Assembly (NCBI RefSeq): GCF_001546855.1
Contig: NZ_KQ958206.1
Location: 126,104-190,103 of the forward strand
Source: Megasphaera sp. MJR8396C
GTDB lineage: Bacteria; Bacillota; Negativicutes; Veillonellales; Megasphaeraceae
DNA: 64,000 nt
Direction: 5' to 3'
A program made the translations under genes and the position numbers. Below are positions 1-64,000 of this stretch, piece by piece (within the stretch, counting starts at the first letter, position 1; every line of letters starts with the position of its first letter). The notes under the pieces are model-generated. The model searched no databases and had not been told where the DNA came from. It worked only from the letters and a program-made list of their open reading frames with translations.

Positions 1-63
1 GGTAGAAACATGGGAAAATATAAAATATAGTGTTTATTTCGTCAAAGAATGGGGTGTTAAAGT

Positions 64-1080
64 ATGGCAAATGAAGAAAATGCAAAAACCGTAGAGCAGT
101 TGCAGGAAGAGCTTGCCGCTTTGAAACAGGAATTGGCTGATTTCAAACAGAGTCATTCTAAACCGATCGAAGATGCTGCTAACAGTGTTGTCAAAGCCAT
201 GGAACAGACGACGGAAGACAAAGATGTCCAAGTCGAAATGCTGTGCCGCTGGGCCGCTGCCCGTGCCGGCGCCATCGTCATTGCGCCGCTTATCGGAACG
301 GCAGCCCTCATGGCCAATGAAGTGTACCTCGTCAGCCGCATTGCCAAAGTCTACGACGTTAAATTGAGCGAACGGGCTCTGATCGCCTTCTTAGGGGCTG
401 TCGGCAGCCGCGTAGCCGGCACCTTGCTGACGACGCTTATTCCTTTCAGCATTATCCAGGTCCCCGTCGCCGTCGGGATTACCTACAGCCTCGGCCGGGT
501 CACTCAGCGCTGGCTCAAAGACGGTATGCCTACCGATATGGGTCCGTACATCGAAATGATGGGCGAATGGAAGGACAAAGCTCGGGAACAGGCCGATAAG
601 CTTAAGGAAAATCCGCTGAAGAACGTTCCTCTCGGTGACGAAACAATCGATTTCATGAAGAAATGGGGCGGCGTTGCCAAAGACCGTATCCAGGACGTCA
701 AAGAAAAAGGGGAAGAACTGTATAACTCTGTCGTTCACAAGGATGACCTGGTCGATGAAATCGTCGATGAAAAAGCGGAAGATTTGAAAGATGCCGCTGA
801 CGACGCCAAAGATGCTTTCAACGATACTGTCGATAAGGTCGTTGACTCTGACGCCATGGACAAGGCTAAGGACGTTGCCAGAGATGCTAAGGATGCAGCG
901 GAAGACGTTAAAGACGCCGCTAAGGACGCTGTAAAAGACGCTAAGGATGCCGCCAAGGACGTTGCCAAAGATGCTAAAGATACCGCCAAGGATGTATCCG
1001 ACATGGATGCCGACGATGTCGAAGAAAAGGTTAAAGAAGCTGTAGAAGAAGCTAAAAAATCCTTGGAAGACATGAAATAA
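64..1080 (+). CDS. DUF697-like membrane protein with LEA-like KDA repeat tail
   Basis: 338 aa, function not known. Residues about 1-35 form a charged helix. Residues about 60-160 hold hydrophobic helices rich in Gly/Ala with an Arg/Lys-flanked loop, which resembles the DUF697 membrane domain. From about residue 215 to the end the protein is almost wholly Ala/Lys/Asp in units like AKDAAKDVAKDAKD, the 11-residue amphipathic repeat of group 3 LEA and apolipoprotein-like proteins. I infer a membrane-attached protein with a long, flexible or lipid-surface helix, perhaps a stress or envelope protein. The repeat DNA at about 820-1000 is itself repetitive. A weak GGGG-type ribosome site precedes the ATG. 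It is followed 11 bp later by the DUF1232 gene, so the two are probably co-transcribed. Confidence 0.7.
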   Translation: MANEENAKTVEQLQEELAALKQELADFKQSHSKPIEDAANSVVKAMEQTTEDKDVQVEMLCRWAAARAGAIVIAPLIGTAALMANEVYLVSRIAKVYDVKLSERALIAFLGAVGSRVAGTLLTTLIPFSIIQVPVAVGITYSLGRVTQRWLKDGMPTDMGPYIEMMGEWKDKAREQADKLKENPLKNVPLGDETIDFMKKWGGVAKDRIQDVKEKGEELYNSVVHKDDLVDEIVDEKAEDLKDAADDAKDAFNDTVDKVVDSDAMDKAKDVARDAKDAAEDVKDAAKDAVKDAKDAAKDVAKDAKDTAKDVSDMDADDVEEKVKEAVEEAKKSLEDMK

Positions 1081-1091
1081 GGTGAAAGCCG

Positions 1092-1433
1092 ATGTGGAAA
1101 ATACTGAGCTTTTTTGCCCAATTTTATACACCGGGCCGATTCATCATGTTCATCCGCACAGCCGGAAGAAAAGTTAAATTTTTACCGAAAATCCTGACAA
1201 TTTTTTATTGCATGCAAGATAAAGACACGCCGAAGTTTATTAAACTGGCTCTGATGGGGGCTATTGGCTATGTCATCTTGCCCTTTGATCTGGTGCCGGA
1301 CGTCTTTGCCGGATTTGGCTGGCTGGACGATGCCGCTGTCGTTGCTGCAGCCTTGCACTTGGCCGGGACTTATGTCAAACCGGAACACCGGGAAAAGGTA
1401 CGCCGCATGTTCCCGTTCCTGAAAAGTTCGTGA
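1092..1433 (+). CDS. YkvA/DUF1232 family membrane protein
   Basis: 113 aa. The core at residues about 45-90 carries the DUF1232 signature: a hydrophobic helix, then LPFDLVPD and a Gly-rich turn followed by DDAAVVAAAL, matching the family pattern SPIDLIPD...G..DD. The family is small and membrane-associated, with no settled biochemical role. The N-terminal 40 residues are basic and aromatic (FYTPGRFIMFIRTAGRKVKFLPK) and probably lie along the membrane surface. It sits directly behind the DUF697/LEA-like gene with an AAGGTGA ribosome site and is closed by a strong hairpin terminator, so these two genes look like one short transcript. Confidence 0.8.
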   Translation: MWKILSFFAQFYTPGRFIMFIRTAGRKVKFLPKILTIFYCMQDKDTPKFIKLALMGAIGYVILPFDLVPDVFAGFGWLDDAAVVAAALHLAGTYVKPEHREKVRRMFPFLKSS

Positions 1434-1450
1434 GTAACCGGAGCATGATT

Positions 1451-1487
1451 GATAAAGGGACTGTCGCACGAGGACAGTCCCTTTATC
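1451..1487 (+). terminator. Strong hairpin terminator after the YkvA gene
   Basis: A perfect 15-bp stem (1451-1465 with 1473-1487) with a 7-nt loop. The stem ends in A/T pairs (ATAAAGGG / CCCTTTAT) that supply a short T tract. It closes the first transcript and could act in either direction. Confidence 0.8.
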
Positions 1488-1509
1488 GTTTGCATTTCAG
1501 ACTTTTCCT

Positions 1510-1538
1510 TTGACAAACATAGGTCATCATCGTAAAAT
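1510..1538 (+). promoter_or_regulatory. Sigma-A type promoter for the thioesterase-murI operon
   Basis: A consensus -35 TTGACA at 1510-1515, a 17-nt spacer, and -10 TAAAAT at 1533-1538, 37 bp before the thioesterase start. It follows the terminator of the upstream unit, so it probably drives the eight-gene run to 6624. Confidence 0.75.
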
Positions 1539-1574
1539 AATATGAGCGTGTATAAAGTTAGGAGTTAAGAATTT

Positions 1575-2024
1575 ATGATTACTGTTGTTGAAAAAGTGCG
1601 GTTCTATGAAACGGACATGATGGGCATTGCTCACCATTCCAACCATATCCGCTGGTTTGAATGCGGCCGCTGTGAATATTTTGCCGCCGCCGGCCTCGAC
1701 TTATTCGACCTTCTTGATCAAGGGATTACCTATCCCATTAAGAGTGTATCCTGCGAATATATCAGCCCGATCAACTATGCCGATATCATTGACATCGAGA
1801 CCCGCCTGGTCAAGCTCAGCCGGGCACAGATGGTTTTTTCCTACCGTATCGTCAGTCACGATGATCACCGCCTGTTGGCGACAGGAACGACGCAGAACGT
1901 ATTTGTCCACAAAGCCAGCGGAAAAGTAGCCCGCCTCGCCGATGAAGATTATAAAAAATTACAGGCCATGTACGCTGCCGAACAGGCAGATACAGACGTC
2001 GAAGGAGCCATTCATGGAAGGTAA
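1575..2024 (+). CDS. Acyl-CoA thioesterase, YbgC/4HBT hot-dog family
   Basis: 149 aa, the usual length for this family. The N-terminal block FYETDMMGIAHHSNHIRWFECGR holds the 4-hydroxybenzoyl-CoA thioesterase motif, in which the Asp after YET is the family catalytic residue and the His-rich stretch shapes the active site. The rest is the beta-sheet of the hot-dog fold. These enzymes hydrolyse short or medium acyl-CoA in the cytosol. Substrate cannot be read from sequence; in an acid-producing fermenter a short-chain acyl-CoA is plausible. It is the first gene of the operon behind a strong promoter. Its last 11 bp overlap the start of murI, so the two are probably translationally coupled. Confidence 0.85.
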   Translation: MITVVEKVRFYETDMMGIAHHSNHIRWFECGRCEYFAAAGLDLFDLLDQGITYPIKSVSCEYISPINYADIIDIETRLVKLSRAQMVFSYRIVSHDDHRLLATGTTQNVFVHKASGKVARLADEDYKKLQAMYAAEQADTDVEGAIHGR

Positions 2025-2817
2025 TTCACGGCCTATCGGTGTTTTTGACTCCGGTGTCGGCGGATTGACGGTCGTCGCTAAACTGCGGATGCTCCTGCCT
2101 CATGAAGATATCATCTACGTCGGCGATACCAAGCGGAACCCTTACGGGACGCGGACGCCGGCAGAAATCCTTGAGTATACCCGGGATATTCTGCGCTTCA
2201 TGACCGAGCAAAAGGTCAAAGTCGTCGCCATCGGCTGCAACACCGTTACGGCCGTTGCCTATGATACCGTCGTAAAGGAAGTCGATTACCCGCTGATCGG
2301 CATGAGTCGGGGACTCAAGACGGCCCAGCAGATCAGTGCGACCCAAAAGATCGCCGTCTTCGCCACGCCGTTAACCATCTCCAATCACAGCCACCGCAAG
2401 GTCGCTGCGGCTATGGACGGCCATATTGAAATCGTTGAACAGTCCTGCCCGGCCCTGGCTAATCTCATCGAACGGGGCGTCCTCGACGGGCCTGAAATCC
2501 GCGGCCCTCTGCAGCAGTATACGGAACCGGTCCTTCGTTCCGGTGCCGATACGGCCATTTTTGGCTGCACTCATTTTCCCTTTATCCAGCCCCTCTTTGA
2601 AGAGTTTTGCGGCGATTCCATTGCTTTCGTCGATCCAGCCCATGAAATGGCCCTGGAAACGCTGGATGTCTTAAAAAAAGACGGGTTACTGAACCCGAAC
2701 AAAGAAAACGGCTATTTACGCCTTTGCTTTACGGCCGAAAAGGAGCGCGGTGCCCACCTGGCAGAGCACCTCATTCCGGCCAATGAATTTACAACTGAAG
2801 AAATTACCCTCATTTAA
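2014..2817 (+). CDS. murI: Glutamate racemase
   Basis: 267 aa. It converts L-glutamate to D-glutamate for peptidoglycan. The N-terminal FDSGVGGLTV motif and the two catalytic cysteine motifs, GCNTVTA and GCTHFPF, are all present, and length is normal for MurI. The frame is open further upstream, but the ATG at 2014 is chosen because GAAGGAG lies seven bases before it and the protein from there begins MEGNSRPIGVFDSG, like family members. The gene overlaps the thioesterase end by 11 bp. It is cytosolic and probably essential. Confidence 0.95.
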   Translation: MEGNSRPIGVFDSGVGGLTVVAKLRMLLPHEDIIYVGDTKRNPYGTRTPAEILEYTRDILRFMTEQKVKVVAIGCNTVTAVAYDTVVKEVDYPLIGMSRGLKTAQQISATQKIAVFATPLTISNHSHRKVAAAMDGHIEIVEQSCPALANLIERGVLDGPEIRGPLQQYTEPVLRSGADTAIFGCTHFPFIQPLFEEFCGDSIAFVDPAHEMALETLDVLKKDGLLNPNKENGYLRLCFTAEKERGAHLAEHLIPANEFTTEEITLI

Positions 2818-2852
2818 TCGTATCTATATTTTACATAAAGGAGTCTTGCGCC

Positions 2853-3395
2853 GTGTTTTTCTATGTCTTATTCAATGTGATCATTGCCGTCATCGGCATT
2901 GCTGCTGTCCTCTACCTGCTGTTCCGCTTCTTTGCCTGGCGGCAGGGGGATGCTCGCTTCGTTATCGATGCCCGCCATCGGAAACCCTTTGAAATGAAAG
3001 AAATTACTCAGAATCAGGCCGTCTTTGAAACGGAAGTGCCCATTCACAATGCCGGCCGTCAGCTGGGTACGATCATGGACTTTTATCCCCGGACCCTCCT
3101 TCCGCGTGAACAGTACGATAAGGTCACTGTCCAGTCCGAACTTGCCAACAAGGCAGCCGAACGCGATGACAACTACTGGGAATCGGTTATTTTTAATCCT
3201 CGCGACCGGGGCATGATTCGCGTCACCATTACCCTGGTCAGCAAAGAAGGCAACATCCGCGAAGACTTGAAGACCTTCCCCGACATGCCCATCGATCTTG
3301 TCTATCAAGTCGTATCCCGCAGCGAATGGTACATCCATAAGGCCCGTATTACCTTGAAGGCATCGGAAGTACAGCACGCATTGGAATTGAATTAG
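2853..3395 (+). CDS. Unknown membrane-anchored protein
   Basis: 180 aa, not recognised. A single strongly hydrophobic N-terminal helix (residues about 3-27) followed by Arg/Trp/Arg suggests a signal anchor with the rest either cytosolic or periplasmic. The remaining 150 residues are mixed alpha/beta, with charged strands and a Tyr/Trp pair near residue 110 (DDNYWES). There are no cysteines and no catalytic motif. The start is GTG at 2853, preceded by AAAGGAG. It lies between murI and the F420-ligase-like gene with small gaps, so it is an operon member, possibly with an envelope role. Confidence 0.7.
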   Translation: MFFYVLFNVIIAVIGIAAVLYLLFRFFAWRQGDARFVIDARHRKPFEMKEITQNQAVFETEVPIHNAGRQLGTIMDFYPRTLLPREQYDKVTVQSELANKAAERDDNYWESVIFNPRDRGMIRVTITLVSKEGNIREDLKTFPDMPIDLVYQVVSRSEWYIHKARITLKASEVQHALELN

Positions 3396-3409
3396 GAGGT
3401 CTTAGACAA

Positions 3410-4072
3410 ATGGCAGAAATTGAAGTACCCGTAGAATTAGTCCCTGTAAAAACAAGAATCCTTACCGATAAAGATGATATCGTCGATGTCATCGAAGAAT
3501 ATGCAAAACACGTCGTCGGTCCCGATGACTTGGTCTGCACGGCCGAAAGTGTCGTCGCCATTACCCAGCACCGCTATACGCGTCCGGAAGAACTGACGCC
3601 GTCCTGGCAGGCCCGCCTCATGCGGCGCTTCGTCCCCGGTGAAGGCAGCATGGCCAGCCTCTATGGGATGCAGGCAGCCATGAACCTCGAAGGGGAATGG
3701 AAGATGCTGTTCTGGTTCATCGTCGGCTTCTTTGCAAAATTGGCCGGCAAGAACGGCGTTTGGTATGCAAAATGCCGTCAGGCGTCGCTTACGGATGACG
3801 TTACGGGCACCATGCCGCCTTTCGATAAATGTATCGTCTACGGTCCGGCTGAACCGGATAAAGTGGCTGAAAAAATCAAACAGCGCATGGGCTGCTACGG
3901 TGCCGTCGTCGCTGACGTCAACGACCTCAAGCGCTCGGCTGTCCTCGGCCACAGCAAGGGCATCAATCCGAAGGAAATCGCTCGGATCCTCATCGACAAT
4001 CCCTTTGGCAATGCGTCCCAAAAGACGCCGATTGTCGTCATTAAAAATTACGCAAAAATGCTTAAAAAATAA
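3410..4072 (+). CDS. F420-0:gamma-glutamyl ligase-like protein (CofE fold)
   Basis: 220 aa. It resembles the CofE/FbiB ligase domain family: an N-terminal VPVKTRILTDKDDIVDVI, a central Thr/Glu region (VCTAESVVAITQHR), and a C-terminal VVADVNDLKRSAVLGHSKGI segment with conserved acidic residues. True CofE adds glutamate to coenzyme F420. Nothing else in the window makes a deazaflavin, so the F420 role is doubtful and another gamma-glutamyl or amide-forming reaction is possible. A hydrophobic stretch at about residues 100-115 (MLFWFIVGFFAKLAG) is odd for a soluble ligase and may tether it to the membrane. A good AGGAGG lies before the ATG. Confidence 0.65.
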   Translation: MAEIEVPVELVPVKTRILTDKDDIVDVIEEYAKHVVGPDDLVCTAESVVAITQHRYTRPEELTPSWQARLMRRFVPGEGSMASLYGMQAAMNLEGEWKMLFWFIVGFFAKLAGKNGVWYAKCRQASLTDDVTGTMPPFDKCIVYGPAEPDKVAEKIKQRMGCYGAVVADVNDLKRSAVLGHSKGINPKEIARILIDNPFGNASQKTPIVVIKNYAKMLKK

Positions 4073-4093
4073 GACCGGATAGGGGGATGTGCC

Positions 4094-4684
4094 GTGGCAG
4101 AAAAAATTGTACTGGCAACACATAATGCCGGAAAGATCCGGGAGTTTAAGTGTATTTTGGAGCCCTTAGGCTATGAAGCCGTTTCGGTACACGATGTCCT
4201 GCCGTCGATTACGGAACCGGAAGAAACGGGAACGACCTTTGCCGAAAACGCCCTGCTGAAAGCCTCGTATTATATGAAGGTTACGGGCCTTCCTTGTTTG
4301 GCCGATGATTCCGGGATCGCTGCCGATGCGCTTGGCGGCCGTCCCGGCGTCTACTCGGCCCGTTATGCCGGTCCCGACTGCGACGATGAGGCCAACAATG
4401 AAAAGCTCATTGCCGAACTTTCTGCGTTTCCGCCGGAAAAACGGACGGTCCATTATATTTGTTCGCTGGTCCTCATCTGGCCCGATGGCCGTACCGTACA
4501 GGCTGAAGGCAGTTGTGACGGCCTCTTTCAGGATGTCTATGTCGGCCATAACGGCTTTGGCTACGACCCTTTATTCTATGTGCCTGAAAAAGGGAAGACC
4601 ATGGCCGAATTGTCTATGGACGAAAAGAATGAAATCAGTCATCGCGGGAAAGCCTTGAAGAAACTCGTCGAGGCCCTGTCATGA
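4094..4684 (+). CDS. rdgB: XTP/dITP diphosphatase (RdgB/Ham1 family)
   Basis: 196 aa, normal length. It hydrolyses non-canonical purine triphosphates such as dITP, XTP and dXTP to monophosphates, keeping them out of DNA and RNA. Signatures are the N-terminal VLATHNAGKIREF, the central LADDSGIAADALGGRPGVYSARYAG, and the C-terminal GFGYDPLFYVPEKGKTMAEL and HRGKALKKL. The start is GTG at 4094 behind AGGGGG. Its stop shares ATGA with the next phosphodiesterase gene, a pairing often seen in Firmicutes. Confidence 0.95.
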   Translation: MAEKIVLATHNAGKIREFKCILEPLGYEAVSVHDVLPSITEPEETGTTFAENALLKASYYMKVTGLPCLADDSGIAADALGGRPGVYSARYAGPDCDDEANNEKLIAELSAFPPEKRTVHYICSLVLIWPDGRTVQAEGSCDGLFQDVYVGHNGFGYDPLFYVPEKGKTMAELSMDEKNEISHRGKALKKLVEALS

Positions 4685-5181
4685 GTACCGTCCGGGTAGG
4701 ATTGGTCAGTGACAGCCACGGCCGCTTTGAATGCCTGTCCCGCATGGCGGATAGCGCCCCCGACGTGGCCGCCTGGATTCACGGCGGCGACTACTGCGAT
4801 GACGGCGAAGATTTGGCCATATACACTGGCGTGCCGGTCTATGCCGTCTTGGGCAATAATGATTATTTGAACCATACCAACGATCCGGAATGCCGCTGCG
4901 TTACCGTAGGCGGTATTCGTATCGTCGCCATTCACGGCAGCCAATGGTATGGCGAACGACGACTGCAGAAACTCATCGAATTAGGCCGGGAACAGCAGGC
5001 AAATCTCGTCGTCTTCGGCCACACCCACCGGCGCTTTATCAAGCGTGAGGGGGACTTGTGGATCGTCAATCCCGGAAGCATCGGCCTGCCCCGCGACGGG
5101 CGAAAAGGGACCTATGCCGTCGTAACCATCGAAGACGGGACCATTACGGACATCGCCTTTCATGAGATTGACCGAAAATAA
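4681..5181 (+). CDS. YfcE/MJ0936-type metallophosphoesterase
   Basis: 166 aa. It is a calcineurin-like phosphodiesterase of the small YfcE family. Metal ligands are visible in order: SDSHG near the N-terminus, HGGD, GNND, then HGSQ and GHTHR near the middle, and [10 protein letters not shown] at the end. Members hydrolyse phosphodiesters in vitro; the natural substrate is unclear. It overlaps rdgB by four bases, so the products are probably made together, and it is followed 32 bp later by speD. Confidence 0.9.
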
Positions 5182-5213
5182 GCCCTATAGGGAAGGAACT
5201 GGATACACCATTC

Positions 5214-5978
5214 ATGAAAACGAAAAAACTCAAGCTCTACGGGTTCAACAACCTGACGAAGACTCTGAGCTTTAACATCTACGACATCTGCTATGCCGTC
5301 AGTGACGAATCGCGGCGCCAATATATCGAATACATCGACGAACAGTATAATGCTGAACGACTGACCAATATCCTGCGCAATGTGTCGGATATTATCGGTG
5401 CCCATATCTTAAACGTGGCCAGCCAAGATTACGATCCTCAGGGCGCCAGCGTTACCATCCTCATTTCTGAGGAAGAGGTCCACGATGCCGACGTCGTCTG
5501 CCATCTCGATAAGAGCCACTTGACGGTCCATACCTATCCCGAAAGCCATCCTCAAAAGGGAATCATGACCTTTCGGGCCGATATCGACGTGTCGACCTGC
5601 GGCCGTATTTCGCCGCTCAATGCCCTCAATTACCTCCTGGACAGCTTCGATTCCGACATCGTCACCCTCGACTATCGCGTCCGCGGCTTTACGCGGGATA
5701 TGAACGGCAAGAAGCTGTTCATCGATCATCGCATCAATTCCATTCAGAATTATATTGCCCCGGCGACGCGGCATCGCTATGATATGATCGATGTCAACGT
5801 CTATCAGGAGAATATTTTCCATACTAAGATGGTCCTCCACGACTTTGATTTAAATAACTACCTGTTCAATATTACCAAAGACGATTTGAGTGAACGGGAA
5901 CAGCAGCAGATCCGCCGCCAGGTACGGCAGGAAATGCTGGAAATCTACAACGGCCGCAATATGCCGTCTATGCGTTAA
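5214..5978 (+). CDS. speD: S-adenosylmethionine decarboxylase proenzyme, E. coli type
   Basis: 254 aa. It makes decarboxylated SAM, the aminopropyl donor for spermidine. The self-cleavage motif [11 protein letters not shown] places the pyruvoyl-forming serine at residue 101, and the length fits the class 1A bacterial enzyme (about 264 aa) rather than the short Bacillus/Thermotoga type. No spermidine synthase gene is in this window. The next gene, a class II aldolase, starts 13 bp after its stop. Its substrate SAM is made by metK about 10 kb away under a SAM riboswitch. Confidence 0.93.
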
Positions 5979-5991
5979 GGAGGACGAAAGC

Positions 5992-6624
5992 TTGGATACT
6001 AAGAAAACACTCTGTGCCATCGGAAAGGCCATGAAGAAGGGCGGACTGGTGGCTGCCTGTGACGGTAATATCAGCTACCGCCGCGACGACGGCCTTATCG
6101 TCATTACCCCGTCGGGCCTGCCCAAGGGGGAACTCCATCCGAAGGACCTTCTCCTCGTCAACTTGGACGGCATCGTTGTCGAAGGGACAGGAAAACCGTC
6201 GTCGGAAACGGCCCTCCATCTCACGATTTATCGCAAGCGGCAAGATGTTCATGCCATCATCCATGCTCATCCCGTCACGGCGACGGCCCTGACCGTAGCA
6301 GGCATTTCCTTTGCCGCCGACATCGTGACGGAAGGGGCCATGGTCTTAGGCGACGTGCCGACCGTGCCCTATGCGCCTCCTGGATCTTTGGAACTTGCCG
6401 AAGGATGTGGTGCGGCTGCTGAAACGGCGTCGGTATTCCTCATGGAACGCCACGGTGCCGTCACCGTAGGCGCCGACCTCACCGAAGCCTTCTACCGTCT
6501 CGATACGCTGGAAGCCGTGGCTAAGATGTACCGCGATTCTCTGATCTTTTCTTTGGCGAGCGGTGATAAAGGTCATACGACGACCAAGGCCAAGCCTTTG
6601 AGCTGGTATCTGAAACAGAAATAA
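5992..6624 (+). CDS. Class II aldolase/adducin family protein (fuculose-phosphate aldolase type)
   Basis: 210 aa. The zinc aldolase fold is shown by CDGNISYRR, ITPSG, PSSETALH (catalytic Glu), the zinc pair HAHP, and a third His in MERHGAV. Relatives cleave L-fuculose-1-phosphate, L-ribulose-5-phosphate (epimerase) or methylthioribulose-1-phosphate. The start is TTG at 5992, chosen because TAAGGAGGA precedes it and the upstream in-frame codons run inside speD. Because it directly follows speD, whose pathway releases methylthioadenosine, a role in methylthio- or 5-deoxy-sugar salvage (DHAP shunt) is a reasonable inference, but fuculose-type chemistry cannot be excluded. The operon ends here. 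Confidence 0.85.
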   Translation: MDTKKTLCAIGKAMKKGGLVAACDGNISYRRDDGLIVITPSGLPKGELHPKDLLLVNLDGIVVEGTGKPSSETALHLTIYRKRQDVHAIIHAHPVTATALTVAGISFAADIVTEGAMVLGDVPTVPYAPPGSLELAEGCGAAAETASVFLMERHGAVTVGADLTEAFYRLDTLEAVAKMYRDSLIFSLASGDKGHTTTKAKPLSWYLKQK

Positions 6625-6625
6625 T

Positions 6626-6655
6626 AAAAGCTCTCGCAGATGCGAGAGCTTTTTT
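6626..6655. terminator. Bidirectional terminator between the aldolase and rqcH
   Basis: Stem GCTCTCGC/GCGAGAGC (6630-6637 with 6642-6649) with a 4-nt loop, flanked by AAAA on the left and TTTTTT on the right. It serves both the plus-strand aldolase and the converging minus-strand rqcH. Confidence 0.85.
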
Positions 6656-6680
6656 GTCGTACGTTGTGAGGGCGTATAGC

Positions 6681-8387
6681 TTATTCTTTTTTCGGTTCGA
6701 CGATGTACGTCGTCTGGTTGGTGAAAATGACGTAGCCCGGGACGGCGTGAGCCGGTTTCTTGACGTGGCGCACGAGGGTGCAGTCGACTTCGACTTTAGA
6801 GCTGTCCCGCCCCTTGCTGTAATAGGCGGCGAGTTGAGCTGCCCGTTCGATTTGGGCATCGGTCGGATCGGCGTTGTGCGAGGCTAAGATGACGTGGGAT
6901 CCGGGCTGGTCCTTGACGTGGAACCACAGGTCATAGGGATGAGCCCGCTTTAGGGTTAAAAAGTCGTTTTGGCGATTGTTGCGGCCGACCCAGATGGTCA
7001 GGCCGTCGGCGTCGACGGTCAAGATGTCCTGGGCCGACTCCTTCTTTTGCTTATCCTTGTTGTGGCCGCTGATGAGGTTCATCTGTTTCATTTCGGCTTT
7101 GATGTCCGTGATTTCATCCTTCGTCGTCGTATTTTCCAGGGCGTATTCGAGGGAGTAAAGGTAATCTAAATGCTGCTGGTTTTCTTCGTGGAGCTGAGCC
7201 GATATCTGTTTGCGGTTGCGCAGCTTCGTATAGCGCTTGTAATAGCGATTGGCATTGTCGGTCATGGAGTAGGCCGGATCGAGGGCGATGGTGACGTCTT
7301 CCTGGTTTTCCGATAAGAGGTTCTTGACCGTCACTTGTTTTTCATGGTCGTGCTTTTCGTAAGCATAAATCATGAGCAGGTCGCCGTACAATTTATAAGT
7401 GTCGATCTTCTTGGTTTCCTTCATTTCATCGGCAATGCGCTTTATCTTACGCTTTTGTTTTTCAATGAGTTTGGCGACTTTCTTTTGCAGCTGTTCCTGT
7501 TCGCCGTTCAGGCTGCGGTGCGTGGTCTGATATTCGCTGAGGTAGGTTTCGATGAGGGGGAAGTGACGCCGCGGATACTCGGCCAGGCTGTTGAGTTCCA
7601 GGGGGAAGATGACTTCCTTGCCCTTGACGGTATAGACGTAGGCTCCGGAAATTCCGGCCAGGCGATTGCCAAAGGCTTCGACCGTACGGCACCAGGTGAA
7701 ACGGTCGGCCGGCGACAGATCCTGTACGAGGGTCCCCGTATCGATGCCCGAATCATGGGACAGTTCATTGAGGACGATGGTGCTCATGCCGTTGAAACGC
7801 TTGAGCATCCACCCTTTTAAGGCTTCGTCACCGCCTGTTTCCATCATCTCCGTCAGTTCCTGGGCGGAGAAGGAAAAGGGATCCATGCGCATGAAGTTCG
7901 GCGGAAAGTCATAAGGTTCCTTGGGCGCAATGGTGCGAACGGCCTGTTTATTCTTGCCGGTCTTGATGAGGGCTTCGATGATGACGCCGTCTTCGGTGAA
8001 GATGACGTTGCTGTATTTCCCCATGAGTTCGACATGGATCTTACGGGTGACGACCTTGCCCGATATGTCGAGGACGTCGACGGCGATTTCGATCAGTCGG
8101 TCCAAGTGGAGCTGAGCAATGGAGGCGATGCGTCCGTTTTCATAATATTTCCGCAGGAACATGCAGAGTCCCGTCGGGATATCCGGCGTCGGCGGGACCG
8201 TGTCGGCAATATAGAGGCGCGGCGAGTCATCGAGGGTGATGACTAAATGGTGAAGGCCTGTATCATTAAAGATGCGGAAGTACAGGGACCGGGCGTCGAG
8301 TTGATAGATTTTAGAAATCTGGCCGCCTTGGAGAATGTCGGCCAGTTCGTTGGTAATGCAGTGTAATGTGATGCCGTCTAAGTTCAT
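6681..8387 (-). CDS. rqcH: Ribosome quality control factor RqcH (NFACT family, Rqc2 homologue)
   Basis: 568 aa, typical NFACT length. It binds the obstructed 50S subunit with peptidyl-tRNA and directs C-terminal alanine tailing of stalled chains; older databases call it a fibronectin-binding protein. Order: NFACT-N (residues 1-130, beginning MNLDGITLHCITNEL), helix-hairpin-helix region, a long coiled coil at about 280-420 (QKKVAKLIEKQKRKIKRIADEM), and the C-terminal NFACT-R domain (about 450-560) with VGRNNRQND, DLWFHVKDQPGSHVIL and SKVEVDCTLVRHVKKP. AGGAGG lies before the ATG. Transcribed alone, towards the aldolase. Confidence 0.95.
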   Translation of the reverse strand: MNLDGITLHCITNELADILQGGQISKIYQLDARSLYFRIFNDTGLHHLVITLDDSPRLYIADTVPPTPDIPTGLCMFLRKYYENGRIASIAQLHLDRLIEIAVDVLDISGKVVTRKIHVELMGKYSNVIFTEDGVIIEALIKTGKNKQAVRTIAPKEPYDFPPNFMRMDPFSFSAQELTEMMETGGDEALKGWMLKRFNGMSTIVLNELSHDSGIDTGTLVQDLSPADRFTWCRTVEAFGNRLAGISGAYVYTVKGKEVIFPLELNSLAEYPRRHFPLIETYLSEYQTTHRSLNGEQEQLQKKVAKLIEKQKRKIKRIADEMKETKKIDTYKLYGDLLMIYAYEKHDHEKQVTVKNLLSENQEDVTIALDPAYSMTDNANRYYKRYTKLRNRKQISAQLHEENQQHLDYLYSLEYALENTTTKDEITDIKAEMKQMNLISGHNKDKQKKESAQDILTVDADGLTIWVGRNNRQNDFLTLKRAHPYDLWFHVKDQPGSHVILASHNADPTDAQIERAAQLAAYYSKGRDSSKVEVDCTLVRHVKKPAHAVPGYVIFTNQTTYIVEPKKE

Positions 8388-8468
8388 AGAAGTACCTCCT
8401 TATCTGGTACACTAAAAAATTCAATCCTTTTTATCTTACCATGTTTGATAAGGTCCTGTGAAGGGATA

Positions 8469-8496
8469 GAAAAAATCCCCTTCAAAAAAGAAGGGG
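8469..8496 (-). terminator. Terminator of the small membrane protein gene (minus strand)
   Basis: Read on the minus strand, CCCCTTC, a loop of six T, GAAGGGG, then ATTTTTT. It lies 17 bp after the stop of the small membrane gene and separates it from rqcH. Confidence 0.8.
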
Positions 8497-8512
8497 CCGT
8501 ATCGACGCAGGC

Positions 8513-8752
8513 TTACGTGTCATACCAAGAAAAAAGGGCCGTAGCGAGTAAGAGACATACCATAAAAGCCGCCGTGATGGGGAAGGCCCAGGACGCCGGG
8601 AAGAGAAGGGCGCAGCACAGATAGATGATGAATCCCAGCAGGGGGACGGCGATGAGCAGTGTCAAAAGGGACAGGCTAAGGGCGGAGAGGATTTCGATGA
8701 AAAGGGATATAAAGCTTTCTAAGAGGGACGAGCTTTGGTGATGGTGGCTCAT
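8513..8752 (-). CDS. Small two-helix membrane protein of unknown function
   Basis: 79 aa, not recognised. A short N-terminus (MSHHHQSSSLLES) is followed by two or three closely packed hydrophobic helices (about residues 15-45 and 50-75) with a Cys-Cys pair in LCCALLF. I place the start at ATG 8752, eight bases after AGGAGG; a TTG two codons upstream would sit only two bases from it. It has its own promoter and terminator, so it is a real, separately transcribed gene despite its size. Confidence 0.65.
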   Translation of the reverse strand: MSHHHQSSSLLESFISLFIEILSALSLSLLTLLIAVPLLGFIIYLCCALLFPASWAFPITAAFMVCLLLATALFSWYDT

Positions 8753-8795
8753 GAGCAAGACCTCCTGACGGCGTGACAGACAATCCTTTACTTTT

Positions 8796-8823
8796 ATTGT
8801 ATCAGAAGGGGCGGGAATGGCAA
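8796..8823 (-). promoter_or_regulatory. Promoter of the small membrane protein gene
   Basis: On the minus strand, TTGCCA (8823-8818), 16-nt spacer, and TACAAT (8801-8796) with an extended TGA before the -10. It lies about 45 bp before the start codon. Confidence 0.5.
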
Positions 8824-8950
8824 TAGGTCCTTGTGTGTGGCGCTTCAGGACATCGCCGGAAGGACGTTGAAAAGGCGGTCTGACCGAGGCAATCTATGCT
8901 GTGGCAGGGCCGATGACAGGACGGCATAGACTGATATCGGCATAAAATAT

Positions 8951-8980
8951 TTGCAATCGAGTCGGCAGATGGGCTATAAT
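8951..8980 (+). promoter_or_regulatory. Promoter of the yicC-remA-gmk-rpoZ-coaBC operon
   Basis: TTGCAA at 8951-8956, an 18-nt spacer, and TATAAT at 8975-8980, 34 bp before the yicC ATG. The 8824-8950 stretch between this and the divergent small gene shows nothing else I can support. Confidence 0.65.
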
Positions 8981-9014
8981 GAGGTATTGAATAGGTTATT
9001 AAGGGGGTTCGAAC

Positions 9015-9902
9015 ATGCGAAGTATGACGGGTTTTGGCAGGGGAACCGGCAATGACGGCAAACTGGCTGTTACCATTGAAATGCGGGCAGTGAACCAACG
9101 TTTTTTGGAATTGAATATACGGATGCCTCATGCCTACCTGGCTTTGGAAGATCAATTGCGCAGCGGCATTAAGGGCGTTTTGAAGCGGGGCAAGGTCGAC
9201 GTCTTTGTTACCGTTCAGGATTTGGCACCGGCAGCGCCGGATATCCAGATCGACGATGCTGCCCTGGGTGCCGTTAAAACGGCCCTTGAAGGGGCTAAGA
9301 GCCGCTTTTTTGATGGCAGTCCCGTCGTTTTAGGCGAGGTCATGGCCTTGACCAAGGACTGGTTCGTCCAGACGCCGCCGGCTATCGATACCGATGCCAG
9401 CTGGCCGCCTTTTGAAGAAGCCTTGCAGGGTGCCTTAGACAGCATGGTTGCCATGCGCCTTCGCGAAGGCGCCAATATCGGACGGGATCTGCTGTCCCGG
9501 GCCGCTGTCTTAAAAGGTCTGGTCGCAGACATTGCCGGCCGCAAGGAGGCTATGACGGCAGCTTATCAAGAACGGCTGGAAAAGAAAATCCGCCAGCTCA
9601 TCGATAAAGCTCAGGCCTCCGTGCCCGACGAAGACCGACTCTTACAGGAAGTCGCCATGTATTCCGATAAGGTCGACGTTACGGAAGAAGTCGTCCGCTT
9701 TGAAAGCCATTTGAATCAGCTCCACGGCATGCTGGAAAGCGACGGCGAAGTCGGTCGAAAACTGGATTTCCTCATTCAAGAAATGAACCGCGAAGCCAAT
9801 ACCATCGGCTCCAAGGCCGGCGATTTATCCGTCACCGAGTCGGTGCTGCAGCTAAAGAATGAAATCGAAAAAATCCGCGAGCAGGTGCAGAATATCGAAT
9901 GA
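9015..9902 (+). CDS. yicC: YicC/YloC family endoribonuclease
   Basis: 295 aa, full length. The start [10 protein letters not shown] is the hallmark of the family and the end, [29 protein letters not shown], is the conserved DUF1732 tail. YicC proteins are hexameric RNases; in E. coli YicC helps degrade a small RNA. A coiled coil covers about residues 160-260. First gene of the cluster, overlapping remA by four bases (ATGA). Confidence 0.9.
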
Positions 9903-10189
9903 TGAACTTTAATTTGTTAAATATCGGCTTCGGCAATGTCGTCATGGGCGATAAGGTCGTGGCCATGATCAGCCCGGAATCGGCGCCGATCAAACGCCTT
10001 ATCCAAGATGCCCGGGACGGAAACACCCTCATCGATGCGTCCTTTGGCCGCAAGACGCGGTCCGTCATCGTTATGGATAACGGCTGGATCATCTTGTCGG
10101 CCCTTCAGCCGGAAACCATTTCCCACCGTATCGTGTCGGCAGGCAGCGATGCCTTTCCCAGCGATGCAGCGGAAGAAGAAAGGGAGTAA
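9899..10189 (+). CDS. remA: RemA/DUF370 family DNA-binding regulator
   Basis: 96 aa. The sequence [15 protein letters not shown], then [19 protein letters not shown] and [25 protein letters not shown], is the DUF370 family throughout. In Bacillus subtilis RemA activates biofilm matrix and osmoprotection genes by wrapping DNA as an octameric ring. Here the target is unknown, and the position before gmk is the standard one. An alternative ATG lies one codon later. The last 10 residues (DAAEEERE) are a charged tail longer than in some homologues. Confidence 0.9.
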
Positions 10190-10193
10190 TACT

Positions 10194-10808
10194 ATGAATG
10201 ATTCCGGACTGCTCATCGTCGTATCCGGCCCGTCCGGAGCCGGGAAGGGAACGATTTGTGCGGCCCTGCGCAAACTGTTCCCCAATATCCAATATTCCAT
10301 TTCCATGACGACTCGTCAGCCCCGACCGGGAGAAGTCGACGGCGTCAATTACTATTTCGCAGACAATGCCCGCTTTGAACAGATGCTTTCAGAAGATGCC
10401 TTTTTGGAACACGCCAAGGTCTACGACCATTATTACGGCACGCCCAAGAAATACGTTTATCAGATGCTGGAAGAAGGCCAGCACGTCATGCTGGAAATCG
10501 ATATCCAAGGGGCGATGCAGGTCAAGGAACGCTACCCCAAGGGCGTCTTCATTTACATCGTGCCGCCGAGCCGCGCCGTTCTGGAACACCGCCTGCGCAG
10601 CCGCCAGACCGATACCGAGGAAGTCATTGCCGGCCGCTTGTCCAAAGCCCGGGAAGAACTGGATTGGATCGACCGCTATGACTATGTCATCGTCAATGAC
10701 GATTTGGACACGGCTATTGACGATGCGGCCTCGATCATAAAAGCCGAACAGTGTAAAGTCATGCGCAATGTCAAGAACATTGCACAGACGAAAGAATTGT
10801 ATAAATGA
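10194..10808 (+). CDS. gmk: Guanylate kinase
   Basis: 204 aa. It phosphorylates GMP to GDP with ATP. The P-loop GPSGAGKGTI, the GMP-binding SMTTRQPRPGEVDGVNYYF and EHAKVYDHYYGTPK, and the lid region LRSRQTDTEEVIAGRL are all present, and length is normal. The ATG at 10194 is chosen over upstream in-frame codons because it follows AAAGGGAG and gives the family N-terminus ending in IVVSGPSG. Five bp after remA; rpoZ follows 16 bp later. Confidence 0.96.
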   Translation: MNDSGLLIVVSGPSGAGKGTICAALRKLFPNIQYSISMTTRQPRPGEVDGVNYYFADNARFEQMLSEDAFLEHAKVYDHYYGTPKKYVYQMLEEGQHVMLEIDIQGAMQVKERYPKGVFIYIVPPSRAVLEHRLRSRQTDTEEVIAGRLSKAREELDWIDRYDYVIVNDDLDTAIDDAASIIKAEQCKVMRNVKNIAQTKELYK

Positions 10809-10824
10809 TTAGGAGAGATGAACT

Positions 10825-11034
10825 ATGTTAATTAAACCGACCCTTGAATCTTTGATGCAGAAAGTAGACAGCAAATATACACTGGTTACCCTGGCTGCCA
10901 AACGCGCCCGTGAACTGACCGACCACGATGAAGCCCTGGTCAACGTCGATACGAACAAAGTCGTTTCCATTGCCATGGAAGAAATCGACCAGAATAAGAT
11001 TACTTATGAAGCCCCTCGCGACGGCATTAAATGA
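10825..11034 (+). CDS. rpoZ: RNA polymerase omega subunit
   Basis: 69 aa, the usual size. The pattern LESLMQKVDSKYTLVTLAAKRARELT is the omega signature that folds against beta-prime. It supports polymerase assembly and, in some lineages, ppGpp response. AGGAGA precedes the ATG. It follows gmk as in most Firmicutes. Confidence 0.95.
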   Translation: MLIKPTLESLMQKVDSKYTLVTLAAKRARELTDHDEALVNVDTNKVVSIAMEEIDQNKITYEAPRDGIK

Positions 11035-11050
11035 CACGGAGGTACTTGCC

Positions 11051-12268
11051 ATGAGTTTGGAAGGGAAAAAGATTGTCCTCGGCATTACGGGCGGCATTGC
11101 AGCCTTTAAGGCGGCATCCATTGCCAGTCAGCTTCGTAAGTCAGGGGCTGAAGTCAAATGTATCATGACGGCCCATGCAACCGAGCTGATTACGCCGCTG
11201 ACGCTGCGGGAAATCTCAGGAAATCCCGTTGCCGTTTCCATGTTTGAAGACGTTCCGGAATTCAACGTCGAACACATCGCCCTGGCTCGTTGGGCTGACG
11301 TCCTGGTCATTGCCCCGGCGACGGCCAATATCATCGGTAAGATTGCCAATGGCATTGCCGACGACATGCTGACGACGACGGTCATGGCGACGACGGCCCC
11401 GATTTTAATCGCGCCGGCCATGAACAGCAATATGTATATGAATCCCATTACCCAGGATAATATGGCCAAGCTGAAAAAATTCGGCTACCATCTCATCGAA
11501 CCCGACAGCGGATACCTGGCCTGCGGCATCACCGGCATCGGTCGCCTGCCTGATCCCGGCGACATCGTCGATTACATCGAACTGTTGGCCTGTCAAAATG
11601 ATTTGCTCAAGGGCAAAAAAGTTATCGTAACGGCCGGCGGTACGCGGGAACCCATCGATCCGGTCCGCTTCATTGGCAATCATTCCAGCGGCCGCATGGG
11701 CTTTGCCATTGCCAAAGCTGCCGTTGCCGCCGGAGCCGAAGTCACCCTCGTCGCCGGTACGACGGATAATCTCAAGACGCCCGTAGGTCTTGCCCGCCGC
11801 ATCGACGTCAACAGCACCAACGACATGAAAGCCGCTGTCGAATCGTATTATGACGACTGCGATTTAGTCATCAAGGCCGCTGCCGTTGCCGATTACCGTG
11901 CCGCTCATCCGGCTGCCGACAAGATCAAGAAAAACGACGACGTCCTGAATCTTGAAATGACCAAGAATCCGGACATCCTCTATGGATTGGGCCAGCATAA
12001 AACCCATCAGGTCCTGGTCGGTTTTGCCGCTGAGACGACGAATGTCATCGAATACGGTACCAAGAAGCTTCAGAAAAAGAATCTCGATATGCTCGTTGCC
12101 AACGACGTCAGTGCTGAAGGCGCCGGCTTCCAGGGGACGACCAATATTGCCACCTTACTGTTTCCCGACGGCTCTTCGGAGAAATTAGAAAAGATGGCCA
12201 AAGACGAATTGGCATCCATCATCGTAGCTCGTGCGGCTGCGATTATCGACGCCAAAACTTCCAAATAA
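11051..12268 (+). CDS. coaBC: Bifunctional phosphopantothenoylcysteine decarboxylase/phosphopantothenate-cysteine ligase
   Basis: 405 aa. It carries out two steps of coenzyme A synthesis. The N-terminal CoaC flavoprotein half (about 1-190) has GITGGIAAFKA, the catalytic His in NVEHIALARWAD, and PAMNSNMY with the CoaC active-site Asn. The C-terminal CoaB half begins at KKVIVTAGGTREPIDPVRFIGNHSSGRMG, and KAAAVADYR with KIKK (pantothenoyl-binding Lys) follows. The ATG at 11051 follows ACGGAGG; the longer open frame runs back through rpoZ. It ends the first half of the conserved cluster. Confidence 0.95.
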   Translation: MSLEGKKIVLGITGGIAAFKAASIASQLRKSGAEVKCIMTAHATELITPLTLREISGNPVAVSMFEDVPEFNVEHIALARWADVLVIAPATANIIGKIANGIADDMLTTTVMATTAPILIAPAMNSNMYMNPITQDNMAKLKKFGYHLIEPDSGYLACGITGIGRLPDPGDIVDYIELLACQNDLLKGKKVIVTAGGTREPIDPVRFIGNHSSGRMGFAIAKAAVAAGAEVTLVAGTTDNLKTPVGLARRIDVNSTNDMKAAVESYYDDCDLVIKAAAVADYRAAHPAADKIKKNDDVLNLEMTKNPDILYGLGQHKTHQVLVGFAAETTNVIEYGTKKLQKKNLDMLVANDVSAEGAGFQGTTNIATLLFPDGSSEKLEKMAKDELASIIVARAAAIIDAKTSK

Positions 12269-12279
12269 AAGGCATACTG

Positions 12280-12330
12280 AAAGACCATTTCGACAGCTGT
12301 GATGCACAGTCTGTCGGAGTGGTCTTTTTT
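12280..12330 (+). terminator. Terminator after coaBC
   Basis: AAAGACC...GGTCTTTTTT outer stem with inner TCGACAG/CTGTCGGA, then a T run at 12325-12330. Confidence 0.8.
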
Positions 12331-12396
12331 ACTACTTCCTCACATTATCCATAGCAGCTATACAAAAAGTGCGTACTTCTCGTTTTGAACATCTTA

Positions 12397-12405
12397 TGCT
12401 ATACT
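12397..12405 (+). promoter_or_regulatory. Extended -10 promoter for the nitroreductase gene
   Basis: TGCTATACT is a TGn-extended -10 with no good -35 upstream. It lies about 79 bp before the start, so the transcript would have a fairly long leader. Confidence 0.4.
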
Positions 12406-12483
12406 AAAATAGTCAAGATTTAAAGTGAGATACATGATTACGTTTAGTGAAACATATACGATTGCCTAGAAAGGATGATCCAC

Positions 12484-13152
12484 ATGAACATTGCTGCAGC
12501 CGATATTTTAAAAGCCTTTAATTTCCGACACGCCACCAAGAGCTACGATGCTTCGAAAAAAGTATCGGACGCCGATTTCCATACGATTTTGGAAGCAGGT
12601 CGGTTATCGCCGAGCTCCTTTGGTTTTGAGCCCTGGAAGTTTTTAGTCATTGAACGCCAGGACATTAAGGATAAATTATTCCCCCTGGCCTGGGGCGCTC
12701 AGAACAGCTTAAGGGGAGCCAGCCATTTCGTGATTGTATTGGCTCGTAAGAAAGTCGATACCTTGTACAGTTCGCCTTACATTACCCACATCATGAGAGA
12801 CGTCCAGCATTTGCCGGAAGATGCCGAACAGGGGAGAAAAGCGGCCTTTGAAGCCTTCCAGAAGGATGATTTCAACTTATTGGAAAGCGACCGGGCCATC
12901 TTTGACTGGGCCAGCAAACAGACCTATCTGGCTTTGGCCAATATGATGACGACGGCGGCTATGCTCGGCATCGATTCCTGCCCTATTGAAGGCTTTAACC
13001 GCAGCAAGGTCGAAGCCATGTTGGCCGAAGAAGGTCTCCTCGATAAGGAACATTTCGGCGTTTCGGTCATGGCCAGCTTCGGCTATCACAATGATGAACC
13101 GTACGCTAAAACGCGGCAGGCCATGGAAGACATCGTTACTTGGGTTAAATAA
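12484..13152 (+). CDS. Nitroreductase family NAD(P)H-dependent flavin oxidoreductase
   Basis: 222 aa. It is an FMN-dependent reductase of the NfsB/DrgA group: FNFRHATKSYD binds the FMN phosphate, RLSPSSFGFEPWKF is the conserved core near the flavin, and MLGIDSCPIEGFN closes the site. Likely reduces quinones, nitroaromatics or flavins in the cytosol; the natural substrate is unknown. The start is ATG 12484, eight bases after AGAAAGGA; an upstream ATG at 12475 overlaps the ribosome site and is less likely. A single-gene unit with its own terminator, placed where the coaBC-priA order is normally continuous. Confidence 0.88.
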   Translation: MNIAAADILKAFNFRHATKSYDASKKVSDADFHTILEAGRLSPSSFGFEPWKFLVIERQDIKDKLFPLAWGAQNSLRGASHFVIVLARKKVDTLYSSPYITHIMRDVQHLPEDAEQGRKAAFEAFQKDDFNLLESDRAIFDWASKQTYLALANMMTTAAMLGIDSCPIEGFNRSKVEAMLAEEGLLDKEHFGVSVMASFGYHNDEPYAKTRQAMEDIVTWVK

Positions 13153-13178
13153 GGAAAGACTTCTTTCAATTGCATAAC

Positions 13179-13227
13179 AAACGGCAAGAACAGTCGGGTG
13201 AATCTGCTGTTCTTGCCGTTTTTTTTT
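13179..13227 (+). terminator. Terminator of the nitroreductase gene
   Basis: A perfect 15-bp stem (13179-13193 with 13207-13221) followed by T at 13219-13227. It touches the end of the converging minus-strand gene. Confidence 0.85.
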
Positions 13228-14860
13228 ATATGTTTTTGGCGTATTCCATGACGGCCTTGGCAAAGCCGTTTAAATTCGTTGTCTTAATGGGGATATAGGG
13301 GCAGCCCATGTCCCGGGCCGCGGCCATGGCCCATTTGACCAGGTCAGTCTGGCCTTCGCTCAAGTTGAGGACTAACAGCGAGGAGGCTCGCAGGATTCGG
13401 TCGTCACCGGTATAGCCGCTGAGGACGGCGGCCGTCGGGAAGCGGCGCTTTATCCGGCGCTGCCATTCGGGAGTGCCGCCGGCCAAGGCGATTTGGCGGC
13501 CGGCCAGGAAGCGGTCGAGGCTGTGGGTGTAGTCGCGCTGGGTCATAAAGGACGGCAGTTCGAGGCCTCGGTCTTCGGATTCTTTCTTGGCCTTTGCCGG
13601 TTTGGCAGCGGCAGGCTCAGTCGTTTTTGCGTCTGTTTCCGGTTTGGCGGTTGCTGTTTCAGCCGTTTTAGCCAGTTCTTCGGAAGAGCCCTGATTGGTA
13701 GGTATGATCGGCTTGGCGGAATCGGGTCCTTCGACGGTTTTTTCGGGGGCCGTCGATGTTTCCGGAGTCGGTTGCGCTGTCGGCGTTGTTTCTTTGTCCG
13801 GCGATGACGTTTTGGCCGTTACCGTCGCTCCCATGGGTGTCGTCGAAGTCGTCGTTTCCACTGCTTTTGAAGGCACTGTCGCTGTGACCGGCGCGTCGGC
13901 TTTCACCGGTGTCGATGGGGTGATGGGCGCTGCCGGTTTTACGGTGTTTTCGGCCTTCGGGGCAGCTACCAGCTTTTCTGGTTCCGTCGCGGCGGCCTTT
14001 TTGGCTGCATCAGGGTTGGCCTGATATTTACGAAGGGTCTGGCGCAGGGTCAACAGCTCCGATACCTGAATGGCTGCTTTTTCCTTGATCCGTTCCGTAT
14101 ATTCTTCTTGTTGGCGGAGTGTCGCTTCATAGTGCTGGAGGTCCTGTTGACGGCCGCTCCGTTCTTCGTCCAGTTCTTGGCGCAGCCGTTCCAGTTCGGC
14201 AAGGACGGTCTTTCGGTTCTGGGCTTCCAGACGCAGGCGCAGGAGTTCTTCCCGGTCGGCTTCCATCTGAGCTTTTTCCTGGCGCAGCTGAAGGAGTTCT
14301 TCTCGTTCTTCGCCGGCAATCATGGCCGGTGTCTTACTGCCGGCGTCCTGGCTTTCATCGACCCAGGGGCCGTCATACATGGCCATCAAGTAGATGCCTA
14401 AGGCCTGGGCGGCCATGTGTTTGGCCTGTTGGATGTCTTCAAAGACGTCGCTCAACCCGACCAGTTCATCGTCGGTCTTTAGCATTAAGAGGTCGATCAT
14501 GCCCATGTAGGACTCGTCGTCCGTCGTCTGGGCCGTAGCGTAGCGTTCCAGGCGAATTGTGCCGGCATAGATTTCCGTGGCATTTCGTTTCGATGCATAA
14601 TAGGTATTGATGAGGAGGCGGTCCGGTGTCCGTTCGTATATCCGGAGAATCATGGCTTCTTCCCGCTCGGTGCCGTTATAGCGGATGAAGGCCAGGCTTT
14701 CGCGCTGCAGTAAGGTCGTTACCAATCCTTGGGTACGATACCATTTATCCCAGATTTCTACGCGTTTGGCCAAACGCAGATCTGCCGTTTTGCAATGGGT
14801 GGCAAAGTCAAAATAAGGGTCGTTGAAAAATATATCTCTTGGCCGCAATTTGGTCATCAT
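13226..14860 (-). CDS. Coiled-coil protein with long Ala/Pro/Thr linker and DUF2325-like C-terminal domain
   Basis: About 544 aa, not a family I recognise as a whole. An N-terminal globular part (1-170) has no known motif. A coiled coil rich in Glu/Arg/Gln follows (about 185-285: REELLRLRLEAQ, LERLRQELDEE). About 150 residues are then almost only Ala, Pro, Thr, Lys and Glu, a disordered linker. The last 100 residues (RQIALAGGTPEWQRRIKRRFP...VLNLSEGQTDLVKWAMAAARDMGCPYIPIKTTNLNGF) resemble DUF2325, a Rossmann-like domain. No signal peptide, so cytosolic. Several ATGs crowd the start (14866, 14860, 14857) after GAAAGGA; 14860 is my choice. It is divergent from metK with a clear promoter. Confidence 0.7.
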   Translation of the reverse strand: MMTKLRPRDIFFNDPYFDFATHCKTADLRLAKRVEIWDKWYRTQGLVTTLLQRESLAFIRYNGTEREEAMILRIYERTPDRLLINTYYASKRNATEIYAGTIRLERYATAQTTDDESYMGMIDLLMLKTDDELVGLSDVFEDIQQAKHMAAQALGIYLMAMYDGPWVDESQDAGSKTPAMIAGEEREELLQLRQEKAQMEADREELLRLRLEAQNRKTVLAELERLRQELDEERSGRQQDLQHYEATLRQQEEYTERIKEKAAIQVSELLTLRQTLRKYQANPDAAKKAAATEPEKLVAAPKAENTVKPAAPITPSTPVKADAPVTATVPSKAVETTTSTTPMGATVTAKTSSPDKETTPTAQPTPETSTAPEKTVEGPDSAKPIIPTNQGSSEELAKTAETATAKPETDAKTTEPAAAKPAKAKKESEDRGLELPSFMTQRDYTHSLDRFLAGRQIALAGGTPEWQRRIKRRFPTAAVLSGYTGDDRILRASSLLVLNLSEGQTDLVKWAMAAARDMGCPYIPIKTTNLNGFAKAVMEYAKNI

Positions 14861-14885
14861 AATCATCCTTTCTTCCTATCTATTC

Positions 14886-14914
14886 ATTATAACGTTTTCT
14901 GTAGCGGATGTAAA
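14886..14914 (-). promoter_or_regulatory. Promoter of the DUF2325-like gene
   Basis: On the minus strand, TTTACA (14914-14909), 17-nt spacer, and TATAAT (14891-14886). It lies about 26 bp before the start codons. Confidence 0.7.
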
Positions 14915-15003
14915 AAACATTCTGCCGGAAGTGCCGGGAGAGGGAGGGACTGATGAAAATTTGAGGGAGGATAGAACTCATGTTTGCTATACCAAAAAAG
15001 AAC

Positions 15004-15032
15004 TTGCAAAATAGAGGGGTTTGAATTATAAT
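15004..15032 (+). promoter_or_regulatory. Promoter of the SAM riboswitch-metK transcript
   Basis: TTGCAA at 15004-15009, 17-nt spacer, consensus TATAAT at 15027-15032. Transcription would begin near 15040, just before the riboswitch. Confidence 0.75.
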
Positions 15033-15053
15033 GAACCAGTAAATCAAATAAAG

Positions 15054-15152
15054 AACCATCAAGAGACGACGGAGGGACTGGCCCTATGATGTCGCAGCAA
15101 CCTTCATCAATGAAAGGTGCTAATTCCAGCAGTCTTATACTGGCAGATGGGG
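15054..15152 (+). promoter_or_regulatory. SAM-I (S-box) riboswitch aptamer
   Basis: The conserved core elements appear in order: CAAGAGA, GGAGGGACTGGCCC, ATGATG, GCAGCAACC, and GGTGCTAATTCC. P1 pairs CCATC (15056-15060) with GATGG (15146-15150). P3 is ACCTTCAT with ATGAAAGGT, and P4 is CCAG with CTGG. It binds S-adenosylmethionine and should shut off metK when SAM is plentiful, through the terminator that follows. Confidence 0.95.
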
Positions 15153-15160
15153 ATTGGAAG

Positions 15161-15200
15161 CCCCTCTCATGACAGTCATGAATGAGGGGAATTTTTTTTT
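15161..15200 (+). terminator. Riboswitch-controlled terminator before metK
   Basis: CCCCTCTCATGAC and GTCATGAATGAGGGG form the stem, followed by nine T. The GGGG just 5' of it (15149-15152), at the edge of P1, can pair with CCCC of the left arm, a plausible antiterminator for the SAM-free state. Confidence 0.9.
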
Positions 15201-15214
15201 AAGGAGGAAAACTC

Positions 15215-16405
15215 ATGGTGAAAAATCGTGAATTCTTTACATCTGAATCCGTAACCGAAGGGCATCCGGATAAAATGGCTGACCAAATTTCTGACAGCAT
15301 TTTGGATGCCATTCTTGCAAAAGATAAAAATGCCCGCGTTGCTTGTGAAACCTTAGTGACCACCGGGATGGTCCATGTCGTCGGTGAAATTTCGACGACG
15401 TGCTACGTTGATATTCCGCACATCGTTCGTGAAACCATTCGTTCCATCGGTTATACCCGTGCGAAATACGGCTTTGACTGCGATACTTGCGGTGTCTTGG
15501 TATCCCTCGACGAACAGTCCCCGGACATTGCCATGGGCGTCGACGATGCCTTGGAAAAGAAGGAAGGCAATACGGACCAGTTCGACACCATCGGTGCCGG
15601 CGACCAGGGCATGATGTTCGGCTATGCCACCAACGAAACGGATGACTACATGCCCCTGCCGGTTTCCTTAGCTCACCGCTTGGCACGCCGCTTGGCCAGT
15701 GTTCGTAAAGACGGCACCTTGTCCTACCTTCGTCCGGACGGCAAGACCCAGGTTACCGTCGAATATGAAGACGGCAAACCGGTCCGCATCGATACCATCG
15801 TCATCTCGGCCCAGCACAGCCCGGAAATCACGCGGGAACAGATCGAAAAAGACCTCCTCGAATTCGTCATCAAACCGGAACTCCCGCAGGGCTTATTCGA
15901 TGATAAGACGAAACTCTTCATCAACCCGACGGGTCGTTTCGTCATCGGCGGTCCTCAGGGCGACTCCGGTCTTACGGGTCGTAAGATCATCGTCGATACC
16001 TATGGCGGCATGGCTCGTCACGGCGGCGGTGCTTTCTCCGGTAAGGATCCCACAAAGGTCGACCGTTCGGCCGCTTATGCAGCTCGTTACGTCGCTAAGA
16101 ACGTCGTAGCTGCCGGCCTTGCCGATAAGTGCGAAATCCAGTTGGCATACGCTATCGGCGTAGCCCGCCCGGTTTCGATTCACGTAGAAACCTTCGGTAC
16201 CGGTAAAGTTGACAATGAAAAGATTGTCGAACTCATCGAAAAGAATTTTGACCTTCGTCCGGCTGGCATCATTGCCATGCTCGACTTACAGCGGCCGATT
16301 TACAAACAGACTGCTGCTTATGGCCACTTCGGCCGCAACGATCTCAACCTGCCTTGGGAACAGACCGATAAAGCGGAAACGCTCCGCAAAGAAGCCGGTT
16401 TATAA
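15215..16405 (+). CDS. metK: S-adenosylmethionine synthetase
   Basis: 396 aa, normal length. It makes SAM from methionine and ATP. Present are the N-terminal [20 protein letters not shown] (ATP/metal), [12 protein letters not shown], and [22 protein letters not shown] (the P-loop-like phosphate site). AAGGAGG precedes the ATG. It is preceded by its own SAM riboswitch, so it is feedback-regulated by its product, and it is terminated before priA. The SAM made here feeds speD and the RlmN and RsmB methyltransferases in this window. Confidence 0.97.
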
Positions 16406-16412
16406 TTGAGAT

Positions 16413-16456
16413 GCAGAGACTGCCGCAGCTACGGCAGTCTCTTTCTGTTTTTGGGC
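16413..16456 (+). terminator. Terminator after metK
   Basis: AGAGACTGCCG (16415-16425) pairs with CGGCAGTCTCT (16432-16442), then a T-rich tail CTTTCTGTTTTT. Confidence 0.85.
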
Positions 16457-16515
16457 GTATGCCCTCGGACGGCAGCGACGAACCTTGGCTGCAGCCCTTA
16501 TGAGGAGGTATGTCC

Positions 16516-18876
16516 GTGATTGCTGAAATTATCATTAATACGACGGCCAAACGGTTACAGCAGACCTTTTCCTATACGGTTCCGGATCATCTGGCCGTTC
16601 GCGTCGGAAGCCGCGTCATCGTTCCCTTCGGCTTTCGCCGGGAAGAGGGCATCGTCGTCGCCCTTCATGAGGAACTGGCGGAACCGGCCGATTTTACCTT
16701 AAAGCCCATTGAAGGCGTCCTGTCGTCACAGACGGGATTCCAGGAAGAAATGATCGAGACGGCCCTTTGGATCCGCGACTACTATGTCTGCAATCTGTCC
16801 GATGCCTTGCGGCTGTTCATGATCGACAAGCGCGGCCTCGTCCGCCAGGAGGTACTGTCCCTGGGGCCGACGCCGGCGACGACGGCAGAGGGCCGGACGA
16901 TTCAGCTCTATGTCGCCGATAAGGGCAAGGTGGAAAAAGGGGCTCTTAGCCGTAAATTTGGCCGCGACCTCATTTCTCGTCTCTTGGCCGAGAAAAGCCT
17001 TGGCAGTGAGAGCTTTTTAAAGAATAAGATTGCCGATAAAATGGAGGACTGGCTGTCCTTTGAAAAGGATGATCTCGAGGACATTCTTCGTGGCCGGCCT
17101 AAACAGCAGGCTTTACTGGCGGAACTGAAGGCAAAGAAGACGGCGCCGGCCGCTTACTTTCAGTCGAAAGGCTATACCCGCGATCTCATGCGTCGCCTCT
17201 CAGCGACAGGGCTTGCCCGCTGGGAACAGCATCCGGCTGGGACGACCAACATCCTGCCGACACTGGAATCGGATGAGGCCCTGCCCTTGACGGCAGAACA
17301 AAAAGAAGCCCTCGCCGTGATCGAAAGAGACGAAGGCGGCAAAACCTACGTCCTCCACGGCATTACCGGCAGCGGCAAGACGGAAATCTATATGCAGCTT
17401 GCCGAGAAAGTGCTGAAGAAGGGACAGCAGGTCATCGTCCTGGTGCCGGAAATCGCCTTGACCGGCCAAATCGTGCGCCGCTTCCTACGCCGTTTCGGTG
17501 ACGATGTCGTCGTCATGCACAGTCAGTTGTCTCAAGGCGAAAAGCGAAATAATTGGCTGCGCATGCAAAATGGAACGAGTCACATCTGTATCGGGGCCCG
17601 ATCGGCCGTCTTTTCGGCGGCCCGTTCCATCGGCCTGTTCATCGTCGACGAAGCCCACGACAGCTCGTATAAGCAGGATGAGGCGCCGCGCTATCAGGCC
17701 GTGGCTGTGGCCCGGAAGCGAGCGGCCTACTATGGCTGTCCGGTCATCCTCGGCAGTGCGACGCCGGCCTTAGGCGATTATTACAAGGCCCTTCAGGGCG
17801 ACTATGTCCTGGTGGAACTGAAAGAACGCGTCGGCCATCGGCCCTTGCCCGAAGTCGCCGTCGTCGATATGAGGGAGGAATTGGCCCGCGGCAATTACCG
17901 CGTCGTCTCCGATTCTCTGTACGACCTGCTGAATGAAACCCTGGCAGCCCGTCAGCAGGCGATCATCCTCCTCAATCGACGAGGCTATTCGACCTTCATC
18001 ATGTGCCGTAAATGCGGCTACGTCGTAAAATGCGATACTTGTGACGTGGCCATGGTCTATCACCGTCAGTCGTCGCATCTGAAATGTCACTACTGTGACG
18101 CTGAAAAGCCCGTGCCGACGGTCTGCCCGTCCTGCGGCAGTAAATACATCAAGTTCTTTGGCAGCGGGACGGAAAAGGTGGAACAGCAGCTCCACGAACT
18201 CTTTCCGACGGCCCGCATCGTCCGCCTCGACCAGGATACGACGAGCCGCAAGCACAGCGGTGACCGCATCATCGAGGCCTTCCGCCGCCATGAATACGAT
18301 ATCTTATTAGGAACGCAGATGGTCGCCAAGGGCCATGACTTTCCCGGCGTCAGTGCCGTTGGAATCCTCTCGGCGGACAGTCTGCTCAACCTGCCGGCTT
18401 ACTGGGCCGGGGAACGGACCTTTCAGCTTCTCACCCAGGCGGCTGGCCGGGCCGGCCGAGGCGACGTGCCGGGCCGCGTCGTCATGCAGACCTATGCACC
18501 GGATCATTACGTCATCCAGTGTGCCGCTCGCCAGGATTATCGGGCCTTTTACGACCAAGAAATTCAATTCCGCCAAGAATTGGCTTATCCGCCCTTTCAG
18601 GAAATGACGAAGATCATGGTCAGTGACGTCGACGAACAAGCCGTCTGGCGAAAGGCCAACGACGTCGCAGCGGCTCTTGAGAGCTGGAATAAAGAGAACG
18701 GCGCTGCCGTCATCATCATCGGCCCTTATGAAGACGTCATCAAAAAGATCCGCAATAAGTACCGCTTGGTCTTATCGCTGACGGCGGCCGACCTGGGACC
18801 GATCAAGAAGGGCATGCGTGACCTTCCGGCCTGTTGGCAGACGGGCGTCGTCATCGACGTCGATCCGTCGATGTAA
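16516..18876 (+). CDS. priA: Primosomal protein N', replication restart helicase PriA
   Basis: 786 aa. It reloads the replisome at broken forks. N-terminal DNA-binding domain about 1-100; Walker A in HGITGSGKTEIY; DEAH box in FIVDEAHDSSY; a full set of paired zinc cysteines (CRKCGYVVKCDTC, CHYC, CPSCG); then helicase motifs V and VI (GTQMVAKGHDFP, QAAGRAGRG). GAGGAGG lies one base before ATG 16510 but seven bases before GTG 16516, so GTG is the likelier start and gives the family-like MIAEIIINT. The gene resumes the conserved cluster interrupted after coaBC. Confidence 0.95.
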   Translation: MIAEIIINTTAKRLQQTFSYTVPDHLAVRVGSRVIVPFGFRREEGIVVALHEELAEPADFTLKPIEGVLSSQTGFQEEMIETALWIRDYYVCNLSDALRLFMIDKRGLVRQEVLSLGPTPATTAEGRTIQLYVADKGKVEKGALSRKFGRDLISRLLAEKSLGSESFLKNKIADKMEDWLSFEKDDLEDILRGRPKQQALLAELKAKKTAPAAYFQSKGYTRDLMRRLSATGLARWEQHPAGTTNILPTLESDEALPLTAEQKEALAVIERDEGGKTYVLHGITGSGKTEIYMQLAEKVLKKGQQVIVLVPEIALTGQIVRRFLRRFGDDVVVMHSQLSQGEKRNNWLRMQNGTSHICIGARSAVFSAARSIGLFIVDEAHDSSYKQDEAPRYQAVAVARKRAAYYGCPVILGSATPALGDYYKALQGDYVLVELKERVGHRPLPEVAVVDMREELARGNYRVVSDSLYDLLNETLAARQQAIILLNRRGYSTFIMCRKCGYVVKCDTCDVAMVYHRQSSHLKCHYCDAEKPVPTVCPSCGSKYIKFFGSGTEKVEQQLHELFPTARIVRLDQDTTSRKHSGDRIIEAFRRHEYDILLGTQMVAKGHDFPGVSAVGILSADSLLNLPAYWAGERTFQLLTQAAGRAGRGDVPGRVVMQTYAPDHYVIQCAARQDYRAFYDQEIQFRQELAYPPFQEMTKIMVSDVDEQAVWRKANDVAAALESWNKENGAAVIIIGPYEDVIKKIRNKYRLVLSLTAADLGPIKKGMRDLPACWQTGVVIDVDPSM

Positions 18877-18914
18877 GGGATTGACCCTGCTGTTTTGCAA
18901 CTCATGTTTGACAT

Positions 18915-18950
18915 AAAAGCCTGTGTGATGTCACACAGGCTTGCTTTTTT
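18915..18950 (+). terminator. Terminator after priA
   Basis: AAGCCTGTGTGA / TCACACAGGCTT, a perfect 12-bp stem with a 2-base loop, then TGCTTTTTT. Confidence 0.85.
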
Positions 18951-19009
18951 GCAGACTCTTGATGGGGAAGGCCCAGTGAAAAAATCGCTGCCGGGGTCTT
19001 GTATGAATC

Positions 19010-19018
19010 TGATATAAT
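19010..19018 (+). promoter_or_regulatory. Extended -10 promoter for the def-fmt-rsmB-rlmN unit
   Basis: TGATATAAT, a consensus -10 with the TGn extension and no good -35. A second TATAAT lies at 19099-19104, nearer the def start, also without a clear -35. One of the two likely drives the operon, since the priA terminator lies upstream. Confidence 0.4.
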
Positions 19019-19147
19019 AGAAGGGTAAGGATTCTCTTTCTCACTCCAGGGGAGGGTTAATTTGAATTCTTACAGTAGCCTTTTGGCTCTTTTTCCGCTA
19101 TAATAAGACGGATAAGCGTTTTAGTATAACAATGAGGTGAAAGATAT

Positions 19148-19609
19148 ATGGCATTACTCAAAATCATAAAAGCCGGGGATCCCGTCCTAAAAGCGACGGC
19201 CAAACCGGTTGCAAAAGTGAATAAACATATAAAGAAAATTCTCGATGACATGGCCGAAACGATGTATGCTGCCGACGGCGTCGGCCTGGCTGCGCCCCAG
19301 GTCAATGAATCGCTGCAGCTCATCGTCCTCGATGACGGCAACGGCCTGATTGAGCTCATCAATCCGGAAATCCTTGAAATGTCGGAAGAAACCAACATCG
19401 ATACGGAAGGCTGCCTGAGCGTTCCCGGCTATTACGGCAAGGTCCAGCGGGCTTCCAAGATCAAAGTCCGTTCCTTGACGCGCCACGGCAAGACCGTCAT
19501 TTATGAACCGGAAGGCTTTTTAGCCCGTATCTTCCAGCATGAAATGGACCATCTGTACGGCCATTTATTTATTGAAAAAGCGACGGATTTACAGAAAGTA
19601 GGGGAATAA
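19148..19609 (+). CDS. def: Peptide deformylase
   Basis: 153 aa. It removes the formyl group from nascent N-terminal methionine. All three metal-site motifs are present: GVGLAAPQ, EGCLSVPG (Cys ligand) and QHEMDHL (two His ligands and the catalytic Glu). GAGGTGA precedes the ATG. The stop overlaps the fmt ATG by one base, so the enzyme that adds and the enzyme that removes formyl groups are made together. Confidence 0.96.
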   Translation: MALLKIIKAGDPVLKATAKPVAKVNKHIKKILDDMAETMYAADGVGLAAPQVNESLQLIVLDDGNGLIELINPEILEMSEETNIDTEGCLSVPGYYGKVQRASKIKVRSLTRHGKTVIYEPEGFLARIFQHEMDHLYGHLFIEKATDLQKVGE

Positions 19610-20544
19610 TGGAAAGCTTACGCATCGTATTCATGGGAACGCCTGATTTTTCCGTCCCGTCCTTAGTCCAGCTGGCTCAGTCGCCGCATGACGTGGCGGC
19701 CGTCTATACCCAGCCGGATAAACAGCGGGGACGCGGGAAGAAGGTGACCTTTTCGCCGGTGAAGGAAAAAGCCGTCGAACTCGGCATTCCCGTGTTCCAG
19801 CCCGATTCCATGCGAAGCGATGACGTCATTGAAGAACTGAAAAGCCTTAAGCCGGACGTCATCATCGTCATTGCCTACGGCAAGATTTTGCCCAAAGCCG
19901 TTCTCGATATCCCGAAATACGGCTGCCTCAACGTCCACGGTTCACTCCTTCCGAAGTACCGCGGCGCGGCGCCGATTCAATATGCCGTAAAAGACGGCGA
20001 AGCCGAAAGCGGCGTTACCATCATGCTCCTCGATGAAGGCATGGATACGGGGAAGATGTTGAAAAAAGCGGCGATCCCTTTAGCCCCCAAGGAAACGACA
20101 GGGACCCTGTTCGATAAATTGGCCTCCCTTGGCGCCTCGACCTTGATGACCGTCGTCGATGACCTGGATACGTATGAAAAAAATGCCGTCCCTCAGGACG
20201 AAAGTCAGGCGACGTATACGGCGAAGATTACGAAAGAAGAAGCCAATCTCGATTGGACCGCTGATGCCGTCGTCCTCGAACGGTTGATCCGAACCTTAGA
20301 TCCTCATCCCGGTGCTTACACCGTGTGTCGTGACGGAAAGCGGCTGAAAATTTGGGCAGCCGACGTCGTCGAAGGGACGGATGCCGTGCCGGGAACGGTC
20401 ATCGATGTCGCCAAGAAGTCCTTTACCGTCCAGACCGGAAACGGCGCTCTTCGCATTACCGAAGTCCAGCCGGAAAGCCGCAAGCGCCTGACGGCGGTCC
20501 AGTATCTTCAAGGGGAAACGCTGACCGTCGGCCAATCGTTATAA
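19609..20544 (+). CDS. fmt: Methionyl-tRNA formyltransferase
   Basis: 311 aa. It formylates initiator Met-tRNA with 10-formyl-THF. VFMGTPDFSVPSL is the N-terminal signature, and CLNVHGSLLPKYRGAAPIQYAV carries the catalytic Asn and His and the SLLPKYRG loop. The C-terminal oligonucleotide-binding-fold domain (about 205-311) is complete. Coupled to def and followed by rsmB. Confidence 0.96.
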   Translation: MESLRIVFMGTPDFSVPSLVQLAQSPHDVAAVYTQPDKQRGRGKKVTFSPVKEKAVELGIPVFQPDSMRSDDVIEELKSLKPDVIIVIAYGKILPKAVLDIPKYGCLNVHGSLLPKYRGAAPIQYAVKDGEAESGVTIMLLDEGMDTGKMLKKAAIPLAPKETTGTLFDKLASLGASTLMTVVDDLDTYEKNAVPQDESQATYTAKITKEEANLDWTADAVVLERLIRTLDPHPGAYTVCRDGKRLKIWAADVVEGTDAVPGTVIDVAKKSFTVQTGNGALRITEVQPESRKRLTAVQYLQGETLTVGQSL

Positions 20545-20597
20545 CCGGTATGCCGTGATGCCGCACGCGTCGCCATACGTTGTATTTAGGAGGACTC

Positions 20598-21929
20598 ATG
20601 AACGTACGTGAAATTGCCTTTCAAAGCCTGCTGACCATTTGCAGGGATGAAGGGTATAGCAATATCGTCGTCTCTAAGGCGATACAGGCCCATAAATTTT
20701 CTGACCGGGACCGGCGATTTTATACGGAACTGGTGTATGGGACCTTGCGCTGTCTCAACTATTTGGACTGGATCATTTCCCAGCTCAGTACGCGCAAATT
20801 GAACAAGCTCGACCCGGTCTGCCTGGCCATCGTCCGCCTGGGCCTGTATCAGATTTTTGGCATGGACAAGGTGCCGGAATCGGCGGCCTGTAACGAGTCG
20901 GTCAAGATGGCTACTAAGTTTGGCAACAAGGGCATGGCCAAATTCGTCAATGCCATGCTGCGAAACAGTATCCGCAACCGCCATGCCTTCGTCATTCCCG
21001 ACAAGGAGAAGGATTTGGAGACGTACCTGGCCTTGACTTATCATCAGCAGGACTGGCTCATCCGCCGTTGGCTGAAGGATTATGGGCCGGAAGAAACGGA
21101 AAAACTCTGTCAGTATTTCGATACCATTCCGCCGCTGTGCCTCCGGGTCAATACGACGGTTACCAGCCGCGATGAACTGCTTAAAGAACTCGTCGAACAG
21201 GGGATACAGGCTCGTCCGACGACGGTTTCGCCGGACGGCATCTATATCGACGGCCACTTGGGCATCCATGAATTGGAATGCCTCAAAGATGGACGGGCCA
21301 TCATTCAAGACGAACCGTCCCAGCTCGTGGCTCACATCGTCGACCCCCAGCCTCATGAGCTGGTCCTTGACGTCTGCGCAGCACCTGGCGGCAAGACGAC
21401 CCATTTGGCGGCCCTCGGCGGTCCGTCGTGCATCGTCTATGGCGGCGATATCCATGAGCATAAATTGAAGCTCATTGATTATAATGCCCAAAAATTAGGC
21501 CTTAAAAATGTCCGTACCCTCTTCCAGAACGCCTGCACCATCGGACAGAAGTACGGCGGCCGGGCAGACCGCGTCTTAATCGATGCCCCCTGCTCGGGCC
21601 TCGGCGTCCTGCGCCACAAAATCGACCTTCGCTGGCGCAAGCAGTTGAGCGACCTCCGTACCCTGCCGGCCCTGCAGCGGCGCATTTTGGAAAGTGCTTC
21701 CCAGTGTGTAAAGCCCGGCGGCGTTTTGGTATACAGTACGTGTACTTTGAATGACGATGAAAACAGCCGTATCGTTACGGAATTTTTGAAGAAACATCCG
21801 GAATTTCATGTTGAAAACGCAGTCGAGAAGCTGGCTGTTCCGGGGCATGAAGGACCCTTTATCCAGCTCTTGCCTCATCGCGACGGCATGGACGGGTTCT
21901 TCATTGCTCGTATGAAGAAGGAGTCTTGA
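20598..21929 (+). CDS. rsmB: 16S rRNA (cytosine967-C5)-methyltransferase RsmB
   Basis: 443 aa. NusB-like N-terminal domain (about 1-130, MNVREIAFQSLLTI) then a SAM methyltransferase: LDVCAAPGGKTTHLA, the first catalytic block DAPCSGLGVLR, and VYSTCTLNDDENSRIV with the second catalytic Cys. It modifies C967 of 16S rRNA. The ATG at 20598 follows TTAGGAGGA. Standard neighbours fmt and rlmN. Confidence 0.95.
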   Translation: MNVREIAFQSLLTICRDEGYSNIVVSKAIQAHKFSDRDRRFYTELVYGTLRCLNYLDWIISQLSTRKLNKLDPVCLAIVRLGLYQIFGMDKVPESAACNESVKMATKFGNKGMAKFVNAMLRNSIRNRHAFVIPDKEKDLETYLALTYHQQDWLIRRWLKDYGPEETEKLCQYFDTIPPLCLRVNTTVTSRDELLKELVEQGIQARPTTVSPDGIYIDGHLGIHELECLKDGRAIIQDEPSQLVAHIVDPQPHELVLDVCAAPGGKTTHLAALGGPSCIVYGGDIHEHKLKLIDYNAQKLGLKNVRTLFQNACTIGQKYGGRADRVLIDAPCSGLGVLRHKIDLRWRKQLSDLRTLPALQRRILESASQCVKPGGVLVYSTCTLNDDENSRIVTEFLKKHPEFHVENAVEKLAVPGHEGPFIQLLPHRDGMDGFFIARMKKES

Positions 21930-21930
21930 T

Positions 21931-22959
21931 ATGATGAATCTATTCTCGATGACAAAAAAAGAGCTGCAGGACTTCCTCGTCGCCCAGGGAATGAAAAAAT
22001 TCCGGGCCGATCAGATCTTTCATTATATCTATAAGCAGTCTGTTTTTTCCTGGGATGACATGGTGCTCCTGCCGCAGAAGGATCGGGACATTTTAAAAGA
22101 AGTCCTGCCCATTTCCATGCCTGAAGTCGTGTCGCGCCTCGATGCGCCGGACGGACGGACTGTCAAACTGCTCCTGCGCCTTGAAGATGGGCAGACCGTT
22201 GAAACGGTGCTCATGATGCACGATTATGGCAACTCGATCTGCGTTTCATCGCAAGTCGGCTGCGCCGTCAACTGTGCCTTCTGCGCCTCGGCAAAAAACG
22301 GCTTCGTCCGCAATCTGTCGGCCGGCGAGATGGTGACTCAGTTACTGGCCTTCCGTCAGCACGTCACAACGGATCTTCACTCCATCGTCATCATGGGGAC
22401 AGGGGAACCGCTGCTCAATTACGACAACGTCATCGCCTTCATGAAGCTCATCCACGAAAAGGATACCTTCTACTTAGGCTACCGCAACATGACCTTGTCG
22501 ACGTCGGGCATCGTGCCTAAGATGTACCAATTGGCTAAAGAGGGGATGCCCATTACCCTGGCCGTATCCCTCCATGCACCCAATGATGCCTTGCGTCGGC
22601 GTATCATGCCGATTACCGACAAGTATCCTCTCGATGCCGTCTTAACGGCAGCTCATCATTATTTTGAAGAGACAGGGCGCAAAGTCACCTTTGAATATAT
22701 TCTCATTAAAAATCTGACCTGTACCCATGCCTGTGCCAAAGAACTGGCCCGCCTCTTCAGCGGCAAAAACATTCTCATCAATGCCATTCCCATCAATGAC
22801 AACTATGACGTCGGCCTCTACCGGCCTGACGACAAGTCCATTAGTGAATTCGTTACCTATCTCCAGCGCCACGGCGTGCCGGTTACACTGCGCCGTGAAA
22901 TGGGCAGCAAGATCCAAGCGGCCTGCGGCCAGCTGCGCATAAAACGCGAAAACATTTGA
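21931..22959 (+). CDS. rlmN: Dual-specificity 23S rRNA (A2503-C2)/tRNA methyltransferase RlmN
   Basis: 342 aa. It is a radical SAM enzyme; the cluster motif CAVNCAFCASA, GEPLLNYDNV, SLHAPNDALRRRIMPI and the C-terminal RREMGSKIQAACGQL (with the Cys that forms the methyl transfer adduct) are all present. It lies one base after rsmB. The stop codon overlaps the -35 of the next promoter. Confidence 0.96.
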   Translation: MMNLFSMTKKELQDFLVAQGMKKFRADQIFHYIYKQSVFSWDDMVLLPQKDRDILKEVLPISMPEVVSRLDAPDGRTVKLLLRLEDGQTVETVLMMHDYGNSICVSSQVGCAVNCAFCASAKNGFVRNLSAGEMVTQLLAFRQHVTTDLHSIVIMGTGEPLLNYDNVIAFMKLIHEKDTFYLGYRNMTLSTSGIVPKMYQLAKEGMPITLAVSLHAPNDALRRRIMPITDKYPLDAVLTAAHHYFEETGRKVTFEYILIKNLTCTHACAKELARLFSGKNILINAIPINDNYDVGLYRPDDKSISEFVTYLQRHGVPVTLRREMGSKIQAACGQLRIKRENI

Positions 22960-22984
22960 CAGGTGACAGGGAATATGATATGAA
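22956..22984 (+). promoter_or_regulatory. Promoter for prpC-prkC overlapping the rlmN stop
   Basis: TTGACA at 22956-22961 (it includes the rlmN TGA), 17-nt spacer, and TATGAA at 22979-22984. The -35 is consensus and the -10 is weak. Confidence 0.5.
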
Positions 22985-23028
22985 TTAATGTGTACCTATA
23001 ACGAAACACCGTGAGAGGACGTGAGAAT

Positions 23029-23736
23029 TTGGGCACATACGGTGAATCCAAAATCGGCCTGGTTCGGAAAGTAAATGAAGATTCTTTTTATATCAGCCAT
23101 GAGCGAAACGTGCTGGCTGTAGCCGACGGTATGGGCGGCTACGTCGGCGGCGAAATCGCCAGCAAGACGGCGGTAGAGGCCATTGCCTACTACTTTAAGA
23201 ACTTTAACTATGCGGCGCCGGTGCAGCTGGAAAAGGCGATTCAGTATGCCAATTCCAGCATCATCAGCAAGACCTTGATCGATCCCTCCCTGAAGGGGAT
23301 GGGGACGACCGTTTCCATGGTGACCCTGGCTCGGCATATGGCCTTCTGGGGCCACGTCGGAGACAGCCGCATCTATCTATACCGGGAAGGAGCCTTTTCA
23401 CAGATTTCTGTCGATCATACGATTGTTCAGGTTTTACTCGATAAAGGTAAGATTACAGAAGAAGAAGCGCTGAATCATCCGCAGCGCCATGTACTGACCA
23501 GAGCTGTCGGTGTCGATTCCAATCTCATCGTCGATACCGGAGCCTTTGAAGTACAGCCGAATGACCGGATTCTGATTTGTTCCGACGGCTTGACCTCGTT
23601 CATTGGCAGACCGGAACTTTGCGATGCCATCGGCGACTACGGCCGGACAGAACGGGAGATCATCAACGATCTCTTTGACCAGGTCTATGCAAATGGGGCC
23701 AAGGACAATGTCACGGCCATTTTGACAACCATATAA
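23029..23736 (+). CDS. prpC: PP2C-type Ser/Thr phosphatase, partner of PASTA kinase
   Basis: 235 aa from the TTG at 23029. It dephosphorylates targets of PrkC. Metal-ligand motifs are in order: KVNEDSFY, VADGMGGYVGGE, GHVGDSRIYLYR, CSDGLTSFI and GAKDNVTAIL. An upstream GTG at 23011 would add MRGREN but has no ribosome site; TTG gives the same distance to NED as other PrpC proteins and has GAGAGGA about ten bases upstream. The kinase gene follows 37 bp later, so the pair is co-transcribed. Confidence 0.93.
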   Translation: MGTYGESKIGLVRKVNEDSFYISHERNVLAVADGMGGYVGGEIASKTAVEAIAYYFKNFNYAAPVQLEKAIQYANSSIISKTLIDPSLKGMGTTVSMVTLARHMAFWGHVGDSRIYLYREGAFSQISVDHTIVQVLLDKGKITEEEALNHPQRHVLTRAVGVDSNLIVDTGAFEVQPNDRILICSDGLTSFIGRPELCDAIGDYGRTEREIINDLFDQVYANGAKDNVTAILTTI

Positions 23737-23772
23737 TCGGGAACGACTATGAAAGTGGTGGAATAGTTAAAA

Positions 23773-25725
23773 ATGATTGGTCATATCTTAGACAATAGAT
23801 ACAAGATATTGGAAAAAGTAGGTACAGGCGGCATGGCCAGCGTATACAAGGCTCAGGATATCCTCCTGGACCGTATCGTCGCGGTCAAGGTACTTCACGC
23901 AAAATACGGCGACGACCACGACTTTGTCGTTCGTTTCCGTCAGGAAGCACAAGCGGCTGCCAAATTGTCCCATCCCAATATCGTCAACATATACGACGTC
24001 GGCTACGATGAAAATGTCCATTACATCGTCATGGAATTCGTACGCGGCGAGACGTTGAAAGAGTACATCGAAAAACACGGCCATTTGCCGATCAATACGT
24101 CGATACAGATTGCCTTCAATATCGGCGAGGCCCTTGAAAATGCACATGCCAACGGCATCGTCCACTGCGATATTAAGCCCCATAACATTCTGGTAACGGA
24201 AACGGGGCGTATTAAGGTCGCAGATTTTGGCATTGCCCGGGCTATCAATTCCGTGGAAAACAGCGACCGTACCGTTCTCGGTTCGGTACATTATTTTTCG
24301 CCGGAACAGGCCAGCGGCGGCCACATCGACGAACGGACGGATATCTATTCTCTGGGCGTCGTCATGTATGAAATGATGACCGGCATCGTGCCGTTTGAAG
24401 GCGATACGGCCATCAGCATCGCCTTGAAGCACGTTCAGGACGACATCCCCCTTCCGACGAAGTACAATCGCCGCATTCCGCGATTGGTCGAACAGGTGAT
24501 CCTCAAAGCCATGTCCAAGAATCCCGACGACCGCTTCCAGTCCATCGGCGAGATGATGTCCGAACTTCGCCTGTCACAGGGCTTTATCAACACCAACGGT
24601 GCCCGGCCGATCATCAGCAAGGGAACCTATAACTTTGGGACTCAAAAAATCCAGCCTATCAAGGAAAAAGAGCTGCCTGAAGAAGCTCCGAAAAAGAAAA
24701 AGAATATTTTTACCCGTTTCATGGATTCTATCAGCAATCATTCTCAAAAGACGATCATCATCGGCATGCTCGGTGTCTTTCTCGTCGCCTTCGTATGGGC
24801 CTTCTTTTCCTTTGGTAATTTTTGGAGTACCGAAGATATTACCGTCCCCAACGTAACCGGGAAACAGGTGGAAATCGCCCGAAAAATCCTCAAAGATAAG
24901 AAGTTAGACGTATCTGTCAAGGAGGTAGAGAGTGAGGAAGTCCCCGTCGGGGAAGTCGTCGCCCAGACGCCGTCAGGCGGGGCTGTCGTCAAGGCCAATC
25001 GGACCATTTACCTGACCGTCAGCAAGGGCAATAAGGGCGAGCAGGTCCTCATTCCGGACCTAAGGAGCCTGACCCTCGAAGAGGCCGAAAGCAAATTGAA
25101 GGAAATCGGCTTATCTGTCGGCAAGGTAACGTATAAAGAAAGCGCTCAGTATGCCGACGGGACGATTATCAGTCAGAGTCCGTCGTCGCCGAAGAAGGTC
25201 GACAAGGGCACGAAAGTCAACCTCGTCGTCTGCCGTAAGAGCGAGGCTGAAAAAGCAGCTGAATCGGCCAACGAAGCGCCGAATACCAGCGGCATGACCC
25301 TGGACGAAGCGGAAAAAGCCCTGGAAAGCGCAGGCTATTCCGTCGGTTCCGTCGCCAACCTCGATGCTTCAAAAGACAGCTCGCAGGCCGTCGTTACGGC
25401 CCAGGCCGCAGGGGATGGCAAAGTCGTCAACCTGACCGTCGAATATCCCGGCAGCCAGAGTTCGCAGTCGACAGGCTCGGACGGCAGCGCCAACAACCAG
25501 GAACCGGCCGGTACACCGCATTACGGGACGGTCAACATCAGCGTTCCTGCCGGCGCTTCGAACCAGCATGTTCAAATCATCGTATCCGATGATAACGGCT
25601 CACGCGTCGTCTACGACCGCAATCAGTCCGGCGGCGACAACATTTCAAAGAGCGTCAGCGGGACCGGGAAGACCCGGGTCAAAGTCTATATCAATAATTC
25701 GCTAGTACAGGATCAATATATCTAA
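23773..25725 (+). CDS. prkC: Ser/Thr kinase with extracellular PASTA domains (PrkC/StkP type)
   Basis: 650 aa. Cytosolic kinase (about 10-275): VGTGGMASVYKA, catalytic Lys in VAVKVLHAK, HCDIKPHNIL, DFGIARA, and a GSVHYFSPEQASGG activation end. A single transmembrane helix lies near residue 335-357, then PASTA repeats outside: two clear ones (VPNVTGKQVEIARK, IPDLRSLTLEEAESK), a weaker third, and a Ser/Gly-rich end. It senses muropeptides or lipid II and phosphorylates cell-wall and translation proteins. The catalytic loop has HCD instead of HRD, making it a non-RD kinase. Sits with prpC, rsgA and rpe as usual. Confidence 0.95.
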   Translation: MIGHILDNRYKILEKVGTGGMASVYKAQDILLDRIVAVKVLHAKYGDDHDFVVRFRQEAQAAAKLSHPNIVNIYDVGYDENVHYIVMEFVRGETLKEYIEKHGHLPINTSIQIAFNIGEALENAHANGIVHCDIKPHNILVTETGRIKVADFGIARAINSVENSDRTVLGSVHYFSPEQASGGHIDERTDIYSLGVVMYEMMTGIVPFEGDTAISIALKHVQDDIPLPTKYNRRIPRLVEQVILKAMSKNPDDRFQSIGEMMSELRLSQGFINTNGARPIISKGTYNFGTQKIQPIKEKELPEEAPKKKKNIFTRFMDSISNHSQKTIIIGMLGVFLVAFVWAFFSFGNFWSTEDITVPNVTGKQVEIARKILKDKKLDVSVKEVESEEVPVGEVVAQTPSGGAVVKANRTIYLTVSKGNKGEQVLIPDLRSLTLEEAESKLKEIGLSVGKVTYKESAQYADGTIISQSPSSPKKVDKGTKVNLVVCRKSEAEKAAESANEAPNTSGMTLDEAEKALESAGYSVGSVANLDASKDSSQAVVTAQAAGDGKVVNLTVEYPGSQSSQSTGSDGSANNQEPAGTPHYGTVNISVPAGASNQHVQIIVSDDNGSRVVYDRNQSGGDNISKSVSGTGKTRVKVYINNSLVQDQYI

Positions 25726-25733
25726 GGAGGAAC

Positions 25734-26597
25734 ATGACAAAAGGACGCGTCATCAAGAACTATAATGGCTATTATTACGTCGATGTCGGAAGAGACAGCC
25801 TCATCGAATGCCGGCGCCGGGGTAAACTGCTCAAGGCCAAAATCTTAGTCGGCGATGAACTGGAAATTACGGAACTGGAGAACGACAAGGGCGTCATCGA
25901 AGCCCAGCTGCCCCGGCGGAATCAAATCCGTCGGCCGGCGGTGGCCAATCTTGACCAGTTGATGGTCATCATGGCAGCCCAGTCACCGGATCCGAACCGC
26001 TTTCTCATCGATAAGATGCTCATGACTTGTGAATACAGCGGCATCCGGCCCATACTCTGCTTCAATAAATGTGATCTCGACCGGGACGTAGCGGAAAGCT
26101 ATCGGGATTTTTACGAGCGCTGCGGCTATGACGTCTGCCTCGTATCGGCCCGGACTGGAGAGGGCCTGGATGCACTCTATGAACGACTGCCGCAGAAGGT
26201 AACGGCCTTTGCCGGCCCGTCCGGCGTCGGTAAATCGAGCCTGTTGTCCCAACTTTTGGGGCGCAAGGACTTATCCATCGGAGCCGTCAGTGAGAAGATC
26301 AAACGCGGTCGCCATACGACGCGCCATTCTGAAATCATGCGCCTTGACAGCAACACCTACGTCGTCGATACGCCGGGGTTCAGTGCCCTTGATTTCGAGC
26401 ATCTTGATGCGCGGGATGTCCTGCCTTTATTCCCCGATATGGAACCCTACAGCGCAGGCTGCAAGTTCTCGTCGTGCCTCCATCTGTCCGAACCGGAATG
26501 TGCCGTAAAACAAGCTGTTGCCGACGGTCAGATTCAAAAAGAACGGTATGAAACGTACTGTAAAATTATCACCTCCATTGGAGAAAGGAAACGATAG
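25734..26597 (+). CDS. rsgA: Ribosome small subunit-dependent GTPase A
   Basis: 287 aa. It is a circularly permuted GTPase that checks late 30S assembly. OB-fold N-terminal domain (1-65), then G4 FNKCDL, G5 VSARTGEG, G1 AGPSGVGKSSLL, switch region RGRHTTRH and G3 DTPGFSAL, then the zinc cluster CKFSSCLHLSEPEC. AAGGAGGA precedes the ATG. Spacing to prkC is 8 bp and to rpe 2 bp. Confidence 0.96.
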   Translation: MTKGRVIKNYNGYYYVDVGRDSLIECRRRGKLLKAKILVGDELEITELENDKGVIEAQLPRRNQIRRPAVANLDQLMVIMAAQSPDPNRFLIDKMLMTCEYSGIRPILCFNKCDLDRDVAESYRDFYERCGYDVCLVSARTGEGLDALYERLPQKVTAFAGPSGVGKSSLLSQLLGRKDLSIGAVSEKIKRGRHTTRHSEIMRLDSNTYVVDTPGFSALDFEHLDARDVLPLFPDMEPYSAGCKFSSCLHLSEPECAVKQAVADGQIQKERYETYCKIITSIGERKR

Positions 26598-26599
26598 TC

Positions 26600-27244
26600 A
26601 TGGTAACAATTTGTCCATCTATATTATCCGCTGATTTTTCGCGCTTAGCTGAAGAACTTAAAGACGTCGAACAGAAGGGGGCCGGCTGTATCCATATCGA
26701 TATGATGGACGGCCATTTTGTACCCAACCTCACCTTCGGCGTACCGGTCATCAAGGCCTTGCGTCCGGTTACGGAACTTCCCTTTGATGCTCATTTGATG
26801 GTAACCAATCCAGAAGCGTATATCGATGACCTGGCCGATGCCGGTGTCCAGTATGTGACCGTTCATCAAGAAGCCTGCGTCCACTTGGACCGCGTTCTGC
26901 AGCAAATCCATGAAGCCGGGATGAAGGCCGGCGTGGCCCTCAATCCGGCGACGCCCGTATCGACCTTGTCCTGTGTTGCCGGACAATTGGACCTCATCCT
27001 CATCATGAGTGTCAATCCGGGATTTGGCGGTCAAAAGTTTATTCCTTACAGTGTCGAAAAAATCCGCCAGGCTAAGGAACTCCTTCAGAAGGCAGGAAAT
27101 ACCGAAGCTGTCATTGAAGTCGATGGCGGCATCAACGCTAAGACCGTTCAGTTGGTCAAAGATGCCGGTGCCACCTTCCTCGTTGCCGGCAGTGCTGTAT
27201 TTGGTGCGGCTGATCGAAAAACAGCCATTGCGTCCTTGCGATAA
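26600..27244 (+). CDS. rpe: Ribulose-phosphate 3-epimerase
   Basis: 214 aa TIM barrel. It interconverts ribulose-5-phosphate and xylulose-5-phosphate. Metal and catalytic motifs: ILSADFSRL, HIDMMDGHFVPNLTFG, DAHLMV, MSVNPGFGGQKFI, VDGGIN. It ends the conserved run; a perfect inverted repeat and the rib promoter follow. Confidence 0.96.
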   Translation: MVTICPSILSADFSRLAEELKDVEQKGAGCIHIDMMDGHFVPNLTFGVPVIKALRPVTELPFDAHLMVTNPEAYIDDLADAGVQYVTVHQEACVHLDRVLQQIHEAGMKAGVALNPATPVSTLSCVAGQLDLILIMSVNPGFGGQKFIPYSVEKIRQAKELLQKAGNTEAVIEVDGGINAKTVQLVKDAGATFLVAGSAVFGAADRKTAIASLR

Positions 27245-27248
27245 GGAC

Positions 27249-27277
27249 TTGTATTTCTTCTTTTCATGTGCTAAAAT
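27249..27277 (+). promoter_or_regulatory. Promoter of the rib operon
   Basis: TTGTAT at 27249-27254, 17-nt spacer and TAAAAT at 27272-27277. The -10 lies in the loop of a 15-bp inverted repeat listed separately. The start of transcription would be at about 27284, just before the FMN riboswitch. Confidence 0.55.
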
Positions 27278-27295
27278 CGTACATGAAAAGAAGAA
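27255..27295. repeat. 15-bp perfect inverted repeat around the rib promoter -10
   Basis: Arms 27255-27269 (TTCTTCTTTTCATGT) and 27281-27295 (ACATGAAAAGAAGAA) with an 11-nt loop holding TAAAAT. There is no T run after it, so it is a poor terminator in the plus direction. It may be an operator, or a weak terminator of rpe. Confidence 0.7.
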
Positions 27296-27303
27296 TAGAA
27301 ATA

Positions 27304-27427
27304 GTCTTTGAGGCAAGGTGAGAAAGCAGGGCTTTCAATTCCTGACCGGCGGTGACAGTCCGCTAACCCGCAAGGGTTGAACCGATGAAATTTCGGTACC
27401 GACAGTACAGTCTGGATGGGAAAAGAC
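27304..27427 (+). promoter_or_regulatory. FMN (RFN element) riboswitch aptamer
   Basis: RFN landmarks appear in order: AGGCAAGGTGA, ATTCCTGACCGGCGGTGA, CAGTCCGC, GAAATTTCGGTACCGACAGT, and AGTCTGGATGGGA. P1 pairs GTCTTT (27304-27309) with AAAGAC (27422-27427). It should repress the rib genes when FMN is bound. Confidence 0.95.
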
Positions 27428-27447
27428 AGACGACAGTGTCTTTTTTT
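27421..27447 (+). terminator. First hairpin after the FMN aptamer
   Basis: AAAAGACA (27421-27428) with TGTCTTTT (27437-27444) and seven T in a row. Its left arm is the 3' strand of aptamer P1, so it competes with the closed aptamer. Confidence 0.5.
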
Positions 27448-27456
27448 GTTGTGCTC

Positions 27457-27493
27457 AAAGGGCTATGGAGATTTTTCATCCATAGCCTTTTTT
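27457..27493 (+). terminator. FMN riboswitch terminator
   Basis: GGCTATGGA (27461-27469) pairs with TCCATAGCC (27479-27487), then six T. An alternative pairing, TGGATGGGAAA (27413-27423, RFN 3' strand) with TTTTTCATCCA (27472-27482), would break it and act as the antiterminator when FMN is absent. Confidence 0.85.
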
Positions 27494-27535
27494 CGTTTTC
27501 CCGCCTGCAAATCCAAGAAGAAGGGAAGGAATATA

Positions 27536-28672
27536 TTGGAACCGGCAGAGTATATGAGAAAAGCCCTGGAACTGGCGAAATCAGCTCTGGGTTATACATC
27601 ACCAAATCCGGCTGTCGGCTGCGTTATCGTAAAAGATGGCGAAATCGTCGGCACCGGCTATCACCATAAGGCCGGCACCCCGCATGCCGAAGTATGGGCC
27701 CTGAGAGAGGCCGGTGAAAAGGCTAAAGGGGCAACGGTTTACGTGACCCTCGAACCTTGTGCCCATTACGGCCGGACGCTTCCTTGCGCTCGGACGTTGG
27801 CCGAAAAAGGCGTCGGTAAGGTCGTCATGGCCATGCTCGACCCCAATCCCCGCGTCTCCGGTAAGGGCGCGGCCATCCTTCGCAAGGCCGGCATCGCAGT
27901 GGAAGTCGGTTTGTTGTCGAAGGAAGCGGCTCAGCTCAACGAAGTGTTTATCAAGAACATGATGGTCCAAAAGCCATTCATTGCCGTTAAACTGGCCCAA
28001 AGCCTCGACGGCCGCACGGCGTCGCGGACGGGCAATTCCAAATGGATTACCAACGAATGGGCCCGAAATTACGGTCACTACCTGCGCTCCATTTACGACG
28101 GCATTTTAGTCGGTATCAATACGGTCTTGGCGGATAACCCGCTCTTGACCTGCCGTATCGAACGAGAAGGGCAGCCGGCACCGCACCAACCGGTGCGCAT
28201 CGTCCTCGATGCCAAGGGACGGACGCCGCTGAAATCCCTGGTCGTAACCGATAAGACGACGCCGACCATCATCATGACGACGTCAGCCTGCCCCGTTGAA
28301 AAGATGAAGGCCTTGAAAAACGCCGGCGTCCGGGTTATCTTGGCGCCCCTTCAGGACAATCAGTCCATTAATCTTCCGGAAGCGCTGAAATTCCTCCATG
28401 AAGAAGGACTGACCAGCATCCTCGTCGAAGGGGGCAGTACCGTTCAGGGCAGTTTCTTTGATGCCCGTCTCGTCGACAAGGTCTACGCCTTCATGGGCGA
28501 CAAGGTCATCGGTGGTGTCGGTGCCCTGCCGTCGGTCGGCGGCTATGGCGTCGATGAGCTCGATGAATGCCTGCCGCTGGTCTACGATTCCGTAGAGCTT
28601 CATGAAAATAACGTATTGCTTACGGCATATAATGCCAATAGGGAGGGTGCCTATGTTCACTGGCATCATTGA
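27536..28672 (+). CDS. ribD: Bifunctional riboflavin deaminase/reductase RibD
   Basis: 378 aa. It performs two middle steps of riboflavin synthesis. The N-terminal deaminase has the zinc site in HAEVWAL and TLEPCAHYGRTLPCA. The C-terminal reductase (about 150-378) has VKLAQSLDGRTA, NSKWITNEWAR, GILVGINTVLADNPLLTCR and ILVEGGSTVQGSF. The start is TTG at 27536: GAAGGA lies five bases before it, and the protein then begins MEPAEYMRKAL, matching RibD N-termini. Upstream in-frame codons lie in the riboswitch. The end overlaps ribE by 20 bp. Confidence 0.93.
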   Translation: MEPAEYMRKALELAKSALGYTSPNPAVGCVIVKDGEIVGTGYHHKAGTPHAEVWALREAGEKAKGATVYVTLEPCAHYGRTLPCARTLAEKGVGKVVMAMLDPNPRVSGKGAAILRKAGIAVEVGLLSKEAAQLNEVFIKNMMVQKPFIAVKLAQSLDGRTASRTGNSKWITNEWARNYGHYLRSIYDGILVGINTVLADNPLLTCRIEREGQPAPHQPVRIVLDAKGRTPLKSLVVTDKTTPTIIMTTSACPVEKMKALKNAGVRVILAPLQDNQSINLPEALKFLHEEGLTSILVEGGSTVQGSFFDARLVDKVYAFMGDKVIGGVGALPSVGGYGVDELDECLPLVYDSVELHENNVLLTAYNANREGAYVHWHH

Positions 28673-29294
28673 AGAATTAGGGTCTATTGCCCATATGGAC
28701 CGCCATCCCGACTCCATTCGGCTGACGATTGCGGCTCATAAAGTATTAGAAGGGACGCAGCTTGGCGACAGCATTGCCGTCAACGGCGTCTGCCTGACCG
28801 TGACCGATCTGACGGACTCGACCTTTTCGGCCGACGTCATGCATGAAACGATGCGTCGCTCGTCGTTCAGCACCATCAAGAGCGGTTCTAAGGTCAATTT
28901 GGAACGGGCCATGCAGGTCGGCGGACGGCTCGGCGGTCACATCGTCAGCGGCCACATCGATGGCATCGGCCACGTCGCCCGCATTGCCAATGACGGCATT
29001 GCCCGGGTCATCACCATTTCCATTCCCAAGGACATGGAAATCTTCATCGTCGAAAAAGGGTCGATCACCATCGACGGCATCAGCTTGACCGTCGTTTCCG
29101 TCGGCAACAGTCAGTTCTCCGTTTCCATTATTCCCCATACGATGGCCAATACGACCCTCATGGATAAACATCCCGGCGCCATCGTCAATTTGGAAACAGA
29201 CGTCATCGGGAAATACGTCCATCGCTTCACAGTCGGTTCGCCGCAGGCCTCATCGGGTCTGACCTTGGACAAACTGCTGGAAAATGGATTTTAA
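28653..29294 (+). CDS. ribE: Riboflavin synthase, alpha chain
   Basis: 213 aa with two similar halves, each a lumazine-binding domain: MFTGIIEELG...NGVCLTV and the second GGRLGGHIVSGHIDG...IDGISLTVV. It dismutates two dimethyl-ribityllumazine molecules to riboflavin. The ATG at 28653 follows GGGAGGG; the longer open frame lies in ribD. Between ribE and ribH, where ribBA usually sits, there are only 35 bp. Confidence 0.95.
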   Translation: MFTGIIEELGSIAHMDRHPDSIRLTIAAHKVLEGTQLGDSIAVNGVCLTVTDLTDSTFSADVMHETMRRSSFSTIKSGSKVNLERAMQVGGRLGGHIVSGHIDGIGHVARIANDGIARVITISIPKDMEIFIVEKGSITIDGISLTVVSVGNSQFSVSIIPHTMANTTLMDKHPGAIVNLETDVIGKYVHRFTVGSPQASSGLTLDKLLENGF

Positions 29295-29329
29295 CATCAA
29301 ATATAATTTAGAATAGGAGTGTTGTTATT

Positions 29330-29794
29330 ATGGCACACATTAAAGAAGGTCAATTAATCGGTTCTGGTGCGAAGTTTGGTATTGTCGTCGCTCGTTTCAA
29401 TGAATTTATTTGCAGCAAATTGCTCGGCGGCGCCTACGATGCTCTCCATCGTCACGGCGTCAACGATGATGATATTACGACGGCTTGGGTTCCGGGCGCT
29501 TTTGAAATCCCGCTGATCGCTCAGAAAATGGCAGAATCGGGTAAATACGACGCCGTCATTTGCCTCGGTGCCGTCATCCGCGGTGCGACCAGCCATTACG
29601 ACCTCGTTTGCGGCGAATCGGCCAAAGGCATTGCCCAGGCATCACTGAAAACGGGCGTACCCATCATGTTCGGCATCATTACGACGGAAAACATCGAACA
29701 GGCCATCGAACGGGCCGGTACAAAAGCCGGTAACAAAGGCTTCGACGTCGCTGCCGGTGCCATCGAAATGGTCAACCTCATCAAAAACTTATAA
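29330..29794 (+). CDS. ribH: 6,7-dimethyl-8-ribityllumazine synthase
   Basis: 154 aa. It condenses the pyrimidine and the 3,4-dihydroxybutanone phosphate. [34 protein letters not shown] (with the catalytic His) and the C-terminal [13 protein letters not shown] are the family motifs. Last gene of the riboswitch-controlled unit. Confidence 0.96.
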
Positions 29795-29814
29795 TCCTCG
29801 GGAGAATACCCGCT

Positions 29815-29860
29815 TGAAACAGGCTGTCTTACCTATCGGTAGGGCGGCCTGTTTCTGTTT
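29815..29860 (+). terminator. Terminator of the rib operon
   Basis: GAAACAGGC (29816-29824) with GCCTGTTTC (29847-29855), a large loop with its own small hairpin, and TGTTTCT downstream. Confidence 0.75.
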
Positions 29861-29881
29861 CTAAGCAATTATGCAGCCTGC

Positions 29882-29910
29882 TTGCGAAGTCGGAGAATCT
29901 TTGTTATAGT
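29882..29910 (+). promoter_or_regulatory. Promoter of the mntA-hepT pair
   Basis: TTGCGA at 29882-29887, 17-nt spacer, and TATAGT at 29905-29910, 40 bp before mntA. Confidence 0.6.
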
Positions 29911-29949
29911 GAAACGAGAAAAAATGTTTGCCGGGAGATGAGGAGTGCC

Positions 29950-30273
29950 ATGATTGTCGACAGCCGAAATGAACAGCCTGTACAGCGCGTAAAAGACTTG
30001 GTGCTGCAGTATTTTGAGGGACGAAATGTGCGCATCTATCTCTTCGGTTCGTGGGCCCGGGGAGAACAGAAGCGGAGTTCTGATATCGATATAGCCATAG
30101 AGAGCCGGGACGATATTTCTTATGAACTTACACTGCTGCGGGAAAGACTGGAAGAATCCACGATTTCCCGTCAAGTGGATGTCGTGGATATGCATCATGC
30201 CGGGGCCGCCTTGTGCCGGCGCATCCGACGGGAGGGAATCTTATGGAAAGACTTACAGAGCGGTATCGATTAG
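29950..30273 (+). CDS. mntA: MntA-type minimal nucleotidyltransferase antitoxin
   Basis: 107 aa. The NTase signature is exact: GS, ten residues, then DID (GSWARGEQKRSSDID), with a second acidic site in QVDVVDM. In studied MntA-HepT systems the antitoxin adds AMP to a tyrosine of the HEPN toxin. Start chosen at ATG 29950 behind GAGGAG; an ATG at 29938 would begin inside that site. The end overlaps the partner gene by 31 bp, typical for such pairs. A small housekeeping NTase cannot be ruled out. Confidence 0.85.
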   Translation: MIVDSRNEQPVQRVKDLVLQYFEGRNVRIYLFGSWARGEQKRSSDIDIAIESRDDISYELTLLRERLEESTISRQVDVVDMHHAGAALCRRIRREGILWKDLQSGID

Positions 30274-30626
30274 CCATCAGGGCTTTCGGGAAATTTCATG
30301 AATTAGCGATTCGTGATACTTTGAGTGAGATTGAACGGGATGCCCTCATTCAGCGATTTGAATTTTCTTTTGAACTGATTTGGAAATGTGCCAAGGAATA
30401 TCTGTATGTCCAGGACGGCATCGATGCTGCGTCACCGAAAAAAGTAATCCGGGCCTGTCGGGAAATAGGCCTTTTAGATGAAGCTGAAACGGAACAGGCC
30501 TTGAAAATGGTCGATGATCGGAATCTGACGACCCATACGTATGATGAGACTTTCGTCGAAAGTTTGATTAGCCGCTTTCCGGTATATGACAAGGTCATGC
30601 ATTCCTGGTTAGAGAAGCTGAAATAG
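30243..30626 (+). CDS. hepT: HEPN-domain protein, HepT/HI0074 family toxin partner
   Basis: 127 aa, all helical. The HEPN motif RX4HXY is intact as R93-NLTT-H98-T-Y100, in the context DDRNLTTHTYDE typical of the HI0074 substrate-binding group. Y100 corresponds to the tyrosine modified in known pairs. The toxin would be an RNase that cuts tRNA or mRNA. Start at ATG 30243 behind GGGAGGG. It overlaps mntA, so the two products are made together. The pair sits alone between the rib operon and the glycan locus, a common place for accessory genes. Confidence 0.85.
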   Translation: MERLTERYRLAIRAFGKFHELAIRDTLSEIERDALIQRFEFSFELIWKCAKEYLYVQDGIDAASPKKVIRACREIGLLDEAETEQALKMVDDRNLTTHTYDETFVESLISRFPVYDKVMHSWLEKLK

Positions 30627-30667
30627 CATCTGAAATGGATGGGAAAAATTAATAAAATGGGGTGATG

Positions 30668-30707
30668 CAGGGGCCACGCTGTTCTTTGTACAGTCGGCTC
30701 CTTTCTG
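30668..30707 (+). terminator. Probable terminator of mntA-hepT
   Basis: AGGGGCC (30669-30675) with GGCTCCT (30696-30702) and a short T-rich tail. Weaker than others in the window. Confidence 0.45.
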
Positions 30708-30725
30708 TACTTTACAAGCTGGATG

Positions 30726-30734
30726 TGATACAAT
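30726..30734 (+). promoter_or_regulatory. Extended -10 promoter before the glycan locus
   Basis: TGATACAAT, a TGn-extended -10 without a clear -35 at normal distance. It is about 60 bp before the first glycosyltransferase. Confidence 0.35.
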
Positions 30735-30794
30735 GTTACAAGCCTAAGTATACCGAGAGAATGACCCTATTTTGAAGAAAAGAGGACGCAGCTC

Positions 30795-31553
30795 GTGAGT
30801 TCATTAGCCATTTTAATTTTGACGAAGAATGAAGAAGACAATATTGTCGACGTTGTTAAGAATGCAAAAAAATGTACCGATGACGTTATTATCATCGATT
30901 CAGGCAGTACCGATAAGACGGTGACACTTGCCGAAGGGCAGGGGGCTACCGTCTGTTTTCGCGCCTGGACCGATGATTTTTCAGCTCAGCGCAACTTTGC
31001 CCTTGAGCAGACGACGGCCGACTGGGTGTTGTACCTCGATGCCGATGAACGCTTGAATGATGAGCTTGTCGACGCCGTCAAAGACGTCTTGGCCAATGAT
31101 CCTTTGACCCATCAATATACGATGGAGCGCAAATCCGTTGCTTTCGGGACGACCTTTAATCACGGTGTATTGAAGCCTGATTACGTAGGCCGCCTCTTTC
31201 CACGGACGACGGTTACCTGGGTCAATAAAGTGCATGAACATCCGGAATGTGACTTACCGTCTCAACGGCTGGCCGGTCACTTAGAACACTATACCTATAA
31301 AAATTGGCACCACTGGGAAGGAAAGCTCTGCCAATATACGACCATCTGGGCCGAAGATGCGTATAAGCGAGGGAAACGGATTTCCTTGTCGGGCATTTTT
31401 TTCCACAGTTTAGGCGGCTTCTTTAAGATGTTCGTATCGCGGGCCGGCTTTTTAGATGGCTGGATGGGAACCTATATGTGCTTCAATCACTTCTTTTACA
31501 CGATGCTGAAATATCTGAAATTATACGAATTGCAAAGAGCGGAGAAAAAATAA
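30795..31553 (+). CDS. Family 2 glycosyltransferase, LPS core (WaaE-like)
   Basis: 252 aa. GT-A fold: ILTKNEEDNI, IIDSGSTDKT, then SAQRNFALEQTTADWVLYLDADER, where DAD is the metal/nucleotide motif. The arrangement and short length match the WaaE/KdtX type that adds a glucose to inner-core LPS. A C-terminal hydrophobic/aromatic region (LSGIFFHSLGGFFKMFV) suggests membrane contact. The start is GTG at 30795 after AGAGGACG. The stop overlaps the next ATG by one base. Confidence 0.85.
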   Translation: MSSLAILILTKNEEDNIVDVVKNAKKCTDDVIIIDSGSTDKTVTLAEGQGATVCFRAWTDDFSAQRNFALEQTTADWVLYLDADERLNDELVDAVKDVLANDPLTHQYTMERKSVAFGTTFNHGVLKPDYVGRLFPRTTVTWVNKVHEHPECDLPSQRLAGHLEHYTYKNWHHWEGKLCQYTTIWAEDAYKRGKRISLSGIFFHSLGGFFKMFVSRAGFLDGWMGTYMCFNHFFYTMLKYLKLYELQRAEKK

Positions 31554-32683
31554 TGCGGGTAGCTATTTTAGAAACAGTGAAGACCCAAGGCGGGTTTGAA
31601 CAGGAATTCGACCGGCTGATCATCGATGAGCTGAAGAAAGAAGGCCATGAGCCGGTCTTATATCTGCCGGAAAACAGCAGCTTGCCCGTTGACTTTGGGA
31701 TTCCTATTGAATATATGAGCGGCGGTGAAATCGTCGATTATGAAGGCGCAGGAAAACTCAAAAAGATATGGCTGTCGATCCAGCGGGAACGGCGCCGTGT
31801 CCGTTGGTTTGATGCGGCTTATGAAAAGGCCTGCCGCCATGAAGTGGACGCCATTGTACTGACGACGGCGACGTATCGGTATTTGCGGTCCCTTCATAAG
31901 AGTAAGTTAAAAGATAGTCCCGTGCCGGTCATCTTCATTTTCTTGGGTGTCAATCCCCAAGAAAAGCCGAAATTCCTGAAACAGGCCCGGCGCTGTGAAG
32001 CCTATAAAAATATCAAGTTAAAAATTACGAGCCTGCGAAATGATTTTAAGGACGATCACGTCGCTAAGATTGAAATCATCCCGCCGCCGGTTCTCCTTCC
32101 TGAAGGGGTTCCGGTGACGGCAGACCTTTCGTATCGAGAACCGGTCCGCATCGGATTTTTCGGTCACTACCGCAAGGGTGAAAAAGACATCGACGGCATT
32201 ATCCAGGCCTTTTTAGACAGTCATTTGCAGGGGAAGGCGGAACTTGTCGTCCAGGCGGCTCCGACTGGTCCCGATGATGCTGCCGATATGGAGCGGATCA
32301 TGAACAAATATGGCAGCGAGCCCGCCGTCCGCTTTATAAAAGGAAAGGTATTGGGCAAAGCCTGGTATGACTTGCTGCAAAGCGTGGACGTCTTGTTCCT
32401 GCCTTACAGTAATGAACGGTATCTGTATAATTGGAGCGCCGTCTATTTCAATGCCTTGGCCCTATATAAGCCGGTCTTGGCCACGGCCGTCTTGAACCCG
32501 GAGATTCTTCGGAGCTATACGGTCGGTCAGGAAGTGGACTTACAAGACCTGGGACACCTTCGTCAGCAGTTGGGACAATTTTTGCAGTCCTACGAACAGA
32601 TGCTGCCGACGTATGAAGCGGAATTAAAACTTGTCAATCATGATTTCAGTACCACCATGTTTTTAAAGAACATCTTGAAATAA
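31553..32683 (+). CDS. Glycosyltransferase of the GT-B/GT4 kind, substrate unknown
   Basis: 376 aa. The C-terminal half looks like a GT4 donor domain: RIGFFGHYRKGEKDIDGIIQAF, FIKGKVLGKAWYDLLQSVDVLFLPYSNERY and LYKPVLATAVLNPEIL in place of the usual EGFP-type helix. The N-terminal half starts RVAILETVKTQGGFEQEFDRLI, as an acceptor domain might. No signal peptide. The first ATG of the long open frame lies inside the previous gene; ATG 31553 (TAATG junction) is the natural start. It probably adds a sugar to the same envelope glycan. Confidence 0.65.
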   Translation: MRVAILETVKTQGGFEQEFDRLIIDELKKEGHEPVLYLPENSSLPVDFGIPIEYMSGGEIVDYEGAGKLKKIWLSIQRERRRVRWFDAAYEKACRHEVDAIVLTTATYRYLRSLHKSKLKDSPVPVIFIFLGVNPQEKPKFLKQARRCEAYKNIKLKITSLRNDFKDDHVAKIEIIPPPVLLPEGVPVTADLSYREPVRIGFFGHYRKGEKDIDGIIQAFLDSHLQGKAELVVQAAPTGPDDAADMERIMNKYGSEPAVRFIKGKVLGKAWYDLLQSVDVLFLPYSNERYLYNWSAVYFNALALYKPVLATAVLNPEILRSYTVGQEVDLQDLGHLRQQLGQFLQSYEQMLPTYEAELKLVNHDFSTTMFLKNILK

Positions 32684-32825
32684 AAAAGTCTACTATGTGG
32701 AATACGGAAAAGGATTTTGAAGATGCTAGTACTATTTTTGGTCTATGCGATAAATGGTAGTGTCTGGGTTTTGCAGCACTTATCGTGATCAAGGATACTT
32801 CACAGTTATGAAGGAGGAGTAACAG

Positions 32826-34853
32826 GTGTTTGAACAGTTTTTTTTAGCAGTTCAACAAGATATTAAGCTATGGATTTTTTTTCCGATTTTATGTGCTGTA
32901 TTTCGGGCTATCTTCATTTATGTCCATAATCCGTATCCGGGCTTTGCTGGCAAGCGAAATGCCTTGTGGGAATGTTTTCGCTTCGGTTTTTGGTGGGGCA
33001 TGGATTTAAATGCCTATGTCTTCGTCGTTTCGCTGGTGCTCGTTACCCTGCCGGGCCTTTTTATCGGCTTCTGGAGTCAGCACGGCGACCTGATTCGTGT
33101 CTTGCTCGGTATGGTTTACAGCGTCGTCCTGTATGTGGCCTTCGTTGGGAAAATGATTTTTTATGCCCAGTTTCACGATATTTTTAATAATATCATTTTC
33201 CTCGGTGAAAAAGCGGAGAAAAACAATCTCATCGACATCTTTTTTCACCAGTACAATGGGGCCCGAAAATTGGCCTTGCTCATTCCTTATGTCGCCATCG
33301 TCTTTTTTATCCTCCAAAGCATGATGGATACTCCGGTTATTCCCTATCCGCCCATTAGCGGCTGGCATTACTATCTTTTCAATGTGTCCGTCTTCTTATT
33401 TTTGGTCGGGGCTTTTTACTTTTTCCGCTACGGCGGTACCTTTTGGCACGATAATAAACCGGAATGGGATACGATTCCGGCGATTGTCAAGAGCGATCCC
33501 TTTCTGTCCAAAGCCACCGTTGACGATTTAATTGCCTTAAAGATGCTGGGGCATCGCCGCATAAAAGAACGCTTGCAACGAAGCCCGGCAGAAAACCTGG
33601 CGCTCGTAAAGCCCTTTATTGAACAAAAAGGAGGCACCATAGACTCGTTTAACGATGCCTTGAAGGCCATCAGTCACCAGGCTAAGGGGCCGAAAATCAA
33701 ACGCCCTTCCCATATTTTTTTGGTTGTCGGCGAAAGTTATTCTCAGCCTTATTTTGATCCGGCTTTTGCCGACCTTCATATTGCCGATGAAGGGAAGAAA
33801 CTGATGAATGACGTCCATACGGCGTCTATTCATACTGCCTTATCCAGTGGTATCATTTCTCGTCCGTCTATCGTGGGCCTCATGCTGGGCATCTTTGATG
33901 CCGGGTTCGAATTGAATGAACGGGAATCCTTTTGGCAGGGGACACTGCCGACGTCGCTGCCGATACAGCTGCGTAAATTGGGCTATGAAACGAACTATTG
34001 GTACGGCGGCAGCTTATCCCATGGGAATTTCAACCATTTTGCGCCAGCCTGCGGTTTTAATCATTCCTATTCCGGCACCGACATCTGCGGCGCCAAAGCG
34101 CCTCGCTCCTGGGTCGGCGTCTATGACCACGTTTTTCTGAACAAGGTGGCCGACATGATTCAAGAGCGCAGCGACGATGTGCCCCAGTTCCACTTTGTCT
34201 ATACGACTTCAAACCACGGGCCCTATAAGATGCCTTTGAAAGATTTAGGCTTTGATGCCAAAAAAATCATGAATGTCCAGCCCGATGTATTGAAGGAGAA
34301 AATCATTCAGAAAGCACTGGGAACCTTCTGGTACGCTGACCGAGCCATCAATGATTTTATTCAAAAGATGAAAGAAGCCTATCCGGACAGCCTGTTCATC
34401 GTCACCGGTGACCACGGCTATAAGTGCCCGGAATTACAGCATACATCCTTCATGAGAAGAGAATATACTTTCCGGGAACTTCATTCGCCGGTCCTCATGT
34501 TCCATCATCGAGAACTCGATAAAGACTCGTTAGCCGGCAATCGCATCGGAAGCCACATGAATATATTGCCGACCCTTTTTGAACTCATTGCGCCGGCGGG
34601 ATTCACTTATTATTCACTGTTTGAATCGTTAATCGAATCCGTCACGTCCTGCGTTACGCCCCATCATTGGGTAACGATGGATTCTATCGGTGGCTGCGGC
34701 GAAACGTATTATCAGTCATTGACGGCAACATCCGGTGCCGAAGTCTTACACGGTGAGGCCCCATACGAAGATATCTGCGCTGCTGAAAAAAGTTTGACTG
34801 CGTACTTACTGCAGCGGCCTGAATTATTACGGCCCGTTGATACCTGGCTTTGA
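32826..34853 (+). CDS. LTA synthase/sulfatase-family membrane transferase
   Basis: 675 aa. Several N-terminal membrane helices (about five, to residue 200), then an alkaline-phosphatase-fold domain: LVVGESYSQPYF (metal Glu), NHGPYK, and IVTGDHGYKCPE (metal Asp and His). Such enzymes move phosphoglycerol or phosphoethanolamine from a lipid to a glycan on the outer face of the inner membrane. The catalytic Thr lies probably in the HTASIHTALSSGI region, but I cannot place it exactly. The last 100 residues are unlike the family. The start is GTG behind AAGGAGGAG. In an LPS locus it may modify core or polymer. Confidence 0.8.
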   Translation: MFEQFFLAVQQDIKLWIFFPILCAVFRAIFIYVHNPYPGFAGKRNALWECFRFGFWWGMDLNAYVFVVSLVLVTLPGLFIGFWSQHGDLIRVLLGMVYSVVLYVAFVGKMIFYAQFHDIFNNIIFLGEKAEKNNLIDIFFHQYNGARKLALLIPYVAIVFFILQSMMDTPVIPYPPISGWHYYLFNVSVFLFLVGAFYFFRYGGTFWHDNKPEWDTIPAIVKSDPFLSKATVDDLIALKMLGHRRIKERLQRSPAENLALVKPFIEQKGGTIDSFNDALKAISHQAKGPKIKRPSHIFLVVGESYSQPYFDPAFADLHIADEGKKLMNDVHTASIHTALSSGIISRPSIVGLMLGIFDAGFELNERESFWQGTLPTSLPIQLRKLGYETNYWYGGSLSHGNFNHFAPACGFNHSYSGTDICGAKAPRSWVGVYDHVFLNKVADMIQERSDDVPQFHFVYTTSNHGPYKMPLKDLGFDAKKIMNVQPDVLKEKIIQKALGTFWYADRAINDFIQKMKEAYPDSLFIVTGDHGYKCPELQHTSFMRREYTFRELHSPVLMFHHRELDKDSLAGNRIGSHMNILPTLFELIAPAGFTYYSLFESLIESVTSCVTPHHWVTMDSIGGCGETYYQSLTATSGAEVLHGEAPYEDICAAEKSLTAYLLQRPELLRPVDTWL

Positions 34854-34886
34854 TAGGTATAACTCGGCCAGAGTGGAGAATTGGTT

Positions 34887-36095
34887 ATGGCTTATTGGCG
34901 AACATTTCAACAAAATTACCTTCCGTATATCCCGATTTTTTTATTGGCCCTCAGCTGTGGTGCCGGGTCGGGGACATTGATGACGACCTCTTTTTTGACT
35001 CATTTGATTGTTTGCAAAAAAGAGGGAATCCCTATTATGGGGACACTGTGGAAAAAAACTGTTGTTTGGCAGACTGTGCTTGCCATTGCTATATTTTTTG
35101 GTACGGCGGCGATTACTATTCCTTTTAATGGCGGTAATCCTGCGGCTCTTTTTAAGTATATTGAGCGCCTGGTACCCCTTGTGTTAGCCGTTCTGATGGC
35201 CCGGCCGGGCAAGGGGACTTTTCCGGCTGTCTGGCTCGGGATTTCCCTGTCTATTATATGGCAGTTGGGATTGGTCGCGGCTCAACCGACTTGGCAAGAC
35301 AATCGCTTGTTTGGACCTTATACCAGCCCCAATGCCTTAGGAAGCATACTGTTGACGCTACTTCCCGTCGTATTATTTGGCGTCATTCGCTACCGTTCTC
35401 TTTGGCCAAAGACGTCTTTCTTCTTGGCTTTAGTTTGTATTACGGCTTTCGTCGTTCTCCTTTGTACGGGATCGCGAAATGCTTATTTTGCCTTTTTTAT
35501 CGTCTTTTTAGCCCTTCTGGTGTTCTGCTATTTAGGGCGGGAATGGTTAGCCTTAAAAGTAATGGCTTGCCTCCTCGTTCTGTCTTGTTTGGTTCTCGGT
35601 GTGGCAGCACCTCAATTCATTTCTGACCGCCTCCATCGTGATATCAGTCAGGATGGTCGCGTCTATTTGACCGAAGTTGCTGTTCAACTTATTGAGGAAA
35701 AGCCTTACATCGGTATTGGTCTTGGACGTTGGGGGAAAGTTTATCATGAACGTTTTGAAGCGCAGAATCCCTTCCATGAAAAAAATATCCAGTCACCGCA
35801 CAACATTTATTTACAAACTTGGAATGAAACGGGGATTGTCGGCCTGAGCGGCTTTTTAATCCTCATTTTATTCCAGCTAAAAGTATTCGTGAGCTCGCTC
35901 AGGGCTTACTATCGAAAACAGGGTCCGGGATTCCCCTGGCTGGCTGGCTTTTTCCTGCCGATTTTGGCCATTTATCTCTTCGGCCTGTTTGACTATGATT
36001 TCTTTAATCGTCAGACAATGCATCTCTATTGGTTTTTCTGGGGGATGACGATTTATAGTTGGGCCCATTACAAAAAGGAGACGAACCTTTTATGA
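34887..36095 (+). CDS. O-antigen ligase/polymerase family membrane protein
   Basis: 402 aa with about eleven hydrophobic helices and one larger outside loop between about 235 and 320. The loop contains GRVYLTEVAVQLIEEKPYIGIGLGRWG and HNIYLQTWNETGIVGL, the Wzy_C/WaaL pattern in which an H and an R/G-x-G serve ligation. It joins O-polysaccharide or core units on undecaprenyl phosphate, outside the inner membrane. ATG 34887, seven bases after GGAGA. It overlaps the next gene by four bases. Confidence 0.8.
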   Translation: MAYWRTFQQNYLPYIPIFLLALSCGAGSGTLMTTSFLTHLIVCKKEGIPIMGTLWKKTVVWQTVLAIAIFFGTAAITIPFNGGNPAALFKYIERLVPLVLAVLMARPGKGTFPAVWLGISLSIIWQLGLVAAQPTWQDNRLFGPYTSPNALGSILLTLLPVVLFGVIRYRSLWPKTSFFLALVCITAFVVLLCTGSRNAYFAFFIVFLALLVFCYLGREWLALKVMACLLVLSCLVLGVAAPQFISDRLHRDISQDGRVYLTEVAVQLIEEKPYIGIGLGRWGKVYHERFEAQNPFHEKNIQSPHNIYLQTWNETGIVGLSGFLILILFQLKVFVSSLRAYYRKQGPGFPWLAGFFLPILAIYLFGLFDYDFFNRQTMHLYWFFWGMTIYSWAHYKKETNLL

Positions 36096-37051
36096 AGCCT
36101 TCGTTGAGCATTATCATGCCGGTTTACAATAATGAATGCTATGTCCGGGCGAGCCTGCAAAGTGTATTGAACCAGACGTATCACGATATGGAAGTTATCG
36201 TCGTCGATGATGGTTCAAGTGACCATAGTCTGGCTATCTGTCAGGAGATAGCCGCATTGGATGATCGTGTATCTGTCATCCATAAAGAAAATGGCGGTGT
36301 CAGCTCGGCCCGAAATCGAGGCCTTGAAGCAGCACAAGGACGCTACATCGCCTTCATCGACAGTGATGATCTCATCGATGCCAAGATGTATGAAGTCATG
36401 ATTGCTGTCTTAGAAAGAGAGAAGGCCGACCTTGTTAATTGTGGGGTCATAAAAGAATGTTCATACGAGGATATCCTTTATGAAATAGGGACCGTCGAAG
36501 TCAGTGGCTTGCCTTTGAATTACCTGTCGAAAAAGGAATGTTTCATTGACAGCACATGGAACAAAGTCTATCGTCGTGAGCTCATTGGTGATACACGGTT
36601 CAATGAAAATATATCTTATTCAGAAGATAAGCTGTTTGTAACGGAAATCATATTGAAGGCGAGGACCATGGCTTTTGTTTCCAATGTCTTTTACCATTAT
36701 ATCCAGCATAAAGACAGCTTATCTTGGAAAGATACGGAAGATGTTTGGCTTGGAAATTTTAAAGTCCATCAGCGAATTTTTGAGCGGATGGAGGAAGACG
36801 GCATTATGGGAGCCGTCTTAGACAGTGCTTTTCGAGGATATGCTCGCTCCATTATCGCACTTTTGCGCTATGACATTAAATATCGTCGTGAAGAAGCTTA
36901 TAATCAGACTTTAAATGAATATAGGACGGTATTAACACGTTTCCTTAAAGATACACCCATGCCATTAGGGAAAAAGCTGGAATACCTTACCTATACGACG
37001 TCTTATGGTCTGGCTTCCTTGGTGCACTATTATCCTAAACGATTGTGGTAA
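36092..37051 (+). CDS. Family 2 glycosyltransferase
   Basis: 319 aa. GT-A fold with MPVYNNECYVRASLQSVLNQTYHDMEVIVVDDGSSDHS, VSSARNRGLEAAQGRYIAFIDSDD (DSDD metal motif) and TWNKVYRRELI. Sugar and acceptor unknown. ATG 36092 behind AAAAGGAG; a longer frame starts inside the previous gene. It closes the first block of glycan genes; a 500-bp AT-rich gap follows. Confidence 0.85.
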   Translation: MKPSLSIIMPVYNNECYVRASLQSVLNQTYHDMEVIVVDDGSSDHSLAICQEIAALDDRVSVIHKENGGVSSARNRGLEAAQGRYIAFIDSDDLIDAKMYEVMIAVLEREKADLVNCGVIKECSYEDILYEIGTVEVSGLPLNYLSKKECFIDSTWNKVYRRELIGDTRFNENISYSEDKLFVTEIILKARTMAFVSNVFYHYIQHKDSLSWKDTEDVWLGNFKVHQRIFERMEEDGIMGAVLDSAFRGYARSIIALLRYDIKYRREEAYNQTLNEYRTVLTRFLKDTPMPLGKKLEYLTYTTSYGLASLVHYYPKRLW

Positions 37052-37555
37052 TAATGGGAAAATAAATCGTATATTTTGCATTTTTATGATGTGCGAGGAG
37101 TATTTTCCTATAGGGATTCGTAAAAAATGTTTAGACAGTACGGCGAAGGAATAGTCTGCTTTTTAGAGTATGATGATATGGCCAATTACTATGTTGAGGC
37201 CATTTTTTTCTTTTCAAGCTGTATTTAATCAAATGTTTTTCACCGAGTGGATGTTTCTTTTGGCTCGGTCTTGCCATTTTAGTGACGGGAAGACCGGCTA
37301 TCTGCATTTTCTTTAGCGTACTGTCGACAAGATACTTATATTTGACCCAATTATTGAAGGCCGATACAATGACATGAGAAAATAGGGTTGGTACTGGATA
37401 ATGGTTTGTAGTTTTTTTTAAAATTTTTATAGTATAATAACGAAGATTAGAAGTATAGAAACTGCTGGGGCTTCTTATAGGGAAATCGTTTTTGACTACT
37501 CTTTTACGTCCTGGCCTAACGAGTGAATCTCAAGTATCATGCGAGGAATGTATTT
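37052..37555. other. AT-rich gap in the glycan locus, with a terminator and a possible decayed ORF
   Basis: 504 bp without a complete gene. It holds a hairpin at 37178-37209 (terminator of the upstream block), a TATAAT at 37433-37438 with no good -35, and an open minus-strand frame at about 37189-37410. That frame reads SAFNNWVKYKYLVDSTLKKM, then KMARPSQKKHPLGEKHL, and ends at a stop at 37189-37191. It has no start codon and may be the tail of a lost gene, perhaps a transposase or an exchanged cassette. Confidence 0.4.
37178..37209 (+). terminator. Terminator of the first glycan block
   Basis: ATGGCC (37178-37183) with GGCCAT (37198-37203), followed by a T tract of about seven. Confidence 0.6.
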
Positions 37556-38560
37556 ATGAAAAATTTTGAAGAGAACTTTTTTAAAGAAGATAACTTTATT
37601 CAATCGATGGTTGATTATAATTACGCCAACTCAACGGCTAAAAATTACCATATTTGTTATAATGTTAATGATGCATTTATATACATCATGGGAGCATCCA
37701 TTATTTCCGTATTAGAAAATAATAAAGGCATATCATTTTCCTTTCACATTTTTACGGATGGGTGTAGTCAGGAAAATATGGAAAAACTTAAAATGCTGGC
37801 AGAACAGTATAAATGCCGGTGTATTGTATATGTACTGAATATGGAGCCTTTTGCGGACTTTCATATTAAGGTGGAGCGTTTTTCCAGGATAACCTATGCA
37901 CGTCTTTATATGCCTAAAATCTTAAAAAAATATACCGACAGGTATATTTATTTAGATGCTGATACAATGTGCATCTCTTCCTTACAGCCATTATGGAACC
38001 TGAATTTATCCAGTCCCATGGGTGCTGTGTCTGAGCGGGACTCTGCTATCGAGTATCGAGCCGGATACTTAAAACTGCAGAATGGGAAGTATTTTAATGA
38101 TGGCGTTATGTTGGTGAATATCCCTTTATGGGAAGACAAGGGCGTTACGGAACTTTGCTTTTCCTATCAGTGTGAACCACGAAAACGTTTTTTAGGACAG
38201 AGTCAGGACGTATTGAATTTAGTCTTTGATGGAAATAATGATTTCTTGCCCAGTAAATATAATGTTTATGACGGCGGTGAGTTTGATAAGGGCGATAGCG
38301 TCATCGTTCATTGGACGGGGAGACGTAAGCCGTGGCAAATGGTCTTGTCTGATTTTGATAGAAAATGGAGAGAATATAACAGGTTGTCTCCATGGACTAC
38401 CCTCACTAATCTGCTGCCCATTAAGAAGGCGTCCAATTATCATGACTTTAAATATTGGGGTATGTATTACAAATGGCATGGTAATTATGCCAAATATATA
38501 CAGGGAATGTTTTGGTACGCTATTCTCCGAGTTTGTTATAAATGTGGAATAAATAATTAA
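37556..38560 (+). CDS. Family 8 glycosyltransferase (LPS hexosyltransferase type)
   Basis: 334 aa. YNVNDAFIYIMGASIISVLENN, FSRITYARLYMPKIL, YLDADTMCI (metal DxD), QDVLNLVF and HWTGRRKPW match the GT8 LPS alpha-galactosyl/glucosyltransferases such as WaaI/WaaJ. Start ATG 37556, eight bases after GCGAGGA; a GTG at 37523 lacks a site. Markedly AT-rich compared with the flanking housekeeping genes, as are the gap before it and the start of ugd, which suggests an acquired cassette. Confidence 0.85.
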   Translation: MKNFEENFFKEDNFIQSMVDYNYANSTAKNYHICYNVNDAFIYIMGASIISVLENNKGISFSFHIFTDGCSQENMEKLKMLAEQYKCRCIVYVLNMEPFADFHIKVERFSRITYARLYMPKILKKYTDRYIYLDADTMCISSLQPLWNLNLSSPMGAVSERDSAIEYRAGYLKLQNGKYFNDGVMLVNIPLWEDKGVTELCFSYQCEPRKRFLGQSQDVLNLVFDGNNDFLPSKYNVYDGGEFDKGDSVIVHWTGRRKPWQMVLSDFDRKWREYNRLSPWTTLTNLLPIKKASNYHDFKYWGMYYKWHGNYAKYIQGMFWYAILRVCYKCGINN

Positions 38561-38587
38561 TTGCTTATGAACTGGTGGTTGATGTAA

Positions 38588-39754
38588 ATGAAAATTGCTG
38601 TTGCCGGAACGGGATATGTTGGACTTTCAAATGGAGTATTGCTGGCTCAGAATCATGAAGTGGTAGCGCTTGATATTGTGCCGGAAAAAGTGAAAATGCT
38701 AAATGATGCAGTTTCACCTATTATCGATGCTGATATTTCGGCTTTTTTGCAGCGTGGGGATTTGCACTTTAAGGCCACTCTCGATGCTAAAGAAGCTTTT
38801 ACGGGGGCTGATTTTGTCATTATTTCGACGCCGACCAATTACGATCCTAAGCGGAACTTCTTTGATACGTCGTCGGTAGAAACGGTCATCGAAGAGGTCT
38901 TGTCTATCAATCCGAAGGCCGTCATGGTCATCAAGTCGACGGTCCCTGTTGGCTATACGAAGCAAATCAAGGCCAAGTATCAGACCGAGAATATTATGTT
39001 CTCGCCGGAATTTTTGCGGGAAGGGAAAGCCCTCTACGATAATCTCCACCCGTCGCGCATCGTCGTCGGCGAAGTGTCGGATCGGGCCAAGACCTTTGCC
39101 AACCTCTTGGTTGAAGGCGCCGTCAAGGAGGATATCCCCGTCTTATTTACGGGTTCTACGGAAGCCGAAGCCATAAAACTCTTTGCCAATACGTATTTGG
39201 CTCTGCGGGTCGCCTATTTTAATGAACTCGACTCCTATGCTGAAATGCGCGGTCTCAGTACCCAGGAAATCATCAAAGGGGTTTGCCTCGATCCGCGAAT
39301 CGGCGATTTCTATAACAATCCGTCTTTTGGGTATGGTGGCTACTGCCTGCCCAAGGATACGAAACAGCTTCTGGCCAACTATCAGGACGTGCCGCAGAAC
39401 TTGATTTCTGCTATCGTTGCGGCGAACCGGACGCGGAAAGACCATATCTCTGATATGATCATTGCTCAAAATCCCCGTATCGTCGGCGTTTATCGTCTGA
39501 CGATGAAGAGTCACTCGGACAACTTCCGGGCCTCAGCCATCCAGGGCGTCATGAAGCGCATCAAGGCCAAGGGGATTGAAGTCGTCGTCTATGAACCGAC
39601 ACTGAAAGAAGAGACCTTTTTCAATTCCCGTGTTATCCGCGACTTAGATGAATTCAAAGGGATGAGTGATATCATCATTTCCAACCGTTGGACCGATAAA
39701 CTTAGTGATGTTCGAGATAAAGTGTATACAAGAGATCTTTTTGCTCGAGATTAA
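38588..39754 (+). CDS. ugd: UDP-glucose 6-dehydrogenase
   Basis: 388 aa, the same length as the enterobacterial Ugd. It makes UDP-glucuronate with two [18 protein letters not shown] is the NAD motif; STVPVGYT and the catalytic Cys in [13 protein letters not shown] are present. The first ~200 bp and last ~70 bp are AT-rich with A/T-ending codons, while the middle is like the rest of the genome, a mosaic. Lies between two GT8 genes and upstream of the 4-epimerase, which uses its product. Confidence 0.95.
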
Positions 39755-39769
39755 CTGGGGTAGAATATT

Positions 39770-40786
39770 ATGGGATTATTAAAAAAGAGAAAAATTTTAT
39801 CCGATGTAGCGGTAAATGATTGCAATGACCGGGCTAATATTTTATTATGCAGTGACAAAAATGTTATTCGAGGACTCGGTGTGACCGTCATTTCCGTTTT
39901 AGAAAATATGACGATGCCGTGTGCCATTCATATTGCTTTTAATGGTACCCTACCTGAGGATGAAGAAGCCCGATTTACACAAATTGCAAAAAAATATCAA
40001 GTTCCTTTCTGTATCTACTGGATCGATGATAGTACTATCCAACATTTGAATAGTAATTCGTATATTACTATAACAGCCTATTACAGATTGTTGATGCCTT
40101 ATATTATGAACGACATTGGCATAGAAAAATGCCTTTATTTAGATACGGATATTTTATGTGTTCATGATATCGCTGATTGGTATAAGCAGCCCCTTCATAA
40201 TATGGTTGCAGCAGTCACGAAAGATGCCACTTCTCAGCCAGGATTACGAGAAAATAAAACCTGCCATAAGTTAGGCATGAAAGGCACAGATTATTTTAAT
40301 TCGGGTATTTTACTCATGAATATACCTGAATATGTGAAATATGATATTGGTAATAAAGCCATTGAACTTTGTTCTGATCAGAAATTTGGAGAAATGGATC
40401 AGGACGTGTTGAATATTCTGTTGGAAGGGCATGTCGTCTTTGATGAATCGTATGCTTATAATTGTGGCATGTCCGTTCGTAATTCAGAAGTCCCTGAATG
40501 TATTTATATGGTTCATTTTACAGGTGCTAAAAAGCCATGGAAATTATGCGTGTCAGAATTAAAAAATGGGACAATGGCTCTTTTTGACCAACATTCTTGG
40601 AAATATTCGTATTATGAGGTATGGAGAAAATATGCCAAGATATCTCCATGGAGAGAGATTCCTTTCGATTTACCTAAGAATTATCGTGAATGGCGATATT
40701 TAGCGAATATGTATTTTAAGACGGGCCAGTTCAGATTAGGGATAGAGGCCTATCTTAAGTATCTTGCATGTAAAAGAGACAAATAA
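39770..40786 (+). CDS. Second family 8 glycosyltransferase
   Basis: 338 aa. NILLCSDKNVIRGLGVTVISVLENM, YYRLLMPYIM, YLDTDILCV (DxD), DYFNSGILLMNI, QDVLNILLEG and HFTGAKKPW place it in GT8. It shares the order of motifs with the GT8 upstream but differs in sequence, so it is not a recent copy. Strongly AT-rich. Possibly adds a uronic acid or hexose to the outer core. Confidence 0.85.
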   Translation: MGLLKKRKILSDVAVNDCNDRANILLCSDKNVIRGLGVTVISVLENMTMPCAIHIAFNGTLPEDEEARFTQIAKKYQVPFCIYWIDDSTIQHLNSNSYITITAYYRLLMPYIMNDIGIEKCLYLDTDILCVHDIADWYKQPLHNMVAAVTKDATSQPGLRENKTCHKLGMKGTDYFNSGILLMNIPEYVKYDIGNKAIELCSDQKFGEMDQDVLNILLEGHVVFDESYAYNCGMSVRNSEVPECIYMVHFTGAKKPWKLCVSELKNGTMALFDQHSWKYSYYEVWRKYAKISPWREIPFDLPKNYREWRYLANMYFKTGQFRLGIEAYLKYLACKRDK

Positions 40787-40830
40787 CTATCCTATAAATT
40801 TTATTTTTTATCATCTCGATAAAGGAGTAG

Positions 40831-41838
40831 ATGATGGCAAATTTTAAACCTTTTGATATGAAACAAAAAGTCCTCATTACCGGCGCTGCCGGATTTATCG
40901 GCTTCCACCTGGCTAAGCGGCTTTTGACCAAGGGAGCGACGGTCATGGGCTTCGACAATCTCAATGACTATTATGACGTCACCTTGAAAGAATCTCGCCT
41001 CGAAATCTTAAATCAGTTCCCAGCCTTTACCTTTATAAAAGGTGATTTAGCGGACGAACAGGCTGTAGAGCAGATTTTTTCGTCGTTCCAGCCGAATATT
41101 GTCGTCAATTTGGCGGCTCAAGCCGGTGTCCGTTACAGTATCGACCATCCGCGGACGTACATCGATTCGAATATCATCGGCTTCTTCAATATCCTTGAAG
41201 CCTGCCGGCACCATGAAGTCAGCCATCTGTTGTTTGCTTCGAGCTCATCGGTTTACGGCAATCAGGAGAAGACGCCTTTTTCAACGACGGACAACGTCGA
41301 CCATCCCATCAGCCTCTATGCGGCGACGAAGAAATCGAACGAACTCATGGCCTATACCTACAGCCATCTCTATGGGATTCCGGCGACGGGCCTGCGCTTC
41401 TTCACCGTCTATGGGCCTTATGGCCGCCCTGATATGGCCTACTTTAAGTTTGCCAATAAGATCCGAAATGGGGAGGCCATTCAAATTTATAACCACGGCG
41501 ATATGTACCGCGACTTTACCTACGTCGATGATATCGTAACCGGCATTGAGCATATGCTCTCCAATCCGCCTGTAGAAAATGAACTGGGAGACCGGTATAA
41601 GGTCTACAACATCGGCAATCATAAGCCGGAACAGCTCATGCACTTCATCGAAGTCTTGGAACAGGCCTTGGGCAAGACGGCAGAAAAAGAGTACCTGCCC
41701 ATGCAGTCCGGTGACGTCTACCAGACTTATGCCGACGTCAGTGAATTGCAGCGCGATTTCGATTTTAAACCGGAAACGACGATCGAAGAAGGATTGGGAA
41801 AATTTGCCGAATGGTATCGAACGTACTACGATTTGTAA
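40831..41838 (+). CDS. UDP-glucuronate 4-epimerase (SDR family)
   Basis: 335 aa. VLITGAAGFIGFHLAKRL is the NAD motif; SSSVYGNQEKTPFS and YAATKKSNELMAY hold the catalytic Ser and YxxxK; RFFTVYGPYGRPDMAYFKF is characteristic of the CapI/LspL type that makes UDP-galacturonate. ATG 40831 is three bases after AAAGGAG; a second ATG at 40834 is equally possible. Only the first ~40 bp are AT-rich. It completes UDP-Glc to UDP-GlcA to UDP-GalA with ugd. Confidence 0.9.
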   Translation: MMANFKPFDMKQKVLITGAAGFIGFHLAKRLLTKGATVMGFDNLNDYYDVTLKESRLEILNQFPAFTFIKGDLADEQAVEQIFSSFQPNIVVNLAAQAGVRYSIDHPRTYIDSNIIGFFNILEACRHHEVSHLLFASSSSVYGNQEKTPFSTTDNVDHPISLYAATKKSNELMAYTYSHLYGIPATGLRFFTVYGPYGRPDMAYFKFANKIRNGEAIQIYNHGDMYRDFTYVDDIVTGIEHMLSNPPVENELGDRYKVYNIGNHKPEQLMHFIEVLEQALGKTAEKEYLPMQSGDVYQTYADVSELQRDFDFKPETTIEEGLGKFAEWYRTYYDL

Positions 41839-41855
41839 TGAGATAGGAGAAAGTT

Positions 41856-42362
41856 ATGTATTATACGATGAGTTATGCCTCGCCTTTAGGAGCCATGACC
41901 TTGGCGGCCAATGAAACGGCGCTGGTCGGCCTTTGGTTTGATGGGCAGAAATACGATATGGAAGGGTTGAACGGGGCCGAGGTCACGGAGAAAGAAACAC
42001 CGGTCCTCAAGAAGGCTGTTCAATGGCTCGATGAGTATTTTGCCGGCCGCATGCCGGCTATCATGAGCCTGCCCCTGGCGCCAGAGGGCAATGAATTCCG
42101 CCGCCGCGTGTGGAGTCTCCTCTGCCAGATTCCCTACGGGCAGACGACGACCTATGGCGAGTTGGCCAAAACCATTGAAGCACAGACGGGAAAATCGATG
42201 TCGGCTCAAGCCGTTGGCGGTGCTGTCGGCCACAATCCCATTTCCATCATCATTCCCTGTCACCGCGTCTTAGGGGCCAGCGGCAAGGCGACGGGCTATG
42301 CCGGCGGTATCGACAGAAAAATAGCCCTCCTTCATTTGGAGGGCTTGGCGGTAAAAGAATAA
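41856..42362 (+). CDS. ogt: Methylated-DNA-[protein]-cysteine S-methyltransferase
   Basis: 168 aa. It repairs O6-methylguanine by moving the methyl to its own cysteine. QIPYGQTTTYGELA, AVGGAVGHNPISIIIPCHRV (active Cys in PCHRV) and GYAGGIDRKIALL are complete. Three bases separate it from the converging LysR stop, and the last part of the gene contains the LysR terminator in its reverse strand. Confidence 0.95.
   Translation: MYYTMSYASPLGAMTLAANETALVGLWFDGQKYDMEGLNGAEVTEKETPVLKKAVQWLDEYFAGRMPAIMSLPLAPEGNEFRRRVWSLLCQIPYGQTTTYGELAKTIEAQTGKSMSAQAVGGAVGHNPISIIIPCHRVLGASGKATGYAGGIDRKIALLHLEGLAVKE
42316..42345 (-). terminator. Terminator of the LysR gene, inside the end of ogt
   Basis: On the minus strand, AGCCCTCC, loop AAATGAA, GGAGGGCT, then ATTTTT. 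It is inside the ogt reading frame, so both genes constrain this DNA. Confidence 0.65.
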
Positions 42363-42365
42363 GCC

Positions 42366-43232
42366 TCAGGCCTTGGTCAAGGCTTCGATGAATTGGCCGG
42401 CAATGCCGGATAAGTAGCGGTGTTTGGCGGTGATGACGGCCAGGCGCGTGTAGAGCCGGGGCTCGTCAATGACCTTCATATGGAGCGTCGTCAGCCGTGA
42501 TGGCGAGAGGGCCGATGCCGGTACGACGGCATACCCGAGGCTTGCTTCGGCCCAAAGGAGGGTCGTCCGGGCATCGTCGTTGCGGCAGAGGATGGACGGC
42601 GTCAGGTTATAGCCTTCGCAGACGTCTAGGAGAAGTTGATTGAAGCGGCGATAGACGATGAGGGGCAGACCTTCTAAATCGGGGATAGTCAAGGTCTCTT
42701 TGTCGGGATTCGGATCTTTTCCGGCATAGGCCAGCACCATCGGTTCTTCCGGTAAAAAAGTGCAGTCAAAGGCTTCCTGCTTAAAAGGTGTGCGGACGAT
42801 ACCGATTTCAATCAGCCCTTTTCGGAGCATATCCAGGATATGGAAGGTGTTGCCGTCGTAGATTTCAAAACGGATGCCGCGGTGGCTGTCGTGAAATTGA
42901 CGAAGGGCCGGCCGCAGGATGACGCTGCCTGAAGAAGAGACGGTCCCGATGGATAAGGTGCCGCGGAGGCCGCTTTTAAAGTCGCCGATTTCACGGCGCG
43001 TCGAATCGGCCAAGGTGATGAGCTGCCGGGCCCTTCGATAGAGGATTTCTCCGGCATCGGTCAAGGTGACGCTGCGCGGTTCCCGCTGAAAGAGTTCGAC
43101 GCCCAGCTCTTCTTCGAGGGCTTTCATCTGTTGGCTTAAGGGCGGCTGAGCCATGTTTAGGCGCCGGGCAGCTGCCGTGATCTGGCCTTCTTCGGCGATG
43201 GCCAGAAAGTAGGTAAGTTGACGAAGGTCCAT
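42366..43232 (-). CDS. LysR family transcriptional regulator
   Basis: 288 aa. The N-terminal winged helix MDLRQLTYFLAIAEEGQITAAARRLNMAQPPLSQQMKALEEELG is followed by an effector-binding domain (about 90-288) with the usual LysR pattern. It is divergent from the chromate transporter pair, with both promoters in about 120 bp, so it probably regulates those and itself. The effector is unknown. AAAGGAGG precedes the ATG. Confidence 0.9.
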   Translation of the reverse strand: MDLRQLTYFLAIAEEGQITAAARRLNMAQPPLSQQMKALEEELGVELFQREPRSVTLTDAGEILYRRARQLITLADSTRREIGDFKSGLRGTLSIGTVSSSGSVILRPALRQFHDSHRGIRFEIYDGNTFHILDMLRKGLIEIGIVRTPFKQEAFDCTFLPEEPMVLAYAGKDPNPDKETLTIPDLEGLPLIVYRRFNQLLLDVCEGYNLTPSILCRNDDARTTLLWAEASLGYAVVPASALSPSRLTTLHMKVIDEPRLYTRLAVITAKHRYLSGIAGQFIEALTKA

Positions 43233-43267
43233 AGTACCTCCTTTTTTGTGGTATATGATTTACATAT

Positions 43268-43318
43268 ATTATAGCAATGATACGAATATTTTCAATATAG
43301 ATATACCTATGGTATACT
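43268..43318. promoter_or_regulatory. Divergent lysR and chromate-transporter promoters sharing one -35
   Basis: Plus strand: TTTCAA (43290-43295), 17 nt, TATACT (43313-43318). Minus strand: TTGAAA (the same bases), 16 nt, TATAAT (43273-43268). A near-palindrome ATAG-N6-CTAT lies at 43297-43310, between the -35 and -10 of the plus promoter, and may be a LysR site. Confidence 0.6.
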
Positions 43319-43360
43319 AGCCATGTAAAAAGCCATTTATTATTAGAAAGGATGAAACTT

Positions 43361-43933
43361 ATGGATCTTGTCACACCGAAACGAGATGCTCATTTTTATT
43401 GGACCCTTTTCAAATCGACATTCTTAATCAGCGCCTTTACCGTCGGCGGCGGCTTCGTCATTATTCCGCTGCTGAAAGGCAAGTACGTCGACGAATACCA
43501 TTGGATCAGCGATAAGGATACCCTCGATATGGTGGCCATTGCCCAGTCCATGCCGGGCGTCGTCGCCGTCAACAGCGCCGTCATCTTAGGCTATCGCATG
43601 GCCGGCATCCTGGGGACGATCGTCGCCCTTATTGCCACGGTCTTACCCTGTTTGATTACCTTGACCATTATTTCTTACAGCTATGATTATTTTATTCAAA
43701 ATGCCTATATCAAGATGGTCCTCCGCGGTATGCAGTGCGGGGCGACGGCGCTCATCGTCAATGTCGGCATCGATTTGTTGGTCAAGCAGGGGAAGAAGAA
43801 GCTGATCCTGCCAATGCTCATCATCATCGGTACCTTCATTGCCAACCTGTTCTTCGATACCAATATCATGGTGCTCATCCTCATCGACGGCATCATCGGT
43901 TTATTGTTCATGCGCGCTGCGCAGTATAATTAG
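43361..43933 (+). CDS. Chromate transporter family protein, first subunit
   Basis: 190 aa, about five or six membrane helices. FTVGGGFVIIPLLKG and MVAIAQSMPGVVAVNSAVILGYR are the ChrA half-domain motifs. In short-chain ChrA systems two such proteins pair in opposite orientation. Start ATG 43361, eight bases after AGAAAGGA; the ATG at 43352 overlaps that site. Whether it carries chromate, sulfate or an organic anion cannot be told. Confidence 0.88.
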   Translation: MDLVTPKRDAHFYWTLFKSTFLISAFTVGGGFVIIPLLKGKYVDEYHWISDKDTLDMVAIAQSMPGVVAVNSAVILGYRMAGILGTIVALIATVLPCLITLTIISYSYDYFIQNAYIKMVLRGMQCGATALIVNVGIDLLVKQGKKKLILPMLIIIGTFIANLFFDTNIMVLILIDGIIGLLFMRAAQYN

Positions 43934-43944
43934 GGGGTGCCGTC

Positions 43945-44511
43945 ATGATCTATGGATTGCTCTTTTGGGAATTTTTTAAAGTCGGCATCTTCTGTGTCGG
44001 CGGCGGCTATGCCTCTATGCCGCTCATTCAGGCCAGCGTCGTCGACACCTTCCATTGGCTGACCATGAGTGAATTCGTCGATATCTTTACGATTTCGCAG
44101 ATGACGCCGGGGCCGATCGGCATCAATGCAGCGACTTTCGTCGGCACCCGTATCGCAGGTCTTCCCGGGGCCATTGTGGCCACCATGGGCTTTGTCACGC
44201 CGTCCTTTTTCTTGGGCATCATCCTGGCCCGTATCTTTTTGAAGTACGGCGACATCGGACCGATTCGCGGCATCTTAAACGGTCTGCGTCCGGCCGTCGT
44301 AGCCCTCATCTGCGTCGCCAGCCTGAGCTTTATTCTCCTGGCTTTGTGGAATACGGAAGCACTGCCTTCCGATTGGCTGGGCTTCAGCCGCGGCGGTCTT
44401 CTCATCCTCATCGGGGCCATTATCGCCACTCGCAAGAAAATCGGCGTCATCAAGGTTCTCCTCGGTTCCGGTGTCTTAGGCCTGGTACTGGGGATGGCCG
44501 GCCTTATCTGA
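43945..44511 (+). CDS. Chromate transporter family protein, second subunit
   Basis: 188 aa. FCVGGGYASMPLIQA and FTISQMTPGPIGINAATFVGTRIAGLPG are the same ChrA motifs as the first subunit with the more typical PGP. Follows it by 11 bp and likely forms the antiparallel partner. The end overlaps the end of the helicase gene on the other strand by eight bases with no terminator seen between them. Confidence 0.9.
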   Translation: MIYGLLFWEFFKVGIFCVGGGYASMPLIQASVVDTFHWLTMSEFVDIFTISQMTPGPIGINAATFVGTRIAGLPGAIVATMGFVTPSFFLGIILARIFLKYGDIGPIRGILNGLRPAVVALICVASLSFILLALWNTEALPSDWLGFSRGGLLILIGAIIATRKKIGVIKVLLGSGVLGLVLGMAGLI

Positions 44512-47035
44512 TTTCACAATACTCCAGGTTAATACCTTTCAAGAATCGGCTCGGCAGATAGCTCTGACGACCCAATCCTTGGTGCCAGCTTAGATACAGC
44601 CTCTTTTTTGCTCGCGTCATGGCGACATAAAAGAGGCGTTTTTCTTCTTCTATATCCCCTTTTTGGCGGGCCCAATAGGTAGGGAAGATATGGTCTTCTA
44701 AACTGGCCATAAAGACGTAGTCGAATTCAAGGCCCTTGGCCTGGTGAATGGTAATGATGGGTATTTTCGGGTCTTTGGCCAGCATGCTGTCGAGCTCGCT
44801 GTTGGAGAGGGCCGCCATCTTGAGAAATTCGGTCAGGGCGTCGCGAGGATTCTGTCCGGCGTCGTCTGTTTCCTTCGCGATGCGGTAGAGCTTGCGTATA
44901 TTTTCCAGCCGGTCGATATGGTTGGACTCATCAGAGCTGTCGAGATGTGTTTGATACCAAACTTTAACGCCGCAGTCATTCATGACGGACGTAATGACTT
45001 TGATGGGCCGAACCTGGTAGGATAAGCGCCGTAACTCTTCCATTCCCCGGCTGAAGGGCGCAAAGAGCGGGAGATAGATGGCCATCGCGGCTCGGCGGAT
45101 CGGTTCTATCGGGCGAATCTTCTCGTCGATGGCATACATCAGGAGTCCGGCTGTGGCTAAGATGTCGTCGAAGGCGTCGTGCGTCGGTTTATGGTCGATA
45201 GGAAAGTGGTGGCTCAAGGTTTCTAATTTATGATTACGCAAGGTGGGATAAAAGCGGCGGTAGATATCGAGGGTATCGTAATAAGGAAAGTCGGCCCTTT
45301 CAGACATGCCCAGTCGCTGCAATTCGCTCTGGAGGATGGACAGGTCATAGGTTACGTTGTGGCCGACGATGACAGCGTCTTTGGCAAAGTCTAAAAATTG
45401 CGTTAAGGCTTTTTGGGGAGGCACGCCTTCAGCGGCCAGTTTTTCGTCACTGATGTGGTGGACGTAGTACGACGTGCCGACGGGGCGCAGGGCCTTTACA
45501 TAGGTATTAAACTTATCTTTTACCTGCCCCTTGGCATCGAGGCGGATGGCGGCGATTTGGATGATTTCATCCTGGGTCGTGTCCGTGCCTGTACTTTCGA
45601 CGTCGAAGACGACCAGCCGTTCTTGGGATAAGGCTGTCAATAAGAGCCCGTAAGGATCGCCCGTTTGATGGGATAGGGGATCGATAAAATCACTGAGCAT
45701 GAGGCCCACTTTGCGATAGGAATCGCTTTCAATCGTTTCTACCGTACGCCGGCCGATGCGGGGGACGAAGCGCTGGACGATTCGCTTCAGACTGAGGTTG
45801 TCGTGTTTATTCATCAGCAATCGAAGATAAGCCAGGACGTCCTTGCATTCCTGCCGTTTAAACAGGTGAAACTGGTCGATGCAGGTAACCGGCAGCTGCT
45901 GGTCTTGCGGGTACTTTTGGTTGTGCGAGGTAATGCCCATCCAGATGAACTTAGCCTGGCGGTTGTCGCGGACGAGGATGCAGGTCTTTAGGCGCTCTTC
46001 AGGAGGCAGGGCCTTGATTTCCCGGAAAATCCAGCGGGATTCTTCCATCCAGGTGCCGGCTTTATGAAGGACGATGGGTTCGCCGGGATCTTTTGAGGCC
46101 GAGATGCCCCGTTCGGTATAGATGCTCTGGACGGTCACTTTTCCTAAGAGGCGAAATAAGAAGGTCTGACCGGCTTCCAACAGGAGTTGGGTGGACCTGT
46201 AATTGGTGGTGAAGGTAATTTCAAGGGGCTGATAGCCGTCTCGAAATTCTTTCCAAATGTATTCGGGATAGGAGCCACGCCATTCGTAAATGGTTTGGAA
46301 GTAGTCGCCGCAGAGGAGGATGTTGCGGTCCGGGAAGAGGCGGCTGATGACGGTGTATTCGACTTCACTCGTATCCTGCATTTCGTCGACGGAGATGAAG
46401 CGGAACTTTTCCCGCCAGCGGCGGCAGATGGCGTCGTCTTGGAGAAATTCATAGGCCCCGGTAATGAGGTCGGTAAAATCGATGGCATGGTTGTCGGCAA
46501 GGGCAATATCGTACTCCCAGACAAGGTCTTCCCCGTACTCGGAGAGCCAACCTTTGAGGTCATCTTGTATATTGGTAAAATCGCGCAGGCCGGGGATGAC
46601 GCGTTTCTTTTTTTCAAATTCGATGAAGGTCTGGAGTTCCGGTAAGGCCGGACGCGGTGTCATTTTCGTAAGGTCAATGGCAGCCAGAATCTGTTTACAG
46701 TCTTCGTCATCATAGATCAGAAAGTCGTTGTAGCGGTCGCTCTGCCGCTTGGTCTCTTCTTTGATGAGACTGTAGCAGAAACTGTGGATAGTCTTTACGG
46801 TGACGGCGAAACCTTCTTCCGGGACCGTTTCGATGATGCGATTCTTCAGTTCCTTACAGGCCCGGTTGGTAAAGGTCAGGCACAGGATTTCCGACCCCTT
46901 GGCCTTCTTTTGGGCTATGATATGGGCTACCCTGGCTGCCAGGACACGGGTCTTGCCGGTTCCGGCCGGGGCGTTGAGTAAAATCGATTGGGACAGCTCA
47001 TTGACGACTTGCTGCTGCTGTTCGTTTAAATTCAT
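44504..47035 (-). CDS. UvrD/Rep-type helicase with embedded DEDDh 3'-5' exonuclease
   Basis: 843 aa. Superfamily 1 helicase: LNAPAGTGKTRVLAARV (Walker A), LTFTNRACKELKNRI, VDEMQDTSEVEY, GDYFQTIYEWRGS, then IITIHQAKGLEFDYVF and FYVAMTRAKKRLYL. Between helicase parts, at about residues 480-660, lies a full DnaQ-like exonuclease: VVFDVESTGTD (D-E), VGHNVTYDL (D), HDAFDDILA (H and D). Start ATG 47035, preceded by GGAGGA; upstream in-frame codons would cross the pur promoter region. It may process broken DNA. It is divergent from the pur operon. Confidence 0.88.
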   Translation of the reverse strand: MNLNEQQQQVVNELSQSILLNAPAGTGKTRVLAARVAHIIAQKKAKGSEILCLTFTNRACKELKNRIIETVPEEGFAVTVKTIHSFCYSLIKEETKRQSDRYNDFLIYDDEDCKQILAAIDLTKMTPRPALPELQTFIEFEKKKRVIPGLRDFTNIQDDLKGWLSEYGEDLVWEYDIALADNHAIDFTDLITGAYEFLQDDAICRRWREKFRFISVDEMQDTSEVEYTVISRLFPDRNILLCGDYFQTIYEWRGSYPEYIWKEFRDGYQPLEITFTTNYRSTQLLLEAGQTFLFRLLGKVTVQSIYTERGISASKDPGEPIVLHKAGTWMEESRWIFREIKALPPEERLKTCILVRDNRQAKFIWMGITSHNQKYPQDQQLPVTCIDQFHLFKRQECKDVLAYLRLLMNKHDNLSLKRIVQRFVPRIGRRTVETIESDSYRKVGLMLSDFIDPLSHQTGDPYGLLLTALSQERLVVFDVESTGTDTTQDEIIQIAAIRLDAKGQVKDKFNTYVKALRPVGTSYYVHHISDEKLAAEGVPPQKALTQFLDFAKDAVIVGHNVTYDLSILQSELQRLGMSERADFPYYDTLDIYRRFYPTLRNHKLETLSHHFPIDHKPTHDAFDDILATAGLLMYAIDEKIRPIEPIRRAAMAIYLPLFAPFSRGMEELRRLSYQVRPIKVITSVMNDCGVKVWYQTHLDSSDESNHIDRLENIRKLYRIAKETDDAGQNPRDALTEFLKMAALSNSELDSMLAKDPKIPIITIHQAKGLEFDYVFMASLEDHIFPTYWARQKGDIEEEKRLFYVAMTRAKKRLYLSWHQGLGRQSYLPSRFLKGINLEYCEIR

Positions 47036-47124
47036 GTTATTCCTCCGTTCCGTCGCGTCTTTTTTCATTGTAACACAGTCCCTTGACGGGGGATACTGTC
47101 TTACCATAGAAAGGCGGATTTTGA

Positions 47125-47153
47125 TTGACAGCCACCTGTCTTTTTGATAGAAT
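47125..47153 (+). promoter_or_regulatory. Strong promoter of the pur operon
   Basis: Consensus TTGACA (47125-47130), 17 nt, TAGAAT (47148-47153). It precedes the leader ORF by about 45 bp. Confidence 0.75.
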
Positions 47154-47197
47154 CAAAGTGTGTTTGATAAATATTTTAATCAATAAGGAGACGCACT

Positions 47198-47257
47198 ATG
47201 ACAAAATGTTTATGGACAGGTTTGTATGCCGTTTGTAAACAGTCTCCGTGTATCTAA
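47198..47257 (+). CDS. Putative 19-aa leader peptide upstream of purE
   Basis: ATG 47198 with AAGGAG eight bases before it, encoding MTKCLWTGLYAVCKQSPCI, stop at 47255-47257. A terminator hairpin starts eight bases after the stop. Length, ribosome site and position fit a leader peptide for attenuation or translation-coupled control. Three Cys are notable, but there is no run of one amino acid that points to a signal. It could also be a chance ORF. Confidence 0.5.
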   Translation: MTKCLWTGLYAVCKQSPCI

Positions 47258-47262
47258 CTGAA

Positions 47263-47300
47263 AGCCCAAAGGTGATTTGTGTCACTTTTGGGTTTTGTTA
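47263..47300 (+). terminator. Hairpin terminator between the leader ORF and purE
   Basis: CCCAAAGGTGA (47265-47275) with TCACTTTTGGG (47282-47292), one G-U pair, then GTTTTGTTATT. It would stop most transcripts before purE unless bypassed. Confidence 0.75.
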
Positions 47301-47320
47301 TTCCTAAGGAGGGGTCTCTG

Positions 47321-47815
47321 ATGAAGGTAGCTTTAATTATGGGGAGCGATTCTGATTTTCCCGTTATGAAAAAAGCAGTAGCTATTTTTAAAGAATTTGG
47401 GGTAGACTATGAAGTCTTATTGGCATCAGCCCATCGGACACCGGCTGCCGTTCGTGAATTCGTCACGACGGCTGAAGAACGCGGTATCGGGGCTTTTGTC
47501 GTCGGCGCCGGCATGGCAGCTCATCTGCCGGGTGTCGTTGCCAGCTACACGACGCTTCCGGTCATCGGCGTTCCTTTGGAAAGCGGCAGCTTGCAGGGCA
47601 TGGATGCCCTCTTGGCCATCGTTCAGATGCCGTCGGGGATTCCCGTGGCTACGGTTGCCATTAACGGCGCTAAAAATGCGGCTCTCTTGGCCGTTCAGAT
47701 CGGCGCTGTCAGCGATGCCGAATTAGCCAAGAAATACAAGGCTTATCGCGAAAACATGGCCAATGAAGTCATGGCTAAAAACAAGAAATTACAAGAAGAC
47801 GTAAAAGCCCTCTAA
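47321..47815 (+). CDS. purE: N5-carboxyaminoimidazole ribonucleotide mutase (class I PurE)
   Basis: 164 aa. MKVALIMGSDSDFPVMKKA, VLLASAHRTPAAV and VVGAGMAAHLPGVVASYT are the PurE motifs, with the SAHRTP loop that holds the catalytic His. Start at ATG 47321 after AAGGAGGGG; an upstream frame begins in the terminator. purK and purC, often next to purE, are not here. Confidence 0.95.
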   Translation: MKVALIMGSDSDFPVMKKAVAIFKEFGVDYEVLLASAHRTPAAVREFVTTAEERGIGAFVVGAGMAAHLPGVVASYTTLPVIGVPLESGSLQGMDALLAIVQMPSGIPVATVAINGAKNAALLAVQIGAVSDAELAKKYKAYRENMANEVMAKNKKLQEDVKAL

Positions 47816-47860
47816 GGGTGGTTCGCGTCCTATTTTTCTCAATAACAGGAGGTTTAATTC

Positions 47861-49288
47861 ATGTTTTACGATCCGATTTGGGATAAGCAGCATGAAGAAT
47901 GTGGCGTCTTAGGGATTTACGATAAACACCTTGATATTCCCCGTTACGTGTATTGGGGGCTCTTTGCCCTGCAGCACCGCGGCCAGGAAAGCGGCGGTAT
48001 TGCTTTAACTGACGGCCAGGATATCCATACCTACCGCGGCATGGGACTCATCAGCACGGTCTTTGCCAACGGCGTACCGGAAGAAGAAGGGGGCCCCGTC
48101 GGTATCGGTCACGTCCGCTATTCGACGACCGGTTCCAACAACCCGCGCAATATCCAGCCTTTGGCTGTCTATACGCCCATGGGACAGTTGGCTTTGGCTC
48201 ATAACGGCAACTTGACCAATACCCGCACCCTTCGCGAAGAACTCGACCGCAGCGGCGCTGCCTTCCAGACGACCATGGATAGTGAAATCATCGTCAACCT
48301 CATCAGCCGCAGCCAGAAAGACACGATCGAAGAACGCATCATGGAAAGCATGAACCGCATCCAAGGGGCATATTCCCTGGTCCTCATGACCAAGGATACC
48401 CTCTATGGCGTCCGCGATCCCTACGGCTTCCGTCCGCTGTGCATCGGCCGGACCGAAGAAGGCGGCTGGGTCCTGGCTTCGGAAACGTGTGCCCTCGATG
48501 CCATCGGAGCGAAATTCGTCCGCGACGTTCATCCCGGCGAAATGGTCCAGATTAACGAAAACGGAGTCAAATCGACGATCTTCGCCAAGGCACCGCGCAA
48601 GCAGATCTGTTCCTTCGAATACATCTACTTTGCTCGTCCCGACAGTGTCATCGACGGCCAGGACGTCTATCAGGCTCGCTTGAACATGGGTCGTGAAATG
48701 TGGAATGAAACCCAGTACGATGCCGATATCGTCATTTCCGTTCCCGACAGCGGCAATACGGCTGCCATCGGTTATTCCCAGGCTTCGGGTATTCCCTTTA
48801 AACACGGTCTGATCAAGAACCGCTACATGGGCCGTACCTTCATCAAGCCGAATCAGAAACAGCGAGAACTCGCTGTCCGCATGAAACTCAACGTCGTAAA
48901 ATCCGTCGTACAGGGCAAGCGCATCGTCATGGTCGACGATTCCATCGTCCGCGGCACGACGAGCGGCATCATCTGTAAGCTCCTGCGGGAAGCCGGCGCC
49001 AAGGAAGTCTATATGTGCGTTTCGGCACCGCCGATTAAATATCCCTGCTTCTACGGCATCGACACGTCGGTCCGCAAGGAACTCATCGCCTCGACGTTCA
49101 GCCAGGAACAGATTCAAAAATACATCGGTGTCGACAAGCTGCACTTCATTTCCATCGACGGCCTCAATCGGGCCATTGAACACATTCCCTTGGAAGATAT
49201 GTGCTTAGCTTGCTTCAATGATGATTATCCTACGGATACGCCGCAGATGAACGAGGAAGGAGAAAAATATGCTCTCGAACACAAATAA
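47861..49288 (+). CDS. purF: Amidophosphoribosyltransferase
   Basis: 475 aa. First step of purine synthesis, PRPP and glutamine to phosphoribosylamine. A short propeptide ends before the catalytic Cys in [11 protein letters not shown] (residue 14). [19 protein letters not shown] is the glutaminase core, and [13 protein letters not shown] is the PRPP-binding motif. The cysteines that bind the iron-sulfur cluster appear in the C-terminal half ([20 protein letters not shown]). The end overlaps purM by 20 bp. Confidence 0.95.
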
Positions 49289-50333
49289 AGGATTGACCTA
49301 TGCCGATGCCGGTGTCGATATCGACGCAGGCAATAAAGCCGTCGAATTGATGAAAGACTCTGTAAAAGCTACGTACCGTCCGGAAGTCCTCGGGGACCTC
49401 GGCGGTTTTGGCGGCCTCTTTTCGCTCATGAACAGCGATATTAAAAAGCCGGTCCTGGTCAGCGGCACCGATGGTGTCGGCACCAAACTGCGTCTGGCTA
49501 TCTTGATGGACAAACACGATACGGTCGGTCAGGACTGCGTCGCCATGTCGATCAATGACGTCCTCGTTCAGGGTGCAGAACCCTTATTCTTCCTCGACTA
49601 TATCGCCGTCGGCAAGCTCGACCCGGTTCAGGTCGCCTCCATTGTAAAAGGGGTAGCCAATGCCTGCCAGGAATCGGGCTGCGCCCTCCTCGGTGGTGAA
49701 ACGGCTGAAATGGCCGGCTTCTATGCCAAAGACGACTATGATCTGGCTGGCTTTGGTGTCGGCATCGTCGACCGCGACAAAATCATCACCGGCGAAACGA
49801 TCAAGGCCGGCGACGTCCTCATCGGCCTGCCGTCGACAGGCGTCCACTCCAACGGCTTCTCCTTGGTCCGCAAGATCGTCTTTGAACGCCAGCAGATGAA
49901 GCTCGACCAGTACGTCGATGAATTGGGCATGACCATCGGTGAATGCCTGCTGACACCGACCCGCCTCTATCCGCGTCCGTGCCTGCCGATCATTAAAAAC
50001 TTTACCGTAAAAGGCATGGTCCACATTACCGGCGGCGGTTTCTATGAAAATATTCCCCGCGTCCTTCCTAAGGGCGTCGGCGTCGATATCGATGTCACGT
50101 CGTGGCCGCAGCTGCCGATTTTCTCGCTCCTGCAAAAATGGGGCGGCGTCGATGCGAAAGAAATGTACCGCACCTTCAACATGGGCATCGGCATGATCAT
50201 GATCGTCGATGAAAAGGATGCCGACAGCATTCTCAAGAATTTGGCAGACCGCGACGAAAAAGCTTACGTCATCGGCAAAGTCGTAGACTCGGACGTACCC
50301 GTTACGTTGCGGGGAGGCGTGTTCCATGACTAA
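49269..50333 (+). CDS. purM: Phosphoribosylformylglycinamidine cyclo-ligase
   Basis: 354 aa. It makes aminoimidazole ribonucleotide. [68 protein letters not shown] and [16 protein letters not shown] are all family motifs. AAGGAG before the ATG. Overlaps purF by 20 bp and purN by 8 bp. Confidence 0.96.
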
Positions 50334-50940
50334 GAAAAAGATGGTCATTTTTGCCTCGGGCCGCGGCTCCAATGCCATTGCCCTCCACGATGCCGTCGAA
50401 GCCGGTACCATCAAGGCCGACATCAAGGCCCTGGTCTGCGATATCCCCGGCGCGCCGGTCATGGATCGGGCCCGGGAATGGGGCATACCGGTCATCTTAG
50501 CCGACCGCAAGGCCTTTGATTCGAAAGAAGCTTTTGAAGCATATATCCTCGACGCCATTGCCCCTTATGAAGCCGACGTCATCTGCCTGGCCGGCTTCAT
50601 GCGCCTCTTGAGCGGCGATTTCATCTCCCATTATGAGCACAAGATGCTCAATATCCATCCGGCCCTCTTGCCGTCCTTCCGCGGCCTCCACGCTCAGCGT
50701 CAGGCTATTGAAGCCGGCGTCAAGATTGCCGGCTGCACGGTTCACTTCGTCGTGCCCGATATGGATGCCGGGCCGATTATCCTGCAGTCGGCCGTGCCGG
50801 TCTATGAAGATGATACGGAAGATACGCTGGCAGCTCGGATCCTGACGAAGGAACATCCGACCTACATCAAGGCAGCGGCACTCTTTTGTGACGACAAACT
50901 GACGGTCCGCGGCAATGTCGTCATGGGAACACAGGAATAG
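50326..50940 (+). CDS. purN: Phosphoribosylglycinamide formyltransferase
   Basis: 204 aa. It formylates GAR with 10-formyl-THF. [42 protein letters not shown] (catalytic Asn and His) and [16 protein letters not shown] (catalytic Asp) are present. GGGGAGG before the ATG at 50326. Confidence 0.95.
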
Positions 50941-50953
50941 GAGGTAGGTTAGC

Positions 50954-51559
50954 ATGAAGGTAAAACGCGCACTCATTAGTGTATCTGATAAAACGGGCGT
51001 CGTCGAATTGGGCAAAGCCCTGGCGGCTCTCGGCATTGAAATCATTTCGACGGGCGGCACCATGCGCACCTTAAAGGAAGCGGGCGTACCGGTCATCGCC
51101 GTTCAGGACGTAACGGGCTTTCCGGAAATGATGGACGGCCGCGTCAAGACCTTGAACCCCAAGATTCACGGCGCCATTTTGGCGGTCCGCGACAATCCGG
51201 AACACGTGAAAGCCATGAAGGATCACGATATTACGCCCATTGACTTGGTCGTCGTCAACCTCTATCCCTTCCAGCAGACCATTGCCAAACCGAATGTCAC
51301 CCTGGCTGAAGCCATTGAAAACATCGACATCGGCGGTCCCTGCATGGTCCGCGCTTCGGCCAAGAACAATAAGTACGTCGCCATCGTTACCAATCCCGAT
51401 AAGTACAGCGAAATCATTTCCATCCTCCAAAAAGACGGCGCTTTTTCCGATGAATACCGCTTGGAATTAGCTCAGGAAGCCTTTCATCATACGGCCGTCT
51501 ACGATACGGCCATTGCGGCATATCTGGCTGAACAGGTTGAGAAGGGGGCTGCAAAGTGA
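50954..51559 (+). CDS. purH: IMP cyclohydrolase, standing alone (N-terminal half of PurH only)
   Basis: 201 aa, against about 510 aa for ordinary Pur[91 protein letters not shown] and the C-terminal [21 protein letters not shown] are the MGS-like cyclohydrolase domain, complete. It ends cleanly, with a stop overlapping the purD start. The AICAR formyltransferase half is absent here, so that step needs a separate gene elsewhere. Not a frameshift: no trace of the second domain follows. Confidence 0.93.
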
Positions 51560-52833
51560 TGAAGGTAGCAGTCATCGGCGGCGGCGGCCGCGAACATACC
51601 CTGGCCTGGAAATTAGCGCAGAGCCCGAGTGTCGATGCCCTGTACGCCATTCCCGGCAGTGCAGCCATGGCTGACGTTGCCAAGTGCGTCGATATTTCCT
51701 TATCGGACCTCGAAGGCATCGCCGATTATGCCGTTTCGGAAGGCATCGACATGCTCGTCGTCGGTCCGGAAGTTCCCTTGACGGAAGGCTTAGCCGACGT
51801 GGCTCAGGCCAAGGGCTTAGCTGTTTTCGGCCCCAACAAAGCGGCGGCTCAAATGGAAGGCTCCAAGGTCTTTGCCAAGAATATCATGAAGAAATACCAG
51901 ATTCCGACGGCAGCCTATGCCTCCTTTACCGACGGAGACGCGGCGAAAGCCTACATCCGCGAACAAGGCGCTCCTATCGTCGTTAAAGCCGACGGCCTGG
52001 CTGCCGGCAAAGGCGTCGTCGTAGCTCAGACCGAAGAAGAAGCCATCGACGCCGTCAATGCCATGATGGAAGACCATATTTTCGGCGCTTCCGGCGGCCG
52101 CATCGTCATTGAAGAATGCATGGTCGGAGAAGAAGCAAGCCTTCTGGCCTTCGTCGATGGCAAGACCATCGTGCCCATGATTTCGGCTCAGGACCATAAG
52201 CGCATCTTCGATAACGATGAAGGTCCCAATACGGGCGGTATGGGTGCCTATGCCCCGGCTCCGGTCTTTACGCCGGCCATCCAAAAAGTCGTCGAAGACA
52301 CGATTTTACGACCCGTCGTAGACGGCCTCAAAGCCGAAGGCATTACCTATCAGGGCTGCCTCTATGCCGGCCTCATGATTACTGAAGACGGCCCGAAAGT
52401 CGTCGAATTCAACTGCCGTTTCGGCGACCCGGAAACGCAGGCCGTCCTGCCCCTTCTTGACGGCGATTTGGCGCAGATCATGTACGCCTGCACCAAGGGG
52501 ACCTTGTCCCCGGATATGGTTCACTGGAAGGATGCCTCTGCCTGCTGCGTCATCATGGCCTCGGCCGGCTACCCGGCTTCGTCTCATAAGGGAGACGTCA
52601 TCAGCGGCCTCGACGGCATCGACAGCGATGATACGATGGTATTCCATTCGGGAACGGCCAAACAGGATGGGGCCTATGTGACCCATGGCGGCCGTGTTCT
52701 CGGCGTAACGGCTGTGGCACCGGATCTTAAAAGTGCCATTGAAAAGGCTTATGACAAGGTGGATCAGATCCACTTTGACGGCCAGCAAGTCCGCCGTGAC
52801 ATCGGTGCCAAAGGATTGAAACACTTGCCGTAA
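51559..52833 (+). CDS. purD: Phosphoribosylamine-glycine ligase
   Basis: 424 aa, ATP-grasp enzyme. VAVIGGGGREHTLAWKL, VGPEVPLTEGLAD, IVVKADGLAAGKGVVVA, EASLLAFVDG, GPNTGGMGAYAPAP and EFNCRFGDPETQAVLP are the GARS motifs. The GTG at 51556 is an alternative start; ATG 51559 overlaps the purH stop by one base. Last gene of the operon. Confidence 0.95.
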   Translation: MKVAVIGGGGREHTLAWKLAQSPSVDALYAIPGSAAMADVAKCVDISLSDLEGIADYAVSEGIDMLVVGPEVPLTEGLADVAQAKGLAVFGPNKAAAQMEGSKVFAKNIMKKYQIPTAAYASFTDGDAAKAYIREQGAPIVVKADGLAAGKGVVVAQTEEEAIDAVNAMMEDHIFGASGGRIVIEECMVGEEASLLAFVDGKTIVPMISAQDHKRIFDNDEGPNTGGMGAYAPAPVFTPAIQKVVEDTILRPVVDGLKAEGITYQGCLYAGLMITEDGPKVVEFNCRFGDPETQAVLPLLDGDLAQIMYACTKGTLSPDMVHWKDASACCVIMASAGYPASSHKGDVISGLDGIDSDDTMVFHSGTAKQDGAYVTHGGRVLGVTAVAPDLKSAIEKAYDKVDQIHFDGQQVRRDIGAKGLKHLP

Positions 52834-52848
52834 TTGCTTACGGTTTAT

Positions 52849-52880
52849 GAAGCCCCTTTTCGTCAAAGGGGCTTTCTTTC
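52849..52880 (+). terminator. Terminator of the pur operon
   Basis: AAGCCCCTTT (52850-52859) with AAAGGGGCTT (52865-52874), 5-nt loop, then TTCTTTC. Confidence 0.85.
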
Positions 52881-52921
52881 TATCAGGCAAAACCTGCATT
52901 GCGGAGACAGGAGGGAGATAG

Positions 52922-54475
52922 GTGGTACAATTTATCACGCCGTATGAGGCGGCTCGACTGGTTGGCGATGAGATGACCCTGGCTGTCAGCGGTCAAGCCG
53001 GATTTGGTACGCCGGACGGTTTGTTCAAGGCCCTGCACGATCGATATGCTGAGGAAGGCCGTCCGCGTAGCCTGACATTAGTGAAAATAGCCGGCACCAG
53101 TGACGGCGGGGGACGGGGCGGCGACCGACTGGCGGCAGATGGTCTCTTACAGACGATCATTACCAGCCATTTCGGTGCCGAAAAGAAACTAGCTGATAAG
53201 GTGGCCGACAATGACTGCCTGGCCTATACCGTACCGGCCGGAACCTTATTGGCCTTGTATCGGGCCATGGCTTCCGGGAGAAAGGGTGTCTGGACTGACA
53301 TTGGCCTGCACACCTTGGCGGATCCGCGCCTCGACGGCAGCAAGGCAAATGACAAGACCATAGCTGAAGGCAAGGACATCGTCCGCCGCGTTTCCATCGA
53401 CGGCGACGATTATCTTTACTATCCGACTTTTCCTATCGATGTTTGTTTTATCCGAGGCTCGTTAGCCGATGAAGACGGCAATATTTCCCTCGAGCGGGAA
53501 GCCATGATCGGTGAACAGTTCGAAGTCGCCGCAGCCACGCACCAGTCAAAAGGCCTGGTCGTCGTTCAAGTCGAAGACGTCGTGCCCCGGGGACGCCTCG
53601 ATTCGCGGTTGGTGAAGATTCCCCATTTTCTCGTCGACTACATCGTCGTGCCTCGCCCGAAATATCACGTCCAAAGTTTTGCCGCAAGGGGCTACCGCCC
53701 GGAACTGAGCGGGGAGAAAAAGATCGTCCTCCGTTCGCTGCCGCCTCATCCTTTGGATAACCGCAAGATCTGCGCCCGCAGGGCTGCTCTTGAACTAAAG
53801 GATGACGACGTCATGAATCTCGGTATCGGCATTCCCGAAATCATCGGCTCTGTGGCTGCTGAAGAAGGTTTTGGCACCCGCCTTACCCTGGCTGCTGATT
53901 CGGGCATCATCGGCGGCATCCCCTTATCAGGCCTCGATATGGGGGCGGCCATCAATGCCGAAGCGGAATTGAAGCTGGCCGATATGATCGACATCTGCCA
54001 CGGCGGCGCCCTCGACATCTGTGCCTTAGGCTTGGCCGAAATCGATGCCAAGGGGAATGTCAATGTATCGAAATTCAACGGCCGCGTTACCGGGCCCGGC
54101 GGCTTCATGGACCTGACCCAGGCGACGAAGAAGCTGATCTTCATGGGGACCTTTACGGCCGGTCACCTGCGGGAACACTGTGAGAACGGAAAATTAATCA
54201 TCGACCACGAAGGGCGTTATAAAAAATTCAAGAAGACTGTCGAACAGATTACTTTTTCCGGAACCTATGCGGCGGCCCGGCATCAGGACGTCTTGGTCAT
54301 TACCGAGCGGGCCGTGTTCCGCTTGACGCCAAATGGCCTGATGCTGACCGAAGTGGCACCGGGCATCGATATAGAGCGGGATATCCTAGCCCAAATGGAA
54401 TTCAGACCCCTCATGGCAGCCGATATAAAAACGATGGATCCTCGTATTTTCTATCCGGAAGCTATGGGAATGTAA
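52922..54475 (+). CDS. Acyl-CoA:acetate/propionate CoA-transferase family protein (Pct-like)
   Basis: 517 aa, the same length as the Megasphaera propionate CoA-transferase but clearly diverged from it. Features: YEAARLVGDEMTLAVSG, FYPTFPIDV-type core, MNLGIGIPEIIGSV, and NVSKFNGRVTGPGGF, EVAPGIDIERDIL at the end. It would move CoA between short acyl-CoA and acetate or another acid. In place of the family catalytic Glu (VESG) residue 326 is Asp (AADSGIIGGIP). GTG start at 52922 behind AGGAGGGA. Followed 12 bp later by fumarase. Confidence 0.88.
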   Translation: MVQFITPYEAARLVGDEMTLAVSGQAGFGTPDGLFKALHDRYAEEGRPRSLTLVKIAGTSDGGGRGGDRLAADGLLQTIITSHFGAEKKLADKVADNDCLAYTVPAGTLLALYRAMASGRKGVWTDIGLHTLADPRLDGSKANDKTIAEGKDIVRRVSIDGDDYLYYPTFPIDVCFIRGSLADEDGNISLEREAMIGEQFEVAAATHQSKGLVVVQVEDVVPRGRLDSRLVKIPHFLVDYIVVPRPKYHVQSFAARGYRPELSGEKKIVLRSLPPHPLDNRKICARRAALELKDDDVMNLGIGIPEIIGSVAAEEGFGTRLTLAADSGIIGGIPLSGLDMGAAINAEAELKLADMIDICHGGALDICALGLAEIDAKGNVNVSKFNGRVTGPGGFMDLTQATKKLIFMGTFTAGHLREHCENGKLIIDHEGRYKKFKKTVEQITFSGTYAAARHQDVLVITERAVFRLTPNGLMLTEVAPGIDIERDILAQMEFRPLMAADIKTMDPRIFYPEAMGM

Positions 54476-54487
54476 AGGAGAGAGACT

Positions 54488-55873
54488 ATGGAATATCGTA
54501 TTGAAAAAGACTCAATGGGAGAGATTAAAGTCCCGGCAGATAAACTCTGGGGCGCTCAGACCCAGCGCAGCTTTGAAAATTTTAAGATCGGTACGGAAAA
54601 GATTCCCGCCGAAATGGTCACCGTCTTTGCCTATCTGAAAAAAGCGGCAGCCTTGACCAATAAAGAACTGGGCGTCGTCGATGCCGATAAGGCCGATGCC
54701 ATCGCCGCGGCCTGTGACGATATTTTGGCAGGGAAACTGGACGGCAATTTCCCACTGGCCGTTTGGATGACCGGCAGCGGGACTCAGTTCAATATGAACG
54801 TCAATGAAGTCGTAGCCCACCGGGCGGCAGCTATTCTCAAAGAAAAAGGGAAAGAGCAGCGCATCCATCCCAATGACGACGTCAACCATTCCCAAAGTTC
54901 GAACGATACCTTCCCGACAGGCCTTCACATGGCCGGTGTCCTGCTCATTGAACAGCAGCTGTTCCCGGCCATGGATGCCATCTATAAGGCGCTCCATGAC
55001 AAACAGGAAGCCTTTAAGGATATCGTAAAAATCGGCCGCACCCACTTGCAGGATGCGACGCCTTTGACCCTGGGACAGGAATTCAGCGGCTGGGCCCGCA
55101 TGATCGAACGCAATAAAGAAATGCTCCGCTGCGGCGTCGATTTTCTTCGCGATCTGGCCATGGGTGGGACGGCCGTCGGTACGGGTATCAACTGTCCGAA
55201 AGGCTATGACCGCCGCTTTGCCGAAATCGTCAGCGACCTGACGGGGACGACCTTCCATACGGCGCCGAACAAGTTCCAGTCCCTGACCAGTAAGGATGAA
55301 TTAGTCGTCGTTCACGGCATGCTGAAGAGCCTAGCCTGTGACCTCATGAAAATGGCCAACGACATCCGCTGGCTGTCGTCAGGACCGCGCTGCGGCATCG
55401 GTGAAATCCGCATTCCCGAAAATGAACCGGGCAGTTCCATCATGCCCAGTAAAGTCAACCCGACGCAGTGCGAAGCCGTAACCATGGTCGCCGTCCAGGT
55501 CATGGGCAACGATGCGACATTGGGCTTTGCTGCCAGCCAGGGCAACTTTGAACTGAACGTCTTCATGCCGGTCATCGCTTACAACCTCATCCAATCGATC
55601 CGCCTCTTATCGGACAGCATGGAATCCCTGCGCAAGCACTGCATCGTCGGAATCGAACCGAATGAAGAACGAATCGAGACCAACCTCTATAACTCCTTGA
55701 TCCTGGTCACGGGACTCGTTCCCTTAGTCGGCTACGATAAGGCCTGCACCATTGCCAAGACGGCGGCCAAAGAAGGGCTGACACTGAAAGAATCAGCCAT
55801 TCAATCCGGCTGGGTTACGGCGGAACAATTCGATAAGGCCATGGACCCGGCAAAACTGGCGGGTATCCGTTGA
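54488..55873 (+). CDS. fumC: Class II fumarate hydratase
   Basis: 461 aa. It interconverts fumarate and malate without an iron-sulfur cluster. SQSSNDTFPTGLH, GRTHLQDATPLTLGQE and GSSIMPSKVNPTQCEA (flexible loop with the catalytic Ser) are the signature stretches. In this type of fermenter it would serve the succinate-propionate side or the reductive citric acid arm. AAGGAGAGA precedes the ATG. Likely co-transcribed with the CoA-transferase. Confidence 0.95.
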   Translation: MEYRIEKDSMGEIKVPADKLWGAQTQRSFENFKIGTEKIPAEMVTVFAYLKKAAALTNKELGVVDADKADAIAAACDDILAGKLDGNFPLAVWMTGSGTQFNMNVNEVVAHRAAAILKEKGKEQRIHPNDDVNHSQSSNDTFPTGLHMAGVLLIEQQLFPAMDAIYKALHDKQEAFKDIVKIGRTHLQDATPLTLGQEFSGWARMIERNKEMLRCGVDFLRDLAMGGTAVGTGINCPKGYDRRFAEIVSDLTGTTFHTAPNKFQSLTSKDELVVVHGMLKSLACDLMKMANDIRWLSSGPRCGIGEIRIPENEPGSSIMPSKVNPTQCEAVTMVAVQVMGNDATLGFAASQGNFELNVFMPVIAYNLIQSIRLLSDSMESLRKHCIVGIEPNEERIETNLYNSLILVTGLVPLVGYDKACTIAKTAAKEGLTLKESAIQSGWVTAEQFDKAMDPAKLAGIR

Positions 55874-55935
55874 CATCTTTTTTCCATTTTTTTATGGATT
55901 AAGAAATAATTTGTACTAAATTTCTCCAAAACCTT

Positions 55936-55964
55936 TTGCACTTTTTGAGATGTAGTGATAGAAT
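55936..55964 (+). promoter_or_regulatory. Promoter of mscL
   Basis: TTGCAC (55936-55941), 17 nt, TAGAAT (55959-55964), 48 bp before the mscL ATG. Confidence 0.7.
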
Positions 55965-56011
55965 AGATGTACCAATATCTCATCATTATATTTTGAATAG
56001 GAGTGGATAGC

Positions 56012-56464
56012 ATGGGTTTTATTAAAGAGTTTAAAGAATTCGCCATGCGGGGGAATGTCCTTGATATGGCAGTCGGTGTCGTTGTCGGCGGTGCGTTTGG
56101 CAAAATCGTCACGTCTCTTGTCAACAATATCATCATGCCGCCAATCGGTGTACTCCTCGGCGGAATCGATTTTTCAGACTTCTTCATTCCTTTGAGCCTG
56201 AACGGCCAAAAGGTAGAAACCTTGGCCGACGCCAAGGCAGCCGGTATTCCGGTCATTGCTTACGGCTCTTTCCTCAATACGATTCTTGAATTTTTAATTA
56301 TCGCCTTCGCTATTTTTATCGTCATCAAGCAGCTCAACCGCCTGATGCCGAAACCGGCACCGGTTCCGGAGTCGCGCCTTTGCCCGTTCTGCCGTCAACC
56401 GGTGGCTGACGATGCTACGCGCTGCCCGCACTGCACCAGCGAATTGCCGGCTGCCAATAACTGA
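56012..56464 (+). CDS. mscL: Large-conductance mechanosensitive channel with C-terminal zinc ribbon
   Basis: 150 aa. The channel part (1-115) is typical: [44 protein letters not shown] (first helix) and [28 protein letters not shown] (second helix). Usual MscL ends soon after that with a helical bundle; here the tail is [21 protein letters not shown], a CxxC-x10-CxxC zinc ribbon. The channel opens under membrane tension to release solutes. ATG 56012, eight bases after ATAGGAG, rather than GTG 56003. Confidence 0.93.
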
Positions 56465-56498
56465 TGTACCCCGATATCTTGTTTTAAAGATCACGATA

Positions 56499-56531
56499 AC
56501 AGCCTGCTGTCTGAGACGGCAGGCTGTTTTT
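56499..56531 (+). terminator. Terminator of mscL
   Basis: ACAGCCTGC (56499-56507) with GCAGGCTGT (56519-56527), then T. Confidence 0.8.
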
Positions 56532-56568
56532 ATGGTTCATTGATGATGGATAGCGGCTTCCTTTTCAG

Positions 56569-56598
56569 TTGATTTTTTTGCTTAAGATTTGCTACAAT
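56569..56598 (+). promoter_or_regulatory. Promoter for the DUF3290/DUF421 pair
   Basis: TTGATT (56569-56574), 18-nt spacer, and TACAAT (56593-56598) with extended TGC before it. Confidence 0.6.
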
Positions 56599-56627
56599 AG
56601 AAAAACGAAAGGAAAGGGGGACCCTTC

Positions 56628-57080
56628 TTGCAGTTTTATACGTATGCCTATCTCGAAAGCCAGGCCCATGTGAACTATTTATTTCAATACGGTCTGATTT
56701 TCTTTATTTTGGTGGCCTTGATCGTCATTACGGCCAAATATATGAGCAACCGTTTGAAATCGAAGTATCGTGATTTGAGCATTATTCTGCTGTTGATCGG
56801 CTTATTCTTGATCGGGTCTAATTGGGACAGTTACAGCCGGCAGCGGGAAACTACGGAAAATACGTCGCGGATGACCCAGTTTCTCGATACTTTCAGCGAT
56901 AATATGACCCTTTCGAAGTCGGATATTGCCGTCAATTCCCTGCGCCTCCAGGATGGGATGCTGGTTAAGATTCGCGATGATTACTACCGTATCGATTTCA
57001 ACAGCAGTTATACGGCGTACCGCATCAATCGTGTATACTTGATTCAAAAAGACGTCAAACTCGTCGACGTGTCACATTAG
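56628..57080 (+). CDS. DUF3290 family membrane protein
   Basis: 150 aa. Two membrane helices (about 20-40 and 47-65) and then a soluble beta-rich end, the DUF3290 layout. Function unknown; in Firmicutes it is commonly next to a DUF421 protein, as here. TTG start at 56628, seven bases after GGAAAGGGGG. Eight bp to the next gene. Confidence 0.8.
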   Translation: MQFYTYAYLESQAHVNYLFQYGLIFFILVALIVITAKYMSNRLKSKYRDLSIILLLIGLFLIGSNWDSYSRQRETTENTSRMTQFLDTFSDNMTLSKSDIAVNSLRLQDGMLVKIRDDYYRIDFNSSYTAYRINRVYLIQKDVKLVDVSH

Positions 57081-57088
57081 GAGGGGCC

Positions 57089-57733
57089 ATGTTTCCGTAT
57101 TCCATGATTTTCGCTAAACTGGGCCTGGGACTGTTGGCCCTCATTTTACAGATTAATCTCTTAGGCAAACGCAATCTGGCGCCGACGTCGGCCCTGGACC
57201 AGATACAGAACTACGTCCTCGGTGGTATTATCGGCGGCGTCATTTATAACGATACGATCAGCATCTTTCAGTTTCTCATGATCATGGTCGTCTGGACGAT
57301 TTTGGTCATGACCTTGAAGTACTTGAAATCCGTCAGCCGTCACATTCGCATCCTCGTCGACGGCAAGCCGGTCATCCTCATCGAGCAGGGGGAACTTCAG
57401 ACCGAAACCTGCCTGCGTTCGGGCATCCAGGCCTTTGAACTGCAGATGAAGCTGCGGGCCATGGGCGTCCAGCGCATTCAGGACGTCAAGCGGGCCGTCC
57501 TCGAGCAAAACGGGCAGTTGACGGTCGTCCAAATGGGGGAAGACAATATCCGCTTTCCCATCATTGCCGACGGTCAGATCAACACCGATGTCCTGCTGCT
57601 GATCGAAAAAGACTCGGACTGGCTCATGCATGAATTGACTCGTCAGGGCTATGAGCCGCGGGATATCTTTTTAGCTGAATACCTCGACGGCGAGGTCATC
57701 CTCTATCCCTATCCACCCAATTCCCATGATTGA
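57089..57733 (+). CDS. DUF421/YetF family membrane protein
   Basis: 214 aa. Three membrane helices (to about residue 85), then two small soluble YetF-type domains (VDGKPVILIEQGELQTETCLRSGI, VVQMGEDNIRFPIIADGQINTDVLLLI). Role unknown, often linked to envelope stress or spore functions in Bacilli. It is probably coupled with the DUF3290 gene in one complex. AGGAGG precedes the ATG. Confidence 0.85.
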   Translation: MFPYSMIFAKLGLGLLALILQINLLGKRNLAPTSALDQIQNYVLGGIIGGVIYNDTISIFQFLMIMVVWTILVMTLKYLKSVSRHIRILVDGKPVILIEQGELQTETCLRSGIQAFELQMKLRAMGVQRIQDVKRAVLEQNGQLTVVQMGEDNIRFPIIADGQINTDVLLLIEKDSDWLMHELTRQGYEPRDIFLAEYLDGEVILYPYPPNSHD

Positions 57734-57737
57734 TAGA

Positions 57738-57779
57738 AAGCACGATGGCGCTTATGTTCACCGTCGTGCTTATTTTTTT
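57738..57779 (+). terminator. Terminator of the DUF421 unit
   Basis: AAGCACGA (57738-57745) with TCGTGCTT (57764-57771), then A and seven T. Confidence 0.85.
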
Positions 57780-57811
57780 GCCGATAGAGGGTAATTGATA
57801 GACGAAGTGTC

Positions 57812-57839
57812 TTGACTTTTTTGAATCATGGATTATAAT
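57812..57839 (+). promoter_or_regulatory. Promoter of the MarR gene
   Basis: TTGACT (57812-57817), 16 nt, consensus TATAAT (57834-57839). The probable operator lies just downstream. Confidence 0.7.
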
Positions 57840-57846
57840 AATAAAG

Positions 57847-57884
57847 TAGTTTGAATTGAAACTATATAGTTTGAATTAAAACCA
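57847..57884. promoter_or_regulatory. Paired MarR-type operator
   Basis: An 18-bp near-palindrome TAGTTTGAATTGAAACTA at 57847-57864, symmetric except for two central bases, is repeated in less perfect form 20 bp on (57867-57884). It covers the start of transcription, as in autoregulated MarR genes. Confidence 0.65.
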
Positions 57885-57901
57885 ATGGAGGAGTGGACCA
57901 C

Positions 57902-58330
57902 GTGGACTTAGAAGCCTTGCATATTTTATTATTGATCGGATTTCATCGCTCGAGCCGGGAAATTGCCCGATATATAAAAAAAGAGGGTCTCATGCCCGGT
58001 CAGCCGAAGATTTTAGAATACTTATGGTTCCACGACGGAGCTAGCCAGAAAGACATCGGTCAAAAATGTATCATCGATAAATCGACGGTGACCAGCCTCC
58101 TCAAGCGAATGGAAAAACTGGAACTCATTCGAAAAGAAACTCGTCCCGATGACCAGCGCGGCGTGTCTATTTTCTTGACCAAAAAAGGCTGGGAAAAAGC
58201 CAAACGCATCCGTGAAGTCATTTACGGACTAGATGACTTCATGTGGCAGGGCATTGAACCGGAAGAAAAACAGCAGTTTATAGAAACGTTCCAGAAAATC
58301 ATTAAAAATCAGAAGAAGTGGGGGGATTGA
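57902..58330 (+). CDS. MarR family transcriptional regulator
   Basis: 142 aa. Winged helix with PGQPKILEYLWFHDGASQKDIGQKCIIDKSTVTSLLKRMEKLELIRKETRPDDQRGVSIFLTKKG, the MarR recognition helix and wing. The GTG at 57902 is eight bases after GGAGGAG; the GTG at 57893 lies in that site. It likely represses itself and the membrane gene it overlaps by one base, binding the twin operator before it. Confidence 0.9.
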   Translation: MDLEALHILLLIGFHRSSREIARYIKKEGLMPGQPKILEYLWFHDGASQKDIGQKCIIDKSTVTSLLKRMEKLELIRKETRPDDQRGVSIFLTKKGWEKAKRIREVIYGLDDFMWQGIEPEEKQQFIETFQKIIKNQKKWGD

Positions 58331-59037
58331 TGTTGCGTCACATGCATTATAAAGGGATTCGGATTCCTGTGTTTATCCTAAGTATTTTAATCAATGCCTT
58401 GGGCATCGACCTGATTATCGTTGCCGGATTCGGGTCATCTCCTATATCGAGTGTACCTATCGTTATCAGCCTGTATTCGAATTGGACCTTCGGTGAGATA
58501 ACTTTTTTAGCAAATATCTTGTTTATTGCCGCTCAAATCGCTTTGCTGCGGCGGCAATTCCGTCCCATAGAAGGCCTTCAGTTGGGGATTAGCATTATTT
58601 TCAGTGCCTCCCTCGATCTGTATATGCCATTTTTATCGGGGCTGCAGGGACATTCCTGGCCGGTGGCTTTTCTCATCCTTCTCATGGGCTGTGCCGTCCT
58701 GGCCTTCGGCATCTGCCTGGAAGTGGCCTCGCAGGTCCTCATGGTTCCCGGTGACGGCATTGTAAAAGCCATTGCTCAAACGGCGAAGATTCGCATGGGT
58801 ACGGCTAAAGTGGCCTTCGATTCGACCTTGGTTGTCATGGCCTTGTGCGTATCCCTTTTCTATGGCGGTGACCAGACTTTTGCCGCTATCGGTGTTGGCA
58901 CCATCGTATCGGCCATAGCTGTTGGCAGACTGGTCAACTTCTTTAACCGCCATTTCTTCTTTATTGAACGCCTGGCGCGGCTCTCCTTGGCAGATAAAAA
59001 TGGGGGACCGATGATTTTGGCGAAAGAATCTTCGTGA
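58330..59037 (+). CDS. YczE/YitT-like membrane protein
   Basis: 235 aa, about six membrane helices. It starts LRHMHYKGIRIPVFILSILINALGIDLIIVAGFGSSPISSVP and has LEVASQVLMVPGDGIVKAIA, the YczE/YyaS pattern. Transport or sensing role not known. The regulator before it, in one transcript, hints at a small molecule or drug as signal. The start overlaps the MarR stop (TGATG). Confidence 0.8.
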   Translation: MLRHMHYKGIRIPVFILSILINALGIDLIIVAGFGSSPISSVPIVISLYSNWTFGEITFLANILFIAAQIALLRRQFRPIEGLQLGISIIFSASLDLYMPFLSGLQGHSWPVAFLILLMGCAVLAFGICLEVASQVLMVPGDGIVKAIAQTAKIRMGTAKVAFDSTLVVMALCVSLFYGGDQTFAAIGVGTIVSAIAVGRLVNFFNRHFFFIERLARLSLADKNGGPMILAKESS

Positions 59038-59071
59038 TGGACAGCCGTCAACGGAGGAGACTTCCTTTCGA

Positions 59072-59110
59072 TAAAAAGAGGCCCGGCAGCGCAGTAGCGT
59101 TGCGAACCTC
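59072..59110 (-). terminator. Terminator of the LacI regulator gene
   Basis: On the minus strand, GAGG...GCAACGC, loop, GCGCTGC...CCTC, then TTTTTAT. Confidence 0.7.
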
Positions 59111-59126
59111 GTTCTATGATGTATTT

Positions 59127-60167
59127 TTAGGAATTTTCGGTTAAAGGGTCCGCCTGTTGGGGGACGCTTTCGCGGACGATCAGTTCTGTCCCCGTGGCCA
59201 CATTTCGCGGGGTTGCCTTGGGATTGCGGATGCGCCAACGGAGGGTTTCGACGGCTGATTTCCCTAAGTTTTCACAGGGAACTTCGACGGAACTTAAAGG
59301 CGGCTGGGCATATTCAGCTAAGGGGATATTGTCAAAGCCGATGACGGCAATGTCTTCGGGAATGCGCAGGCCACGCTGCTGCAGGGCCCGGATGGCGCCG
59401 AGGGCGATGAGGTCGTTATCAGCGATGAAAGCTTCAGGAAGGGTGCAGCCTCGTTCTAAGAGGGCATTCATATCCTGCTGAGCGGCTTCGATGGATGGGG
59501 ACAACTCGTAGACCTTAGTGTCATCTATTTTTTTGTGGAGCTGATTCATGGCGTACGTATAGCCCAGGTAGCGCATTTCAAAATTCGTGATCGGGACCGA
59601 GCTTCGCAGGTAGCCGATATCGCTCAGCCCTTGATCGTGAAGGTAGTGAACGGCCTGCCATACGCCGTCTAAATTATGGATGGATACCATATCGAGGGGC
59701 GAGGCCGTCAGCTCGTTGTCGAGGACGACGATGGGAAGGGGGGCGCTTGCAACGAGGGGCAGATCGTCATGTTCCATTTCCGTGCCTAGCATCAAGATTC
59801 CCGACGCTTGGGCAGCAGCGGCTTCGGCAATGCACGATGCCAGTTGATCCTGGCCGTCGCAGTAGGTGATGGTCAAGGTGTAGTGATGCGCCCGGGCCGC
59901 TTTTTCGACGGCTACGACGAGGCGGGTGAAAAATTGGGTACTGGTGATGATACTGCCCGATTTACGGTAGATTAAAAAATTGATGACCCCTTGTGGAGCT
60001 ACGGCCTTTTTGCTCGTCGTGCCGCGGTATCCAAGGCGGTTGGCCAGATTCAATACGGCGAGCCGCGTTTCTTCATTGACGCCGGGGCGTCCGTTTAAAG
60101 CAAGAGAGACCGTGGCCGGAGAAACTCCCAGTTGTTCTGCAATGTCTTTGATGGTCACTGTTGCCAT
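59127..60167 (-). CDS. LacI family transcriptional regulator
   Basis: 346 aa. N-terminal helix-turn-helix VTIKDIAEQLGVSPATVSLALNGRPGVNEETRLAVLNLANRLGY and a periplasmic-binding-protein-like sugar domain (GILMLGTEMEHDDLPL, EAFIADNDLIALGAIRALQQRGLRIPEDIAVIGFDN). Expected to repress the transporter and isomerase genes that follow on the map until its sugar appears. AGGAGG precedes the ATG. Confidence 0.92.
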   Translation of the reverse strand: MATVTIKDIAEQLGVSPATVSLALNGRPGVNEETRLAVLNLANRLGYRGTTSKKAVAPQGVINFLIYRKSGSIITSTQFFTRLVVAVEKAARAHHYTLTITYCDGQDQLASCIAEAAAAQASGILMLGTEMEHDDLPLVASAPLPIVVLDNELTASPLDMVSIHNLDGVWQAVHYLHDQGLSDIGYLRSSVPITNFEMRYLGYTYAMNQLHKKIDDTKVYELSPSIEAAQQDMNALLERGCTLPEAFIADNDLIALGAIRALQQRGLRIPEDIAVIGFDNIPLAEYAQPPLSSVEVPCENLGKSAVETLRWRIRNPKATPRNVATGTELIVRESVPQQADPLTENS

Positions 60168-60233
60168 TTCATACCTCCTGCTTTTATAAAAATTTATGCA
60201 TATCTGTTGAAATTATAAATCGATTCAATTAAA

Positions 60234-60262
60234 AGTGTAGCACGTCATAAAATGATAGTAAA
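60234..60262 (-). promoter_or_regulatory. Promoter of the LacI gene
   Basis: On the minus strand, TTTACT (60262-60257), 17 nt, TACACT (60239-60234). A palindrome AATCGATT is near 60219, between promoter and start, and may be an operator. Confidence 0.55.
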
Positions 60263-60288
60263 GTCAGAAATCGGATCTAAGGCATAAA

Positions 60289-60372
60289 AAGAGCCTTCCT
60301 TCAGTATGGGACCTCAGCAGTCTGCCTATGGCAGCTGTTCATGAGGAACCCGGTGGAGGAGAGGCTCTTTTT
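60289..60372 (-). terminator. Terminator of the cytidylate-kinase-like gene
   Basis: Outer arms AAAAAGAGCCT and AGGCTCTTTTTT enclose an inner CTGCC/GGCAG hairpin; read on the minus strand it ends in TTTTTAT. Confidence 0.65.
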
Positions 60373-60375
60373 TCG

Positions 60376-60975
60376 TTATGCCTGAAGGAGTTCGACGTAG
60401 CGGATAATCAAGTCAGCTGCCTTGTCGAGGGGGATTTTTGAAGCGTTGATGGATAAAGAATATTTTTCAGGCTGTCCCCAACGTTCTCCCGTATAGTATT
60501 CGTAATAATCGGCCCGTTTCTGGTCTTCAGTCTTGATTTCCTGAAGGGTCTTGCCGTCATATTCTGTCCGGCCGCGTTCGGTACGGAAATCGTCGTCGGC
60601 GCAGATAAAGAAGGAATAGTGTTTGGAAAAGTCGCGCAGGACGAAGTCGCCGCAGCGGCCGAGGATGATGCAGGAACCCGATTTTGCCAGTTGGCGGATG
60701 ATTTTCGATTCAGCGACGAACATGCTCGTGTCTGACGGGCCTTCAGCAGCCCCAAAAGAATAGAAGGGGATGAACCCGAGGGGGGCCGGCTCGCTCGTTT
60801 CCAGGGCCTTTAATTGTTCTTCCGTCCAGTTGCTGATCCCGAGTTCTTTGGCAGCCGAATCGATGATTTGACGGTCGTACAAGTGAAAGCCTGTTTTTTT
60901 AGCGAGGAGCTGGGCGACTTCACGGCCGCCGCTGCCGTATTGACGACTGATGCTGATGATCGTTCTTTTATCCAT
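60376..60975 (-). CDS. Cytidylate kinase-like family protein
   Basis: 199 aa. It begins IISISRQYGSGGREVAQLLAKKTGFHLYDRQIID, the pattern of the cytidylate-kinase-like family (P-loop variant, GSGGRE). SCIILGRCGDFVL and RTEYDGKTL...KKR-like regions follow. It differs from housekeeping Cmk, so the natural substrate is not known; given the sugar genes, a sugar or nucleoside kinase role is only a guess. It follows the transporter by 35 bp on the same strand. Confidence 0.8.
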   Translation of the reverse strand: MDKRTIISISRQYGSGGREVAQLLAKKTGFHLYDRQIIDSAAKELGISNWTEEQLKALETSEPAPLGFIPFYSFGAAEGPSDTSMFVAESKIIRQLAKSGSCIILGRCGDFVLRDFSKHYSFFICADDDFRTERGRTEYDGKTLQEIKTEDQKRADYYEYYTGERWGQPEKYSLSINASKIPLDKAADLIIRYVELLQA

Positions 60976-61010
60976 GAGTAATTATCCTTCCTTTCGTGGT
61001 GTGATGGATA

Positions 61011-62390
61011 TTAGTGAGCCTGTTCGGCCTGGGCATACAAGCCGGCCAATTCCAAATGGATCTTGCGGACTGCGGCTTCGTCGAGGTCGTATTGGTTGAG
61101 GAAGTAGTAGCTGATGACATGGCAAGCGATGGGAAGCGCAGCGGTAATGGCTAAGATGCCGCTGGCAACGGCCGGCGTAATGGCGGCGCCCGGCTGATAG
61201 CTGACGAAGGTCAAAATCAGACCGATGCCGGCGCCGACGAGACTCATGGCAAATTTCTGAGAGAAGAGGGCGACGGCGCCGAGGACACCGGCCATCTTCT
61301 TATTGAACTTAAGCTGGCACAAATCGGCGCAGTCTGCCGGAAGGGCCCAGTAGACGACGATGCCGAGTTCGCCGAAGAAGGTCGATAAGATGAGGAACAG
61401 GGACGACAAGAGATAGTGTTCTGGCGGAATGATGAGAATCGGAGCGGCCGTTACAGCAGCGCCTAAGGTAGCGACGCGGAGCATGGCCAACTTGTTGAAG
61501 ACTTTTTTGCGGATGAGCCACATGGATACGATGGGAGCGACGATGCCGGCAATGGAGAAAGCCGATAAGAGGCCCGTCAGGTAGGCGTCGTTCTGGGCCA
61601 AATAGTACTTGGCGTAATAGATGGCGGAGCTGCCTTTAAAGGTGAAGGCGGCCTGCGTCAAGGCAAAGAAGATGTAGAAACTGCGAAGCGTTCGGGTCTT
61701 AGCAATGATTTTAATTTTAGAAAAGAGGGTGTCATTTTCGTCTTTGACGATCAGCGGATGGCTGCGTTCTTTAGTGCCGAAGAAGCAGGCCAAGGTACAG
61801 CAGGCGGCGAGGATACCGATGATGATCATGGCGTGGCTGTAAGCCTGGGCTTCATGGGCTTTGTCGTAGGTGGCAACGAACATTGGGACGACGGCCGAGC
61901 AGAGCAGGAAGGCCGACTTGGCCAAGGGGAAACGGTAGGAATTGATGGCCAGGCGTTCTGCCGGATTATCGGTCAGGACCGAGAGCAGGCCGACGTAAGG
62001 AACGACGGTGCTGGCATACATCAGGATCAAGAAAATATAGGTTACAAAGGCGTAAATCAATTTCCCTGTGTAGGATAAGTCGGGAGCAAGAAAGACTAAA
62101 AAGCAAGATAAGCCGTAGGGGATGGCTAAGTACAGCAAGAAGGGACGGTAATGACCGTGTTTCGTTTCGTGACGGTCGGCAAAGTTGCCGATGATCGGAT
62201 CCGAAAAGGCATCGACCAGCCGGGCGATGAGGAATAAGGCCCCCATGGCACTGGCTGTAAGGCCGACGACGTCGGTGTAGAAGTAGGGAAGAAACATCAT
62301 GGTCATACCGAAGAAGATGTTGGCCGAAGAATCTCCAAGGCCGTAACAGATTTTTTCGCGGATACTGATGTGATCAGCTGCAGGTTGCAT
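61011..62390 (-). CDS. Glycoside-pentoside-hexuronide:cation symporter (MelB-like MFS)
   Basis: 459 aa, twelve membrane helices. KICYGLGDSSANIFFGMTMMFLPYFYTDVVG and RLVDAFSDPIIGNFADRHETKHGHYRPF are the GPH signature with the family Asp residues. It imports a sugar or glycoside with Na or H. Minus strand, divergent from the isomerase-family gene with shared control region; AAGGAG before the ATG. Confidence 0.92.
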   Translation of the reverse strand: MQPAADHISIREKICYGLGDSSANIFFGMTMMFLPYFYTDVVGLTASAMGALFLIARLVDAFSDPIIGNFADRHETKHGHYRPFLLYLAIPYGLSCFLVFLAPDLSYTGKLIYAFVTYIFLILMYASTVVPYVGLLSVLTDNPAERLAINSYRFPLAKSAFLLCSAVVPMFVATYDKAHEAQAYSHAMIIIGILAACCTLACFFGTKERSHPLIVKDENDTLFSKIKIIAKTRTLRSFYIFFALTQAAFTFKGSSAIYYAKYYLAQNDAYLTGLLSAFSIAGIVAPIVSMWLIRKKVFNKLAMLRVATLGAAVTAAPILIIPPEHYLLSSLFLILSTFFGELGIVVYWALPADCADLCQLKFNKKMAGVLGAVALFSQKFAMSLVGAGIGLILTFVSYQPGAAITPAVASGILAITAALPIACHVISYYFLNQYDLDEAAVRKIHLELAGLYAQAEQAH

Positions 62391-62444
62391 ATATATCGCA
62401 CTCCTTTTTAAATAATTAAAACCGTTAGTTAAACTATATGCTAA

Positions 62445-62473
62445 ATATTACCATTAAATTTAATTAAAATCAA
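62445..62473 (-). promoter_or_regulatory. Promoter of the transporter-kinase operon
   Basis: On the minus strand, TTGATT (62473-62468), 17 nt, TAATAT (62450-62445). The palindrome TTTAATTAAA lies within its spacer. Confidence 0.6.
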
Positions 62474-62601
62474 GAGTGATATACCATGAAATCATTTAAA
62501 TTTCGATGTATTGTTGGCATAAATGGCGCTATATAATGAATTTTATTATATATTAACGCGTAAATACCTAAAAATAACCGGGAAAATTTTTATTTAAACT
62601 A

Positions 62602-62630
62602 TTGAAATTTTTAATTAAATAATTTATAAT
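62602..62630 (+). promoter_or_regulatory. Promoter of the isomerase-family gene
   Basis: TTGAAA (62602-62607), 17 nt, TATAAT (62625-62630). A TTTAATTAAA palindrome lies in its spacer too, so the same regulator may control both sides. Confidence 0.7.
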
Positions 62631-62688
62631 GGGTTCAAGAAGTTTAAGAACACAAATACGTATGCCTAAGCTTAAAGGAGGCTTTATC

Positions 62689-64000
62689 ATGACTACTATT
62701 AAAATCGGTTTTGCGCCGACACGACGCAGCATTTTTAGCGCCCCCGATGCCGTCAAGTATCGAGGATTGACGAAACAGAAGTTGGAAGAGTTAGGTATCT
62801 CCTTCGTCGATATCGACGATATCAATGAAGAAGGCCTGCTCTATGATGAAAAGGACCGGTTGAAGATTGTCGAAAAGTTTAAAGCAGAAAAGATCGACGG
62901 CCTGTTCCTGCCGCACTGTAATTTCGGGACCGAGTATGAATGTGCCCGCTTGGCCAAAGACTTGAACGTTCCCGTCCTCTTGTGGGGCCCCCTCGATGAA
63001 CGGCCGGATGAAAAGGGCATTCGCCTGCGCGATACCCAGTGTGGCCTCTTTGCTACCGGTAAAGTACTTCGTAGGTTTAGAGTCCCTTTTACGTACATGA
63101 CCAACTGTCGTCTCGACGATCCCGTCTTTGAACGGGGCCTTAAAGATTTCCTAGCTGTCTGTAACGTCGTCAAGACCTTCCGCAATATCCGCATCCTGCA
63201 GATCGGTCCCCGTCCTTATGATTTCTGGTCGACCATGTGCAATGAAGGGGAACTCTTAGAAAAGTTCAACATTCAACTGGCACCGATCCCGATGCCGGAA
63301 CTGACGGAAGCCGTCGCCAAGGCCAAAGCCGAAAAGACGGAAGTCGACAAGGCCGTTGCTTACATCCGCTCCCACATGGATGTCCGCATTAAAGACGACG
63401 AAGTCGAAAACGTAGCCGGCCTGTACGTCGCCATGAAAGGACTGATGGAAAAATACGGCTGTAACGCCGGTGCCATCCAGTGCTGGAATGCTCTCCAGGG
63501 TGAACTCGGTGTCATGCCTTGTGCCGCTAACGCCATGCTCAATGAAATCGGGATTCCCATGGTCTGTGAAACGGATATCCACGGTGCTATTACGGCTCTC
63601 CTAGTAGAAGCGGCAGCCCTCGACGGCACGCGTTCCTTCTTTGCCGATTGGACCATCCGTCATCCGGATATTGAAAATGGGGAACTCCTGCAGCACTGCG
63701 GTCCCTGGCCGATTTCGGTTGCCAAGGAAACGCCGAAACTGACCTACCCCTTAGCCTTTGACTATCCGGGTAGCCTGACGGCCGAAGCCAAACACGGCGA
63801 TATCAGCCTGGTGCGCTTCGACGGCGACAACGGCGAATATTCCCTGCTTCTCGGCAACGCCAAGGGCGTCGATGGACCGGCCGGCATGGGCACCTACCTC
63901 TGGGTCGAAGTAGACAACATCAAACGGTTGGAAGCTAAAATCGTAGAAGGCCCTTATATTCACCACTGTGTCGGCATCCATAAGGATGTAGTCCCTGTAT
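62689..64000 (+). CDS. L-fucose/L-arabinose isomerase family protein, cut by the window end
   Basis: 437 codons are seen and the frame is still open at 64000. Start ATG 62689 after AAAGGAG. FLPHCNFGTEYECARLAKDLNVPVLLWGP, IGPRPYDFWSTMCNEGELLEKF, and GCNAGAIQCWNALQGELGVMPCAANAMLNEIGIPMVCETDIHGAITALL are FucI/AraA family blocks with the metal-binding Glu, Asp and His region. It likely turns an aldose into a ketose. Substrate unknown. Divergent from the GPH transporter, so one sugar pathway. Confidence 0.85.
   Translation, partial: MTTIKIGFAPTRRSIFSAPDAVKYRGLTKQKLEELGISFVDIDDINEEGLLYDEKDRLKIVEKFKAEKIDGLFLPHCNFGTEYECARLAKDLNVPVLLWGPLDERPDEKGIRLRDTQCGLFATGKVLRRFRVPFTYMTNCRLDDPVFERGLKDFLAVCNVVKTFRNIRILQIGPRPYDFWSTMCNEGELLEKFNIQLAPIPMPELTEAVAKAKAEKTEVDKAVAYIRSHMDVRIKDDEVENVAGLYVAMKGLMEKYGCNAGAIQCWNALQGELGVMPCAANAMLNEIGIPMVCETDIHGAITALLVEAAALDGTRSFFADWTIRHPDIENGELLQHCGPWPISVAKETPKLTYPLAFDYPGSLTAEAKHGDISLVRFDGDNGEYSLLLGNAKGVDGPAGMGTYLWVEVDNIKRLEAKIVEGPYIHHCVGIHKDVVPV

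Follow-up and report, generated by a model that had tools for sequence, protein, structure and literature searches.

A conserved open reading frame beside a terminator in the purE leader of Megasphaera and its relatives: a probable translation-coupled attenuator

The purine operon in the 64,000-nucleotide stretch of Megasphaera sp. MJR8396C DNA analysed here (the window) is preceded by a leader in which a short upstream open reading frame (uORF) ends just before an intrinsic terminator. We regard this leader as a ribosome-dependent transcription attenuator for which translation of the uORF matters and the encoded peptide does not, a reading to which the comparison of leader sequences leads us to assign a probability of about 0.68. 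The parts of the leader, their conservation, the spacing between the uORF stop codon and the terminator and the lack of peptide conservation can be read directly from the sequences; judged by these, the leader is real and conserved, and it probably functions as a translation-coupled attenuator, not one that senses a peptide.

Layout of the purE leader

An earlier note on this DNA had described a consensus promoter, a 19-codon ORF with the motif AAGGAG, an 11-bp hairpin with a T-rich tail and then purE, and all of these are present as it had placed them. The leader and its surroundings comprise the following features:

47125..47153, + strand: sigma-70-type promoter, read from the sequence (TTGACA at 47125-47130, 17-nt spacer, TAGAAT at 47148-47153)
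47185..47190, + strand: Shine-Dalgarno (SD) sequence AAGGAG of the uORF, 7 nt 5' of the ATG, read from the sequence
47198..47257, + strand: uORF, 19 codons plus TAA (ATG at 47198-47200, TAA at 47255-47257)
47265..47299, + strand: intrinsic terminator (CCCAAAGGTGA at 47265-47275, loop, TCACTTTTGGG at 47282-47292, T-rich tail at 47293-47299)
47321..47815, + strand: purE, first gene of the operon (ATG at 47321; TIGR01162, 200.7 bits against a cut-off of 149.6)
47861..52833, + strand: remaining pur operon genes, all NCBIfam matches, as given in the next five lines
47861-49288, + strand: purF
49269-50333, + strand: purM
50326-50940, + strand: purN
50954-51559, + strand: purH, N-terminal (IMP cyclohydrolase) part only
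51556-52833, + strand: purD
44504-47107, - strand: divergent neighbour, a UvrD/Rep-like helicase into which a DEDDh exonuclease (DnaQ/PolC-like) domain is inserted (residues ~491-662)

The uORF encodes the peptide MTKCLWTGLYAVCKQSPCI, which contains three Cys and one Trp, and the 5' arm of the terminator, whose stem comprises 11 bp, begins 7 nt 3' of the uORF stop. Because the neighbour 5' of the leader lies on the opposite strand, the hairpin belongs to the purE leader and not to the end of an upstream operon, and a terminator in this position would halt transcription ahead of the operon. A search of the leader interval against Rfam yielded no match at the gathering score and nothing credible among the weak matches with E up to 10, which agrees with the earlier impression that no purine or ZTP riboswitch core is present.

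Conservation of the leader and of the uORF position

With a covariance model of the leader, 16 of the 17 genomes of the window's family each gave a single credible match, invariably located at purE. The sole family genome without a leader is 78% complete and has no purE match either, and purE is preceded by a homologous leader in every family genome in which it was found. Further copies within a genome were considered and rejected, as none was credible and the weak matches represent chance or the antisense of the terminator. Among the matches listed, a locus near-identical to that of the window was found in Megasphaera sp. UBA1696.

Both the nucleotides and the layout are conserved among the family leaders. 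In all 15 leaders compared, TTGAC(A/C) and a -10 box are found at the equivalent place, and the GGAG of the uORF SD is kept (15/15). The SD-preceded uORF comprises 19-22 codons, with 28 in a single leader (L014); its stop is located 3-10 nt 5' of the terminator arm in 14 of the 15 leaders and inside the terminator in L014. Under strict rules, an SD-preceded ORF abutting the terminator was detected in 11 of 13 family leaders compared with 0.66 expected if the hairpin is held fixed and the sequence 5' of it is shuffled, counts that are not independent since the leaders share ancestry. Among shuffled leaders, the share with a suitable stop is 6-33%, depending on the family genome.

RNA structure of the leader

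The uORF region folds as one long imperfect hairpin, with P1 at its base and P2 inside:

47189..47196, + strand: 5' strand of P1, AGACGCAC, overlapping the SD and ending 1 nt before the ATG
47248..47255, + strand: 3' strand of P1, GTGTATCT, running into the uORF stop codon
47209..47217, + strand: 5' strand of P2, TTTATGGAC, the codons for LWT
47231..47239, + strand: 3' strand of P2, GTTTGTAAA, partner of 47209-47217

P1 joins the SD and start sequence to the end of the ORF; it contains one C-A mismatch in the window genome, and 92.5% of its cells are paired in alignment A1. In the family leader alignment, 92% of the P2 cells are paired, with U-G to U-A changes, and 99% of the cells of the terminator stem, in which two pairs have changed on both sides. 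Over the ten family leaders aligned, 95% of cells pair as compared with 93.0 +/- 0.5 in shuffles, four pairs have changed on both sides against 0.7 +/- 0.7, and slid control structures pair at 28-50%. Further pair types are not above the control and the covariation score is only slightly so; the structural support is thus moderate. The duplex between the SD and the ORF end is more stable than in shuffles, with a Fisher combined p of 1.3e-6 for 16 distinct leaders, a value that overstates the strength of this result because these leaders are related. Pairing of P1 is slight in L015 and L025. An alternative 5' hairpin between the transcript start and the SD region looked good by eye in some leaders and was rejected, being not above shuffles overall (p 0.01-1.0).

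Could the structure itself be the sensor? P1 and P2 might constitute a new RNA element, either a riboswitch aptamer or a protein-binding hairpin, with the ORF being incidental or merely the start-masking switch of the aptamer. Such an element would account for the strong sequence conservation of the P2 strands and terminator arms in the ten family leaders, for the masking of SD and start by P1, and for the high pairing and the excess of pairs changed on both sides. However, the fold is a plain rod that lacks a conserved multi-branch core and has no Rfam match, the P2 sequence has been lost from L011, L014, L015 and L016, and an open ORF with a fixed stop position would be unexpected of a bare aptamer. 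We consider this explanation unlikely.

An open reading frame is kept, the peptide sequence is not

The distance between the uORF ATG and the terminator amounts to 66, 67, 69, 74, 75 or 76 nt among the family leaders. The indels are thus not multiples of three, and equivalent nucleotides are read in different frames in different leaders. For example, L004 and L005 show a 1-nt deletion relative to L001, by which the whole C-terminal peptide is changed while the downstream nucleotides are nearly unchanged; the uORF stop in these two leaders is a TGA slightly 3' of the position of the TAA in L001. There is no conservation of the peptide past an LWTG motif near the start, and the C-terminal halves differ. 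The independence from the peptide that characterizes pyrBI-type attenuators is therefore seen here as frame-shifted peptides over conserved nucleotides, and a nascent peptide that is conserved close to the site of stalling, as is typical of ermC and tnaC, was not found among the family leaders, whose frames shift.

The earlier note had proposed to look for conservation of the peptide at the protein level with synonymous changes, and had pointed to the three Cys and the single Trp as the only odd composition. The first expectation fails because the peptide is unconserved past LWTG, close relatives read conserved nucleotides in different frames, and Cys is not enriched. With 22 Cys in the real uORF frames against 18 and 19 in the two alternative frames and 16.1 +/- 3.3 in shuffles, this residue is hardly more common than elsewhere, and the composition is not telling. 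An enrichment in codons of a single regulating amino acid was not apparent either, with no residue above z 2.2 in 12 distinct family uORFs compared with other frames and shuffles. Conservation of the peptide, or sensing through Cys or Trp, was rejected in view of the frame shifts, the divergent peptides and the unenriched codons.

More broadly, the leader might be an arrest-peptide or amino-acid-codon attenuator, in which a stall at Cys or Trp codons or via the nascent peptide chooses between terminator and antiterminator. In line with this, LW(T/A) is found at codons 5-7 in eight distinct family leaders, and L010 retains LWT with a Leu codon that carries two synonymous changes (CTG in place of TTA) at a place where the 3' strand of P2 has diverged; a short peptide signal through LWTG, kept in most leaders, may thus exist. 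Four leaders, however, are without LWTG, and where the motif is present its codons double as the 5' strand of P2. The divergence of everything after LWTG, the lack of a clear enrichment of any amino acid relative to other frames and shuffles, and the lack of a conserved antiterminator pairing also argue against this possibility; in folds of the released 3' half of the uORF, no common pairing with the 5' arm of the terminator was found. Taken together, we judge an attenuator of this kind improbable.

Loss of the ORF in relatives, which according to the earlier note would speak against its proposal, was not observed: start, open frame and stop position are all kept. Control of readthrough by translation of the small ORF, as suggested there, stands as the best reading; the part ascribed to the peptide finds no support.

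Known purine regulators

PurR (PF09182) is encoded in Veillonella and in the fourth family of the order. No searched genome of the window's genus encodes it, and it is likewise missing from the Dialister-like relatives and from genome G041; G016, a genome of the sister genus, shows a sub-threshold match only. The purine riboswitch (RF00167) was not found in any searched genome of the window's family or in the Dialister-like relatives searched. PurH is split: the part encoded in the operon is an IMP cyclohydrolase of 201 aa, and the AICAR transformylase is encoded by a separate gene elsewhere (L279). In the genome of the window this gene is preceded by a ZMP-ZTP riboswitch (RF01750, 60.2 bits), an arrangement found in four Megasphaera genomes including this one; the riboswitch is not located before purE. 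In one Megasphaera genome, a CRISPR array (CRISPR-DR4) is located near the AICAR transformylase gene (L280:34-726). Elsewhere in the window, Rfam identified an FMN riboswitch (27300-27431, + strand, 90.3 bits) and a SAM riboswitch (15053-15153, + strand, 75.8 bits).

In the open-access literature we found no description of how Megasphaera, Dialister or Veillonella regulate their purine synthesis, and this seems to have been undescribed so far. A constitutive arrangement that senses nothing and only holds readthrough at a constant level or supplies purE with ribosomes would be compatible with a leader in which no sensor part was identified and whose sequence is fitted by partial termination alone, but layout, spacing and hairpin are conserved family-wide before a normally regulated pathway, here without PurR, and we regard this as very improbable. 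We suggest tentatively, and with more doubt than confidence, that the uORF has been selected for its openness and its stop position, with the amino acids being free, and that it stands in where PurR is missing.

A model for attenuation

We infer that a ribosome blocks the terminator in this leader, in the following way. If no ribosome is present, the nascent leader would fold into the P1/P2 hairpin, the terminator would form and transcription would end before purE. A ribosome that begins translation before the start site is closed off by P1 would open the hairpin; having arrived at the stop codon, 3-10 nt from the terminator, it would cover the 5' arm, and the polymerase could read into purE. 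The outcome would hinge on loading before closure of the hairpin, i.e. on how fast the polymerase moves through some 60 nt or on the supply of initiation. As this loading race would be set by P1, the candidate signals are the level of purine NTPs and fMet-tRNA. Perhaps the likeliest is the former, acting through the pace of RNA polymerase, since low GTP or ATP would slow the polymerase and give the ribosome time to load and to keep close; next might come the supply of initiator fMet-tRNA or 10-formyl-THF.

In E. coli, a terminator was about 90% efficient with a stop codon 28 bp upstream and less than 10% efficient with the stop at 5 bp, and its efficiency was restored by uncoupling translation or by wider spacing (PMC4824070). 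The spacing of 3-10 nt kept in the purE leaders falls within this silencing zone, and thus a ribosome on the uORF should permit readthrough, and its absence termination.

Comparison with known attenuators

A close parallel to the purE leader is found in E. coli pyrBI: each precedes a nucleotide-synthesis operon and has a leader ORF at a terminator, and in pyrBI the peptide is unimportant and closely following translation prevents the terminator, as we propose for purE. In pyrBI, a pyrimidine operon, the leader ORF of 44 codons passes the terminator, and UTP is sensed through a U-rich pause. In contrast, the uORF of the window's family ends just before the terminator and begins within a long hairpin. 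The Dialister-like leaders and some of those from Veillonella, with ORFs that overlap the terminator, resemble pyrBI more closely. By its layout and its peptide independence the leader would fall into a pyrBI-like class. The pyrBI system is discussed in PMC4824070. A similar plan is known from the Streptococcus fthC uORF motif (uORFC-39-1), an SD-led uORF between hairpins and a terminator before a one-carbon gene, for which the supply of initiator tRNA was suggested as the signal (PMC11109978); gene and lineage differ from those of the purE leader. Attenuators of the trp/his type share the leader ORF, a first hairpin over the ORF and the intrinsic terminator that follows, but in the purE leader neither an antiterminator nor a series of regulatory codons was found. 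In Bacillus subtilis the same pathway is controlled by PurR with PurBoxes and by a guanine riboswitch; Veillonella retains PurR, whereas neither PurR nor a purine riboswitch was found in the genus of the window.

If true, the proposed mechanism would represent the purine equivalent of pyrBI attenuation and would explain control of the pathway in lineages that have neither PurR nor a purine riboswitch. It would also be a clear example of a uORF that is conserved through selection for its position and not for its peptide, a type of uORF that searches for conserved peptides miss.

purE leaders outside the family

The Veillonella purE leaders contain an SD-led ORF of 22-33 codons whose end abuts the terminator, lies within it or follows it closely, together with PurR-box-like sites, and several Dialister-like leaders contain ORFs of 43-55 codons overlapping the terminator; the layout in these two groups was judged by reading the leaders and not by statistics, as most of their terminators were missed by the hairpin finder. 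In the closely related Veillonella leaders L140-L145 and L029, single-base changes in the terminator loop decide whether the uORF stop falls within that loop or beyond the T-run. G041 (leader L131) has a 20-codon ORF ending just before the terminator and a perfect SD helix (GACGCACU/AGUGCGUC). Despite the similar plan, peptides and sequences are unrelated among the family, Veillonella, Dialister-like and G041 leaders. Another genus of the Veillonella family shows PurR-box-like sites and no such ORF, and in the fourth family of the order purE is located directly 3' of another gene.

A general occurrence in Bacillota was also considered, with 5 of 19 hairpins against 0.54 expected among the matches listed, and was overturned by a survey of 120 other Bacillota purE leaders, in which the ORF-terminator layout was found in 2 of 29 cases against 2.0 expected, i.e. 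at chance level. Scattered candidates of the same layout were seen in Fusibacter, Ruminococcus, Pseudoflavonifractor and two related Clostridiales, and an independent origin of the same plan in unrelated Clostridia is possible. In the leaders L058, L059, L049, L060 and L064 of such unrelated Clostridia, an SD-led ORF ahead of purE ends no more than 3 nt from a terminator; the uORF of Fusibacter paucivorans (MSSQGVSISQHNIQKIILCQYHIGFIIVP) is an example.
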